In this document: one piece after another, positions 1-64,000 of the stretch
Numbering within the stretch: position 1 is the first letter of the stretch
How the letters are laid out: each line of letters begins with the position of its first letter
Assembly (NCBI GenBank): GCA_900169235.1
Contig: FWCC01000343.1
Coordinates: forward strand, 1 to 64,000
DNA length: 64,000 nucleotides
Origin: Zarea fungicola
Lineage: Eukaryota; Ascomycota; Sordariomycetes; Hypocreales; Cordycipitaceae
Reading direction: 5' to 3'
The notes under the pieces: generated by a model
What the model was told of the DNA's origin: nothing
Databases searched by the model: none
The model's input: the letters and a program-made list of their open reading frames with translations, nothing else
Position numbers and translations under genes: made by a program

Positions 1-2164
1 TGGGGGCGTGGCACAAGTAGTCAAGGCAGTTCTAGACCTACCGATGTCAAGGTCGTTGTCGAAGGCCCAGCCTACTCCCATCTTGATGTCAGCGAATTAC
101 AAGACGCCATCCTGCAGCTGGAGCGCGAGACGCGCGACCAAATCGAAAAGAATAGTTCCCGCCAGCAGAGCCGTCCACTCTCCATCACCGAAGCAGGCGA
201 AGGCACCGAACCCGAGAATCAAGGTCAGCTCACTGCCGGCACCGGTGCAAGCGGCCGCAGGGATCAGCCCTTCAAGATTATCGTCAAGGATGAAATGGGT
301 CTCCTCCAGCCTCAGAACATGCGCACCCTGCTCAAAACCATACTTCAAGTCCGAGTCAACTTTGCCACCAAAATCGTCAAGGATGAATATACCCTAGACT
401 CGAGAGCCTTGCTGCGCATGGCAGAGCGTGCCACAAGACCCCCCCTCCAAGTCAGCAGTTTTGACGATCACCTCAACAACCTGCCCATGGCATTGAATAA
501 GCTCAACGTCGAGCTGGTTCGAATATGTATGCATGGACCGTCAGACACTCATCCTCTCCCTCGTTCTCTACTAACTAATCTTAGACTTGCAACTCTTGTG
601 TCGGTTCAAGGCCGCCGTAGATGGCGCCCCCGAGCCCGCCAACCGCTTCATGAAGCACTGGGTTCCTCTCTCCATCAAATCGCCACTCAACCTGCAAATA
701 ATTCTCTACACTTCAGCCTGCTTCCTAAACGAGACCGGTCAGGTACCAAAAATGGTGGTGTGGGCGCACAAAAGCGCTGTGCACAGGCTCATCAACGAAC
801 ACATTGCCAAGGTCGGCAAGAATCTCAGCGACGAGGTCATCATGGGCACCGCACAGATGGTGCTTGATTCCTGGTACTGGGGCACCACGGAGGAGATGCA
901 GGCGCATATGCTCGGCCTGAAATCCATGATTAAAATCCGAGGAGGAATGCAGACATTGGGAATGCAGGGCTTCCTTGCCAAAACCATCATCACGTACGGC
1001 AAAAGCAGACACTCCCCCTAATGACCATGTTGCCATTGCACTGACTAACACACTCTCTCTAGTGACGACATCACCATTGCACTGGCACACGAAATCCCCA
1101 CGTCCATGTTTGACAAGGAGGGCTTTGAATTCAAAGACGAGTTCATGGTGCCGTACCAAGTATCCTTCAACTCGCCATTCATGTCCGACTGGCCGCCCTT
1201 TTCCAGCCCGGCATCAACACTTGACCTCCATATAAACGCGACCCAAATTCTAGATGATATGCGAAACCTGCTCAAACTTGTGCTCCAACTTCCATCCGAG
1301 CAATCCTCTGAGCAGCTCCAGCAGGTGGCTGAGCTGGCCGCATGGACATATCAACGAATCTCCATGCTGCCCGAGAACGTGCCCAAGAGGGCCGATAAAT
1401 TCCAACAGCAACAGGAGGAAATACAGAGGCAGCAGCAACGGACGCAGCAGCAGCACGCACAGTTCAATACCCATCAGCCACAGCTCGGTGACGCCGACTC
1501 GAATGCCGATCCATCATCATCCATTGGGACAGGCGTGCGATGGGACGAGCCATCACCCGAAAACACGTATTCGAGCAGCGTTTTTGAGGGCTCCACGCCG
1601 AGGGACGAGGCTGTCATGACGCCAGGCACATCCCCCGGACGAAGCGAGCAGTTTGCGACGCCTCAGCGCCCGGACCTAATGTATCGTGTGATTCGCAATG
1701 TCGCCCTCATCTACTGCCGTGCCATCCTGGCCCGCGTACCCACCAGCCATGTGTGCGATTCCAACGAGTTTTTGCAGATTTGGGCCAATATCTGGGAGGT
1801 GCCCCTGGCACAGTGGAAGACGGTCCTGGGTGTCTATCACTGGATCACGATTGGGCTGATTCCCAGCGGGCACGACACCCCGCCGGCGCGCTTCTCCAAA
1901 ATGCTCATGGTTGTCGCGCTGCTCTCGATTGGCCTGGACAACTGGCACATTTGCATGGAGGTGTCCCGGGCCGGACTGAAGCTGCAGCAGTGGCTACGCG
2001 AGGGACGGCCAGACTCGCAGGGCGGCATCATGGGCGGCGAGGCTGGTGTTATCAAGTATGGTTTCCCTATTAAGGAGGATTTGCCCACTATTGCCAAGTA
2101 TGATGGTAATCACTTTTTGGAGGGCATTGAGGAGGACATGGATGATGCAGACGAGTTGGCATAA
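1..2164 (+). CDS. Fungal-specific transcription factor, C-terminal part (5' end outside window)
   Basis: Three exons can be joined: before-1..526, 585..993 and 1063..2164, giving 678 visible residues. Both introns (58 and 69 nt) are GT-AG with CTAAC-like branch sites, and the frame stays open from base 1. The segment with LGLKSMIKIRGG followed by LAKTIIT resembles the C-terminal regulatory domain of Zn2Cys6 factors in the Fungal_trans_2/DUF3468 group, where a leucine-rich helix precedes an (R/K)xRGG turn. A Gln-rich stretch sits mid-protein (encoded about 1400-1470), and the tail is acidic. No DNA-binding domain is visible; if there is a Zn2Cys6 cluster it lies upstream of the window. Expected role: nuclear transcriptional regulator, target unknown. 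The family call is from pattern recognition; the exon structure is directly supported. Confidence 0.8.
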
Positions 2165-3158
2165 TCTAAATTACATGTCTACTCTATTGGAATTCTCTGG
2201 CCATTTTTTCTTTTCTTTTTCGCGTTCATCTAGACTTGCTCTTTCGGACGGAAGAGCATACCCAAATACATGGAATCAGGCGTCAGGTACATGGAATAAG
2301 GCGTCAGGACAATGGCGATTTGAAGCGGCTTTTTTGCATGGCGTCGGGAGCATATACTGGAAAGGGGGAGCACCTGATATCTGTGCTTTTATATATGTAA
2401 AGATTTGGATGATTATGTATGACGATTTAATGCACTAGTTATTGAGGTATAAATTCACGCTCTACGTTGCCTCGTGGGGGACTGGAGCGATCAACTACAT
2501 GACAGCCATGCCACGAATACAGACACACACTTGACAGTGGGGCACGGAAGAATAACGACTTGCTAAATGGACAAGGCCGAATCCAATGTGGTGTGGGTGG
2601 ACGCTGGGTGAATGGTGGGATATGCGTAGATTGGCTGGCCCGACGTGGTGCTCATGCAGGGCCACGTTGGCGGCATGCGATTGGGGGAGCCTCGACGAGG
2701 GGAGGCGCTCACCAAAGGTACGTAGTAACGTTGAAACGTTGAAACGTTGGAAAAGAGAGACATTATGAGACATGTTGTGTCTAAATCATCAAATGCAAAG
2801 AAAGACTCGTTCAATTATTGTGGCAGTTTTCTGGATGTGCAAGGGCAGAGCGATTGAATCCCGTACCGCAAGGACATAAATGCAGACGTCTCGGCCGCTC
2901 AACGTAGCTGCACGACATTCCATTATGGGGATACCATGCATGTGTGTGGGCAGAGCGTAGCGCCCGCCTTGTTGTTGGCCATGCATGTATAAAAGGAAGC
3001 TCCCCGTGTGTGTATGGGATTGTGGCCACTCCGAGACGCCTTTTTACACGCCGTGGCATTTTCACTCCTTTCCCCGGCTCGATCTTTCAATTCCAGTATA
3101 AATTATCAAGGAAATCATATTTAATAAAGAGACACTATTCACAAGAAGAAAAAAAGTC
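2165..3158. other. Intergenic region, 994 bp
   Basis: 3' flank of the transcription-factor gene and promoter of the small gene that follows. No coding frame with plausible composition on either strand. The only clear signal is the TATA box at 2988. Confidence 0.6.
2988..2996 (+). promoter_or_regulatory. TATA box of the 93-aa gene
   Basis: TATAAAAGG, about 163 nt before the ATG at 3159, pointing in the gene's direction. It supports the small gene being a real transcription unit. Confidence 0.5.
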
Positions 3159-3440
3159 ATGGCAATGCCGACAAGGAGGATCGTGCGTCGACGAAAAGAC
3201 GCCGCCGGCCTGGCGCCGCATATCCGCATCTTCATCGCCCGCGTGCGCCTCGACAGCATCGACACGAGCAGCGACGACGAGGACGAGGCATCCGGTGGGA
3301 CGCATGGCGCATCTAGCGCAGCACAGACGGACCGCCCGCTGGATGTGGACGAGGGCCATGAGCGGATGCTGCGCGAGCGTCGGCGACGGCACTTTACCCG
3401 GCTTTGCATCGAGCAGCTGTATCGATTCGAAGAGTCTTGA
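3159..3440 (+). CDS. Small basic/acidic hypothetical protein (93 aa)
   Basis: Intronless 93-aa frame. I do not recognise the family. The N-terminus is strongly basic (RRIVRRRKD), followed by a segment that could form a short strand or helix (IRIFIARVRLDSI), an acidic Ser/Asp/Glu linker (SSDDEDEA) and a basic C-terminal helix (ERMLRERRRRHF). Support for being real: a canonical TATA box 163 nt upstream, an A-rich leader directly before the ATG with A at -3, and codon use with GC-rich third positions like the neighbouring genes. Charge alternation without hydrophobic segments suggests a soluble nuclear or nucleic-acid-associated protein, but that is inference only. It could instead be a spurious frame. 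Confidence 0.45.
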   Translation: MAMPTRRIVRRRKDAAGLAPHIRIFIARVRLDSIDTSSDDEDEASGGTHGASSAAQTDRPLDVDEGHERMLRERRRRHFTRLCIEQLYRFEES

Positions 3441-3866
3441 ACATTCTTTTGGCGCCAAGGATCAAAAAGAGGATTGAATTATTTTCTTTTATCAAACCTG
3501 AGGACGGGACAGATGAAGGCGTTTTGGACAAGACTGGATGATGGTCTCGGACGCATTCTTGGCATTGAGGTCATTTCGGGGAAACACTCGGGGTATTTAA
3601 CAACGGCAATGCAATTTGGAGTCTTTTTTTGTGGCCTGGTGTATTTCTGTATATTAGTTTACAATTATTCAATACACTCGTTTTACATTTTGTACGGGGT
3701 TTATTGCGTCTGGCCGGCATCGCATGCAAATGCCAAGGCGGGGCAGCGGACATTCCCCCGCCCAGTTCATCGACCTCATCACCAAGGTCAGAGTCGTATT
3801 TTCATCAACTCAATCTAATTGCTTCATTTATTTCAGCAACATTAAACACCGTATTTATAATTCACA
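3441..3866. other. Intergenic region, 426 bp
   Basis: AT-rich spacer and promoter of the oxidoreductase gene, ending in a CA-rich context directly before the ATG (TTCACA-ATG). Nothing else recognised. Confidence 0.5.
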
Positions 3867-5025
3867 ATGTCTACGCCCATTGGAGTCGCCATCATTGGCG
3901 GCGGCATCTTTGTCAAGGAACACCACGTTGTAAGCTGTGCCTCAGTAGAGCAAACTCACCTGGAACCATGTACTAACTCATCCAAACCAGCCTGCCGTCC
4001 TCGCATGTGACACTCTCTCCCTCAAGGCCATCTTCTCCCGCTCCCTGCAGTCCGCCGAGGCCACGGCCAGCCTGGTCCCCTCGTCCTCCCCGGCGCCGGA
4101 GCTCTACGCCGAAGACGCGGGGCCTGGGCGCGCCCTCACGGACCTCCTCGCCCGCGCCGACATCTCCGGCGTCATCATCGCCCTGCCCATCCCCGCCCAG
4201 CCCGCCTACATCCGCGCCGCCCTGGCCGCGGGCAAGCACGTCCTCGCCGAGAAGCCCATTGCCAAGGACGTGGCCTCGGCGCAGCAGCTCATTTCCGATG
4301 CTGCGACGATCAGCACCGCCGGCGCGACGCTCTCCATTGCCGAGAACCAGCGCTTCTTCCCGCGGTGGGCGTTTGCCCTCGCCGAGGCCGCCAAACTTGG
4401 TAGCGACACGCTCGGCCGCGTCACCCATTTCGCCGTGCGCGTGAGCGGCTCCACCCCCAAGGACAACAAGTACTACAACACGTCGTGGCGCAAGACGCCC
4501 GACTACCAGGGCGGCTTCCTCCTCGACGGCGGCGTGCACCACGCCGCGGGCGCGCGCATGCTGCTCCTCCTCGCGACGAGCCTGGCCGACCCCGCCGTGC
4601 GCGCGGACGCGCGGCCGGCGAGCGTGAGCGCCCGCACGGCGCTCGTGCAGGAGCATCTTGCACCGATTGATAGCGTGGCCGCGCTGGTGACGACCCGCGG
4701 CGGCGCGACGGGCACGTACCAGCACGCGGCGGGGTCGGCGGTGTCGGCGTACGAGTTTGAGGTTGCGTACGAGGGCGGGTGGGTGCGCATCGCGGACCAC
4801 ACGGTCACGGTGGCGGCCAGCGGCGCGGAACCGGTGAGCAAGACGTTTGAGATGAGGTCGTGGGGGGTGACGGAGGAGGTGGCGGCGTGGGCGAGGGGGT
4901 TGCGGGTGGGCAGGCCGGACCCGGCGCAGGCGCCGGAGGAGGCCCTCGCCGACCTGGAGTTTGTGGAGAAGATGTTTCTGAGCGGCGAGCAGGGGGGCAA
5001 GACGCTCACCTACGAGTTTCAGTAG
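3867..5025 (+). CDS. Gfo/Idh/MocA-family NAD(P)-dependent oxidoreductase
   Basis: Two exons, 3867..3929 and 3991..5025 (61-nt intron with a TACTAAC branch site), 365 aa. The N-terminus has the Rossmann strand and glycine turn (GVAIIGGGIF), split by the intron after residue 21. At about residue 115 is the family hallmark GKHVLAEKPIA, whose EKP lysine lines the nicotinamide pocket. In the C-terminal beta-sheet domain, GGFLLDGGVHHAAG contains the conserved Asp and His of the sugar dehydrogenase subfamily. The length is normal for cytosolic fungal members. Typical substrates are sugars, inositols or dihydrodiols; the substrate here cannot be read from sequence. There is no signal peptide, so it is probably cytosolic. 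Codon use is very GC-rich at third positions. Confidence 0.9.
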
Positions 5026-5249
5026 GGAATGAAGATCTGGAAATGAATATCTGGAAAGGCTGTACCAAAAAAAAAAAAAGAAGGAAAGAAAGACAGTCAG
5101 GGAGTGTACTGGGCTTGTATTGTAGAAGACAGTGGAATTCCATCGCTGAGTATACTCAAGCTGAGCTGCGATACGAATACAGTCGTAGCACTTTAGTAAT
5201 ACAAGTCACGCGACAGACATTAAAGAATACCAAGACAGTCTTGGCAGTT

Positions 5250-6062
5250 ATGACTCTTCAAGCAATAATGCCAAGACGTTCAGGCAGGGCAAGCCGTCCC
5301 ACTCGTTTCGATAAGAATGACTCTACGACGCTCCCTTGGCCGTACGTTTGTTCTGCTACTACAACCGCAAACATGGCTACATTTCACTGCTTCCCAAAGC
5401 TCCCACCCGAGCTCCGTGGTCTAATATGGGCACATTCCGTCGAGTTCAGAACCGTCGATAGCAGGGCACTGCGGGCGGACAAGCGACCGACGAGGAAACG
5501 GCGCGCAAGACTCCGCGATCCATACACTCCACTTCCTGTACCGGTCGTGATGCAGGTGTGCCGAGAGAGTCGCAGCCAGCAGCTCTATGAAAGAGTAGAG
5601 TACAGGTATCCGCCTGAGCGGCCGCCCGTCACGGACACCCGCCCGGGGGTAACCGTCGACGCGGATCCGAGACCGTCAGAAGTGCGCTATGCCTGGGTCA
5701 ACTTTGACAAGGACATGATTGACATTGAAACCGACGACCTTGGCACTATACTACACCTTTGGTCTCGGATAAGACGCTTGAAGCTTGAGCGAGATTTCTC
5801 GAGCTCATCCTGGTATCATGGCGAGGTACAAGATCTGGCCTATTTCCGCAACTTGGAGATGTGCCAGATTGCAGGTGCCGTCAGCGTGTTACGATGGTTT
5901 GGGGGCTGGGAAGTGCATTATTTGTCATGCAAGCGGGAAAATGTCTTTTTTATTGATACGAATTCTGGTGAAATGGTCAATGCTGTTCAGTTGAAGGAAG
6001 TGGGAGAGGCCAGTCAAAAATATGAGCTGGAAGAAAAACTGAGAGTAGGACAGTGGCAGTGA
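5250..6062 (+). CDS. 2EXR-domain protein
   Basis: Intronless, 270 aa. From about residue 48 it reads FHCFPKLPPELRGLIW, followed by PVVMQVCRESR, the two paired signatures of the fungal 2EXR domain, a family greatly expanded in Sordariomycetes and Leotiomycetes and of unknown biochemical role. The rest is a soluble alpha/beta protein with a highly charged C-terminus; no membrane segment or secretion signal. The frame stays open upstream into the oxidoreductase gene, but only the ATG at 5250 (or the in-frame ATG at 5268) gives a sensible N-terminus, because the earlier part is Gly-rich antiphase of the previous gene. It starts 225 bp after the oxidoreductase stop. Confidence 0.8.
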   Translation: MTLQAIMPRRSGRASRPTRFDKNDSTTLPWPYVCSATTTANMATFHCFPKLPPELRGLIWAHSVEFRTVDSRALRADKRPTRKRRARLRDPYTPLPVPVVMQVCRESRSQQLYERVEYRYPPERPPVTDTRPGVTVDADPRPSEVRYAWVNFDKDMIDIETDDLGTILHLWSRIRRLKLERDFSSSSWYHGEVQDLAYFRNLEMCQIAGAVSVLRWFGGWEVHYLSCKRENVFFIDTNSGEMVNAVQLKEVGEASQKYELEEKLRVGQWQ

Positions 6063-6445
6063 CATTATCAGAGTGGGTGTACCGAGTTGGTTGTAAGATG
6101 TTGGTGTGCTCGGCGGTTGATAAATGTGCAAGAAGCGAGTGAAGAGGATTTCCTGGCAAAACAGTTCAACTCTCGATGGCTCGATACCGTCAAGTCAGGT
6201 TCCTTACCTAGCATCTAGCATTATATCCGATACACTTTCGGCTACCTGGTTGGTATTTGAGCTGTAGGAAGCAGTTGTTGTGGAATACTACTACAGAATG
6301 AACTGTAATTGTACAAGAAGATATATGCAATCATATATGCAAATATGTCCCGTTCTATATTTACATTTAGAGTCCAACCACGGCCAGCTGAACGCCATCC
6401 TGCCATCAAGGCTGCATATTCAGTTCATAAACACGTCACTGGCCT
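6063..6445. other. Convergent intergenic region, 383 bp
   Basis: Shared 3' flank of the 2EXR gene (plus) and the thioesterase gene (minus). AT-rich with poly-A-signal-like stretches. No gene seen. Confidence 0.5.
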
Positions 6446-7023
6446 CTATAACTTGCCCTGAAGTCGGTCCTTGTGAATCCTCTCCAAGGCATTGCGTAGC
6501 TTATCGCTCATCCCCTGAGGCGTGGGCCTGCCCGTCGCCCTCTCTACAAAGACGTGGACAAACTCACCAACGGCCTTGACACCCTCGACGCCGCGCTCAA
6601 ACAGGGCAACTTCATAGGTGACACTGGCCTTTCCGAGCTTGTTGACGCGCACGCCGACTTCCGCGACGGCGGGGTACGCTATCGACGAGAGGTAGTCGGT
6701 GTGTGAGTGCACGGCCAGCGGTGTCTCCGTGGAAGTTGGCGGTAACAGGCCGCAGTGCTCAATGAGATAGGCGTTGACTGCAGAATCAAACCTGCCCACG
6801 TCAGCATGCAAACTGACGGTTGCCAGGCAGAGTCCTTACAGAAAGTTGTACACGGAATTATTCATATGATCGTACATGTCATTGTCGTTCCTGTACGGAT
6901 TAGCGTCCCGTCACATCTCCTGATAGGCAACTGCCCGAGCACATGAACCTACCAGCGCGTGCGGTAGTCGAGGATGTATGGGTAGTCCTCCCTCTTGCGG
7001 CTCTTGATGTCGGCAGATACCAT
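6446..7023 (-). CDS. Hotdog-fold acyl-CoA thioesterase (4HBT/YbgC-like)
   Basis: Minus strand, three exons: 6953..7023, 6840..6890 and 6446..6791, 155 aa. The 51-nt middle exon encodes NDNDMYDHMNNSVYNF, the diagnostic loop of 4-hydroxybenzoyl-CoA-type thioesterases with the catalytic Asp/His and the start of the long hotdog helix. The later strands (YPAVAEVGVRVNKLGKASV, then a segment matching substrate-tunnel strands) fit as well. Length is normal for a single hotdog domain that acts as a dimer or tetramer. It would hydrolyse acyl-CoA thioesters; chain length is unknown. No clear targeting peptide. Both splice junctions restore the family motif exactly, so the exon model is strong. It is divergently arranged with the pseudouridine synthase. 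Confidence 0.9.
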
Positions 7024-7541
7024 TGTGACGGACAGGAGCGGGATCGATGGCAAGTCCCAAAATGTCAATGAAACTCGTCACAAACTTTACTTGAACTAGC
7101 AATGACGGCAGTGGAGTTGGTAGTCAGGAATTGAGGCTAAAGATGACGGCCGTGTGATGCAGACTGGTCAGGTATGCAATTATACTTCCACTCCGACAAA
7201 TCGCGGGCAATTGGATGTAAATGGCTCAATGATTAGGGTTCAATTGTACACGTCAACCAGGCGGCAATTTGATAAACGCTGTTTCGAGGCTTGCTGGAAG
7301 CCGAGGCTAAGTGTCACTGATCGCCAGCTTACCGAAAAGGGAATTGTGGGTTGTCGATTTGTATTACGTCAGCAAGAAGCCCTGGAGTGATTCTGCCGTG
7401 ATTGACCACCTTTTTTTACAATGTCACTTGGCCCTTTAGAGGGGCAGCTTCAGGCAAAGTCGCGTGCGAACGATAGAGCAAGAATACTAGGGAATATCAC
7501 GGCCAAGAATCTCTCATCCCTTACCTACATCTCCAGCTCTC
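7024..7541. promoter_or_regulatory. Shared divergent promoter region
   Basis: 518 bp between the starts of the thioesterase (minus) and pseudouridine synthase (plus) genes, so it must hold both promoters. No unambiguous TATA box. Confidence 0.4.
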
Positions 7542-9104
7542 ATGCTGGGGCGCCTCTTGGCTCGATCCAAGACACTTTTCACCGGCGCAGCTCCTTCCAA
7601 CCCATCACGACAGCTTGGCTGGTTCAGCATGACGGCAACCGCAGACGCCCAACTCTCCGAGGCCGCGGTGAGCGCCGCCTCGGTCGAGGCGCTCAAGAAG
7701 CTCTCCCTTGCGGACAAAAAGGCGAGGAACGAGGCCAAGGCCAAGAAACACCAGGAGAAGCACGCGGCGACGACGGTGGCCCCCGCCGGACCCCTAATAA
7801 CACCGGCCGGTGACCTGTGGCCGCGGCCGTACTACTTTGAAGACGACCTGCGCCGCGTGCACCCATACCACTTTACATACAACACCTGGTGCAAGGAGCG
7901 GTGGCGCGGGCGCACGCTGATTGACATTTTCGAGTGCGAGTTCCGCGACCGGCCACTGGAGTACTACCGCACGGCGATGGAGCTGGGGGACATCTTTGTC
8001 AACGCGCGGCGGGTCGGGCCGGACTACGTGGTGCGCAACGGCGACAAGATCTCGCACACGCTGCACAGGCACGAGCCGCCCGTGACGGCGGAGCCCGTGC
8101 TGGTCATCCACGAGGACGACGACATGATTGTCATCAACAAGCCGTCGGGGGTGCCGGTGCACCCGGCGGGCCGCTACAACTTCAACTCGGTCATTGAGAT
8201 TATGAAGGCGGACCGCGGGCGCGACTTCATGCCGTACCCGTGCAACCGGCTCGACCGCCTGACGAGCGGCATCATGTTTATCGGCAAGAGCCCGCGCGCG
8301 GCCGAGGACCTGGGCATCAAGATCAAGGAGCGCACCGTCCGCAAGGAGTACCTGGCGCGGGTGCTCGGTGAGTTTCCCGACGGCGAGGTCGTCTGCGACC
8401 AGCCTATTCTGCAGATCTCGCCGAAGCTCGGCCTAAACAGGGTGAGGGCCAACGGCAAGTCGGCGCGGACGGTGTTTAAGAAGCTGGCGTACTACCCACC
8501 ACGCTCGCCGGCGACACAGCCGGCCAATGGTGATGGCGGTGACCAGCGACAGAATCCCGGCTACTCTATTGTGCGGTGCCTGCCAGTCACGGGCCGGACG
8601 CACCAGATCCGGGTGCATCTGCAGCACCTGGGCTACCCGATCCAAAACGACCCCATCTACGCGAACCAGCGGGTATGGGGCCTGAACCTGGGCCACGACG
8701 ACGCGGAGGCGACGCAGAACACGGACGAGGACGTCATCAGCCGGCTGGCGCGGATGGGCAAGGACGAGGTGGCGCAGGCGGTGGTGTTTTACGACGAAAT
8801 GGTGGACGAGTACGAGAAGAAGCGGGCGGAGAAGATGACGGGGGAGCTGTGCGAGGTGTGCGCGACGCCGCTGTACTCGGACCCGGGGAGCCACGAGCTG
8901 TCGCTGTGGCTGCACAGCCTGCGGTACGAGGACGCGCACGGGGCGTGGTCGTACAAGAGCCCGCTGCCGAGGTGGGCGATGCCGCCGAGCGGCATGAGCG
9001 GGCCTACGACGGTGGGCGGGCTGGATGAGCTGCTCGAGGCGGTGCCGGACACGGAGCCGCAGGAGGGAGTGGCTACGCCGGAGAAGGAGGCGGGCGGTGA
9101 CTAG
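7542..9104 (+). CDS. pus9: tRNA pseudouridine synthase, Pus9/Rib2 type (RluA family)
   Basis: Intronless, 520 aa. Order: a basic Ser/Arg N-terminus resembling a mitochondrial presequence (1-29), a Lys/Ala linker, an S4-like segment (YRTAMELGDIFVNARRVG), then the RluA catalytic core with VINKPSGVPVHPAGRY, the active-site loop NRLDRLTSG (catalytic Asp238) and the C-terminal GRTHQIRVHLQHLGYPI motif. The tail has a CxxC pair followed by ELSLWLHSLRY and LPRWA, seen in Pus9/Rib2 proteins. Yeast homologues make pseudouridine 32, Pus9 in mitochondrial and Rib2/Pus8 in cytosolic tRNA. There is no Rib2-type deaminase domain. An in-frame Met30 would remove the presequence. Codon use is strongly GC-biased. 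Confidence 0.9.
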   Translation: MLGRLLARSKTLFTGAAPSNPSRQLGWFSMTATADAQLSEAAVSAASVEALKKLSLADKKARNEAKAKKHQEKHAATTVAPAGPLITPAGDLWPRPYYFEDDLRRVHPYHFTYNTWCKERWRGRTLIDIFECEFRDRPLEYYRTAMELGDIFVNARRVGPDYVVRNGDKISHTLHRHEPPVTAEPVLVIHEDDDMIVINKPSGVPVHPAGRYNFNSVIEIMKADRGRDFMPYPCNRLDRLTSGIMFIGKSPRAAEDLGIKIKERTVRKEYLARVLGEFPDGEVVCDQPILQISPKLGLNRVRANGKSARTVFKKLAYYPPRSPATQPANGDGGDQRQNPGYSIVRCLPVTGRTHQIRVHLQHLGYPIQNDPIYANQRVWGLNLGHDDAEATQNTDEDVISRLARMGKDEVAQAVVFYDEMVDEYEKKRAEKMTGELCEVCATPLYSDPGSHELSLWLHSLRYEDAHGAWSYKSPLPRWAMPPSGMSGPTTVGGLDELLEAVPDTEPQEGVATPEKEAGGD

Positions 9105-9180
9105 ACATGCTGCGAGGGTTTTGGTTCTGGCGTTGCGGTGATTCATACGGGGAGCCTGGGGCTCAACTTGAAGCATACAG

Positions 9181-9270
9181 GATGCAAGGATGCAAGGATG
9201 CAAGGACGCAAGGATACAAGGATACAAGGATACAAGGATACAAGGATACAAGGATACAAAGGATACAAAG
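9181..9270. repeat. 8-bp minisatellite
   Basis: Head-to-tail units: GATGCAAG x3, GACGCAAG, GATACAAG x5, then two imperfect units with an added A. It begins 76 bp after the pseudouridine synthase stop, probably in its 3' UTR. Confidence 0.95.
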
Positions 9271-12200
9271 TTTAATGCATATACAGGCGTGTCGAAGAAC
9301 ATATTGGTACATTTCATGACAGCATGGAGGATATAGAGGCCATGAGGACATACAAAGCACAAGGACGGCTCCTTCAGGCATAGCAGGTATTGTGAGGCAA
9401 AATTCATTGGATTGATACCCCAAAGTCTCTCAGTCTTCCTTTGGTGTCAACGTTAACCTCCGTACATGCGTATCTCTCCGCCTCCAACATCTCCTATAGG
9501 GTAGCAAATGAACGTCAAATCGCGGGCTGTCCCGGTGCGGAAGTTGCCATTCCATGAAGCTTGGGTTGGAACAGCCAAACTCTGCATTTTCCAGCAAAAA
9601 AAAAAAAAAGAAAAGCTGAATCGGATTCAAAAGCAAAGTCCAGTTCAACATGAAACTTTGCGCTCCGCACAGGAGTACCAGTAGCCAGATGGAATGCAAA
9701 GGGCACTATTGGGCCACTCTCAGCTCCAGGTTTAGGCAGGGCTACGTGTAAATCTTCAGCGGGCACGGATACAGGCCGATAATAGTTGTTCCCCTGGACG
9801 TCCTAAAAAAGCAATATGCCTACAAAAAGTACAGGTATGTATTTTAACAAAAGGAATTATAAAAACTGTATTTTTTTTATTGGTGGTAAATTGGAATGCC
9901 GATTCAGCTGAAGCCAGCTCGCTGTTCGTCAGGGATGCAATTACACTGGCTGTGGTTGGCTTGGTTGGCTGTGGTTGGCTGAGGCTGGCGAGGAGGCAAC
10001 GAACTATTGACGGACATGGCTGACCAGCCCGCTGTGGCAAAATAGACGCAAAGACCTTTTGCGAATTGCAAAGTACATACTTGGAGAAAATGGAGAAGAA
10101 TTCATTTAAAATTGAACGAATCAAAAGCCCAATTCACAGATTGAATGTACATTGACGAGCCCCTTTTTTTCTGGGGATAAAACTTGGTTGTTTAAAACCT
10201 GGTTACTTGTTACTGGTCCATGTGTCTCCCTAGCGGGTGTGTGGGCTCAGCTGTCATGGCCCATGCAGGTGGCAGATGCTGTTTCTAAAATGAAAGGAGA
10301 GATTTCTTGTCCAAGACATTGTGGCGTCTACATGGCAACGTTTTTTTCCCTTGTCCGTTTCTTCGAGATTGACAAGAGAAAAAAAGGGGATGACGCTGGT
10401 CTCAGCGTCGAGGGCTTGGTGTGTTTGAGTTGTGTGGGTTCAAGACATGGACAAGGAAAAAAAGCGGTTCAGCAAGACCGTTGGGCGAAAAAAGGGTTGG
10501 CATACCCGGATGAAGAACCTGTTTTTCTTTTTCTCAATCAATATACATGCTAATAATCGTTCGATGAATTCGAGTGGCTTGAAACGTAAAATCGCCAGGA
10601 TGATGAATGCTAGTCCATGTTTATTGGCAGTCTACTCAGTAGGTTCGTTCCGTGAAAGCTGTCGGCCAAGAAACACAAATGAGGAAGGAGGCAAAAAGGA
10701 AAAAGAAAAGAAGACAATAATAATGAAATGGCATTTGGTGTAGATTTTTTAAACTTTACATGTGGTCTTGTTTGGTGTCTACACGTGGGTACCGCGAGAT
10801 TGGACGCCTAATAACTGTAATAGTGCATGTCCTAATCCAGCAGTAGATGCGATAAATAGTCGCCTCCCAAATCAGCACGGGTAACAAAGGCAAAAAAACA
10901 AAAGAGGAAGCTCTCAATCTTTCTCAATCTTGCCTAATTGGGCGATTTTGCATTTTTCGTCGCTGGCTACGGTTGTGATCGGACAGGCCGGCACTCGGGT
11001 GATGGCAGCCAGGATTGCGCTTGGCAGCGCTAAGTTCGGAGATGCTTCCCTTTCCTCTGAGGTCACCTGCCGGATTGGGCCAAGGTGAAAAGCTTGCTGT
11101 CGCGGCCTGTTTTGCTTGCGCATTCAAGGTTGGGCCGAGGGATGAAAGGAGGGGTTGGGCGCTGGAATTGAACGGCCATGTGCCGAAAAGTGGAAGGAGA
11201 GGAGAGACTTTGTCTCGTTTTGTTTCTATTGATAGAAGAATGGGTTGCGGGGGGAAGGTGAAGGAATGGTGAGACAAAACAGAGCAAGGTGTGTGCGTGT
11301 GTGGTGAGTGGTGGTAAATACCTAGTAGTGAGTGAGTGAGCGGGTGAGTGTGAGTGAGTATGGAGTAGCATGGATTGCATTGTGTATTGGACGTCTACGA
11401 ATAAAGCATTGAAACAGATACGTCATTCATGAAACAAGAGTGAAAAATATCAAGGCTGAAATGAAAGGGGCAAGACTTGGAATTTCATCACAATGTGGTA
11501 TTGCGGATATGGACCGAAGCCATCTTATCAATGATTGTCCACTGGTTAGCAACTAGGCTAACTACTGGTAGGTAGTGGTAGGTAATGAAGTGGGATGACA
11601 ACGCATACAACCTCGTATGTAGCCAAGTCGTCGTCATCTTCAGCTGAGGACGAAGAGTAGGAATTTCAGAGTTGTATTTTGCTTCTCCTCTTTTACACTA
11701 CTGCTGCAATAGGGGGAGGCGAAAAAAAAACGTGGTTATTATGCAGGGTGACGGCGAGCTTCCGATGGGACTAGAGTCTAGGTGCATACAGTGGATGTAT
11801 GCAGAGTGGTTATTTTTGGACTGTTCCTCGGTACCTCCGACACAGGGTAATGCGCGGTGAGGGGGCATGTCACTTTCAGTTGCTGGGCGGAAAGTGGGCG
11901 ATGCTCAGTGAGCTCAGTGTGAGCTCAGTGTGAGTGGTCTCAGTGCACCAGAAGTTAGGGTGCAGTGCAGGCCGTGGTTGGTGAGCGTCTGGTACCTCGG
12001 TGCAGCGGCTAGTGGGCCTTTCAAGCGACGGCGCTGCTTGAACCACTGTAGCGCAATGCAGCGCACGGCGAGCCCTGCCGGTCCAGCCCTGTAAAGCTGC
12101 CTACCAACGTGCCAGTACCAGTATTGCCCCTCTGTCATCCGCCCCAAATATTACATACAGAAATTTACAAAAATTACCAGCAGCTCGGGCCAGCTAGTAG

Positions 12201-15200
12201 CGCCTCTTTGTTTGGTGGCTTGATTTCGGTTTTCGGTTTTCAACCTTGTCAGAATGTGCACCAAGGGCGCCATAGAGAAGCTCTATTATGCGGGGGCGGC
12301 GTCCATACGAGAGTGCGAGTACTTTGTGCTTTAATGGGAGCCTTGTTGCACGCCCCTAAAAGGTCCGCTAAATCAATTTAATCACCACGTCGATTTGGCA
12401 GCAGGAGAAAAAAGCCCCCAAGCTGTCAGCCACACCCAGTGAGCTGGAGCCTATAAGGCTTGCGGGCAGTGGAGCTGCTCGTGGTATGCCGGTCTCGTTT
12501 ATGATGTACACTGCACAATGCAGTGGTGTACGTAGTAAGTTTATGCAAGATATCCATCCCACCGTCTTACAAGATGACCGCGGAAATAATTCATCATTTA
12601 TTTATTTTTACCTTTTAATATCCATCAAATGGCTGGCTGAGTGGAATGGGGATGCAAATGTTGGCGGAGGGGTAAGTGTACCTGTAAGCCAGTGGTTCGA
12701 CGGGTAGGTAAGAAAGAGGGGAACAAACAAATAGACCCCAACTATCAGATCAAAGCCGAAGGAAAGGAAAAAGCAAATAAAGCAAGAAGAAAACAGTATT
12801 TTTTTTTTTAATCAAGTTTCCCTTCCAAAACATGCCCACCTGCCGAGTTGAGACAAAATCGCGCCTAGCTGAGGCTTCAAGCAATACTTCCAATGCTGGC
12901 TGGGCTTGCAGCTGAGGCGGCCGCCCACCATGCATGGTTACATCCCAACATCCCAACATCCCTACTGAAAATTACAGGGAACAGGCCACGGAACAATCCT
13001 CCGCTGGCAGTCTTCTCGTGCGCTACTGCAGCACGCCAACCTGCCAAGGCTACCCAAAAAGAAAAAGAAAGAAAAAGCCCCAGTTACCAGTACAGGGGGC
13101 TGACAGCGCCCGCCGCCTGGGCCAGGCCACTGCAAATCCCGTAAACCAAAAAAGGTCAACGCCACAGCGCCGCTTAAACCCCACCAGCCGGGCCCATTAC
13201 CTGGTGCCTGGTACCGTACCAGAAGAGCCTCAAGAGCCAGCGCCAGCCCACCAAGCCTCAGCTGGCCTAGAACCACGCACTGCAACCATCCGACAACAGC
13301 GACATCCAACGACATCTGTCAACATCTTGCTGCTCCCCTCCTTCACATACAAACTAGGCACCAACTACGGAGTACTACTATACTAGTACCTTGTTTACTG
13401 GTAAACGCCATCGTCAAACGCTCCCCGAGCTAGTTTCCCATCTTAGCAGTACCATCTTACCCATCAAATCTAGACCCAGTGCACTTCGGTCCTTCTCCAG
13501 AATAGGAGACAGTTTTCGGCACCACACGCGTCCACTTCATTGCGTCCACTTTATTGCCTGGACCACTTCCATCAACCCATCAACCAGGTGCCCAGTAGCG
13601 GCTCGTCAGCCTCGCATTATCCATTATCCCTGCCAGCATCTGATACGAGATTTCTCTGCTGCGTGACCATGCTCTTCATCCACTCCAAAACATGGCTGTA
13701 TTAACCTTTCAGTAAACACGCACTCCCGGCTTTGGTCGGTTTTCGTTTTCGCCACCATTAAGGCGCAAACAGATGGATGACTGGCTGATGCTCTCGCTCG
13801 ATGCCAATCACTGCCTTTCTGCTATAGCGATGCCGAGCTCGGTATTCACTACCAGTTACATCTGTTGAGTCACTGGTTGTACCTTGCACCAGGCATGCAT
13901 CAGGCCATAATCCAATGGATTCCATATCGCCATTATTGCCATTATTGCCACTTCAATCCAAAGCCAATCATCCCGAAAACGATATTCCCCGACTTTGGCG
14001 GGACAGGCGTTTGCTTCAGTCATGTCCCTCATCCACCCATCTATTGGCGGGAGGGCAAAGTAACGCCAACGCATCAAGCTGCTAGCCATCCCGTAGCTGG
14101 CATTAATTCAGCCACACGAGGCTTGCAGCCTTGCATCAGCCTCGCAGGATTTGACGGCGGAAACAAAACGTGCATAACGACTGCTGCAGGCCAATGGATT
14201 TCTCCCAGGTGTTAAAGAAACACAGAGCCATGCCCCGAGCTGAATTTGAGACACTCTCTGTCTACACTGTACTTGATCGTAGCGCCATTGCCCCATACAA
14301 TCTACATGTCACTCGCCACCTTGTGATGTCTTGCGCAGTTATGCAGCAGGCAGCTGGCAGCCGTTTGGTTGACAGCTTGGCATATCCATAGCCCCCAAAA
14401 TGGGATCCAAGTATCTTTTCGCTTGAATGTAATACAAAAAATACACTGTCGCTTATCTGCCCATCATGCCGCCGTTCCTTTCCTCTCTGGCTGTTCGCCC
14501 CCCCTCGCCCCTGCAGATGCAGCAAACGGCCATTGCCACACGGCCAGCTACCCATACAACCATCATCTGCATCAACCATCTTTCACCATGTGAATGCCAA
14601 GTCCATCCCATATCAGTCCATTCGACGGGAATGTGCTTCCACGTCAATTCTAAACCTTGCCGAAAACCTGCCTCGGCATCCCATCTTGCACTGCCCGCCC
14701 TCTGGCTAGCCTCACATCTGCAGTGGATTTTGTGGGCAAACCCACCAGAAACTCTAGCCTCGACACCTCCGAAGCGTGCCCAGATAACGAGCCAGGCTGT
14801 GAAAAGCAACCTGCTCAAAAGGACCACAAAAGACCCCTGTCGCTTGCCACGCGACCGACAGGGGTGCTTGGAATCTGGCCCGCGCCATCTCTCTGCCTTT
14901 GTGCTGCTCATCCGCCCGCCGCCGCCGGATCCATTGCCAGGCAGCTCCAGCTCCAGCTCCAGTTCCAGCGCTACTTTCTCTCCCGCCAAAAAAACACACA
15001 CTGGCTTTCCCGTCGCATGGATCTTGCTTGATCCAGTCAAAAAAGCAAAGAAAAAAAAGGTTTGGCCATTGCTGCTTTGACATTGCCGCACTGGGAAGCT
15101 AGAGACTGTTTACCAAAAGTTCGCCGCGGGCCGCGGGCCACTCTAGGCGGAGTTATTTCTTACCTTGTTTTTTTTTGCCCCGCGGTCACTGATAGTTGCT

Positions 15201-17640
15201 TCTGGCCTGTTGGGTGCCTGCAATGTGCAAATGCGCAGCTGGATAGTGCACTCGCCTCGACTACACTGGCTGCCCATTGGTGCGCGCGTCCGCCCTGCGG
15301 CACTGCACCCAATATTTGAACAGGCGCTGCTGAGAGGTGACCTGTAGATGCCACGATGAATATGGCTGGTCTACACTGTTCGCCACTCCCAATATTTGCA
15401 CTACGCTATGCTGTCGGATGAATCTAACCGTCGCTTTTCGGATCGCGGCATATACAAACATTAGCCTCTGCTGGAAGAGCTACTGCTACAATCGTCCTCC
15501 GCAAGACCCGCGATTGACGATGTACAATGATGATGTGATAAAAAGACGGGGAGCCTAATTCCTTGGCCCGCACCGAGGTAAACTTGGAGAGGCAGGTCTT
15601 GATGGTTAGATGCAACCTAAATGCTAGCCATAAAGGCGAATTACACATGTCGATTGGACAGACTCCGATATGCTTGGCCTGCACCCGTTGTTTTTCGCCA
15701 AGTATTTCCCAGTTTGCCCGTCGCGCTGGCTGGGTCTCCCCTCTAGACCCAACTCTATCGCGGACGCCGACATGAAGCTAAGCAGCCGATAGCCGGGTAG
15801 GTCACAGTCGAGGCAGTCTGGGCAGCCCTGGCCACGCATCCCCCAGCTACCACGAGACCAGAATCCTCCACAATGAAGAAAGACTAAAATCGTTTCATTA
15901 TTTTACATTGCGGATCGGCTGAAAGTCTCTTGAAAGGCAATCAAGCATGCAGGCTTGAAAGCCGAGCTGGAGAGGGACGCCAATATTGAGCCGTTGTCCC
16001 CTAGCACATCCGGATATCGCTAACTAGTACGTTTGGTGGCGCAGCCTTCTCTGGAGAAGAAGGTTCCAATATTGTCTAGGACTGCCTTTTTGATGGCTGG
16101 AGCAGCGGCGTGGGGAAGGGGGCAGGTCGAGTTGGGGACACTTTGGAGAACCCCCTACGGCAAGCCAGAGCCGTTCTGGTGAGGACGCGACGACAATCCC
16201 ATGTCTCACAGGAACAAGCCCTCGAAGAAGATCGCTGCTCGGAAGTGGCCCGCTCCGGTGCTGGCGACTACAGAGAACCCAGACAACCAGACTACGAGGG
16301 ACAGTTGTCTTGCATTCTAATTTCAGCAGCAAGAGCACGGGTGCGACACATGGCAACAAAACAATACCAGAGACACGGCTGTTAGCTGTTAGACCCCCCC
16401 CTTTCAGCGGTCATGACTAGGTATTTGTGTTTGGATTGGTTATTAGCGGATGTCGACGGTGATGCATGTCTGGGGGTTGTGACGGTGGTTATGACAGCAA
16501 TGAGTGTGGTAGGAGCTTACTGGTTCGGTCAACGTCCTGACGCTATTACCCGTTGAGAAACCGTCAATGGCGATTGAAGTTGTTAGTTGCATTGGTTGCA
16601 TTAGCTGCATTAGTTGGCTGAATAAAGGGTAGTGGCCCGAGGAAAAAGGCAAATAAGCGAAAAAGGCAAAAAGGCAGTGTGGACTTGGACGGCAGGTAAA
16701 CTCTAGCGATACAAGTTTACCGGGGGGAAGCTAGCAAGAAAAAAAGACCAGTGCACCGTAAGTAGTAGGTAATTAAAAGAAAAGACTAAATTAAAAACTA
16801 AGATGCAACAAGGTTGCATTCAAGCTGTCGGCAAGACTCCGACACTTGCATATGGAGTCGAGCGGTAACTAGAGTTTAGCTGGTGTGTGGTTGAGCCGGT
16901 ATGCATGGCACGGCACACAGCAATGAGCAGCGCAGCTTGCACAAGGTGGCAGGGCAAGAAAGTAGCCGGCGAAGCCGTTTTGGGTGCAGGGGAGAGGAGG
17001 AGGAGCCAGAGGAATGGAAGAAGAGGGAGGGGAACACTGTCCGCTGTCTGAAGCCTGAAGCGGGCTGGCCAGGATTGGTTTAGCGCAGTTGGTAGGCAGT
17101 AGTTGCAGTAGAGATGCCCGGCCATTCAGAGGCCCTGTATTGTAGTACGTTTCTAGGGGCGGCCGCCCAGTGCCGGTAACTGGGTGAGTTAGCGAGAGGC
17201 AAGGAGGCTCATGGAAAGGTACGTGGCCAGGGTACCGAGATACTTTGGGTACAAGAGGAACCTGTCCACTGGGGCGGCGTCGCGGCGAGGGCTTGTTCCG
17301 AATGCGGCCAGCGTGACGGGATGCCCCAGCCTCTCTGCCAGTGGCAGCCAGTTACTGGTAGTAGGCCACTGTACTTGTTGGCGGCTAGTGGGCGGTTTGG
17401 TACTGGAGGAGCTGCACAGCGGCCGTATCAGCCTCCCACCTTCCTCTCACTCCCTCCTGCTGCTGCACTCTCCACTATTCTTCGACCCCGGTGGATCCAG
17501 AGTGGTGACTCCATAATTATTCACCAAATTCCACACCCCAACTGCACACCCCAGCTGCCACCCCCCAAAGCCACAAACGCCCCTTCTGGGGATCCATCAT
17601 AACTTAGTCCCGCAACTCTTCCAAAGCGTCGAACGGCTTG
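9271..17640. other. Gene-poor region upstream of the bZIP gene, about 8.4 kb
   Basis: No frame on either strand shows domain content, gene-like codon use or a plausible exon chain. The longest frames (about 200 aa on both strands near 14.45-15.09 kb) are Ser/Pro or Gly/Arg-rich mirror images. Visible features are short simple repeats: GTGT and GAGT runs near 11290-11360, a repeated TGGTTGGC motif near 9948-9985 and GAGCTCAGTGT copies near 11909-11935. It may contain distal regulatory DNA or a noncoding transcript for the bZIP gene. Confidence 0.5.
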
Positions 17641-17646
17641 GGTGGT

Positions 17647-17653
17647 TATAAAG
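17647..17653 (+). promoter_or_regulatory. TATA box of the bZIP gene
   Basis: TATAAAG about 290 nt before the ATG at 17946. The following leader becomes CA-rich and ATG-free after 17766, as expected of a transcribed 5' UTR. Confidence 0.45.
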
Positions 17654-17697
17654 ACACGATGATGCGCCCTTTAACCCATGCCTCCAAGATCTTGTTC

Positions 17698-17766
17698 ATG
17701 ATATTCAATTCCACAAAGGCCCCCCTTGACTTTGCATCTATTCTCCACCACTTCGAGAAGAGCTGA
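17698..17766 (+). promoter_or_regulatory. Upstream ORF in the bZIP leader (22 codons)
   Basis: ATG at 17698 opens a 22-residue frame ending at TGA 17764-17766, 179 nt before the main start. No other ATG lies between the uORF stop and the main ATG. It could tune translation of the regulator if transcription starts at the TATA box at 17647. Confidence 0.35.
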
Positions 17767-17945
17767 GCTCCAGTACATCTTGTACCTAACCACGACTACA
17801 ACATCAACACAACATCAACATCTTTGTTACCATCAACCAACGTACACACACACATCAGCCACCACCGCCACCAAACGCTCTTGACCAGCTACCAGCTGTC
17901 AAAAAACACCACACATCTACATCTACAAACACACAAACACACACA

Positions 17946-18847
17946 ATGCCTTCAACAACACACATGGGCCGTCCTCTTTCCGCCGAGCCCCCATCCACAA
18001 AGCCCTCCAAGCGCAAGGGTAGGCACTCTGAATTGGTCAACGGGAGAAAATTGTCTGCTAACATATTCCCACAGGCACTCGCAGCGTCTCAACCCTCACT
18101 CCCTCTCAGCTCGCCCGCAAGCGCGCCAACGACCGTGAGGCCCAGCGCGCCATCCGCGCCCGCACCAAGGAGCACATTGAGCGCCTCGAGCACGAACTCG
18201 AGGAGCTGCGCAGCCACCAGCACCGTGACCGCACCGTCCAGGAGCTTCTCCGCCGCAACAAGGCCCTCGAGGATGAGCTTGCCCGCCTCCGCGAGAGCAT
18301 GGGCATGTCCATGACCTCGTCCCCTTACTCCGCACCCGCCGCCTACGATGAGCAGTCGCACCACCACCAGCAGCCCACCACCATTCCCTCCCCCCGGATG
18401 TCTCCCCTCGCCGGCTCCGCGGCCGCCGACTACAGCAACCCTCTGCCCGACTACAACCAGCACTACGTCGCCATGTCCAGCGGTAACAGCGTCGACTCGT
18501 GGGCCGCCAACGTCCCCTCGCACATCAACTCCAACGTCTCCAGCCCTTCCTCCTCTGCCGACGACTACGTCTCAGGCTACATCCCCACCAGTGTCCCGAC
18601 CACCCTCATGCCCACATCCAACAGCATCGAGTCTTTGGATGACTTTCGCATGAACAATATGCCCGTTCCCAGTGTTGCCCAGACTGTCTACATGCACCAG
18701 CAGCAGCAACAACAACATCAGCACCAGCAGCAGCACCCCAGCCAGCACCACGCCCAGCAGGGTTCCCCCCAGAGCGACTGGCAAATGTACAACATGTACT
18801 ACAACTCGCAAATGCCCAAGGGTGGCGAGGCTTGCCTGTCCCGCTAG
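17946..18847 (+). CDS. bZIP transcription factor with atypical basic region
   Basis: Two exons, 17946..18018 and 18075..18847 (56-nt intron with a GCTAACAT branch site), 281 aa. The basic region (residues 38-56) contains RKRANDREAQRAIRARTK and runs into a leucine-rich amphipathic helix (Leu62, Leu69, Leu82/83, Leu89, Leu96) with many Glu/Arg pairs. The rest is low-complexity Ser/Pro/Tyr, with a His/Gln run near residues 235-262 and a short aromatic C-terminus. It should be a nuclear, dimeric DNA-binding regulator. Counting back from Arg52, the position of the bZIP-invariant Asn is Asp44. I recall this NDREAQR form as a recurrent fungal bZIP subgroup, but cannot assign an orthologue. TATA box and uORF lie upstream; the gene stands alone in a large gene-poor interval. 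Confidence 0.9.
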
Positions 18848-21800
18848 AACAATGGGGACAAAGACACAGCAAAAAAAAAAAACCTTGACCAGCAAAGTTT
18901 TTGGGCAGTTGGGTGTCACCGCTTGCCCGGTACCTTCGGACCCGCTGAAGACACTTTGATGTTTTTGGGTGGCAACGACGCGCGCTTGCTCAGCCTCACC
19001 TCTGGCAGTACGCCCAACGCCGCCAAGCGCACCACTCATAGCTCGCCCCAATTACAAATACGAACTGGGAGTCACAAAAAAAAATCAAGTGCGCAAAATA
19101 GAAATTGCAGCTTTGTATAATTACTTTACAGGAGTTTTTTTTTTTTCTCTCTCCTCTTCGGGCTGAATTGCATTGATCTGCATTTAGACTGGGGAAGGGA
19201 AAGGGGCGGTCGGCTTTTTCTTTCTATTCGAGCAATTTGGCGCAACAGACACACACACACACTGAACAGAATCGGTGGATTATCATATGGACACGAACAT
19301 GGGAACAGCTATTTATTTACAAGGACTATATAGAGGATCTTGGGAGTTTTTTGACACTGTTTATAAACAGTTGGTATATATATATATATAATATGGGAAT
19401 GGGGGAGGGACAAGCCTTTTGCAAATATCAGTTTACTTTTAGGCGTCTACTGGTTGATACCAATTGTTTTTTGCATATACAATACAAAGATACCATCAAT
19501 TTTACACTACTACTTTTGTCTTGCATGTGATTCTGCCTAGTTAAGATGGGGTTCTTGGATCGATGCTACGTTGTAAAGAGAATGGAACAAGTGTTGGCAT
19601 GGATATAACGTGAAAACAAGTATCAATAGCTAGTTGGTGGGAATTATAGGCCAAAATGGGGAATACGGACATGTCCCATTCGAAACCCAAAGACACCACC
19701 ACAGAAAGGGCGTATGCGGCGTGCGGCGCAGATTTGCGGTCATTCATACCAGTTGGCAAAAAAAAAAAAAAAACAGCAACTTGAGCCAAGCCAACACGGA
19801 TCGAAGAAAAAGGGGAGAGCAAAGGGAAAGGGGGGTTGTGGACTCGAGAGGGGGCAGTGGAAACGGTCCCCGTCGATCTGAAAAGGTGGTTCTCAAAGAT
19901 GCGAGGCCGCGACTCGAGAGCCGTGATGAATTCGATGGCGCATGTTTACTTTCGCTAACAAGTCATGTTTTCGTATTTACCTATTTTTATTTATTTCTAT
20001 TTATTGACCTTGAATTGATTTACTACCATGAGCCGTTTTTGCCAGAATTGTTTGAATAGGAATAGTCCCCTTCACGCCAAAATTCGTGGCTTCCGCGCTT
20101 TGACGCTTCTGTAGATGTATTGAGTGTGGGTAGATGTGCTTACGGGACCGGTTCTGGCTTGAAAGGGCGTGCTAGTATATTTCAGTTATATGACTTGGAC
20201 AATGAAGAATAAAAATTAATAAAAATTGTATATTATTCCGTTTCAGTTATTTGAATGGATTATATCAAGGACCACTCTACTCTTGGCAGCGCTGCTACGT
20301 GCCACGAGGTTACAATGGAGAACCCCGATGAGCGGGTATTCGAGGTCCTGTGCTCTACTGGTACGGAGGACAAATAAAAAGAAAGCAACGGGATCGAAGA
20401 TTGATGTTGCGCAGGCGGACACGGACGTTGGCGACTACGGGGGGCCCGGTAGGGCGTGGCCAACGACAACGGAGGGGATACGGCGAGGTGGCTGGCTGCG
20501 GGCCGAAGCAGGTATATTATGCTGGATCTGAGCGGTCTGAAGATTGATTTGCCCAGCGCATCAAGACGAACCTGACTAGCTAGTTCAGAGGCAGCTGTGA
20601 GCAAAACGGAGGAATGACTAGCAAGTACTGCCTGTAAGACACGGGACAGAAAGGGTAGTCTTTGACACGTCAAATACGTCCGTTTTCAGTAAACGGCATG
20701 CAAGAGTACTGGGCGTTGCTTATTGTGACAGATGCTTGTACATTCGCACACTTGACTAAAATAAGCACGTAAAACCCCTGGTCAGAATCTCTAAATGACA
20801 ACATGAATCGGAAACGCATGGGAGAATCGACGGTCCAAGTGTCAAGAACCAAGGCAGGCTACTAAACCGACTAGTGCTGTTTCTTGGGATGGAGGGCCAT
20901 GTCGGCAGTAAAGGTCGGTAATTAGATGGGTGATTCAAAGACAGTTGCAAGCAAAAAAGACTTGAATGCGACTCTATAATCTGCTGCATGGCCTTTGATG
21001 ACAGCAAAAGCGCCTCCCTCAAGCCCAAACTACGGAATTAGACGGTTAAAAGGCAAAAGTGTGAAATCCGAACGCAAGTGTGTGTGTGTGTGTTGCTGAT
21101 TCTCAACCAAACTACCAGTACGTAACTAACTTCAGCCCATCCCAACCTGCTGGTAGTGGCGTCTGTCTTTTTTGTGGCTGCATATTATGGCTTGCAGGGA
21201 AAGACGTGCAGCACACTCTTTCAGCAACTGCTTCCCTTTTGCGTCATAAACTCGCACAAGCCACAGCTTTGTAATATCCAAAGCCGAAAATCCCCTTGTC
21301 TCAATGTTTCGTCGTCTCTTTGCATGGGCTGCTGCCTGTCGGCGCGACTCGGCTACTTGTACCGGTTAACGAGCCCGAGATGCGCTGATCAAATGCATCA
21401 TAGCCGGTGTGCAGCAGACCAAGTTACTACTGACTGCATGCATGGCCCTGCATGATTTCGGTGTATGCATACTGGCAGGCAGAATAAGCGGTGTACTCTA
21501 TACAAAAATTACAGGTCATGTAAAACCACCCATTATTAACAAAATGAAGATGATATTTGTTGCAACCCTTTCTTGGGCACGACAACACACAACACGCCCC
21601 TCCATGATGATTCTCTTGTAGTCAAGACCTGGACCCCAAAAACGGCCTGTTTTAGCAAAGTTCGCGCAGTGAGTTGCCGTCCCTGACTTTTACCATTTGA
21701 TGGCGTGGCCCCCTCCACCACACCACTACAAGAGACATGAAACCTCGATAACTTCGCAGCATGTTCCCGTTTATGCTATTCGTTCTTCTAGAAGCCTCAG

Positions 21801-24800
21801 AAGGGGTAGGGAGACAGGGAACCCCTGGGGAGACGTGGGCAGGTCCCCGAGAACCAGGCTAGACATGGTCCCCTCCCCACAGAAAAACGCTGCATGTCTT
21901 GGAATAATTTGGGTTTGCAGATTGCAGAACGACAAATCTCATAGGGAAATTGGTATTTTTTTTCAGGCCACGTGCAAACTCACCACCCCTGTTGCTGATG
22001 AAGAATGTAAAATTTGTTTCATGAATTTCACAACCATGTTTGGATTTGGACGCTGTTGTCAAATCTGTATAGCTAATGACGGAGGATGATGCTGTGTTAG
22101 TCTGAGATTGTGCCCCAAGCTCCCAGGCTAGTTTGACCAACTTGTTCGTTCATTGGCTGGGTGGCAACGGTGGGTGTAACAAAAATAGCCTGCAAAGACA
22201 AACGGCCGGTCATCCCTCGCTCACTCATCAGCTACTGTGTGGGCTTTCAACGTATGAAATGGATGGGCAGGCGCCTAGGCCCCGACCCCGACGTATGTAT
22301 GTACTGTGTGCCGCGTGTCCACTGTTGCCGGTTTCCAACTGTACGAACCAGTTCACTTGGTAGGCAGGGACTGGCCAGAACTCGGTGGCTGAAGGGCTTC
22401 TCATGCGCAGCCCCCCATAGTGTGGCCCCCAGGCTGCCCCCATCTACACTGCAACGCAAGTCTTTCTATATCATGTATAACCTCACATGCATTATTATAA
22501 TACTCAAAACAGCTTCGACATCAAGTAGCCATTCATAACCCTAGCTGCTTCAAGCTGCCAAGGACTACGAAACAATGCCCCCTCATCTACACAAACCCCC
22601 TCTTGCGTCGAGGCTCAGTATTTACAGTTTGAAAGTCACTGGAATGCGCACCCAAATAGTCGGGTCGGGACCTCGCCCCAACCTTTTCTCTGTGGCGGTT
22701 ACCACTTAAAAATCCATTGGGGTTTCCATTGAATTTTCGCCCCCGTGAGTTGTGGCTACAGACTTTTCTGCTCTGGCCCTTGCAACTGGGAAAGAAAGTG
22801 GCGCGCTAGGGGACGTCTTTTCTGCGGCCTAGAGTGAGACAAGAATGTCATTCCATCATGTCCGCATCTTGAATAGGAATATATGCCGGGGCGGACGGGC
22901 ATTTCCCAAAAAATCATCATCATTCTTTCCATCTCTCAGCCTGGCGCCAACCTTTTTTTAAACTTTTTCCCTTTCAACCTTTTTACCCGCCGTAAAAAAG
23001 TACTTGCCTCTTTTCGCGCACTTCATCTTTGTTCCCCATTTTCAACTTTTGGCTAGTGGCTTGAGTGTGGACGCCAATCTCCTGCCGTTTATTAGCTCAT
23101 CAGAGGAGAAAGGGGGGCGTGCAACGGAAGTTTCCATCCCAGATGCGCTGGGGGAGGAGCACGCAATGCTGGTGTAATACGGCACTAGGAGGAAAACGTG
23201 TAGCTTCAAAAGCCTAAAACGAGTTGCCCAATGTGATGCATAAACTACGTACCGTAACAAGTTGTGGAATCTTCCTTGCCAGAGAGCCGCAGCAGATTTG
23301 CACCAGTAACGATCAATACCGACCAATACCGAAATCAGGCAACTTGTACGAAATCAGTAAAGTAGATTGAATGTCATGCGATTATGTTGTGCTAGCTTGA
23401 TGCTGCCTTGTATCATTACGACAAGTCACTCTAAATAGGCAACGCCACCAACGTCTTTCTTCTGTATTAGTAGCCTCGCTTCTCTAGTATTGTAGTTGGT
23501 TCAAAAAACGCGGAACTCAGCCGTTGTCCATGCTTAAGACGACAAGCTCAGTTTTCATGTTTTTTTTTTTTGTCTTCTTCACAACAAACAAAGATTAGAT
23601 GCTTGAAAAAATACCTTGAACGCCACCAGAGAAAAAGTTCCTAGCACATTGTAGAACCCACATGACAGAAACGCAACGGCCAACACACTCCCCTCCCCTC
23701 TTTTGCAAGCCAACCCCCACCACACGCCATGTGGTTTTCCCAGCATCAAAGTGGGAACGGAACCCTTGAACCGCTGATTGCCAGGCTAGAAAAATAAGAG
23801 AGACGAGAAAATACAGGCAGGCGGAGCTAATACAAAGGCCGCCTTGCGCGCAATGGCCAGGCTGTGCGGGATAAATCTTACAGCCGCCCACGCCACAACG
23901 TACAAAAAGTCCCCCCTCCCCCTTGGCCGCAGTGGTCCCCGGCAGCGAGGCGACCGAGCTGAGATTTGGTGAGGCTTACGACGGTGAATTCTTGGGGGTC
24001 TGATGAAGTTTCATTGGCAGTACTCCGTAGTTATGGAGTAACTGGTTAGCTTTTTGTTGCTGTGCGTGGAGAGGGGTGCCCGCTCCGTCGCAGATGAAAG
24101 AGGATAGAGCCCCATTTGACGGCATGCTTGGATTTATTTTTAATTCTCTGTCCGCGAGAATGAGCCCTGGGCCGTTTACTTGAGATGCTGACTAAAGAAG
24201 GGGCAGGGGTTGTAAAGATGAACTGATCAATCATGTGGAAGGAGAGACAGACTTGGCAATGCATGGGTACGTATAAGGGATTGAACTGCGTAGACTGTGC
24301 AAACTGTCATTGGTGCACTTTTCTTTCGGGGGCCAAAAAAACAAACACATCTGGAGACAAGGTACAGTAGTTGGTGAGACAGTTGAGAGGGAGGCCGCCC
24401 CCAAAACTGGCTGGAATTGACGAATGTAACACCCGAATTCGTGACGCGGCCAACCTTGGCAATGAACCGCGCAGGATGCGCAGGTCACGGGTCAATGCGC
24501 GTGCATGTACTGGTAGATATTAATTCTCCTCTCGGTCAAGGCCCGGTAGATCGATGAGGGAAAATGTGAGCGCTGCTTGAGACTGCGAATCTTGCCCGTT
24601 GAAGGAAGTAGACTGGAACAAAGATGGGCGAATTGCGAGACATTCAAAATGCGGGCAGTGATGCTGAGAAACTCGCTCACATCGCATGCGCCAACAACCA
24701 ACTATGGACTAGCTAAAGGCCTTATCGCGAATGATGTGCGCCGTTTACTTGATGGAAGATCCCGCAACCTTTTGTCATCAGAATAGGGAGTTGGGGCACC

Positions 24801-27800
24801 TCTATTTCCTATTCCTCAGCTGGTACAGTCAACTGGTCAATGCTCCCGCTGATGAGGCAGAAAAGCCTTGTTGTATAATAAACCCCACATGGTGAGTGTC
24901 TTTTCAAAATGAAGAGACAAATAAAAGCGAGGAGCCTATTGTAAATGCAGGTCAACGACAAAACTGGAGCTCTGGATGGAGCAAGCCGTCGCCCTTCCAC
25001 ATCTGTACAATCTAGTAAATCTGGTGCTGATCCCCCAGGACGAGACAGTTGCACGCCCATCATACTCCTATGACTGGACGAAGATTGCAATGGCTGACAG
25101 GCAACAGGGTACGGACAAATTGGATCCACCATCTGATGTTGTAGCATATGAATTGCACTGACAGCACGTCTGGGTACTCTCGGCTATTAACTAGTCAACT
25201 AGTTACTTGTAGCTAATGTACGGGATTTTAACAAGGGCTGATGAATGTCACCAGTGTGGACCATACGGCCTCCAATACCAGTGGCTGCTCTGTTGAAAAA
25301 AGTCCCACTGCGACTATATCTGGTCGAGCTTTCGGCAATCCTGCCCTGGACTCGTCCCGGCAACTGGTATTATTATGGGACAAGTGGACAATGGATGGCG
25401 CCGCCCCCGGTTGCTGTATCCCGCGTGTGCTTTTGCGGTGCCCAACGGCGCGCGAAAAGGCAGGGGCTTGACATAGTGCTTATTCTTTATGCAAAAAAGG
25501 GGATATATTTCTCCAGCCTGGCCTGATCCCCCGGATGTCGTTCCTCGCGGTAGCCGGGGGCTCGGCCAGTTTTCGGCAGACCCAAGGGGGCCTATTAACT
25601 TGGGTGCTGACGGGCTGACGGAGTGGACAGCGGAGGGCTCCCCAAAACGGAAGAGGAGAGCGTTATCGCGACGGTCTGATCATTCGCTACGCCTGCAATA
25701 ACGCGGGAGTGTCATGGCCGTTAGGTAATCACTAAGCAGCAAGTATTGAACACGGGTGAGATTAAACTGTCTCGTGTGGCTAGTGTCCCTCATCGTTTTC
25801 GTTATCGGGCCGAATATAGTCAATGCAGTATTGACAGGCAGGGGATAGTTCTGCCCTACGACCCCGGGCAGTGGCAGACCCGTCCCAGTCAGTTTGTATT
25901 TGTATTTCGGTATTCAGAGAGCCTTCGGTATTCAGGTTTTCAGGTCTTTACGTCTACAGAGAGACTGCGTCATGTCAATCATTTACTTCACATGCAACTG
26001 TGTCCCCTGATCAGAAACTAGCCAAAATGCCAAATTAAACAGCACACACATGCACGGCGAGAATCGTCGCTAATCCTGCCCTATTCGTAAAAATACCCGA
26101 CGCTGTATTCTTGACATGTTGCTGTGCCGTGTGAGGCTTGACCATTCGACAGAAATGAACACAACACCCTCTTGTTTTGGCTCCAGGCAGCATCATTACA
26201 TTGGCGTTTATAATTGTAACTCGGTTGTCACTTGACAATGCACTTTAACTTCTAAGGCGCGGCGAACGGAGGCTAAACCCCGAGCTTTCTTCCGAGCGTC
26301 GATTCCAGTCGTGCAGGGTACCGGGCTCGACGGTGTTGTTGTGTGTTGTGTGCATTTGTCTATGTATATGTGTGTGTGGACATGGAGGCTGGCAGAAGAC
26401 GACACACGCACACCACCACCACTACACTTCGCGCCCAGTCACACTACAGAGTGAGGGAAATAAAAGCCGCCATTCTGACAAACGGCACACGGAAACCTGC
26501 TTGCCTGCCGCTATGAAAAACATGGCTTTTTGCCATGGCTTCCGAAAACAGACAATGCACAAGTAGTTACCGCGCTGCAAACTTGTAGAAACAGTCGAAG
26601 CCACTCCGGGCGCTGCAAACTGAACCCCAACTAATGCAGCGCACTGGGCGCCATGGTGCTGGTTGTTCTAGAAAGCTGTATAGAAGGGAGCTAAAACACT
26701 GAACTAGGTAGGGGCTCAGTTCCCAGTCTTTGCAGCCCTTTCGCATGAAACGGCGAGCACCATCGCGCCGTCAATCGTCACAAACAGGTAATTTTTGCCG
26801 AGCAGCCCACGGTCCCTTCAGCCGATGCATGGAGCTACAACTACGCTCCGGACGGGGACCCCTTTCGCGATCATGACTACTGGTACAGCGAGGCGCTCCA
26901 GGCGAGCGCCTTTACCGCACTCTGCACCAAGCCACATGGTTGTTGCGCAACATGGTTCAAGTCAAAATATTTGTGGCGAATGCACAGGTGAGGCTTTGCC
27001 GCTGGGCTGATCGATCAAATGGCCAGAGCTTGGCACCGCGCGCTATATGTATTGCGACGGCCCGCGTGAAGTCCGCGTGCAGCCCGCGTGCTATGTGGGA
27101 ACATGACCGTACGATGGGCTAAAACAATGACGATTACTTGGCGATTTGAGGCAAGGAAGAACAGTTGGGTTCTTGGCGCACATGTCAAATTGTATGGTTA
27201 TCAGAAATAGAAACTCGTGTGAGCAGAAAACGGTGTAGATGACGGACGGCTCGTCGTGAATTGCCGTTTTGAGTTGGTGGGATGGGCTGCAACCACGGCA
27301 CGCCCGTCGTGTCAAAAAACGGGCTTGATAATGGGACAAATCCAGAAAAGGGAGTTTTTACCACGAGTTTATATTAACTAACACACACGGACGGATTCAC
27401 GGCTTACTGCACCACCATGACAATGCATAAAGATGAGAATTATACGAAGCAGTTATTGTAATAAAGGCGGTCATGAGAGAGCGGTGTGAGGGACTGGCGA
27501 GACTAACTGGTACACAACTTGGCAACTTGGTACTTGGTTAGACTAACACGGTGACCCGTCGCCATCCTACCGTTTTGACAGAGCGCGCGCTGCCGAAACC
27601 GCGCTAGAATGTATGGCGTGATGGAGAGGAAACGGGCAGGTTACAGCGGACAGGAAACGGAAGGGCGAGATTGGCAGCGTAAAATGCAACGATAACGGAG
27701 AGCTGAATTCATCATTCTTCACATGATGGCGAGTCCGCCGTTTCCATTCCGTTGCCGCGATGGGCATGACGGCTCTGCGACTTTGGTCACGGTGGACGGA

Positions 27801-30800
27801 ATCAAAGAGGGTGTGACCGAGTGGCACCCCTTTCTGCCGTATGTACGGAGTACACATGTTGCATGGAACTGCAACCTGCTTTTCCGAAGGCCAACTTTCA
27901 TGGTGCCGTGGATTCCGACCAAAGTAAACCATCCTGGGCCGGCATTCATGCTTCGTATTATCGCGTTATGGAGGTCGGTGACCTCCGAACCTGTTGCTCG
28001 GACGCGATGCCCATCTCCCTCAGGTGTAACCTCCGAACCTTTAGCTCGGGCGCGATGCCCATCTCCCTCAGGTGTACAGGCTATCAGTCCCAGTTCCGGC
28101 CGGGCCAGCTGAGTCCCGGACCTTGCTCCGGCTCAAAATGACGCTTCACGAGCCTAAACATGGCATATTGGGCTTGCTCTCCGTTGCGCCCAAGTTGCAA
28201 CCCAAACTTGGAAGATTTCCAGCGCCTTGCAATTTTAAAGCATATTTGGGGGCGTTTATGTTTCAAGGTGAGACGTTGGGCAAAACGTGGGTACAGCACA
28301 GTCCCCAGTTTACCATGGCTTACAATTAAATTACTTGTTCAACGTAGATACTTCAAGTTGCCCTGTAGTGGGGGCTGCACCGCAATATCTTGCTTACTGG
28401 TACATCTTATCTTCATGATGTTTCCTGGGTTTTCTTTTTCCTACAAGCACCCAGTAAATTTATCCTGGTTGCTTTTGAAAAACAGAAACAAGGACAGGGC
28501 TAAGACGACATGGGTAACACCAGCCACCGACAGGGAAAAAGTGGTGAATGATTTACATGGAGCCAATTTCGACAAGAGCCCCAGTCGGGCCACGAATGGC
28601 TGTGGTGGACCAGAGCTTTTTTTTCAGCCTTGCCAATATTGCATTGTTTATTGGCTGAGATCCAGAATGGCACACAGAAACGATTGCCAAACTGCACCAC
28701 TTGTCCAGGGTATCGGTAGAGGACCAGACGTGGCGTTTTATATATGGATCAGACGAGAATTTGAGTTTTTTTCTTTCTCCCTCCTTTTCTTCGGCATTGT
28801 GCTCCATGTTGACCTTTTGATATGGCCCATAACAACATACCCACATTGAAAAAAAAAGCCATAGGGGCCAAGGGGCTTCCTAAAAATGGATATGGGACAT
28901 TTTGCAAAACCAGGTACAATCGTGACAGTCAACAGGCATGAACGTCACGGGTAAGACATGCATACGTCCTCGATGCCACCCTATGACGGCGCACACTCAT
29001 CCCTGGAAGCCTTTTTGATGGCGTTTTTCCCTTTTTGCTGCTTCCGAGACAGCCTCGAGTTTCCACATTTTTCCGGTGTGGTCGGTCTGTGTGAAATAAG
29101 GTGTTTGATCTACTGGGAAATAAGTGTGGTGGTGGGCGGCCAGTGCCCAACGGCCACCAAAAGAGCGATCTCAGGCCAAGGAGAAAAGCTACATGCCAGA
29201 GGTATACAGGTACTTCCCACAAGTACCCTTTCCACAATTCTTCTAGAAGCCAGACTATTTATGGGGGCATGTGGGTCAGGTGTGTGTCTAACCAAGGCTG
29301 CATATTTTAATGGAGATAGTTCCCACTTTAAAAGGTACAAGGATACATGCCAGGGGCCGTGGAATATTCCAAAAGCCTTCGATTTCCCACACACCCTTCA
29401 CAAGGCTCCGCTCCTGGCAATTCTTTTCGTTTTCGCGTTCCACGTGGCAGATCGCGCCAAGGCTGCTACGGCCGCCCCGGGAAGGATTCATTGGACTTGT
29501 TCGGTTTGTCGTTATTTGCCCTCGAAAAAGGCGAGAAAACGTGGCAAATAAATCACATGAGCTGCTGAAACAGAAAGCTAATTATTAATTACGTGGGCCA
29601 TTCTATTTGCAACGGCTGTGTCGGCTCATTCGGTTTTCAAGAACCGTCGGCTTTAAGAGGGTGTCTCGCATTTCTTGCAAGACGGAGGCACAATGCCGTC
29701 ATGATGTAAAACACCTCCTCGGTGTGTACTTGTAAGCAGGTTGCCAGGAAAGAAATAGCCCGCATACCCTCTGACCGGTATTCGCCGAGTTTCTACTCTG
29801 CGAAAATTTTGCATTTGGATATTTCCAAGTTGTAATTGGCCATCATCATTCGAGTTTGACGTAGAGGGGCGCTGGCCCGGATGTACTGGCTTCTTCGGGC
29901 GATGATGTAGTGGGCAGCGGGCGGGACCATCATCACTCTCGGTCAAAGAATATGGCTAGATTGAGCGCAAGAAGAAACTGCTCACGCGAGCATTTTTCTC
30001 TCGTAATTCTGCAAAGATGAAAAAATCGTCTCATCTCTTGACCTGTGGGGGCAATTTATTCTTCTTCAAATCGGTGGGAGGAATTGGATACCGAGTGCTT
30101 TTGTCCGCCCGCCCGCATCGTGCGGATATCCCGCCCTGCAAATGACTCTCAAATTCCCCTTTCCCCTCTTTTGATTCTCGATTTCGATCGCGCAAAAAAG
30201 AAAAGGACGCCTCGATTTCAAAACATTCTTCCTCTCCCTTTTGTCACATCTGCGGCGCCAGGTTCCACGCGCAAGCGGAGCTCAGACGCGGGCAGCGACG
30301 TCAGGGAATCCAGGCGCGGGGCGGGCGCCTGCATATCCATCACGACTGAGTCGTGACAATCAATGGAGCATGAGCATCTGGGGGGCTGTTGGCTTGCCGC
30401 TGCGGGGAAGATGCTATATCTCGCGCATCTGTGGGATTCACAAATGTGGTCCTGACGATTGTCGGCCCGTGCCTGGATAGTATTATTTCAGCCGAGTCTT
30501 TCAACAGATTCTTATGAGAAATGGAATCGACACGCGCTTCATGCCCTGCCGTGTTGAGGTAGTTGGCCGTCAGTGAATTCATTCTTGTGAAGTGATTTAA
30601 TTCTTGTAAAACATCTCTATTTTTGACCCAAAATTTCGACATATGCCCGAGTCAGCACTGACGGGCGTCACCCATCGGTTAGACAAATGCTCGCTGAATG
30701 TTATTCTACACATATACGCTTAGTTTTATCGATTCTGTCGACGATGAGCATCCCGTCACGGGCCGCTGCGATTGGCTCCTTCCTATTACGCCCCGGCATG

Positions 30801-31661
30801 CTGTACAAGGCATCATGCACTTGATTGACATACGCCCCGGGTCGTCGTGGCGGTGGCACGATGTAATTTTGCCTCGTCACCGCAAGATACGTCCCGTGTT
30901 CATCCCGCCGCGGATCAACTCGAAGCCAAACGGTGCCTTGGTGCATGATGACGACTTGGCGTGCGCCCATGTGCACTGACAAGCCACAGTAACAGGGGTC
31001 GCAATGGTGGAACCAAGGCATATTGGACGCATAAAAGACTCATAATATTGCTTGTTTAGGTCGAATTGGACATGCCAAGATGCAAATACACTAAATTGAA
31101 ACTCGCTTAGACGAGAAACGGCAGTCATACACGGCATGCATCAAGCGACGACTCATCCCGAATTAGGAATAATTATCCCGTCGGCCGGGTAGCTTTGCCA
31201 TTCCAAGGAGACAGCGGCGGGAGGACTACGTTGTTGCCAGATAGTAATAATATTGGTATTAATATCTGGGCGTCTGGGTGGAATTTGTATCCAAGCGTAA
31301 CTTGTTATCTGACCATCTGAGACGGTACGGTCCAGTCCACCAACGGTAATCTGCAAGTTTGACAAACCACGTGGATATTGGCCAACGGTTCTCACCCACG
31401 GCATAGATATGTACGTTACTCGTCACTTTGATTAATCATTTTCATCATCGCCAAGACGTGTCGGCGTGAAACAGATCGAACAAGTCCACAGCAGACGGAT
31501 CGGTGGCACGGCCGCTACCCGCTCCGTAAGCAATGACTAAAACCCCGAATACCGATATGAGAAATGATGGATTTCATTAAATGTCAATGTAACGCTCGTA
31601 GTGAAAGCGTCTTGTATCGTTGTGTAAGTTGCTGGTTACAGGTCCTCTCCTTCCGTAGTCA
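18848..31661. other. Gene desert downstream of the bZIP gene, 12.8 kb
   Basis: No convincing gene on either strand. Simple repeats seen: CA run near 19248-19261, TA run near 19377-19391, GT run near 21078-21093, and a 48-bp tandem duplication at 27981. The longest frame (229 codons from 28160, plus) has no domain content and a random-looking composition. Two CT-rich, leader-like stretches (about 22900-23050 and 30140-30245) are not followed by a coding frame. Base composition is mixed, without the extreme AT richness expected of heavily RIP-mutated DNA. Confidence 0.5.
27981..28076. repeat. 48-bp tandem duplication
   Basis: Two adjacent 48-bp copies (27981-28028, 28029-28076), differing at only a few positions, each starting ACCTCCGAACCT and ending CTCAGGTGTA. 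Confidence 0.9.
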
Positions 31662-32213
31662 TCATATCTTTGAAAAGTCCTCCCACCCGTATCCAATCTC
31701 CTCCAAATCAGCACCGCCAACGACTTCCGTCTTGCGCGCAATCTCCCTGCCGCCCAGGTGCTCGTAAAAGTGCTTCGTCTTGTTCGCCGCCGCCACCCAC
31801 AGCATCGGCCTCGTCATCCCCGCCGCCTCGAGCGCGTCCGCCATGGCGCGCATGAGCTTCCGCCCGAGCCCCATCCCCTTGGCCGCGTCGAGGATGTAGA
31901 GGCGGTAGATTTCCGAGTCGTACGGCTCCAGGGCCGCCGCGTGCGTGCTGTCGTCGCCGTCGCGGGCGGGCCGGCGCCGCCCCGCGCCCGCGATGCCGTA
32001 GACCTCGCCGTCGACGAGCGCCACGAACTGAGGCATTGATTCCGCCGGATTCTCGAGTTCTCGCCTCCAGGACGCGGTCCGCTGGGTGACGTCGAGCGCG
32101 TCGAGGAACGACTGCGGCACCATGCCGCGGTACGTCTCTTGCCATGATTGGACGTGGATGCGCGCGGCGTCGGCGGCGTCGGCGGGGGTTGCCCTGCGGA
32201 TAGTGATGCTCAT
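31662..32213 (-). CDS. GNAT-family N-acetyltransferase
   Basis: Minus strand, intronless, 183 aa. The N-terminus MSITIRRATPADAADAARIH is the classic GNAT beta1-alpha1 start; SWQETYRGMVPQSFLDALD is a lead segment common in bacterial and fungal GNATs of unknown substrate. Motif A, the acetyl-CoA pyrophosphate loop, is visible as AKGMGLGRKLMRAM, followed by LWVAAANKTKHFYEHLGG, the motif B region that ends most GNAT domains. Complete length for a single-domain enzyme; presumed cytosolic transfer of acetyl from acetyl-CoA to a small amine or peptide. It is isolated in the gene-poor region. The ATG at 32213 is the only good start. Confidence 0.9.
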   Translation of the reverse strand: MSITIRRATPADAADAARIHVQSWQETYRGMVPQSFLDALDVTQRTASWRRELENPAESMPQFVALVDGEVYGIAGAGRRRPARDGDDSTHAAALEPYDSEIYRLYILDAAKGMGLGRKLMRAMADALEAAGMTRPMLWVAAANKTKHFYEHLGGREIARKTEVVGGADLEEIGYGWEDFSKI

Positions 32214-33710
32214 TTTTGACGTTTTGAGCTTTCTTTTTTAAATTTTAGGTTATGTTTCTCTGTATCAGTAATGCATCTCGTGGCTGTGATGGTATCTTAT
32301 AGTGTCTGGATCATGCCTGACCCGATTGCGGCTGAGCGTCCCTTTCTTGGTGACTCACAGCAGCGCCGAACTGCTTGCCGACGAAAAACTGACGCATCCA
32401 ACTGTAGTATATCTGTTCATGAAAATATGTACAGTGGAGTTCGGGTTCTGTAGCCTTTTTACAGTGCAATAAGAATAATCCAGAGATAAGGAAGGTTGGG
32501 TATGGACAGGGTGAGTCATGCTAGAACCCAGCATCTCATTGCAGCCCGCTTGAAGAACGTTTATTTCAAATTTATTGCAGAAAAATCGAGGATATGTGCA
32601 AGAAATCAGGGTTTTCCTTCTTTTTGACGGCATCGCCTACGCTGAGAACAAGCCCAATTGAAGAACATTTTGGAGTGCATCAAATATTGCCACAGCTAAG
32701 TGACCAGGAACAGGCACCCCCGAGAAAGGTGAGCTTTAAGACGCATGTCAAATCTTATATTAAACCGCTTAAGGACCGCAGTGAGATTGTAGAATGACAT
32801 TTATGTAATGCAGGGTTCCATGCCAAGACTCTTGAACCAACTTCATGCGCAGACTTCACTACCAGGCCTATGCGCGGGGCTGCAACACAAGCAAATAGAG
32901 AGACTCGTAACGCGTCAGAATGATCCTAGAGGGTATCAGTTCTGAGCTGCTTCTATTGAATGTGCTTGTGGCGGAAAGGGACCGAATTTGCCGGCGAGGG
33001 ATTCGACTTTGCCGGCGCAAGATATACAGGCATGAACGAAACTGGCGTCCTGCCAAACTGCGGTTGTGACACAGCAACAATGCAGCAACAATGCATTAAT
33101 AATGCTAGAATATTCTATTTCACACGGTATACAGTCTGGTATTTCTCGCTGGAATTGTAGATCGAAATATCCAGTCTATTACCTTGCGCTTCGGGAATGA
33201 TTACCTGTTGGTCTTGACTCTCTGAGTCTTTTGACTTCCGAGTCATCTCTTTGTCAATTTGTGGCCAACCCTCCGTCTTTGCCAGCATTGATTGATGGAC
33301 CATGCCACCAAACTGGAGGGAGGTGACGTCCGGCCAAGATATAGCCACCATTATACCCAACTCAATGGCAGCATTCGAAATACGCCCCAGCTGTCGTGCG
33401 ACGTTGAAGCAAGGCGTTTGTGTATCCTGTTGCCTAGGCATTCTACCATCGCAAGTCCTCGCGGGTTATGCTTCTGTCTCATGACAACGTACATTGGGCA
33501 GATGAGATATGCAACTCTGTAACAGATGATTCAGGACGAATTGAGTCCATAACTCGTCTCCGTCTACCATAGCATTAAGCCCAGGATCGCGATGACACTC
33601 ATGTTTAACCCACCTGCTGTGGAAAACATTTGGCGTGCTACCCACCTCCATTTAGAGCCTGACAATCTAGCAACGTTGTCTGGCGCACCGAGAGCATGTT
33701 TGGCAATCAT
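32214..33710. other. Intergenic region, 1.5 kb
   Basis: No gene recognised. A 108-codon minus-strand frame at 33115-33441 has protein-like composition but no family I recognise and no splice context. Confidence 0.4.
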
Positions 33711-34333
33711 CTAGAGGCATATGCAGACAAGTACGGTATGGCTAGAGGTACACGCAGACAAGTACGGGATGACTAGAGGTACTCGCAGGCAAGTACGATG
33801 CCGAAGTGTTGCGTACGCACATATATCCAATCGCACACGAGCCGGCACAGTAAAGCAGCTTGGCCACGCACACCAGCTTCTTCGTCATCGCACACCAGTT
33901 CCGCACCAAACATCAGCTTTGGCCAATGCACACCAGCCAGCTTCGTCGCCATCGCACATTAACTTCAGCAGCACATATCAGCTTTGGCAACGCACACCAG
34001 CTTCGCCACCACACACCAGCGTGCCACCACACATCGGCTTCCGCACCGCACACCAGCTTTGCCAATGCACATTAGCCAGCTCCGCCATCGCACACCAGCT
34101 TTGCCAATGCACACCAGCTTCGGCACCACACATTAGCTTCCTCACCACACACTAGCCTCGCCGTTCACACCAGCTTCTTCGTCATCGCACATTAGCTTGG
34201 CCAATGCACATCAGCCAGCTTTGCCAATGCACACCAGCTTCCACATCGTACTTATCTGCATATACCTCTAGTCATACCGTACTTGTCTGTATATACCTCT
34301 ACTTATGCTGTACTTGTCTGTATATGCCTCTAG
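33711..34333. mobile_element. Foldback-like inverted-repeat element (non-coding)
   Basis: Two inverted arms of exactly 93 bp, 33711-33803 and 34241-34333, enclose a 437-bp centre. Each arm is three 31-bp units with the consensus CTAGAGGTATAYGCAGACAA plus GTACGGTATGA. The arms match as mirror images: the outer units of both share CTAGAGGCATAT, and the inner units of both end in AAGTACGATG. A further single unit in direct orientation lies at 34354-34384. There is no transposase frame and no obvious target-site duplication. It could be a foldback or MITE-like non-autonomous element, or a locally rearranged satellite. Confidence 0.65.
33866..34240. repeat. Degenerate CACACCAGCTT tandem array
   Basis: About nineteen copies of a roughly 20-bp degenerate unit built on CACACCAGCTT followed by YGNCA-like spacers, filling the centre of the inverted-repeat element. 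The repeats keep a His/Thr/Ser-rich plus-strand frame open (33721-34155), which I regard as non-coding. Confidence 0.8.
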
Positions 34334-34383
34334 CACATAAATTGGCCGCCAGCCTAGAGGTATATTCAGACAAGTACGTTGGC

Positions 34384-34605
34384 ACACGAATCACCACGAA
34401 CCATCACGAGCTGCGAGCCACGAGCCGCGAGCCACCACGAACCACGAGCCACGAGCCACGACGAGCCACGAACCACAAACCACCTCATACCACGCACCAC
34501 GCACCACGCACAAGATTGTGGGCGGACGTACACCACGCACCACACATAAGGTTGTGGGCGGACGCACACCACGCACCGCACCACACACAAGGCTGTGGGT
34601 AGACC
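34384..34605. repeat. CACGA-rich and CACCACGCAC tandem arrays
   Basis: First a run of CACGAACCA/CACGAGCCA units (about 34386-34490). Then three units of about 29-39 bp (34502, 34531, 34567), each starting CACCACGCAC and carrying a GGTTGTGGGCGGAC-like core. Directly adjacent to the inverted-repeat element. Confidence 0.8.
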
Positions 34606-34682
34606 GACGTCGCCATCTATCAGTGATGCAACGACCTACTGTCAAGTCCGCTAGTTTGCCGACTGCAACCGCGTCGGAGCCG

Positions 34683-34937
34683 TTAGTAACGCACCACATG
34701 TAGTACCCTGGCCATAGCAGGGAAGAACATTAAAGTGGGATTAATGACGCCGTCCACCACTGGTTCCAGATTCCAACTGCTTCGGTTCAAGTCATCAAGT
34801 TGATCATATATGTACTGTAAGCAGCGTCTCTCTTGATTGATGATATTCGCCTCTCCGACGGGGACATTCCTCCGCACATATAGTATTCGGCGCCCCTGAT
34901 CATCAAGCTCCAATATGGTCAAGGCATGGGTCTTCAC
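34683..34937 (-). pseudogene. Possible gene remnant (84 codons)
   Basis: A minus-strand frame with protein-like composition (for example GRRILYVRRNVPVGEANIIN and LEPVVDGVINPTLMFF), but no family I recognise, no good start or exon context, and a position right beside tandem repeats. It begins with GTG rather than ATG at its 5' end. It may be the relic of a decayed gene; it could also be chance. Confidence 0.2.
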
Positions 34938-36959
34938 TGGGGAGAACTCGTGCTATGTCCTGCAGAGACTTAATTTTTAGAAATGGCTGCGTGGTTATCG
35001 ATGTCGTTGATACCATTGGTATTGCATTTCAGATTTGTGACGACTTGGAAACCTCTCGTCTCGAGCTTACGCGAATAAAAAAGGTCAAGTGACAGGTACT
35101 GAAAATTACCGACTATCAGGCAGTGCGACAATGAAGGAGAAACTGCCGAATGAAATTTGGACACGGTTCTGCAACGGGTCGTACTGGCACGAGGCTCCTG
35201 GTGTTGAAGTGGCCGGCTGCAGCCCAGGGGTGATACCGGCGTCGCGGTCTCGCAACTACTGAAGGAGAAGAAAGGCTACGATGTGGACCGGAGCTCGATG
35301 TCGGTAGCTATTCGTCCAACGAATGCTTCACATGGTGAGGAACGACGGCCCGGAGTTCCTACCCAGTGGTTTGGCAACGGTTTTTGGTATGAAATTAATG
35401 AGCAGTACTATGATGACGAATTGCGGCAGTAGATTTACAAAGGATGTATAAGGGAATAAAACAGTAGAATTGCCGGGATTTCGGGGGCGGAGTGCATTGG
35501 AGTTACAATGGGTCAATACCAAGGGTTTCTGTGATGTCCCATTGGATGGATAAATTGTACAGAGAGAGACAGGGCGAATAGTAGGATTCTCCATGACCAT
35601 GAGCCAAGCTCGTAATATGTTGCAGGAGGCATGTATCCCCATGCCTGGAGCCCGTCCCCATGGGGTTCGTGGTGGCATGGCCTGGCTGCAGCGAATCAGG
35701 ATCCATGTCGTAAAGCATAACCAGCCAACATGCGAAACATGACATGCGGCTGAAGATGTCGGTGTGTTCAGCCTTTCGGTGCCTGGCCCGTTTAGCCGCC
35801 GTCAGTCAGAGTACCCCTTGGCGCGATGCAAGAATTATCCGGAGCGGCCGGGAATTCGGGAACAAGATCCGTGCAGAAAGCTTGGTAGCAACGGCTTTGA
35901 AGGTAATCGACGGGAAAAGGAGTAGAGGAAACAGATTCACTCTGGCTATTTCTGGTAGTTGCGGTCTGTCGTCGGGGAGCCTCGCAGTATCACCGTTGGA
36001 TGCCGGGATCCGTCCTCTGCCATTTCATCCTTGGCGTCGTGATGCCATGAGCAGCAGAGCACTCAAATGTTCAGTCCACCATCGGCTCATACCGGTATAC
36101 TAGTAAACGCCCGGCCATATGACCCTGGCGTCCGCGTGCCTGAACGGGGAATGTCGGACATGGCGTGGAGGAGCATGGTGAGAATCTCCCCGCAGTGGTG
36201 AGCGGAGTATCGTCCCGAAGATGCGGTCGAGTGGGAGGTGATTGGCTGGTCGGGCTGGAGAGATATTGATCCGGGGGTTGCGGCCGACTTTCCGCCAGGG
36301 AAGGAGCCACCAGCCCGCACTTGCCAGTTGTATGCGGGGCCAAGCACACCAAGCAAGCAAACAGCCAGCAGGCTATTACCAGTAGTTAGCTGAGAGGCTG
36401 GCAGCCACCAAAGACCCTTTGCCTTTAGCTGCCAACGCAGTGGGGAAATCCTTCTCCAAGTTACTGGGGATTATTATGGTGCTTCTCCAAAAAAATGTTA
36501 CGCTTTTATGCTACCGTACCTTGCTCGGCGCTTCTCCGCTGCCATTACTGATGCTCTGCTCTTGGCCCTGCCTTGACCCGGCCTTGACCCTGCATCTAGA
36601 TGGACTGACTGTTAGTCTGATAGACGGCTGCACTAGTTGATTCGCCATGCCCCAAAAAATCCGCACTTCGGCCCTCCACACGGCGTCATTCGCTTCCACA
36701 CCTGCTCCAACCCCCACGACGCTGCTCCCTACTTAAGCTTCCCGTAGTCGCGTCCCAAGGATCCAATAATTTTGTGAACCTTGAACGTCGCTACTGGCAA
36801 ACTCGTCTTGTGCCACTTTGCATCTGCCATCCCAAGTCTGCTTGTTATTGTACTGTTTAGAGAGCCGCACCAAACAGCGCAGCGGATTGACTACACAGCG
36901 CCCGCATTCACATACCTAGACGGCATCACACACCCAGACGGCATTTCAAAGCTTGAGCA
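34938..36959. other. Intergenic region upstream of the GH3 gene, 2.0 kb
   Basis: No gene recognised. Around 35450-35745 one plus-strand frame reads almost continuously (one stop) with protein-like composition and could be decayed coding DNA. The last 300 bp are the presumed GH3 promoter and leader. Confidence 0.4.
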
Positions 36960-39515
36960 ATGGCCGACCTCAATGTGGAAGAGGTCATCAAAAAGCTGAC
37001 TCTCACCGAAAAGGTAGAGCTGCTCTCTGGTATGTCAAACGCCACTGCAATACGCCTTCAAACCTACTAGTCGCTAACCCGCTCAGGCATCGACTTCTGG
37101 CACACAAAGCCCATGCCCAAGCATGGAATCCCCTCGATTCGCATGTCCGACGGTCCCAATGGTGTCCGTGGAACCAAATTCTTCAATGGCGTCCCGGCCG
37201 CTTGCTTTCCCTGCGGCACCGCTCTTGGCTCAACCTTTAACCAGGAGCTCCTTGAACTGGCCGGCAAGACCATGGGTGACGAGGCCATTGCCAAGAGCGC
37301 ACACCTGATTCTTGGTCCAACCATCAACATGCAGCGATCACCCCTCGGTGGCCGTGGCTTCGAATCGATTGGCGAGGATCCCTTCCTCAGCGGACTCGGA
37401 GCCGCCGCACTCGTCCGCGGCATTCAGAGCACCGGTGTTGTCGCCACCATCAAGCACTTTCTCTGCAACGACCAAGAGGACAAGCGCATGGGTGTCCAGA
37501 GCATCGTCACTGAGCGTGCCCTCCGCGAAATCTACGCCATGCCCTTTCAGCTGGCCGTTCGCGATGCCCGTCCTGGCGCCTTCATGACTGCCTACAACGG
37601 CATCAACGGTACCTTTTGCAGCGAGAACCCCAAATACCTCGATGGCATGCTGCGCAAGGAATGGGGCTGGGATGGCCTCATCATGAGTGATTGGTACGGC
37701 ACATACAGCACCAATGATGCCATCACAGCCGGCCTGGATCTTGAAATGCCTGGTCCTTCTCGCTTCCGTGGCGAGGCTCTCCAGTTCAACGCCTCCACCG
37801 GCAAGCCTTTTATCCACCACATTGACGCCCGTGTCCGCGCATTACTCCAGCTCGTCAAGAGGGTGTCCTCCCTGCCCATCGAAGAGAACGGTCCCGAAAA
37901 GACGCTCGACACGCCCGAAACGGCCGCCCTCCTGCGCAAGATTGGCAACGAGAGTATCGTCCTGCTAAAAAACGAAGACAACATCCTCCCCTTTGCCAAG
38001 GAGAAGAAGACGTTGGTGTTGGGGCCCAACGCCAAGGAGGCCACGTACCACGGTGGTGGTTCTGCCGCTCTTCGCGCCTACTACGCAGTCACGCCCTACG
38101 ACGGCATCAGCGAGAAGCTTGGATCGAAGCCCCAGTATACCGTCGGCGCTTACACCCATCGCTTCCTGCCCATTCTCGGCAGCCAGCTCACCGACCCCAA
38201 CGGCAAGCCTGGCATGCGCTGGAGAGTCTTCAACGAAGTCCCCGGCACCGCTGACCGCAAGGTTGTCGACGAGCTCCAGTTTACCAAGACTGAGATGCAC
38301 TTGGTTGACTACAGCAATCCCAACGTCAACAATGTCTGGTATGCCGACATGGAGGGTTCCTTTGTCGCCGACGAGGACTGCATCTACGAAATTGGCGTTG
38401 TTGTTTCTGGTACCGCCAAGGCCTTTGTCAACGACCAGCTGATTGTCGACAACGCGACCAAGCAGGTTGCAGGTGATGCCTTCTTTGGCGCTGCCACCCG
38501 CGAAGAGCGTGGCCGTGTCGAGCTCAAAAAGGGCGAGACGTACAACTTCCGCATCGAGTTCGGTTCCGCCCCTACCTTTACCCTCAAGGGCGACGCCTAC
38601 GTGCCCGGCCACGGCTCCCTGCGCGTTGGCGGCTGCAAGGTGATTGACGATCAGGACGAGATCAAGAAGTCGGTTCAGCTCGCCAAGGAGCACGACCAAG
38701 TCATCATCTGCGCCGGTCTCAACTCCGACTGGGAGACCGAGGGCGCTGACCGTGCCTCGATGAAACTGCCCGGCGTCCTCGACCAGCTCATTGCCGAAGT
38801 CGCCGCTGCCAACCCCAACACTGTTGTCGTCATGCAGACCGGCACGCCCGAGGAGATGCCCTGGCTCTCCCAGACCAAGGCTGTTCTCCAAGCCTGGTAT
38901 GGTGGCAACGAGACTGGCAATTGCATCGCCGACACCATCTTTGGTGACTCTAACCCCTCTGGCAAGCTGTCGCTCAGCTTCCCCAAGCGTCTGCAGGACA
39001 CGCCTGCCTTCCTCAACTTCCGCACCGAGGCCGGCCGCACGCTCTACGGCGAGGATGTCTACGTCGGCTACCGCTACTACGAATTTGCCGATCGTGAGGT
39101 CAACTTCCCCTTTGGTCACGGACTATCCTACACGAGCTTTGGCTTCTCCGACCTTGCTCTGTCCGTCGCCGACGGCAAGATTAGCGCCAGCTTCACCGTT
39201 GCCAACACGGGCGACCGCAAGGGCTCAGCCGTCGCGCAAATGTACATCCAGCCCAAGCAGGCTGCGCGCATCAACCGCCCCGTCAAGGAGCTCCGCGGCT
39301 TCACCAAGGTCGAGCTCGAAGCCGGCGCCTCGCAGGCCCTCACCATTACCGAGCTGGAAAAGTACGCCGCCGCCTACTTTGACGAGGAGCGCGATCAGTG
39401 GTGCGTCGAGGCGGGCGACTACGACGTCATCATCAGCGACAGCAGCGTTGTCTCGGATAAAGCCCTCCGATCATCGTTTACCGTGGCCGAGTCGTACTGG
39501 TGGTCTGGCCTTTAG
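36960..39515 (+). CDS. Glycoside hydrolase family 3 beta-glucosidase with PA14 insert
   Basis: Two exons, 36960..37029 and 37087..39515 (57-nt intron with a GCTAAC branch site), 832 aa. It starts MADLNVEEVIKKLTLTEKVE with no signal peptide, so it is predicted intracellular, unlike the secreted cellulase-type beta-glucosidases. Domains: GH3 N-terminal barrel with substrate-binding RMSDGPNGVRG and the nucleophile motif GLIMSDWYGTYS (Asp225); the alpha/beta sandwich; a PA14 insert at about residues 390-545; the acid/base region DWETEGADR (near Glu575); and a fibronectin-III-like C-terminal domain (from about 690). All key residues are present and length is typical for PA14-containing fungal GH3s. 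It should hydrolyse terminal beta-glucosidic bonds of taken-up oligosaccharides or glycosides. Confidence 0.95.
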
Positions 39516-40346
39516 TTTGCCCATTTAGCGCATAGAGACATGCAGATGAAGTTTTGCACCAATCTGGAGTTTGGAGATTTTTTTTTTGGATTATTTTTTT
39601 TTACCTACATTTTCTTTGTTTCTGGATTATTAGCCTTTTTTCTTCTTTTTTTCTTCTTTTTTTCTTCTTTTTTTGCTTTGTATATAGCTCACCATCTAAA
39701 AATTGCAAAGCTGAAAAAAGTATGATCACGTCATTCATACAAAATCAATAAGCCCGATTTGCTGACACGATTTGCTGACCTCCCTGCGATGCATGCTGAT
39801 CTCCATCGCCCAGCTTCTCTCGTGTCATAATTTGTTACTGCATGATGCGCCCCAAAAAAAAACCATGTGGTGGCTTGCAGCTTGCATGCTGCATACCGGA
39901 AACGGGGTGTTGCATCGTGCTTATTCTGCATAAGGCCCAGCCACCACCCATCAGGTTTACCCAATCGTAGTTGACCAGTGACCAGTGCGAAAATTAACAA
40001 GAATTGCTCCATTCAATATCGGAAGGCAAGGGTAGGCCTGTACTGCAAGGTAGGGGTTGGAAAGGAAGCTTGCACCGACAAGGGTATTATGCATGTTTTT
40101 AAGTAGTTGATATAAATCGATGTTTTTTTGTATGAGCCAACTAAAGAACAAAAAACTCTTTTTAAATCGAAAGACGCCCGCTGTAGATGCTAATACAAAA
40201 AGAGAGGGAAAACAGAGTAGAGAAAAATCTAGGACTAAGAGGGTAGAAGTTGCAGAATATGTAAAAAGAAAAGGAAGAAGAAGAAGAAATCCAGAAAAAG
40301 AAAGGCGAATTATGGAACGCTCAATAGTAGCAATCATTCCTTTTCT
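39516..40346. other. Convergent 3' region with T-rich tract
   Basis: 831 bp between the GH3 stop and the repeat precursor stop (minus strand). A T-rich stretch with repeated TTTTCTTCTT units spans about 39577-39674 and probably belongs to the GH3 3' UTR. No gene seen. Confidence 0.6.
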
Positions 40347-41697
40347 TTAGACATCAACGGTCCCCTGGCCTGGTCCCTTCCAGCCAGGAATCTGACCGCG
40401 CTTGGTGTTGTGGCCAACGGTCCCGGCGCCCGAGTCCTTCCAGCCGGGAATCTCACCGCGCTTGACCTTGTTGCCCACCGTTCCGGCGCCGGATTCCTTC
40501 CAGCCACCCGAACCGCGCTTGCTGGCAACAGCGCGGTTGATGGGGGGGAAGTTGCCGCCGGGCGGCCAGTTCGCTGGCGACGCGCCCCCGCGCTTCTTGT
40601 GGCCGGCGGGACCATTGACGGCAGGCCAGTTGCCGGCATCCACAGTAAACGTGCCCTCGGTGCCTCGCTTCTTGTCTCCCGCGGGTCCGTTGACGGCGGG
40701 CCAGTTGCCCGCGTCGGGGACGACGGCGGCCTCGGTGTCGCGCTTCTTCTTGTGGCCGGCTGGGCCGTTGACGGCGGGCCAGTTGCCCGCGTCGGGGCTG
40801 AATGCGACGGTGCTCTCGCGCTTCTTGTGGCCTGCTGGGCCGCTGACGGCGGGCCAGTTGCCCGCGTCGGGGACGACGGCGGCCCCGGTGCCTCGCTCTC
40901 GGTTCACGGCGGGCCAGTTTCCGGCACCGACTTGCAGGGCGGCGGCGTCGTCGCGCTTCTTGTGGTTCACGGCAGGCCAGTTGCCAGCTTGGACGCTGGC
41001 TTCCGTCTCGGTTCCTCGCTTGTGGTTCACGGCGGGCCAGTTGCCGGCTTGGACGCTGGCTTCCGTCTCAGTCCCCCGCTTGTGGTTCACGGCGGGCCAG
41101 TTACCCGCGTCGACATGCTCCTCCCCCCTTGGCTCGGCAATGTTGACGGCGGGCCAGTTGCCAGCCGGGGGCTGGTTCGCACGCTCGCGGTTCACGGCGG
41201 GCCAGTTGCCGGCGGGGGGCTGGCCGTGTCCTCCTCGCTGGCGGCGGTTCACGGCAGGGTAGTTGCCGGCATCAATCTCCTTGGGCCTGCCCTTGTCAAA
41301 GACGCCGGCGCGCTTCTCCTCCTCGCCGCAGTTCTTTATGCACCACCGGCGGTCGCGCTGGTAGATTTCTCGGGAGCCAGTGTTGTCACGCTTCAGCTCC
41401 GCAAAGGAGTGCATCTGGGGGTGCTCAATGTCGACGAGGACGCTCTGCTCGGGGTTGGAGCCGTCAAAGAAGGACTCGCACGCGGGCCAGTTGCCCACAA
41501 CGGCGGCGGCATCATCGTGGTAGATGGCTGCAATGGACTCGCAGGAAACAGAGACGCCAGCGGCGGGAGCAGCAGTGGCCGTGGCAGCCAGGAGAGCAGC
41601 AGCCAAGCTGACTGCTCGCATCGTACTTTGATGCTGCAAGTGGTTGTGTTAGTATCCTTGGCTCAATCTTGTTGCCAATAGGGCAAGGCCTTACCAT
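40347..41697 (-). CDS. Secreted Kex2-processed repeat peptide precursor
   Basis: Minus strand. Model: ATG at 41695..41697, a 61-nt intron directly after it, then 40347..41633, giving 429 aa; the in-frame Met at 41621 is an alternative start. The N-terminus MRAVSLAAALLAATATAAPA is a clear signal peptide. A pro-region of about 95 residues follows, then eleven AGN(W/Y)PAV(N/S) units, one divergent NFPPIN unit and three GWK(E/D/G) units with (A/Q)GTV, separated mostly by KR, KKR or RER sites. This is the architecture of Kex2-processed precursors: alpha-pheromones, dikaritin RiPPs and other fungal repeat peptides. One WCIKNC segment also sits between basic sites. There is no pheromone-type WC...CW repeat and no UstY-like (DUF3328) or tyrosinase gene nearby. 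Peptide function unknown; secretory-pathway processing is inferred. Confidence 0.85.
40530..41275 (-). repeat. Tandem coding repeats of the peptide precursor
   Basis: In-frame repeats of about 42-78 bp around the conserved AGNWPAVN core. The upstream units end in NHKR or NRER; the downstream four carry an extra GPAGHKKR spacer, which suggests block duplication of a newer unit type. Confidence 0.85.
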
Positions 41698-44600
41698 GGC
41701 GAACTTTGTAATGTGAATGAACTAGTACGCGTCGGGTGAGCGAATAGTAGGTGCTGAGTGAATGAATAGTATGTATGTGATGGCTGAATAAACAGAAACG
41801 TTCCTCTTGTACAAGAATCAAGGAAAGAGGTAAGCCTGAGCCTGCAATCGAGTCTAGTGTAGGATGATGTCGAGGAAGAGGGAATGATCGTGTTGATCCG
41901 GGTTGAGGACGGGCCAGGCCCTTTAATACAATTGCGATTAGGCCTTGAGGCCTATGCGATTCGAGCTAGGCTGGACTACATAGCGATACTCAAAGAGTCA
42001 GGAGGATCCTCAGCTCCACTCGGGAGAGAGTCGAGTACCGAGAACTGGGCGAGGCTAAGCTTAGGGTGAGGGGGGTGGCGCCAGGGTTCTTTGCCAGGAC
42101 GGTATAGTCCTTACCAAGACTTAAACTATATGCTGACGGGGTGGCCGCTGCTTGTGGGGAGCATGTCTCGTAACTTTGTGGATGAAAGGCACAAGGCAGG
42201 CCGCGAAAAGTGCCCGAAAATGAGCATAACAGGCTGGACTCTCCATTATTATTTCTCAAGTCTCCTTATCAGTCATACAAGCTCTCAAAACATGTCCAAA
42301 TAGGCACACTTGTTTGTAGAGGTGTCCCTTCATGGGCCGAGAAGTGGCCGTTGATGGCGTCTAGGCCCTAGCCGCTGGATGTGGCCGACCACGTTCTCGG
42401 CTCTGGTCAGGAACTGAGGTGAGCTGCATGTGTCGAGTGAGCAGAGCCACCTAATAATAAAAACATGGTGTAGTTACGGCAGGTGTGCCAGCCTGGTGTG
42501 CAGCCACCAGAAAACAGGGCGGAAGCTGAGTAGACCATTCTGTGGTACCGTTTCATGCAGGCACACGCCACCCAAAAGACACCAGGCAACCCAAACGAGG
42601 ATAGAGTCTAAAAAAGAGCAGCGTAACTGACTGTCGGTCGTCTGTTGGTAATAATAAATGGTGTCGCTTTTTTACAAAGCAACTGCACAAAGAGTTTCCG
42701 AATAGTGAACCCTGTCTACTGTCAAGGGCCCGTGTTTCTCGGGAATCTTGTTGTAATCGACGGAGGAGTAAGCAAGATCATTTCGCGGCGCAGCGCAGAA
42801 ACAATCCGAGCCAGGCTGGCAACTGGGTGAGATTACAGCGTATCCAGGTTCGTCGCTCATTGGTCGGAATACTACGAGAGCCAACGCCTCGCCATGTGCC
42901 GACCAGCGACCCGGCGGAGACTCTCCGCGGCGGCGGTGCTCAGCTAGTCCTTTGGGCCAGGGTAAGCATTGGCATGAAGTAACAGACTAAAACAAATTTT
43001 AAAGTCGCTTCACAGCCCTGGTTTCAGAACGCAGGCAGCTGCCAAGCTGCAGGACCAATGCCGAGGAGAGCGCGCGCCAGCCTGATTCTCGAAGCATTTG
43101 ATTAGTTCAGAAAATACTGCATTGAAATGAAGGAAAAGTGGCACGCCGAGCACCTTACTGCCGATGCCGTCTTAGTCTTTGCGGGCCCCCCTTGCCCCCT
43201 TGTCGACGGATCTCTGTCGGCATTCGTTGACCAATGGAGCCTTACATGACGAATCCCAGCCGGAGGGGTCCAATCAGCTGCCAGGGCCAAGGTGAGGGCG
43301 ACAGCCTTCAGGCTGTTCCAGGCTGTAACTCAACCAAATCGGTTGACTCTTCTAGTCGTTGTCAGGCTACTGCGCCGCTCAGCTGTAGCCCTGGTGTGGA
43401 GGGTAGGGTTGCAGGCCGTCATCCGCAGCAAGGTGAAGGTGGTGCAACACAATACGAACCCAACGTCAACGACGCTTAAAAAAAGACAACAACTGTCATC
43501 GCAGCTTGTCAAGGCAGACCTGTCATCAACGGGGCTGCATCTGTGTAAGCGGTGCCAGCCGGGCAAGGCCGTTTCGGAATGGCATCGAGGAAAAGTCCCC
43601 GGTTCTAGGGGTTAGCTGCCAAAAGGTCAACCACCGCTTGTCGGCGACTTTGTGAGACTTGGTGTGTAGGCAAACTTGGCCAGAACTTTTGTCCATCCCT
43701 TCCAGAAGCAAACTAGGTATTATTACAGTAAGAAGGCTAGGTCTGCAGAATGACTACAGCAGTTGATCCTTCTGCACGATCCTTCGGGGGTCCATGAGGT
43801 TCTGCCCAGGCTGTAGGCTTCTAGACTTCGCTCCTCGCAGGCGAACTAGCCTTAGCTTCGAACTGTTAGGGCTGTAGGATTCCGTGCCGATGTGTCCGGC
43901 TCGAAAAGGAGGCCGGCCTGGGGCCTCGGTGTAAGATGCAAAAAAGAGTGGCTGAATCTGCAATGTCACTGCTTTTTGCTCCTTCTTCATATGGCATTCG
44001 GCGACTAATTGATTACGTTACTGTAATAATTGATCAAGGTTGCCAAAGGATCTAGCCGGCTGACAACACAACGTGGCAAGAGGGCTTGTCATTCGCTGCG
44101 GCGTTCGTTGATAAATTGGATCAAGGCAATGTCGAACGATTTGTAAAATCTGACACGGTGTGGATGTTGCGCCTCTCATTTCCAGACATAACATGAAGCC
44201 TTGATGATTTCCTTGATGTGATCGGGTACGGGCTTATGCGATTGGCTATTTCCAAAAGCCTCGTGGTTTGCGCAAGGTGTTTCACGCACCAGGCTAGACT
44301 AGAGCTGACGGGCGCTGAACAGACCGCTGAAATAGAACAAGTTTTAGCAAGTTTTAGCCAAGCTGGTTGTTAGCTTCGTCATTTGGTCCGGCGCCTTGAT
44401 TTCTGATCGAATTGTTAGTTGGTTGGGTCACTCACTTGTGGCGTATCGCGATCATCATGACCAGGCCATGCGGATCTTCCATTGGCTTTCCTTTTGTCTC
44501 GGCCGACTGATAAATATTTATGTGTGAGAAATCTTGATATTCTCCGACTCCCCTGCATTTCAACACATGGAAGCTGCAGTGCTGGTGCTTATGCTGGGTA

Positions 44601-45477
44601 TAACACGGCATGTGGCCGACGTTTCGCGGTTCTCGCAGTAAGACCGTGGCGCCAAAGTATTGCTATCCGTTATGACAGTCTCACACCGTGAGAACTAGAT
44701 TTGAAGGATTCCGTAGCCACTAGTTGATGGAAGATGTGGCGCGGGGCCTGCAAGGCATTCGCAACGTGGTTCTCGATGCTGGTGGTCTGATTACTTTGGC
44801 AAAGAGCATAATCATGGCGGAGTTGTTGTGGTCTTTGGGCTTACTGCACGCCAGCTTTCCACACAAAATAGATTGAATATTTGTGGAATCCTCGTATTGA
44901 ATGGAAATACGGCATTATGGAAGATGTCGAGTCGCGAGGACAGATGGGGTCGTTGGTCGAGTCCATCCAGCGAGTTGTAGTCTTGTTTGCCTGAGGCTAT
45001 ACCTGCTGGCGATGGCTAAGCAAGAGCGGGTAGAAAGCATTGGGGTGAGGGAATTAACATTAGACTGCAGACTGCAGATTGTAAATTGTAAATTGTAAAT
45101 TGTAAGAAAGGTTTTCCGAGAGAGATGGCGAAAAGTGATACTGATTTTTCTTTAGAGACTACAGGTTAGGTCCGTGAATGGGGAATAGCTTCACCCCGCC
45201 TACCATATACTTATTTGTTAGTCCAACAGTATTCATCGCCAACATTACAGATGAAACAGCAGATCAGTGTCGGAATTGAGGTATTATTAGCTTCCGCCTT
45301 TTTTATTGATTTTACTCGCAAGAAATAGGGCTTCATTCTAACCAATACATGGCATGTACATTGCCTCTGAGAATCGGTAGCCTGTTACATCTGCCGCCCC
45401 GCATCGCCGCCAACGCCAGCAAACATTCGACCCGCATCTTCACGACCCCTTCAACCCTTTACTGCAGGTATCACAGA
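41698..45477. other. Intergenic region, 3.8 kb
   Basis: Contains the promoter of the peptide precursor (TATTAAAG on the minus strand near 41920-41928) and of Fta4. A short ATTGTAA repeat (four copies) lies near 45078-45105. No further gene recognised; in particular no peptide-tailoring enzyme next to the precursor. Confidence 0.5.
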
Positions 45478-46300
45478 ATGGACAGCGCGACACCGACGAT
45501 TCCCGCAAGAAAACAGGCGTTTCTCACCGCGCAGACAACTCTACTGTCACAGCCAATTGCACCGTCTCGGGCGTGGCGCGCGGCCAACGACGCGTCTGAT
45601 ACGCCCATCCCGCGTCGGCTTGTTGATGACGCCGTCTACAATCTCAACCATGCCGTCGAACAGCATTGCCGGCGTGTCTACGCACCCCAGGCCACCCGCA
45701 ATTTAGCTGAGCAAATCAGTTCCATCTACATCAAGCAGATGGACCGGAGAGACGGTGGACCCAACGATGTTGATGGCGGGGTTGGAAAGGAAGTTGATCT
45801 CAGTGAGTCTGCCGCGTTTAATACGTCTCCACTCCTCTCCTCCTCTCCTTACTAACTCTGCTATTCTAGCCAACGACGGCACTATAGAGTCACTCCCGCC
45901 GTCTTGGCCAGCAGGAAAGGAAGCTGCGGCAAGACCAGAGAATGCCCAGGCATACGCCGAGTCTGTCGCACGTCTGGCTGAGCTTGGCCAAGAGCGAAAG
46001 CAGGCACGGCTACGGCTGGAAAAGCTGCGCCGGCTCCAGTCCATTATTGAGCCTCTAAATACCACAGACGCCGGCAACGGTATACAAGAAAACCTGGTGA
46101 CGCGCAACGGTGCTGTCGAGACGGAGTTGGAAAAGATGCGCAGCCTGCTCGAGCGCGTAGCTGACCAGGTTGACAGTAAAATCCCAAACGCGAGCGCCCG
46201 CGCGCGAGCAAGAGATGAAGTCAACCTGGGTGAGCTGCGCACATCGAGGAAGCGGGCCGTCGACGACTTTCTCGCCGACTCTTCAGTATTTCCAGGATGA
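45478..46300 (+). CDS. fta4: Kinetochore protein Fta4-like (Sim4/CENP complex subunit)
   Basis: Two exons, 45478..45802 and 45870..46300 (67-nt intron with a TACTAAC branch site), 251 aa. The N-terminal half resembles fungal Fta4: KQAFLTAQTTLLSQPIAPSR, then a VDDAVYNLNHAVEQHCRRVY segment and AEQISSIYIKQ. The C-terminal half is a charged coiled coil (RLAELGQERKQARLRLEKLR and ELEKMRSLLERVADQV) with a basic tail. In fission yeast Fta4 belongs to the inner-kinetochore Sim4 complex that links CENP-A chromatin to the outer kinetochore; nuclear and centromeric location is inferred. The frame is also open from an ATG at 45349, which would add 43 residues not expected in the family, so I chose 45478. 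Confidence 0.75.
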
Positions 46301-48154
46301 GGGCCAAAGTAGGAAGCAGCCAGTAGGAAGCATGCACGCCAGACATGTATGCGCTCGCGACGTCAAGAGACTAGAGCTTGGTCGTCAACTTGGGTTGTGG
46401 TTACTTGCGCCAATCTCCGGGCCGGCCGGAAGATGACAACCCTCCGATACAATGTACTGGTATACAATGTATCCATATGGAGTACATACGTACATCGGTC
46501 CCGGCAACTCCTCGACGGCTTTGGACGCCCTGCCTCTGATCATTCCACTTTTGCATGGCTGAAACGACGGTGCATGGTCGGGATTTATGGCATGAGCAAC
46601 ACATTCCTGCAGTGGTACATACTAGCACAGCGATGAATACAACGAAACATATTGACCGCTCACGGCAGTCTGGGAAAGGGGATCAATTGCAGCACAGTTG
46701 TGCACGGCATCGATCCATGGTAGTCCATATTTCTCCTGTCCCTGGACACGTAAAGCTAGACCAATAGATCAAGCCACGGCGTTGAAAATACATCTACACT
46801 TGCACGTAAATGGACAGGTTTAGCGAGTGCGGTGGAGGCCATTGCCAGTCCCAGAAATTTAGCGGTGAATGCCCTGTATTTTAGCCAATCGCCCTGTAGC
46901 CTGTTTAGTGCTCCTCCATGCCAGACTCTTGTCTGCTGGTGATTTGCACCAGATTCAATCATCCGTGACGCCTCTTTGCCATGGCCATCACATCCGTCGT
47001 TGCATCATCTCCACATCCCATCTTCCACCAACTATTTCCATGCCTTTAGCATCCACATCACAGGCGAGTGCGAAGCCACGTCGTCCACCCTAGCCGACTA
47101 GGCCCATCCCTGGAGTCACCAAGCGGAAATGGGCTTCTTCAGATGCCGGCCCTAGTCAAGCCGCCGCAGCATCTTGACTGCAAATGAACCCTGCTGGCAC
47201 CTAATGGAAGGGCTGTCTCGCATTCCTTCGCGATGCAGTCCAAGCATGGACAACGTCTGGTGTGCCCCGACATGCCATGTAGCATGGCGCACCCACTACT
47301 CACCACCAAACGCACGGCACAGCAGCAAAGAGGCCGTTCCCATATTGCCCGCCATTTCGACAAGGTACAAGGCTACCGCCCGAATTATCCATTGAAATAC
47401 TTATAATTAGCATTGCCCAGTCTTCCATCTTTGAATCCCAATCAATGAGCTTATGAAAGCTGATGCTGACCTTTGCTTACTCTGGCCCGCCAATTGTCGC
47501 AGATCGCCAACAGTCAACCACTTGAACCACTTATTAAACAAAGCAAAGGCCTGCAAGCCTGCTCCTTGTCTCGACCAAGACACGACGCGCAATCGTTTCG
47601 AGGCAGATCGTCTCACATCCAACTCCGGATCTTGTACCTCTACCGGATTTCGCTTTGCCAGTTATTTGAGATACTCTACAACTATATAACCCATCGCTCG
47701 CCTCTTTGACCTCTGTGCGCCCCAATCATTTCGCCAAAGCCCCTGTCAGCTGCCTGTCCGTTGTATTACTCAACATACAAATCACCCTATTTTGATTCCA
47801 TCTCGCGCAATTATTGTCTAGGCTACCCACCTGCCAGCTCGTTAACCCGCCTGCCGACCCATATCCCGTCGCCTACTACCGGACTGCATCTACCGACATA
47901 TTGGCGCTAGTCTTGGACGCCACGGACAGTCCCAGAAGTATCTCGCCAGTTTCTTTTGATATTGGAGTCGACCATCACTTCAAGTGGCGATAGGAGCCTT
48001 ACGAACTGTTATTTGAGTCATATTTGCCTCGGCATCGCCTAGTACTCGCCCGTCCTGTCGCCCGTCCCTGGTGTGATATAGGCTTCAATAGGCGTCTTAT
48101 CTGTCTCCGGTTCCCCGCCGTTTTTTATAAACCAACACACTATACACCGGCCAA
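46301..48154. promoter_or_regulatory. Long upstream region and leader of the carotenoid oxygenase gene
   Basis: 1.85 kb. A TATATAA box at 47683-47689 is followed by about 465 bp of pyrimidine-rich sequence without any plus-strand ATG up to the start at 48155, strongly suggesting a long 5' leader. A second TATAAA near 48125 lies too close to the ATG for a usual leader. No gene in the first part. Confidence 0.5.
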
Positions 48155-49940
48155 ATGGCTCTCAATGGCCCCGGCATTACTTTGCGCACGGCAAGTGACG
48201 AAGGCGAAGATGTGGCCGACTTTCGGAACAACAGACTACAAGAAGGTTGGAAGGAGTGGCCGAATGAAGCTGGTGTATGTATTCATGCGTACTTGACTGT
48301 ACATTACATATACTCACACCTTTTAGTTTGAAGGGCTTGACGAGCATCGAGGCCCCATCCCTTTAAATGTCAAGGGCTCTATCCCGGAATGGGCGGCTGG
48401 CACCTTGTACCGCACCGGGCCTGGCCAGAGCTCGGTTGAGACCAATTCCCACGGAACTTATAACATCAGCCACTGGTTTGACGGCCTCGCACACAGCCAC
48501 AAATTTGACATTGTTCCCCCCAGCAAACCTGGTGGCCAGACATCGGTAGTATACTCGTCCAGACGTCAATCCGAGAGATTGGAAGAGCATATCAAAGAAA
48601 GAGGCAAGCGCACGACGCCATCCTTTGGCCAACGGGCCGATCCATGCATGGGAATCTTTGCCAAGGCCATGGGTGTTTTTGCACCCCGCGACCAATACAA
48701 CAACAATGTCGTGCTGCTACCCAACTTTCCGGGTATCGATGACGACCGCAAGCCCACAAACCAGACGGGCCACCGTCCTGCCATGGACAACCTGTACATC
48801 AGCACCGATACGGCAGGCCTACAAAAGGTCGACCCAGAGACCCTTGAGCCCCTGGGGTACACTGACCAGTCGAGTCTGCACCCGGAGCTGACTGGCCCGC
48901 TGTCTTGCGCGCACGCGCAGCGGGATCCCGAGAATGGCGACTTGTACAACTACAACCTCGAGTTTGGACGGTTTGCGACTTACCGCTTTTTCCGTGTCAG
49001 TGCTGCAACAGGCAAGACTGAAATTTTTGCCACCGTCTCGGAGCCCGGCATCGCGCCGGCCTACATTCACAGCTTTTTTCTAACGCCCAATTACATGGTA
49101 TTGTGTGTCCCGACTACGCATCTGGCGTGGAACGGCATCAAGATTCTCTGGGAGCAGAGCGTCCTCGGTGCCATCCAGCCGTTTGACGAAAACACACCTT
49201 GCCGCTGGCTCGTCGTCGATCGCAAGGGCGACCGCGGCGTTGTTGCGCGCTTCTCCACACCGGCGTCCTTTTTCTTTCACTCTATCAACGCCTTTGAAGA
49301 AACCATCAAGGACGAAAATGACGAGGAGCGCGTCGACATCTCGCTCGAGTATGCCCGTTACGACAACACCGACATTCTCCATACCCTGTACTACGACGTG
49401 GTGACGGATCGGGACGACGCCGCCAAGAAGTTCTTCTTCACCAACGAGCGGTATAAAAAGGGTCACATCCGCCTCATGAGGTATCGCTTCCGGCTGCCGC
49501 GCGACGGAACACGGCAGAGCGAGGAGGAGGCCCTGACCGCAGCGGGCGAGGAGGTCCTGTCCATCCCGGCCCCGCACGCGGGCGACCTGCCCATCATCAA
49601 CCCGCGCATGGTACACAAGCCACACCGCTACGTCTACAGCGTGACGAGCCGCGGCATCAGCACCTTCCTCGACGGCCTGGTCAAGACGGACGTGCAGACG
49701 CGCGACGCCATCATCTGGCGGGGGCCAAAGGGCCATACCCCCGGCGAGCCCATCTTTATCGAGAGACCGGGCGCGACGGACGAGGATGACGGCGTGCTGC
49801 TGAGTGTGGTGCTGGATGCGGTTGGAAAAGCTTCATATCTGCTCTGCTTGGATGCGAAGTCGTTTGAGGAGGTTGGTCGGGCGGAGACGGATTTTCCTAT
49901 TGGGTTTGGCTTCCATGGACATCACCAGAGTGCGGTGTGA
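48155..49940 (+). CDS. Carotenoid cleavage oxygenase family protein
   Basis: Two exons, 48155..48274 and 48327..49940 (52-nt intron), 577 aa. Strong family signatures: an N-terminal segment ending in GSIPEWAAGTLYRTGPG, then HWFDGLAHSHKF, and the four iron-binding histidines of the seven-bladed propeller, visible in SCAHAQ (His236), AYIHSFF (His288), FFFHSINAFEE (His358) and FGFHGHHQSAV (His570 or 572). These enzymes use non-heme Fe(II) and O2 to split double bonds of carotenoids, apocarotenoids or stilbenoids. Fungal relatives include torulene dioxygenase and retinal-forming carotenoid oxygenase; the substrate here is open. No carotenoid biosynthesis genes lie nearby. No signal peptide; probably cytosolic or membrane-associated. 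All catalytic residues are present, so activity is likely. Confidence 0.93.
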
Positions 49941-50124
49941 GTAATACTTTTGAATAAAGACAAGAAAGTCAAACAAAAAGTCAAAGAAAATTGTAAATTT
50001 TGTTCAAGGATGGAAATTTTTTAGTGAAAAAAAGACGTTTGAATAAAAATGCGTCAGCGCTAGGAGATTGTCTCAATGTACATGCAGCCCTCATACAGAC
50101 TCTAGCTCAAAGTTAAGATGAAAG

Positions 50125-51298
50125 TCAATATTCCCATGGTAACCTCCTGAACTTCCTCTTCCTCTTAGGCCCCATCTTGTGTGAATACGATGTCAGGTAT
50201 AGAGCAGGTTAGTGAATGATTTTACTGTCTGTAGAGGGTCGGTGAAACTTGCCTTTTGTGTGACGGTGGGTGAAGCTGAAAGGGTTTCAGACGCGAAATG
50301 TTCGAAAATGGTGGAGTGGGGAGAGATGAATGGAAGGGATAAAAGGGGAAAAAAGAAAAAAAAAGGAAGAGATTGATTGAAACAAGACGAGACAAGAGGA
50401 AAGAGGTCAACTGTACCTGATAAATTTTCGATGCGAGGTGGTGTCGTCGAGGTACAAAGTTGGAGAGATGGTGAACAAAGCTGGCACAGAGATTTGATAT
50501 AGTGAAATTGTCGTCGATATTAGGTGAATAGGTGAATATTTGAATAGGTAAATGATTGTCGTCGGGAGAGCATGTTGAAACGAAATATCGGTGTTTGTTG
50601 CAGGAAGACGTAGTTGACGAGATGTTTTAGGGCGGTAGAAGGGCGAGCCGAAGAATGAAGAGATTTATCGAGTCCGAAGCTGAAGTTAGTGATTTTGTAT
50701 CAATACAGATGACAAGTCAGACAGAAACAGTCACATGCAGGTTGTTCAAGGAGATTATGGAGAAGAGTCACGTAGGAGATGGAGGCACATTTTGGCGAGG
50801 CGAGGCTGGGCTTGCTGATGGTGTTGGAATAGTTGAACATTAGGATGGCTGAATGGCGGCATTAACAGAGACATTGTTGGCGAAGAAGATAGAAATAAGA
50901 TGGGAGTTGAAGTGGTTCAACCTGGCGGTATGAACTTGTCGTCGGTTTGGAGCTGTGTCAAAAAGTCAGTGATACCATTTGAGTGAGGAATTTGAGGAGG
51001 GTTCCACCTACGCTGTCGAGAGTGTCGTCGATGAGTGTCGTCGATAATTGTCGTCGATAATTGTGTCCAAGAAGAAGAGAAAAGCAGTGTTGTCGTGTTG
51101 ATGATAATTGAAGATGTCGTCGAGGCGGCTAGGCAGCTTGTTAGCACACAGGCCGAGCGCGAGTTTCAAGCGAAACAGAAGCAAAGGCAAAGGCAAGTGA
51201 TAAGTAAAGAAATTAAAATGCATGGGAAGCTGAACTCTGCATGGCGATGAGGAGGAGTGTGAGGAGGGGAAGATGCGAGGCAGAAAGATGTTTATATA
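50125..51298 (-). ncRNA. Candidate spliced minus-strand transcript without a long ORF
   Basis: On the minus strand a TATATAAA box (51291-51298) is followed by CT-rich leader-like sequence with only short frames. Two intron candidates carry good signals: 50953-51011 (GTAGGT...ACACAG, CTGAC branch) and 50176-50252 (a GC-AG type, GCAAGT...ACAAG, with CACTAACC branch). After the second, an ATG opens a 16-residue basic peptide (MGPKRKRKFRRLPWEY, 50125-50175). Other short frames of 39 and 46 codons lie between. Eight CGACGACA motifs dot the RNA. It could be a noncoding RNA, a small-peptide gene or the leader of a gene I misread. No experimental support is visible in sequence. Confidence 0.3.
50443..51122 (-). 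repeat. Eight dispersed CGACGACA motifs
   Basis: Plus-strand TGTCGTCG begins at 50443, 50509, 50557, 50937, 51023, 51036, 51049 and 51115: eight copies, all in one orientation, three of them in a 13-bp-spaced tandem array. Chance would give far less than one. Confidence 0.9.
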
Positions 51299-51677
51299 GT
51301 AGTGGCCCACACCGTGGAAGCGCTGTTTGTTTACAAACAAACGCGAGTTTCGAATGGAAGGTGATGGAATAGATGGAAATGGAGCAAATGCAGCTGGCAA
51401 AGTGAGATGAATGGGCACGCGAGTGATGAGGGGAAGATAAGTGAGGATGAAGTGAGGAGGAAGTGAGAATTGATACTCGCAGACTCAATCTGCTCTGATA
51501 AAAGTTCTACCAGCCCTCACATATCAAAGTGAAACTCTGGTGGGCCTTCAACTTGACAGTTGATTAGGTCTCCATGCTGTGAAACGGTGCCATTCTACAG
51601 TAAGACAGGACTGGTCGCATCACTTACACCCTTCTTGTTCACTGTCAATGCTGTAGTAACACAGTCTTGGATATTTG

Positions 51678-51686
51678 TATATAAAA
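51678..51686 (+). promoter_or_regulatory. TATA box of the 252-aa gene
   Basis: TATATAAAA about 100 nt before the ATG at 51779. Confidence 0.5.
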
Positions 51687-51778
51687 GCTATTTCTCCTAC
51701 ATAATGTTATTTAGTATTTACTCTTAGAAAGAAGAATCTAACCAGACACAGCAACTTGATCAAATTGTTTCTACCAAA

Positions 51779-52537
51779 ATGCCCTCAGACTTGTCCTTTG
51801 CGGACATTCTCGAGGTGTCATTCCTTGACAGAGCCAAGCAGGACATTCTTGAGAGATTTGAGTTTCTCACGTATATTGGCGTGATTAATGAGCTGCCTTA
51901 TGGACAGACATGGCAGTTTGACGGGCGCCTCTCCCCATATTTCTATGCGATGCCAGAGCCAGAAGAGGTGGACGGCATGAGCGACGCGCAGCTCGAACTG
52001 CTACGTGACCAAATGCGTCCCATTGAAACAGCACCCGCAGCGAGCGAGTCCGAAGAGTCCAACCCCGCCCTAGCCTTTGCGCCATTCTCCTTTGAATTCA
52101 CCTTTGTGGACGCCATCTTCCACTGCATCCATGACAACGCCGATGCCCTGGATACCGTCGCCGGCCGCGAGCTGCAGCTGCTCAAGGACCACTTCAACGA
52201 CCTTACGGCGACGGCGGAGAGGCCGCCCCTTGACCAAGTCTGCCAGAGAGTCCTCAGTGTCATTGAGCTGTGCTTGCGCGAAATCGTGAAGAAGTTTGGC
52301 AATGTGGAGGCGAATCTCGCGGCGGCGTACCAGCTTCTCAATACGCTCCTACCGGGGAGCTGCATGCATGTGCTGCTTCTCGGATGCTCGCACGTGTCGT
52401 GGGGCAACGGGGCCGTCATGACGCAGATTAGCGAGCTCAGGAGTAAATATTATCGCTTGGTCTACTTTTTCGAGATTGATCACTGGCTCAGGCCACTGGA
52501 GTTTGATGCCGAGTACAACATAATTTTACCGCAGTGA
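51779..52537 (+). CDS. Hypothetical protein, 252 aa
   Basis: Intronless. I do not recognise the family. Mostly helical and soluble: an N-terminal FADILEVSFLDRAKQDILER, an aromatic Pro-rich segment (LSPYFYAMPEPEEVDGM), an acidic Ser/Glu linker near 85-95, long helices in the middle and a hydrophobic stretch CMHVLLLGCSHVSWGNG around 205-221, too short and polar to be a confident membrane segment. A TATA box 100 nt upstream, an ACCAAA-ATG start context and uniform codon use support a real gene. Probably lineage-specific. The candidate minus-strand transcript starts about 480 bp upstream, so the two promoters would be divergent. Confidence 0.65.
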   Translation: MPSDLSFADILEVSFLDRAKQDILERFEFLTYIGVINELPYGQTWQFDGRLSPYFYAMPEPEEVDGMSDAQLELLRDQMRPIETAPAASESEESNPALAFAPFSFEFTFVDAIFHCIHDNADALDTVAGRELQLLKDHFNDLTATAERPPLDQVCQRVLSVIELCLREIVKKFGNVEANLAAAYQLLNTLLPGSCMHVLLLGCSHVSWGNGAVMTQISELRSKYYRLVYFFEIDHWLRPLEFDAEYNIILPQ

Positions 52538-53007
52538 ACAAGATAGCGAGCCATGCTGCCTACACGATTTTCAGAGGTACGCACTATGAGTGGTCTACTG
52601 AGACATAGTGAATCATGGCATGATTGAACTTGGATGGAATAGTTGAGAGAAAATTGGCATTTGCTCCCTTTGATTGAGTATACTGTAGACTTTGGCTGGG
52701 ATTTCTAGAACACTGGCTGGTGGTGTTGCTATCTGGGGATGACATGTGGGCATACTAGACAATATGGTAGGTAGTAGCTGGAAAGTAATTGATTCTTCAT
52801 TCATCGGTCAGTTGCCAGCCACAAATGCTCAACATATGGTGAGCGATCGCGGACCGACATAGGCTAAGCGGCCCGTGACTCCGGACACCCTTGGATGGCA
52901 CAGCCTCGCCAAGTCAAATACATAATCCGGGGCAGTCTTTAATCCCTGATTGAAACAAACAAGGTCTCGACATTTTCCTCCATTCCCGTCACTACAACAG
53001 CATCAAT
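52538..53007. other. Intergenic region, 470 bp
   Basis: 3' flank of the 252-aa gene and promoter of the transporter gene. No clear TATA box or other element. Confidence 0.5.
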
Positions 53008-54590
53008 ATGGCCACAGCTACTGCGACACAGACTGCAGAACAAAGTGACTGTATTCAGCTCGGATCTGTTGCCGCGTCTGCAGAGCATGTAGAGCCGCCG
53101 GCGTCATCGAAACAACACACTGCATATACCCAGTGGAAGCTGGACAACGAGGTCTACATTAAAGTGATAAGCGCTGGATTCTCATTTTTCGTCGCCGGCG
53201 TCAATGACGGCAGCATCGGCGCTCTACTGCCCTACATCATCCGAGAATACAACATCACCACCGCCATCGTGTCTGCAATGTAAGGCGCAGCCACCATTCC
53301 ACCTCCCCTCTAGCATGATTTCTCTGACTGGTATAAGATATGGAGCCAATTTCATGGGATGGTTGCTCTCGGCCGTCGTCAACACGCATCTAATGCAATA
53401 CCTCGACCTCGGCGCGATGCTGTGCCTCGGCGCGGCCCTACAAATCCTCGCGCACGCGCTTCGGTCATGGGGCCCTCCGTTTGGGCTCTTTGTCGTTTCT
53501 TTCTTTCTCGTGAGCACCGGTCAGGCATTTCAGGATACCCACTCGAATACGTTTGTGGCAGGGCTCGGCGCCAAATCGCATCGGTGGCTGGCCTTTATCC
53601 ATGCCATGTACATGGCTGGTTGTCTGGTCGCGCCGTTTGTTGCCACGGCCGTGGCCGCCGCGGGTGGTGACGGTGCAAAGTCCCATTGGTATCTCTACTA
53701 TACGTTTCCCCTAGCGCTCGGTGTCGTGAATCTTGCATTCGTCATGGTGGCGTTCAAAGACACAGTGCGGCGGCATAAAAAGCTATCCCCAGAGCAAAAC
53801 TCGGCGGCAAGCTCTAGTGATGCAAATTCTTCTGGTGAGCAGCAACGTGACGGGGCAGCCTCGCGGAATAAGGGCGCTATGGTCCTAATTCGGACGACGC
53901 TGTCAACGCCAAGTGTTTGGCTCCTGTGCACGTTTTTCCTCTTCTACCTTGGCTCAACAGTGACCATAAGCGGCTGGATTGTCGAGTTCCTGTACGAGGC
54001 GCGCCATGGAGTGCTTTCCAGAGTCGGCTATGTCCCTGCTGGCTTCAACGGTGGGTGTCTACTAGGACGACTTCTCCTTGTTGAGCCGACTCATCGTTTT
54101 GGCGAGCGAAGAATGGTGTTTCTATATTGCCTGCTAGCACTTGCGTTGCAACTGGTGTTTTGGCTGTAAGTATATGTTTGGAATGTTGGGTGGTGATGCT
54201 GCTAAAAAGGGAAACCGGTAGCGTACCTGATATTATTGCTGCATCTATTGCAGTGAGCTTCATCGGATTCTTTACAGGACCGCTCTTTGCCACAGTATGT
54301 TTTCCCTCTGCCTACCGTCGTTGCATTTAGCTCACCCGTGTCAGGGCATATCGCTTGGTTCCAAGTTGTTCCCCGAGGAGATACAGTCGACAGCTCTGGC
54401 CCTGGTTTTTGTATTTGCACAAATGGGAGGCGCAATCTTTCCCGTCATCACAGGCGTGCTGTCTTCCAACACTGGTGTTAAAGTTCTGCAGCCGATTCTA
54501 GTGGCGTTGCTGCTGGCGACTGGGATAAGTTGGCTTTTGGTTCCGCGACCCAAGTCTTTGGCGAACAATTCTGGATTGCATCAGGATTAG
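53008..54590 (+). CDS. Major facilitator superfamily transporter
   Basis: Four exons, 53008..53279, 53338..54165, 54222..54294 and 54345..54590, 472 aa; introns of 58, 56 and 50 nt. The protein has a cytosolic N-tail of about 55 residues, six hydrophobic helices, a long hydrophilic Ser/Asn/Gln loop (about 235-275) and further helices to the C-terminus, the usual 11-12-helix MFS layout. Helix 1 reads ISAGFSFFVAGVNDGSIGALLPYI, and after the last splice is FPEEIQSTALALVFVFAQMGG. The closest group I can name is the yeast Bsc6 (YOL137W)/FHS-like branch, often annotated as fucose-permease-like; the substrate is unknown. The splice sites reconstruct a continuous helix (FWLVPDIIAASIAVSFIGFF), so the exon model is well supported. 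Plasma or internal membrane location is inferred. Confidence 0.88.
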
Positions 54591-55160
54591 GGTCAGAACT
54601 CATTAGAAAATAGCAGTGCTAGACAATGAATAGATGTAAGGATTGAAATTTGTTGACATGAGATAAAATCAGAGAACGAAAGTATCTATTAACATACCCT
54701 GCATGGGCGGAGCAAAGTATTTATTCGCTGTATTAATATTAAGAATCACTGAACAACGAAAAAACCCGAGTTTAAACATTTGATGAACGTAAAGTGTTGT
54801 TTTTGGTTACCATGACGTTGATCAGCACCAACTGAGAGCGCACCAGCAAGCTGATGGGACCGGGAAATTCTACCTCAAATGGTGTCCATTACTGCTTGAT
54901 GCACTCGCAATGCGACACATTTGTCTGACGCACAGCTTGTCAGCCCTTACAACGTATGGCTCGTGCCGGTGATTATATCTATCTTACATCCCCATTGCGG
55001 ATCGTGGACTTCTAATACCCATGAGCACGCCCTCGCTGCGGGCACGCAAAAGGCAGTATTTATTTCCCCTATACATATTATATTTCCAAATTGTTCGTAC
55101 CGCCGGTCGCCGAACGCCTTTGTGCAGATATACTCAATATATTCAAATGCGACCGTGAGA
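54591..55160. other. Intergenic region, 570 bp
   Basis: No gene. A three-codon uORF (ATG CGA CCG TGA, 55147-55158) ends 2 nt before the next start codon. Confidence 0.5.
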
Positions 55161-55784
55161 ATGCGCGCCGTTGCTGTTGCCGCTGTCGGCGCTGCTCTGC
55201 TCGGCCACGCAGCCTTGAGTGAGGAAATGAAATTGAGGGATGCATTTCCAGCGGCGAATCAGTACATGCGCGCACATGAAATTGCCGCCGATACGCACGA
55301 TGGGCTCAAATCCATATTCAACGTTACGGCACTGGTACGCAGCCTCACATCACCAGCCGTTTTCCAGACAACAACGACCCCAAAGGCTGGCCTTGAGGAA
55401 GAAGAGCGACATGCAAAATATGTACAGTCGCAGAATAAAGACGGCGCAGGGAGCCATAATTTCATGACTGCTGCTTTACGACCTATACTCGCTGCATTCA
55501 ACGTCCTCGCCGCGGCTCAGCGCCATGTGCCCTCGTATCTGGTCGAGGAGATCCAATCACCAGCTGTCAAGCAATCTGCAGATGTACAAATCCAGATTCT
55601 AAGTCGCACATCGGCCATCCATCAGCAGCTCGAACCTCAGCGACTATTGATTGCACTGGCATTGTCGGTCATGACAGCCATGTATGGGTGGAAGGCGGGC
55701 TCCTACAGCGGCCTGAAATGTTGCACGTTTTTATTATTTCTCGTCTATTTTCGTCTACGCAGTATGGATGATACCCGGAGTTGA
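55161..55784 (+). CDS. Hypothetical secretory/membrane protein, 207 aa
   Basis: Intronless. Not a family I recognise. The N-terminus MRAVAVAAVGAALLGHAALS looks like a signal peptide, then a polar helical region with one possible N-glycosylation site (NVTA), and near the C-terminus two hydrophobic stretches (LLIALALSVMTAMYGW and CCTFLLFLVYFRL) that could form a membrane hairpin. The frame is open upstream, but 55161 is the only ATG giving a signal peptide, and the long upstream part lacks a Met. The minimal uORF directly before the start could damp translation. It is convergent with the AA14-like gene, with 200 bp between stops. Confidence 0.6.
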   Translation: MRAVAVAAVGAALLGHAALSEEMKLRDAFPAANQYMRAHEIAADTHDGLKSIFNVTALVRSLTSPAVFQTTTTPKAGLEEEERHAKYVQSQNKDGAGSHNFMTAALRPILAAFNVLAAAQRHVPSYLVEEIQSPAVKQSADVQIQILSRTSAIHQQLEPQRLLIALALSVMTAMYGWKAGSYSGLKCCTFLLFLVYFRLRSMDDTRS

Positions 55785-55984
55785 GCCAGCTACTACTTGA
55801 AGTTGGACATTTAAATCGAAACTCACAAAGTATATTCTCATCGTGGCTCTCCGTGGCGTGCATGATGACGGCCGCATGTCAAAATTTCATTCCATTGTAT
55901 TAATACAAACAAGATATACACATGAACAGTACAAGTGAGAGCATGCGCAGCCGATGACTACACTTTGGCTCCAGTAGTGTCTGC

Positions 55985-57007
55985 CTACAGGAAAATGTCG
56001 TTCTGCGCACCAGGGCTCCAACCGCAGCCCTCATTGTAGCCCGGAGAGGCACCATCCGGGGTATTGATGTTGTTGCCGGTTTTCTCTGCAAGAAGTGTTA
56101 GTATCTTTTGTACCTGCAGCTTGGGTGGAAATGATATGTACATACGGTTCCAGGCAATCATCTGTTTGGCGCCGCGCACACACTTGGTCTGGTCGTCCTT
56201 GCAGTACACGGGCGGTTTGGCCGGGGCGACCTTGCGCGTAGACACAGAGTTGGTGACGTTGCACCTGTAGTTGGCCATGTACATGTTCGGTTGTCCGCAG
56301 CCCTCAGGGACCCAGAGCCATGCGCAGTAGCATCCCCCTGGCGGACAGGGAGGAAGGTCCTTCGGGACGTCGTAGGTCGCCAGACGCTTCCAGGGCGTAT
56401 GCTTGAGGACGGAAAAGACTGTGAGCGTCTCCATGGTGACCTTGCTGATGTCGCTAGTGTATGAGATGGCCCAAGCCGTGCCGGCAGCCATCGACTGGTT
56501 CTGGGTGTGCATGGCCCCATCATCCTGGATGCAGTCGTTGGGATTACCCGGGCCGTGCCAGTCGTCGGGGTGGGCATTGCCATCAGGCCAATCAGACGCA
56601 TATCGGCCTCCATAGGAAAGAGTAGTCTGGGCCTGGTTATGGGCAAGTTCAACGGTAAACTGCCCACCAGCTGGAAGAGCTACAGTGGCACCGTTCTTGG
56701 GGGGATTGTTGAGACATCCGCTGACCTGGTAGAGTCAATTGTCAGTGTACGACAAACAGCATTGCATGGGGAAACCAGCGTACTTTTTGCATCCACCATT
56801 GGTCCTTGGTTAGCTGGTACAGAGGATTGACAGGGGTGTTTGAGTTGGAGTTGTATTGGCTGGGGTCAGGACCGCCCTGGGCGAGTTAGTAGTTGAACAT
56901 ATGCAGCATCTTGTGACACTCACTTCGCAGTACATGCCCTTGACATAGGCAGCAGTGTGCGCAGAGGCACCACCGGCAAGAAGAAGAGAAGGAATAATCC
57001 AAAGCAT
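55985..57007 (-). CDS. AA14-like lytic polysaccharide monooxygenase
   Basis: Minus strand, four exons: 56924..57007, 56784..56876, 56146..56725 and 55985..56085, 285 aa. After a 16-residue signal peptide the mature protein starts [11 protein letters not shown], placing His at position 1 as required for the LPMO copper histidine brace. A second brace candidate is His132 in [11 protein letters not shown], and further AA14 hallmarks are [25 protein letters not shown] and the Cys-rich [20 protein letters not shown] with the axial Tyr candidate. The whole layout matches AA14 enzymes as I know them, secreted copper oxygenases first described as acting on xylan-coated cellulose. The intron between the last exons (60 nt) has a TACTAACA branch site and is in frame, so an unspliced reading would look coding. 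A TATA box lies 64 nt upstream. Confidence 0.88.
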
Positions 57008-57070
57008 TTTGCTTACAATAATGTCTGTAGAATAGATAAACAAATTGGTCAATGGCATTCTCATGCCGTA

Positions 57071-57078
57071 TATTTATA
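57071..57078 (-). promoter_or_regulatory. TATA box of the AA14-like gene
   Basis: TATAAATA on the minus strand, 64 nt before the ATG at 57007. Confidence 0.5.
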
Positions 57079-59168
57079 CCGATTTGGAAATGGTTCTAGA
57101 CGCAATAGACTTTATCCGCTTCTACTCAAATGGGAAGGTAGGCTTCTCACTACGAGTCGAAAGAGCTTAATTAGAACAGCCCTATTACGCTAGTGCAGAT
57201 CATTTTCCAGTCAGGGAAATGAAATGGGACTCGTTGCCAACGGCAGGTTTGCCGCCTGGTGGCACTTTTCCGGTAATCCGTGTGAACTTAACGACAATGA
57301 CTAGTTAGCGCTTATATCGGCAGGCAAATTCAACAGTATGCGATACAGCCTATACCAGATACTGTACTGAACGCTTTCAATACCCCTTATTTTGTTTAAA
57401 TATTCGGCTGTTTATGTCTGCTGTCTCGGCAGAAATGCCGTCTTCCCACAACTTTGATGCCTATGCCGGCCGTTTCAAGTAGGAAAGCTTCATGATGAAA
57501 CAGCCACCATAATGTTTTTGATTATGAGGCGCATAAATAAAAACGCGCATATAATGCATTTCTTACTGCTCCTGTCATGTTACGTATATCGTTATTTCAT
57601 TTCTCTGCGTAAAATCTGGGGAAATGATAGCCTGCTATGTACGTCAATCCGGGGTACCAGTGGTTAATAGTCGTGCCCAAGAGTAGGGGTCTACTTTAGC
57701 CAGACACGCGTACGTGCAGAACGCGGAGACGAACAAAGCCTTGACTCGCGTTCGAAGCCGCCAATTCTGTCAGGCCGGCGATGATTTAGTCATGAGCTGA
57801 CGGATTCTACAGTTACAATATGAAGGTTCGCGCAGGTAAGAATAGCAGCAATGCAGGCTGAAAGCGAAACGCCGGCAGCTACGGAGACTGGATTTATTTA
57901 GAACGGAGAATTTCAGACTGCAGCAATTTACGGGGATAACGCATCCTTATTAATTTGTGTCCTGCCTCCACACTCGAGTTGAACACAGTAGGCTTACGGG
58001 GTGCAATCCAGCAACCGGAGAGGTAACTGGCCAATTGAAAGAATTGGGCTGCGTGCTCCCTTATCAAGTCGGTGTGACCTTTCTAGGCTTGAAATTTCCC
58101 TCCCGACTTCTAGGGGCTGACGTGGTCACACAGTATTGCCAAGTCTGGGCACGAGTATGTTTAAGGTTAGAGGAAATTCAAGGTTATCTTGGCCCCAAGG
58201 GGTAGTTCTTGGCGGTGGGTCAACCAAATGCTGGCGTGTAATAGGGCACGTCCAGATAGACAGGAAGCTTTTGCATTGGGATACTTGATAAATTGCTGCA
58301 TGCCGCTCGAGCATGACTCAGGCTAAAGAATGAAGCAAAAAACCGAAGCCCGTATCACTTGGACGCTGTTTACGAATAATTAGGGTCATGCCACAAGTGG
58401 CGTATTGTGCCCAGCACCAAGAAATAGTCTCATTGCTGCCAAGAACACACCGTCCACTTGTTGCAACAAATGAGTACGCACAGCCACTGGTGCTGCCAAC
58501 AAACACAACGCCCAGCCAATTGGTCTTTCTTGGCTCAAGCTGCTGCCCCTCAAAGCCGTCGAAGATCTATTTTCAGCGTATTGTGCATGCCCATCATGGC
58601 GGCTACAACTCTCCACCACCAGGCGTTGTCTGTGTCCAAACCACACTGAAACCGCACTGCGGTGCATTGCCAAGCGCTCAAATACACATGGGAGCGTTGG
58701 CCAAGACATCTCCATGCGATGCAGCTTGTTTTCCTTGTTTGTTGGTAGCTCATGGCATCCGCTGTGCCCGCATGCCATGGAACCCCATATAGATCCTCTC
58801 CTTGTGTCTGTTTTGCCCAGCCTTTGCTTCTTTCCCCTTTTCTTTTGCTTCTTGAGGTTAAAATTATCTTCGCCTTCATTTGAACAATTTCAATATTTTC
58901 TGTTAAACTGTCTCTCTTTTTTACGTTTGTGTTCGCCATCGCGCTTGCCTAACCATTGCATCGTCGACAGCATCTAATTCGCCTTGACGGTGAACTCTGT
59001 CGCTCACCACCTCTCTTTGTCAAATCAACAATATTCAACTTCTATTACATATTTATTTCTGCATGCAGCGACACTCTTTATCAACTGTATAACTTCCATT
59101 TCTATACCGCTGTTCTGAGGTCGCGCGACCTTCTCGCCATTCCGAGTTTCGACTCGAGGCTCCTAAAC
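57079..59168. other. Divergent intergenic region, 2.1 kb
   Basis: Between the AA14-like gene (minus) and the GH76 gene (plus). The last 370 bp before 59169 are T/C-rich leader-like sequence with a nine-codon uORF (59063-59092, MQRHSLSTV). No gene recognised. Confidence 0.5.
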
Positions 59169-60721
59169 ATGCTCTCACTTTCTACAACAGCAGTCTTACT
59201 GTTCTCTACATTATTTACCGATGCGCATGCGCAATATTATAAGATTGACAGCAAAGGTACTTGGGTGCAGGAATGACTCTGCTGGCATTGGCTAATGGGG
59301 CATAGATGAAATAAAAAGAACCGCCAGCACGGTCGCCTACGACCTGATGCTCATGTACGAAGGCAACATGACCGGAATGATTCCGGGAATTCTACCAGGG
59401 CCGCCATCCGAAGGCAAAGGAAATTATTACTGGTGGCAGGGCGGTGCCATGATGGGCACATACATTGACTACTGGCATTTAACAGGGGACACCAGTTACA
59501 ACGACGTTGTCATGCAGGGAATTTTGCACCAAGTTGGCGAGAACAAGGCATTCATGCCTCGAAATCATACGGCTTCGCTGGGAAACGATGATCAAGGGTT
59601 TTGGGGCATGACGGCAATGCTCGCCGCCGAACTCAAGTTTCCTGATCCTCCCGAGGACGAACCTCAATGGCTCCAGCTGGCCCAGGCCGTCTGGGCGACG
59701 CAAGCCGATCCTAGCAGGCACGACGAGTACTGCAACGGTGGCCTGCGGTGGCAAATTCCCCTTTCCAATGCTGGATACGACTTCAAAAACAGTAAGTTTG
59801 GCCACCGGAGTAACATGATGCTCTAGACTAACAAATGTAGCCATCGCCAATGGCTGCTTTTTCAATATTGGCGCCCGACTCGCCAGATATACGAAAAACG
59901 CGACATATGCCGAGCATGCAGAGGCAACATGGGACTGGCTGTGGGGAGTCAAGTACATTGACCACGAGAGTTGGGTTGTCTATGATGGCGCGCGAGTTCA
60001 GCACAACTGCACCGATGTCGACCAGTTTACCTTTTCCTACAACGCAGCCATTCTAACCCAAGGAGCTGCGTTTATGTACAACTACGTGAGTTTGCATTCG
60101 TGGCGTGTTAAAGACGTGCGAACTAATATATTTTAGACTGATGGAGATCCAAAATGGGGTGAGCGCGTTGACAATCTTTTGGACTCTCTGCTCAAAGTAT
60201 TCTTCCCGGAGGGGGTTGCCTACGAGGTCAACTGCGAAGTGAAACAAGGTATATGTACTGCCGATATGATTACTTTCAAGGGCTATGTCCATCGCTGGCT
60301 TGCCACGGTGACACAGATTGTGCCGCACACGGCCAAGAAGATCCTTCCAGTTCTAAAAACGTCTGCCCAAGCGGCTGCGAACCAGTGCACCGGCCGTGAC
60401 ACTGGTCGTACTTGTGGGTTTTACTGGAGTGGTGGTAAATTTGTTGATCCCAGCGTCGACAAAACCACTGGTGCGGGCGAGTATATGAGTGTGCTCGCTG
60501 CGGTGTCCAGTCTCCTGATTGAGGACGCGAACCCTCCTGCAACAAACGAAACTGGTGGTACTTCGAAAGGCAGCCCGAATGGTGGCTTTGCGGGCGGTGA
60601 CAACGGCCAGCGCATATGGAAGACGATTACGGCGGCGGACAAGGCCGGTGCTGGTATTATAACTTTTATTCTAGCCTTTGGTGCTATTGGCACTTTTTGG
60701 TGGGTGAGTTTCAAGGACTAA
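59169..60721 (+). CDS. GH76 mannosidase/transglycosidase of the Dfg5/Dcw1 type
   Basis: Four exons, 59169..59256, 59306..59791, 59841..60085 and 60137..60721, 467 aa; introns of 49, 49 and 51 nt. N-terminal signal peptide (MLSLSTTAVLLFSTLFTDAH), then the GH76 (alpha/alpha)6 barrel with YYWWQGGAMMGTYIDYW and the catalytic Asp pair in LGNDDQGFWGM. Later come CNGGLRWQI, ANGCFFNIGARLARYT and QFTFSYNAAILTQGA, all typical of Dfg5/Dcw1. The C-terminus has a small-residue linker and a hydrophobic stretch (AGIITFILAFGAIGTFWW) consistent with a GPI-attachment signal, although it ends in KD. Yeast homologues are plasma-membrane/cell-wall proteins thought to move GPI-anchored mannoproteins onto wall glucan. 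Expected role here: cell-wall assembly. Confidence 0.93.
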
Positions 60722-62150
60722 TCATGCCTTTTGTGGTTGCTGGACCTGCGTTGTCTTTTTGGGTAACAATTGATTAGCGTTGGTGCCCCTGGACAATTGT
60801 TGGAAATTACCAGGCAACTCTTGGCAGCTGTGCCTCATCTGAACTGTACACTACTTGTATTCAACATTGATCACCATCCTTCTTGTCCCAAAGCTTCTAG
60901 TTTGTGGCGTAGAGCGCCGCCAAGATACGATGCCCCTGCGCGATTAAGTGGTCGATGCGACGGTCTCTGGATTCATGACGTAGACTGCCCGCCCCCAAAC
61001 TTGAAGCAATCATAAGTGCTGGATAGGCAGTGGGTATTGGTTGTTATGTTACTTGAGGTGACCCTGGGACGTTGAAATCAAGTCATCCGTTGCACGTTCT
61101 TCTTTCTACTGGTTTTATTACGTGCTCACCAACCGAGCTAATAACAATAATTGATCATTAATTGAGAGAACCCTGCCGTTAGCTTGCAATGCCATGTGCA
61201 GCTCCGTATACCCTGTCTGACGCCTGGGCCAAGTTAGACCAATGCCGATCTGGGGGCTAGTTACGGTAGAGGGCCAGCCACTCGGCATTTTCGGGGTGGG
61301 CACTTGTGACGATGAAGGTTGGCAAAGCTGTACCTGACTTCCAGGTTTCGACGAAAACACGCCAGACATGGACTTGTGATTTACATGCAGGTCCTTCTTG
61401 ACATATTTGACCTTTCGAAGCCCTGATGGAATGATTCTTGTACAATAGCTTTAAAAAAGAGGTGACGCACGAGGTAAGACACCATGCATGTGGCGAGGCA
61501 GCTGAAAGGGATCTGACCGGGGCTAAATCGTGCGTAGGGAACTTAGTATCGGGAATGGATCACTTAGCATCTTCTTACCTTGACGCCACAGCACTGGCGA
61601 GTGTCAGCAGCGCCCACCCTTGCGGACAAAGCAGGTTCTCGTCCTGGTATTAGCTCTGCGGTCCTTTGAAACGGCCGCATCCGTGTCATAAAAAACAGCG
61701 CCTTGTGCAGGAAACATGCAAATGGCACCCGTGTCAGCAAATAGAGGCGGGTCGACCCACAAGGTTAGCAGTTGAGAAAGTTCCAGTTTCTATGCAACCC
61801 TGTTCTAGATACGCGGAAGTTGACGTTGAAACTGTTCCTTTTTCTAGAAAGTAGTTGCTCTTTTGGGTTTGGAACGGGTGGTGAGATTCTCGGACTCCTT
61901 GCTAGCTTTGGGGGCGGCCTGTTGGGCGGACCAGCATCATGATGCAATTGGATGGGAACCAAGTACGACCCGTCCGGTGTGGATATTACCGTCCTCCTCG
62001 ATTTTCCCACGTTGTGTAATAAGCGAATCGTGTTACCGATATAAGTGAGGGCCATCCCCGGACACCTGGTGAGTTTTCAAGCAAATCTCGTTCTGTTTCC
62101 GCGCGGCTCAAAAGGACGCTGTGTGCTCCTGCACAGGCACAACATCAACA
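60722..62150. other. Intergenic region, 1.4 kb
   Basis: 3' flank of the GH76 gene and promoter of the P450 gene; no gene recognised and no clear TATA box. Confidence 0.5.
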
Positions 62151-63894
62151 ATGGATCCAGACTTCACCCTCGGCCTCATTAGGGTCATCATTCTTTTGTT
62201 TGGAGCATATGCGCTCAGTGCTTCACTGTACGGGGCATTGCTAACAAAGCGACCCTCGCCAAAGGATGTAGAAAAGACGAGTGAGCCGCCGACGATACCG
62301 TCGCGGATACCATATATCGGCCATGTACTCCAAGTCATGAAAAGCGGCTTCCAGGAATATTTCGGCGAGCTATCGTATGTTTTTGGCTCAATTTATTTCA
62401 TTATATCGACATAGCTGACTGTTTTTGTGTCTGCCGTAGAATCAGCCAGGCGACGCCCGTCTCGGTGGCATCGCTGTTTACGCAGAGAATCTACGTTGTG
62501 GACGCGTCCAACACGGAAATGACCAAGCTCTTTGCCAGGACGCCCGGTCTGAGTCTCACGGCGGCCTTTTGGGTCGGTTTCGGCGGCTACTTGCGCTTCA
62601 ACAAGGCGAGCGAGGAGAGCATGATGACGCCAGACAAGCACCCGTTTAAAAAGGAGCTCTCGCGGCTCATTCGCGACGAGCTCCAGACGATTAGCAAGGT
62701 CCACGAGCACGGGGCCAACATACAGAGGAAGCTCAACGAGGCGTGGGAGCGGACGGTGCCTGGCGTGTCGAATACGGTGCAGCTCGCCGAGTGGGTGTCG
62801 GATGGCGTCGCCATGTCGGTCGGGGCTGTAATCTGGGGCGACAAGGGCCCGTATGACGATCCCGAGTTTAGACGAAGTCTCAGGTAAGTGTAAATCTTTT
62901 AGTGGTTGTACTGTTTGTACGAATACTTATTTAATATATTCGTAGAACCATGTTGAGTGGCTTGCGCCACTTGTACCACCCGCTTACCATGTTTCTGCCA
63001 AAATACTTTCGTGATGCTCGGGATCATGTCCGCGCTGGGCTGAGCACCTTGGATGCTCCAGGGAGCGAGGATGAAGGTGAAAAGGGAGAGGTAGACGAAG
63101 CAAAGCTGTCCTTTATCGACAAGGTGAAGCGCCTGCTGCAGAAATACAGCATACCAAGGGCCGGATGGAACGATTTTTCCTTTTCGCTCATCATGGGCGT
63201 CTTTCCGAATCTTATTAATATCACCACCTGGGCGCTGTGGCATCTCATCGGCGACCCGGAACTCATGACTGCCATCCGCGCCGAAGTCGACGGCCTCGCT
63301 GAGGCGTCTCGGCCTTCCGCAACGGAAAGCAGAGACAAGGTTGTAGACATAAGCCTCGTGCGCGAGTCCTGTCCGCTGCTCATGTCGCTGTGGTATGAGC
63401 TGCTGCGCGTGTACGCCGCCAACTCGAACATTACGCGCCTCGTCACGCACGATTCGGTATTTTCGGGCATCTTGGCATTTCGGCGAAAGGCGCTCATTGT
63501 CGCGCCCATGCTGCCGCACCAGCACAGCTACAGCAGCTGGGGCGAGGATGCAGACACGGTGCGCGCGGACCGCTTCCTGGGCGAGGACGGGCAGGTGGAC
63601 ACTACGCGGGTGAAGGAGCTCATGGCGTTTGGCCTGCCGACGGTGCTCATGTGCCCGGGGCGGTATGTTGTGTTTAACGTCGTCATGCTGAATCTGATCA
63701 AGACGTTGTTGACGTTTGACATTGCGGCGGCGCCGGGCGAGACGCTGAATGGCGGGCAGGGCGCGTGTAAGCCGAAGAAGAGCATGGTGGCGGGCGTTCC
63801 GGAGCCGTCACAGGATCCAAAACTGGTCTTGACACGACGGAAAGACGTAGAGTCTGTGTTTGTTACATTTGAGAACCAAAAGCCGGGGTGGTAA
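62151..63894 (+). CDS. Cytochrome P450 with unusual heme-binding loop
   Basis: Three exons, 62151..62374, 62440..62883 and 62946..63894 (introns of 65 and 62 nt), 538 aa. The N-terminal membrane anchor (LGLIRVIILLFGAYALSASL) is followed by a Pro-rich hinge (EPPTIPSRIPYIGHVL), as in ER-bound microsomal P450s. The K-helix ExxR is WYELLRVY (Glu374, Arg377). The heme region is FGLPTVLMCPGRYV with Cys459. The I-helix (SLIMGVFPNLINITTWALWH) lacks the usual acid-Thr pair, as in CYP7/CYP8-like P450s, where an Asn-containing motif is common. Overall it resembles the fungal P450s annotated as sterol 7- or 12-hydroxylase-like (CYP7/8 clan). Substrate unknown. No neighbouring biosynthetic genes are in the window. 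Confidence 0.88.
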
Positions 63895-64000
63895 TGTCGG
63901 ATGTTGGAGTTGGACGGCGCAACTGTTTCCTAAAAGCGTGGCGTTGTATCATATTTGAAGTCTTTAATTCAATCTTAAACCCATTATTCTTGAGCCGTTT
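63895..64000. other. 3' flank of the P450 gene to window end
   Basis: AT-rich 3' UTR-like sequence; nothing else visible. Confidence 0.4.

Follow-up and report, generated by a model that had tools for sequence, protein, structure and literature searches.

Zarea fungicola causes dry bubble, a disease of mushrooms. In the 64,000-nucleotide stretch of its genome analysed here (the window), one minus-strand gene encodes a predicted protein in which a short core, AGN(W/Y)PAV(N/S), recurs again and again between dibasic sites, and the question that this locus raises is what kind of product such a gene would release. An initial annotation took it for a Kex2-processed precursor laid out like alpha-pheromone precursors and dikaritin-type RiPP precursors, from which trimming would leave many free AGNWPAVN octapeptides. 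By examining the gene model, the repeats, the nucleotide changes among them and the surrounding genome—assisted by searches of protein databases and the literature—we consider it likely that the gene encodes a KEP (Kex2-processed repeat protein) with no relatives detected, an account that spans processing, secretion and selection.

Read without splicing, the minus-strand open reading frame at 40347-41621 gives 424 aa from its ATG. The spliced model is longer, with exon 1 joined in frame to exon 2 and 429 aa closed by one terminal stop; its predicted start agrees with the end coordinate of 41697 chosen in the initial annotation. The parts of the gene are the following.

41695..41697, minus strand: predicted exon 1 (ATG only), from the in-frame join across a consensus fungal intron
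41634..41694, minus strand: predicted 61-nt intron with GTAAGG donor, TACTAAC branch site and TTGCAG acceptor
41621, minus strand: alternative unspliced start ATG, from the ORF scan
40347..41633, minus strand: exon 2 with the stop codon (429-aa precursor; 424 aa from ATG 41621)
41568..41633, minus strand: hydrophobic N-terminus, putative signal peptide (limits approximate), from hydropathy
41310..41567, minus strand: pro-region with four Cys, from the translation
41481..41495, minus strand: lone GNWPA in the pro-region, ahead of the first dibasic site, from the translation
40614..41270, minus strand: array of eleven AGN(W/Y)PAV(N/S) cores, from translation, codon-position pattern and pN/pS
41247-41270, 41190-41213, 41142-41165 and 41085-41108, minus strand: cores 1-4
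41025-41048, 40965-40988, 40902-40925 and 40842-40865, minus strand: cores 5-8
40767-40790, 40689-40712 and 40614-40637, minus strand: cores 9-11
40515..40589, minus strand: degenerate relative of the unit, GGASPANWPPGGNFPPINRAVASKR (piece ANWPPGGNFPPIN), from the translation
40350..40514, minus strand: three C-terminal pieces with the common motif GWK..G.GTV and KR between them, from the translation

Hydropathy at the N-terminus of the precursor peaks at 2.44 over 9 residues, and this hydrophobic start suggests a signal peptide and entry into the secretory pathway. All cysteines of the precursor (n=4) lie in the pro-region, which ends in a single-copy piece bounded by RR and KR, WCIKNCGEEEKR (41310-41345, minus strand), with WCIKNCGEEE, a WC start and two Cys.

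Counting in the translation gives exactly the eleven near-identical units that had been annotated; the fourth residue is W in ten and Y in one, and the last is N in ten and S in one. None of 60 residue shuffles contained an 8-mer repeated with at most one mismatch, against the 11 copies observed. The precursor has 14 KR/RR sites (shuffle mean 3.2; at least 14 in 0 of 2000 shuffles), and these dibasic sites separate the units in 7 of 10 gaps, which bears out the earlier description of units parted mostly in this way; two of the other three gaps have RER, and the third is a stretch with a single PRG. Cutting at KR/RR gives 15 pieces of 78, 14, 12, 23, 55, 20, 21, 45, 26, 25, 25, 25, 19, 20 and 16 residues, so that all but the pieces of 45 and 55 and the N-terminal one of 78 (12 of 15) fall within 12-26 residues. 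The cores are spread over eight of these pieces: six carry one, one carries two and one carries three. In the six single-core pieces, 9 residues (five pieces) or 13 residues (one piece) precede the core, and H, GPAGH or GPAGD follows it in 5 of 6.

The three gaps lacking KR/RR fit a repeat protein that is secreted and remains intact, in the cell wall for instance, with dibasic sites that are incidental or rarely cut, as do the 45- and 55-residue pieces, which besides the 78-residue one would make processing uneven. Yet KR/RR sites are far more numerous than composition would give, they stand between the copies and bound the pieces, and a Pfam scan of the precursor gave no domain with an E of 10 or lower; we therefore give little credence to an intact protein.

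Under the KEP account, the precursor would enter the secretory pathway, the genome's kexin would cut after KR/RR and a Kex1-type carboxypeptidase would trim the basic residues. A kexin P-domain has one match in the genome, within a frame of 887 codons in which a subtilase domain is found as well. Release would then yield six linear peptides with a single AGN(W/Y)PAVN core and a length of 18-22 residues, such as GTETEASVQAGNWPAVNH. Two further fragments would hold two and three cores, and the C-terminus would give three GWK..G.GTV peptides (16-18 residues). Computed [M+H]+ values are 1867.857 for GTETEASVQAGNWPAVNH, 2154.984 for GTEGTFTVDAGNWPAVNGPAGH, 2181.000 for ESTVAFSPDAGNWPAVNGPAGH and 2122.968 for DTEAAVVPDAGNWPAVNGPAGD; those of the C-terminal peptides are 1590.787, 1782.841 and 1595.818, and that of the bare octapeptide is 828.400. 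Since the Ste13 signature (XA or XP) follows none of the 14 KR/RR sites, trimming to the octapeptide is not predicted. The idea of a Kex2-processed precursor thus survives in part: a putative secretory start, repeats set between Kex2 sites and a selected-looking core speak for it, while the free octapeptide gives way to predicted single-core peptides of 18-22 residues.

The selected look of the core comes from comparing its copies. Among the eleven cores, the minimum changes at codon positions 1, 2 and 3 of the minus-strand frame are 0, 2 and 8, and so few core replacements have P 0.0025 (on minimum changes, not tree-based). The core varies at synonymous sites and hardly in protein, so the peptide looks selected. 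With copies compared within the gene, pN/pS is 0.077 in the core vs 0.99 in the eight codons upstream, a contrast that serves as a guide because the flank alignments are ungapped and saturated. Among copies of this one gene, then, the core looks kept by selection and the spacers look free to drift. In units 8-11 the core stands at 0.10, the nine codons preceding it at 0.80 and the GPAGHKK that follows it at 0.055; the conserved block there extends beyond eight residues, an argument against the octapeptide being the sole functional unit.

Opposite the whole repeat gene runs a plus-strand stop-free frame at 40239-41678 (480 codons; 240 aa from its ATG), and GC by codon position gives no separation of the two strands. 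Both observations lend something to the idea that the plus strand is the coding one and the minus-strand protein a by-product of GC-rich repeats. Against it, third positions of the minus-strand frame take most of the changes among the copies, and the in-frame intron and hydrophobic N-terminus belong to the minus strand; plus-strand coding is hardly credible on these grounds, and it is the antisense frame that is probably a by-product of the GC-rich repeats.

Does the minus-strand precursor have relatives? A whole-precursor search of 5.8 billion proteins (a database without the precursor itself) scored the top 7998 word-sharing candidates and gave none at E 0.001 or better, under a word pre-filter that may pass over changed cores and a length window of 233-742 aa, so that homologues which are short or diverged might have escaped. 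With residues 20-135 as query there were 118 candidates, of which none reached E 10. The initial annotation had looked to related species for conserved cores; within these word and length limits the 5.8 billion proteins yielded no homologue that might carry them. In the same database, a control query with the genome's STE2 found 71 proteins at E 1e-10 or better, all with the STE2 Pfam domain; the best match was 95% identical and came from Zarea fungicola, and the next named were Lecanicillium saksenae and Aphanocladium album (73%), Akanthomyces lecanii (72%) and Cordyceps militaris (70%). By these identities the host is a Zarea-like member of Cordycipitaceae; a search for 5.8S rRNA gave no match. 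When made-up decoys with at least three cores were scored by phmmer, E 0.001 was passed by 12 of 12 with exact cores and 11 of 12 with two substitutions. At this database size phmmer would thus pick up most proteins carrying three or more cores, a control that covers the phmmer step and leaves the word pre-filter and length limit outside its reach.

Within the genome itself, a paralogue search returned this gene only, and every one of the core pattern's 10 matches fell within it (the eleventh unit has Y), against 0 for the reversed pattern. A further search added one match, on contig C91 (E 0.022); its reading is interrupted by a stop and a 313-codon frame runs opposite to it, and it was for these reasons taken as chance. 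Literature searches with GNWPA, NWPAV, AGNWP and NYPAV gave matches unrelated by title, among those listed; the core string is absent from the main texts of PMC6339444 and PMC7329392, and NWP from that of PMC7099791.

With Ppg1 and Ccg-4 type alpha-pheromone precursors the protein shares the plan of a secretory repeat precursor cut by Kex2, and the genome has STE2, two points that would suit an alpha-type mating pheromone precursor that has diverged in this species. A further point in favour is that the usual motif, searched for exactly, had no match. The consensus of the Sordariomycete-type core is WCXXGXXCW (PMC3068285), with two Cys, whereas none of the eleven cores has any, and the Ste13 signature is missing from every KR/RR site. 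Moreover, the genome holds a separate candidate: a 195-aa frame on contig C170 (154400-157400; minus strand 1318-1905 of that piece) with a hydrophobic start followed by FCLRPMQPCWKVKR, WCMGRVQPCWKARR and ICWKAKR. It carries one full-length diverged motif, WCMGRVQPCW, and two partial ones; the change of G to V from the usual motif lets it escape an exact motif search. The candidate has no Pfam match; it may be similar to Neurospora Ccg-4. It resembles the WC...PCW pheromone style presented in PMC3068285 and PMC6339444, and the repeat precursor has no similarity to it (E 11). The likeness in layout noted in the initial annotation thus fails as a mark of membership, on the Ste13 signature, the Cys pair and the separate candidate gene together: that the protein is the alpha-pheromone precursor, in diverged form or otherwise, is very unlikely.

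The C170 candidate came from a two-mismatch motif search with 176 matches, vs 43 for the reversed pattern. Among the matches listed, 13 had one mismatch, of which seven, C170 included, were translated and the other six had a stop (by eye); of the listed two-mismatch matches C192 alone was examined, so that further pheromone-like genes are possible. One exact Hypocreales-type pattern had 0 matches in the genome. A second pattern had 5, four of which proved on translation to be no repeat precursors and the fifth of which had a stop codon in the match; another had 4, with no repeat precursor among the three translated and a stop in the fourth. A further pattern had 268 matches vs 117 reversed, and no cluster was recognised among the matches listed. 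The alpha-factor gene CPP1 of Cordyceps militaris is named in PMC5577849; no sequence of CPP1 or of another Cordycipitaceae pheromone was found for comparison in the literature searched, which included part of PMC3334602.

Dikaritin/ustiloxin-type precursors offer the other likeness, in that their cores contain an aromatic residue and recur between Kex2 sites, and the Trp/Tyr of the present core might be cross-linked by UstYa-family enzymes encoded elsewhere into a cyclic bioactive peptide. The only residue change at core position 4, W to Y, stays aromatic, and the genome has at least 55 UstYa (DUF3328) matches, many of them separate exons. The ustiloxin/phomopsin core, on the other hand, is of the EDYXI type (PMC6339444), from which the present core differs. 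The neighbourhood, in which a Pfam scan covered 29 frames besides the precursor and not every small exon, includes the following genes.

37113-39515, plus strand: GH3 glycosidase gene
45310-46297: Fta4 kinetochore gene in two exons, on the other side of the precursor from GH3
48327-49937: RPE65-family gene
53171-54166: MFS gene

The window has no UstYa match and the contig just one, at 123012-123329, which is near the contig's end and 81 kb off, whereas UstYa genes stand on average 3.09 genes from the KEPs that have them (PMC7329392). Nor did the 30 window frames scanned (29 besides the precursor; short exons left out) give a tyrosinase match. The gene context accordingly gives no backing to the dikaritin layout as membership: the precursor lies outside any recognisable RiPP cluster, dikaritin membership is not shown, and cross-linking by enzymes encoded elsewhere seems to us improbable. 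Several UstYa matches are grouped on contigs C439, C230, C290 and C163, and the fungus may have several dikaritin-type clusters.

We return to the KEPs, a class named by Le Marquer 2019 (PMC6339444). By the rule of Umemura 2020 (PMC7329392), KEPs have at least three repeats of at least eight residues between Kex2 sites, and such repeats are present here, as judged by reading; the precursor further shares with them a core of the diverse kind typical of the class, and its hydrophobic N-terminus may be a secretory signal like theirs. That core lies outside the conserved KEP motifs of section 10 of PMC6339444, a comparison that does not cover the supplementary tables of the surveys. On its sequence features, the precursor is apparently a real, orphan member of the KEP class and founds no new class. 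Orphans are common among KEPs (2560 of 7878 have no homologues, and 22% stand beside UstYa genes; PMC7329392), and KEPs with two repeat types have likewise been described already (77 of 1193, with three types in 2 of 1193; PMC6339444). The present precursor comes with a core that looks selected, with a gene model that includes splicing and with predicted peptide masses.

As to function, KEP peptides are described as widespread and their functions as largely unknown, and when six KEPs of Coprinopsis were knocked out no phenotype was apparent; the authors suggest a role in biotic interactions (PMC9769878). In that work Pichia with and without KEX2 served to express Coprinopsis KEPs. Rep1 of Ustilago maydis likewise gives Kex2-cut, non-pheromone repeat peptides without the Ste13 signature; those have a length of 37 aa and influence the wall properties of hyphae (PMC6339444). 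The peptides of the present precursor, if secreted, would act extracellularly; dealings with other organisms or non-mating self-signalling would be their likeliest role, and this is the weakest step of the proposed mechanism. A bolder version, in which AGNWPAVN would be the first of a new non-mating peptide hormone or inter-fungal signal of Zarea-like fungi that has a receptor of its own and is released together with a second peptide type, GWK..G.GTV, from one precursor, strikes us as rather unlikely. The separate candidate mating pheromone in the same genome makes a non-mating role of the repeat precursor directly testable. As for where the repeats came from, the lone GNWPA of the pro-region may be a source of the repeat core.
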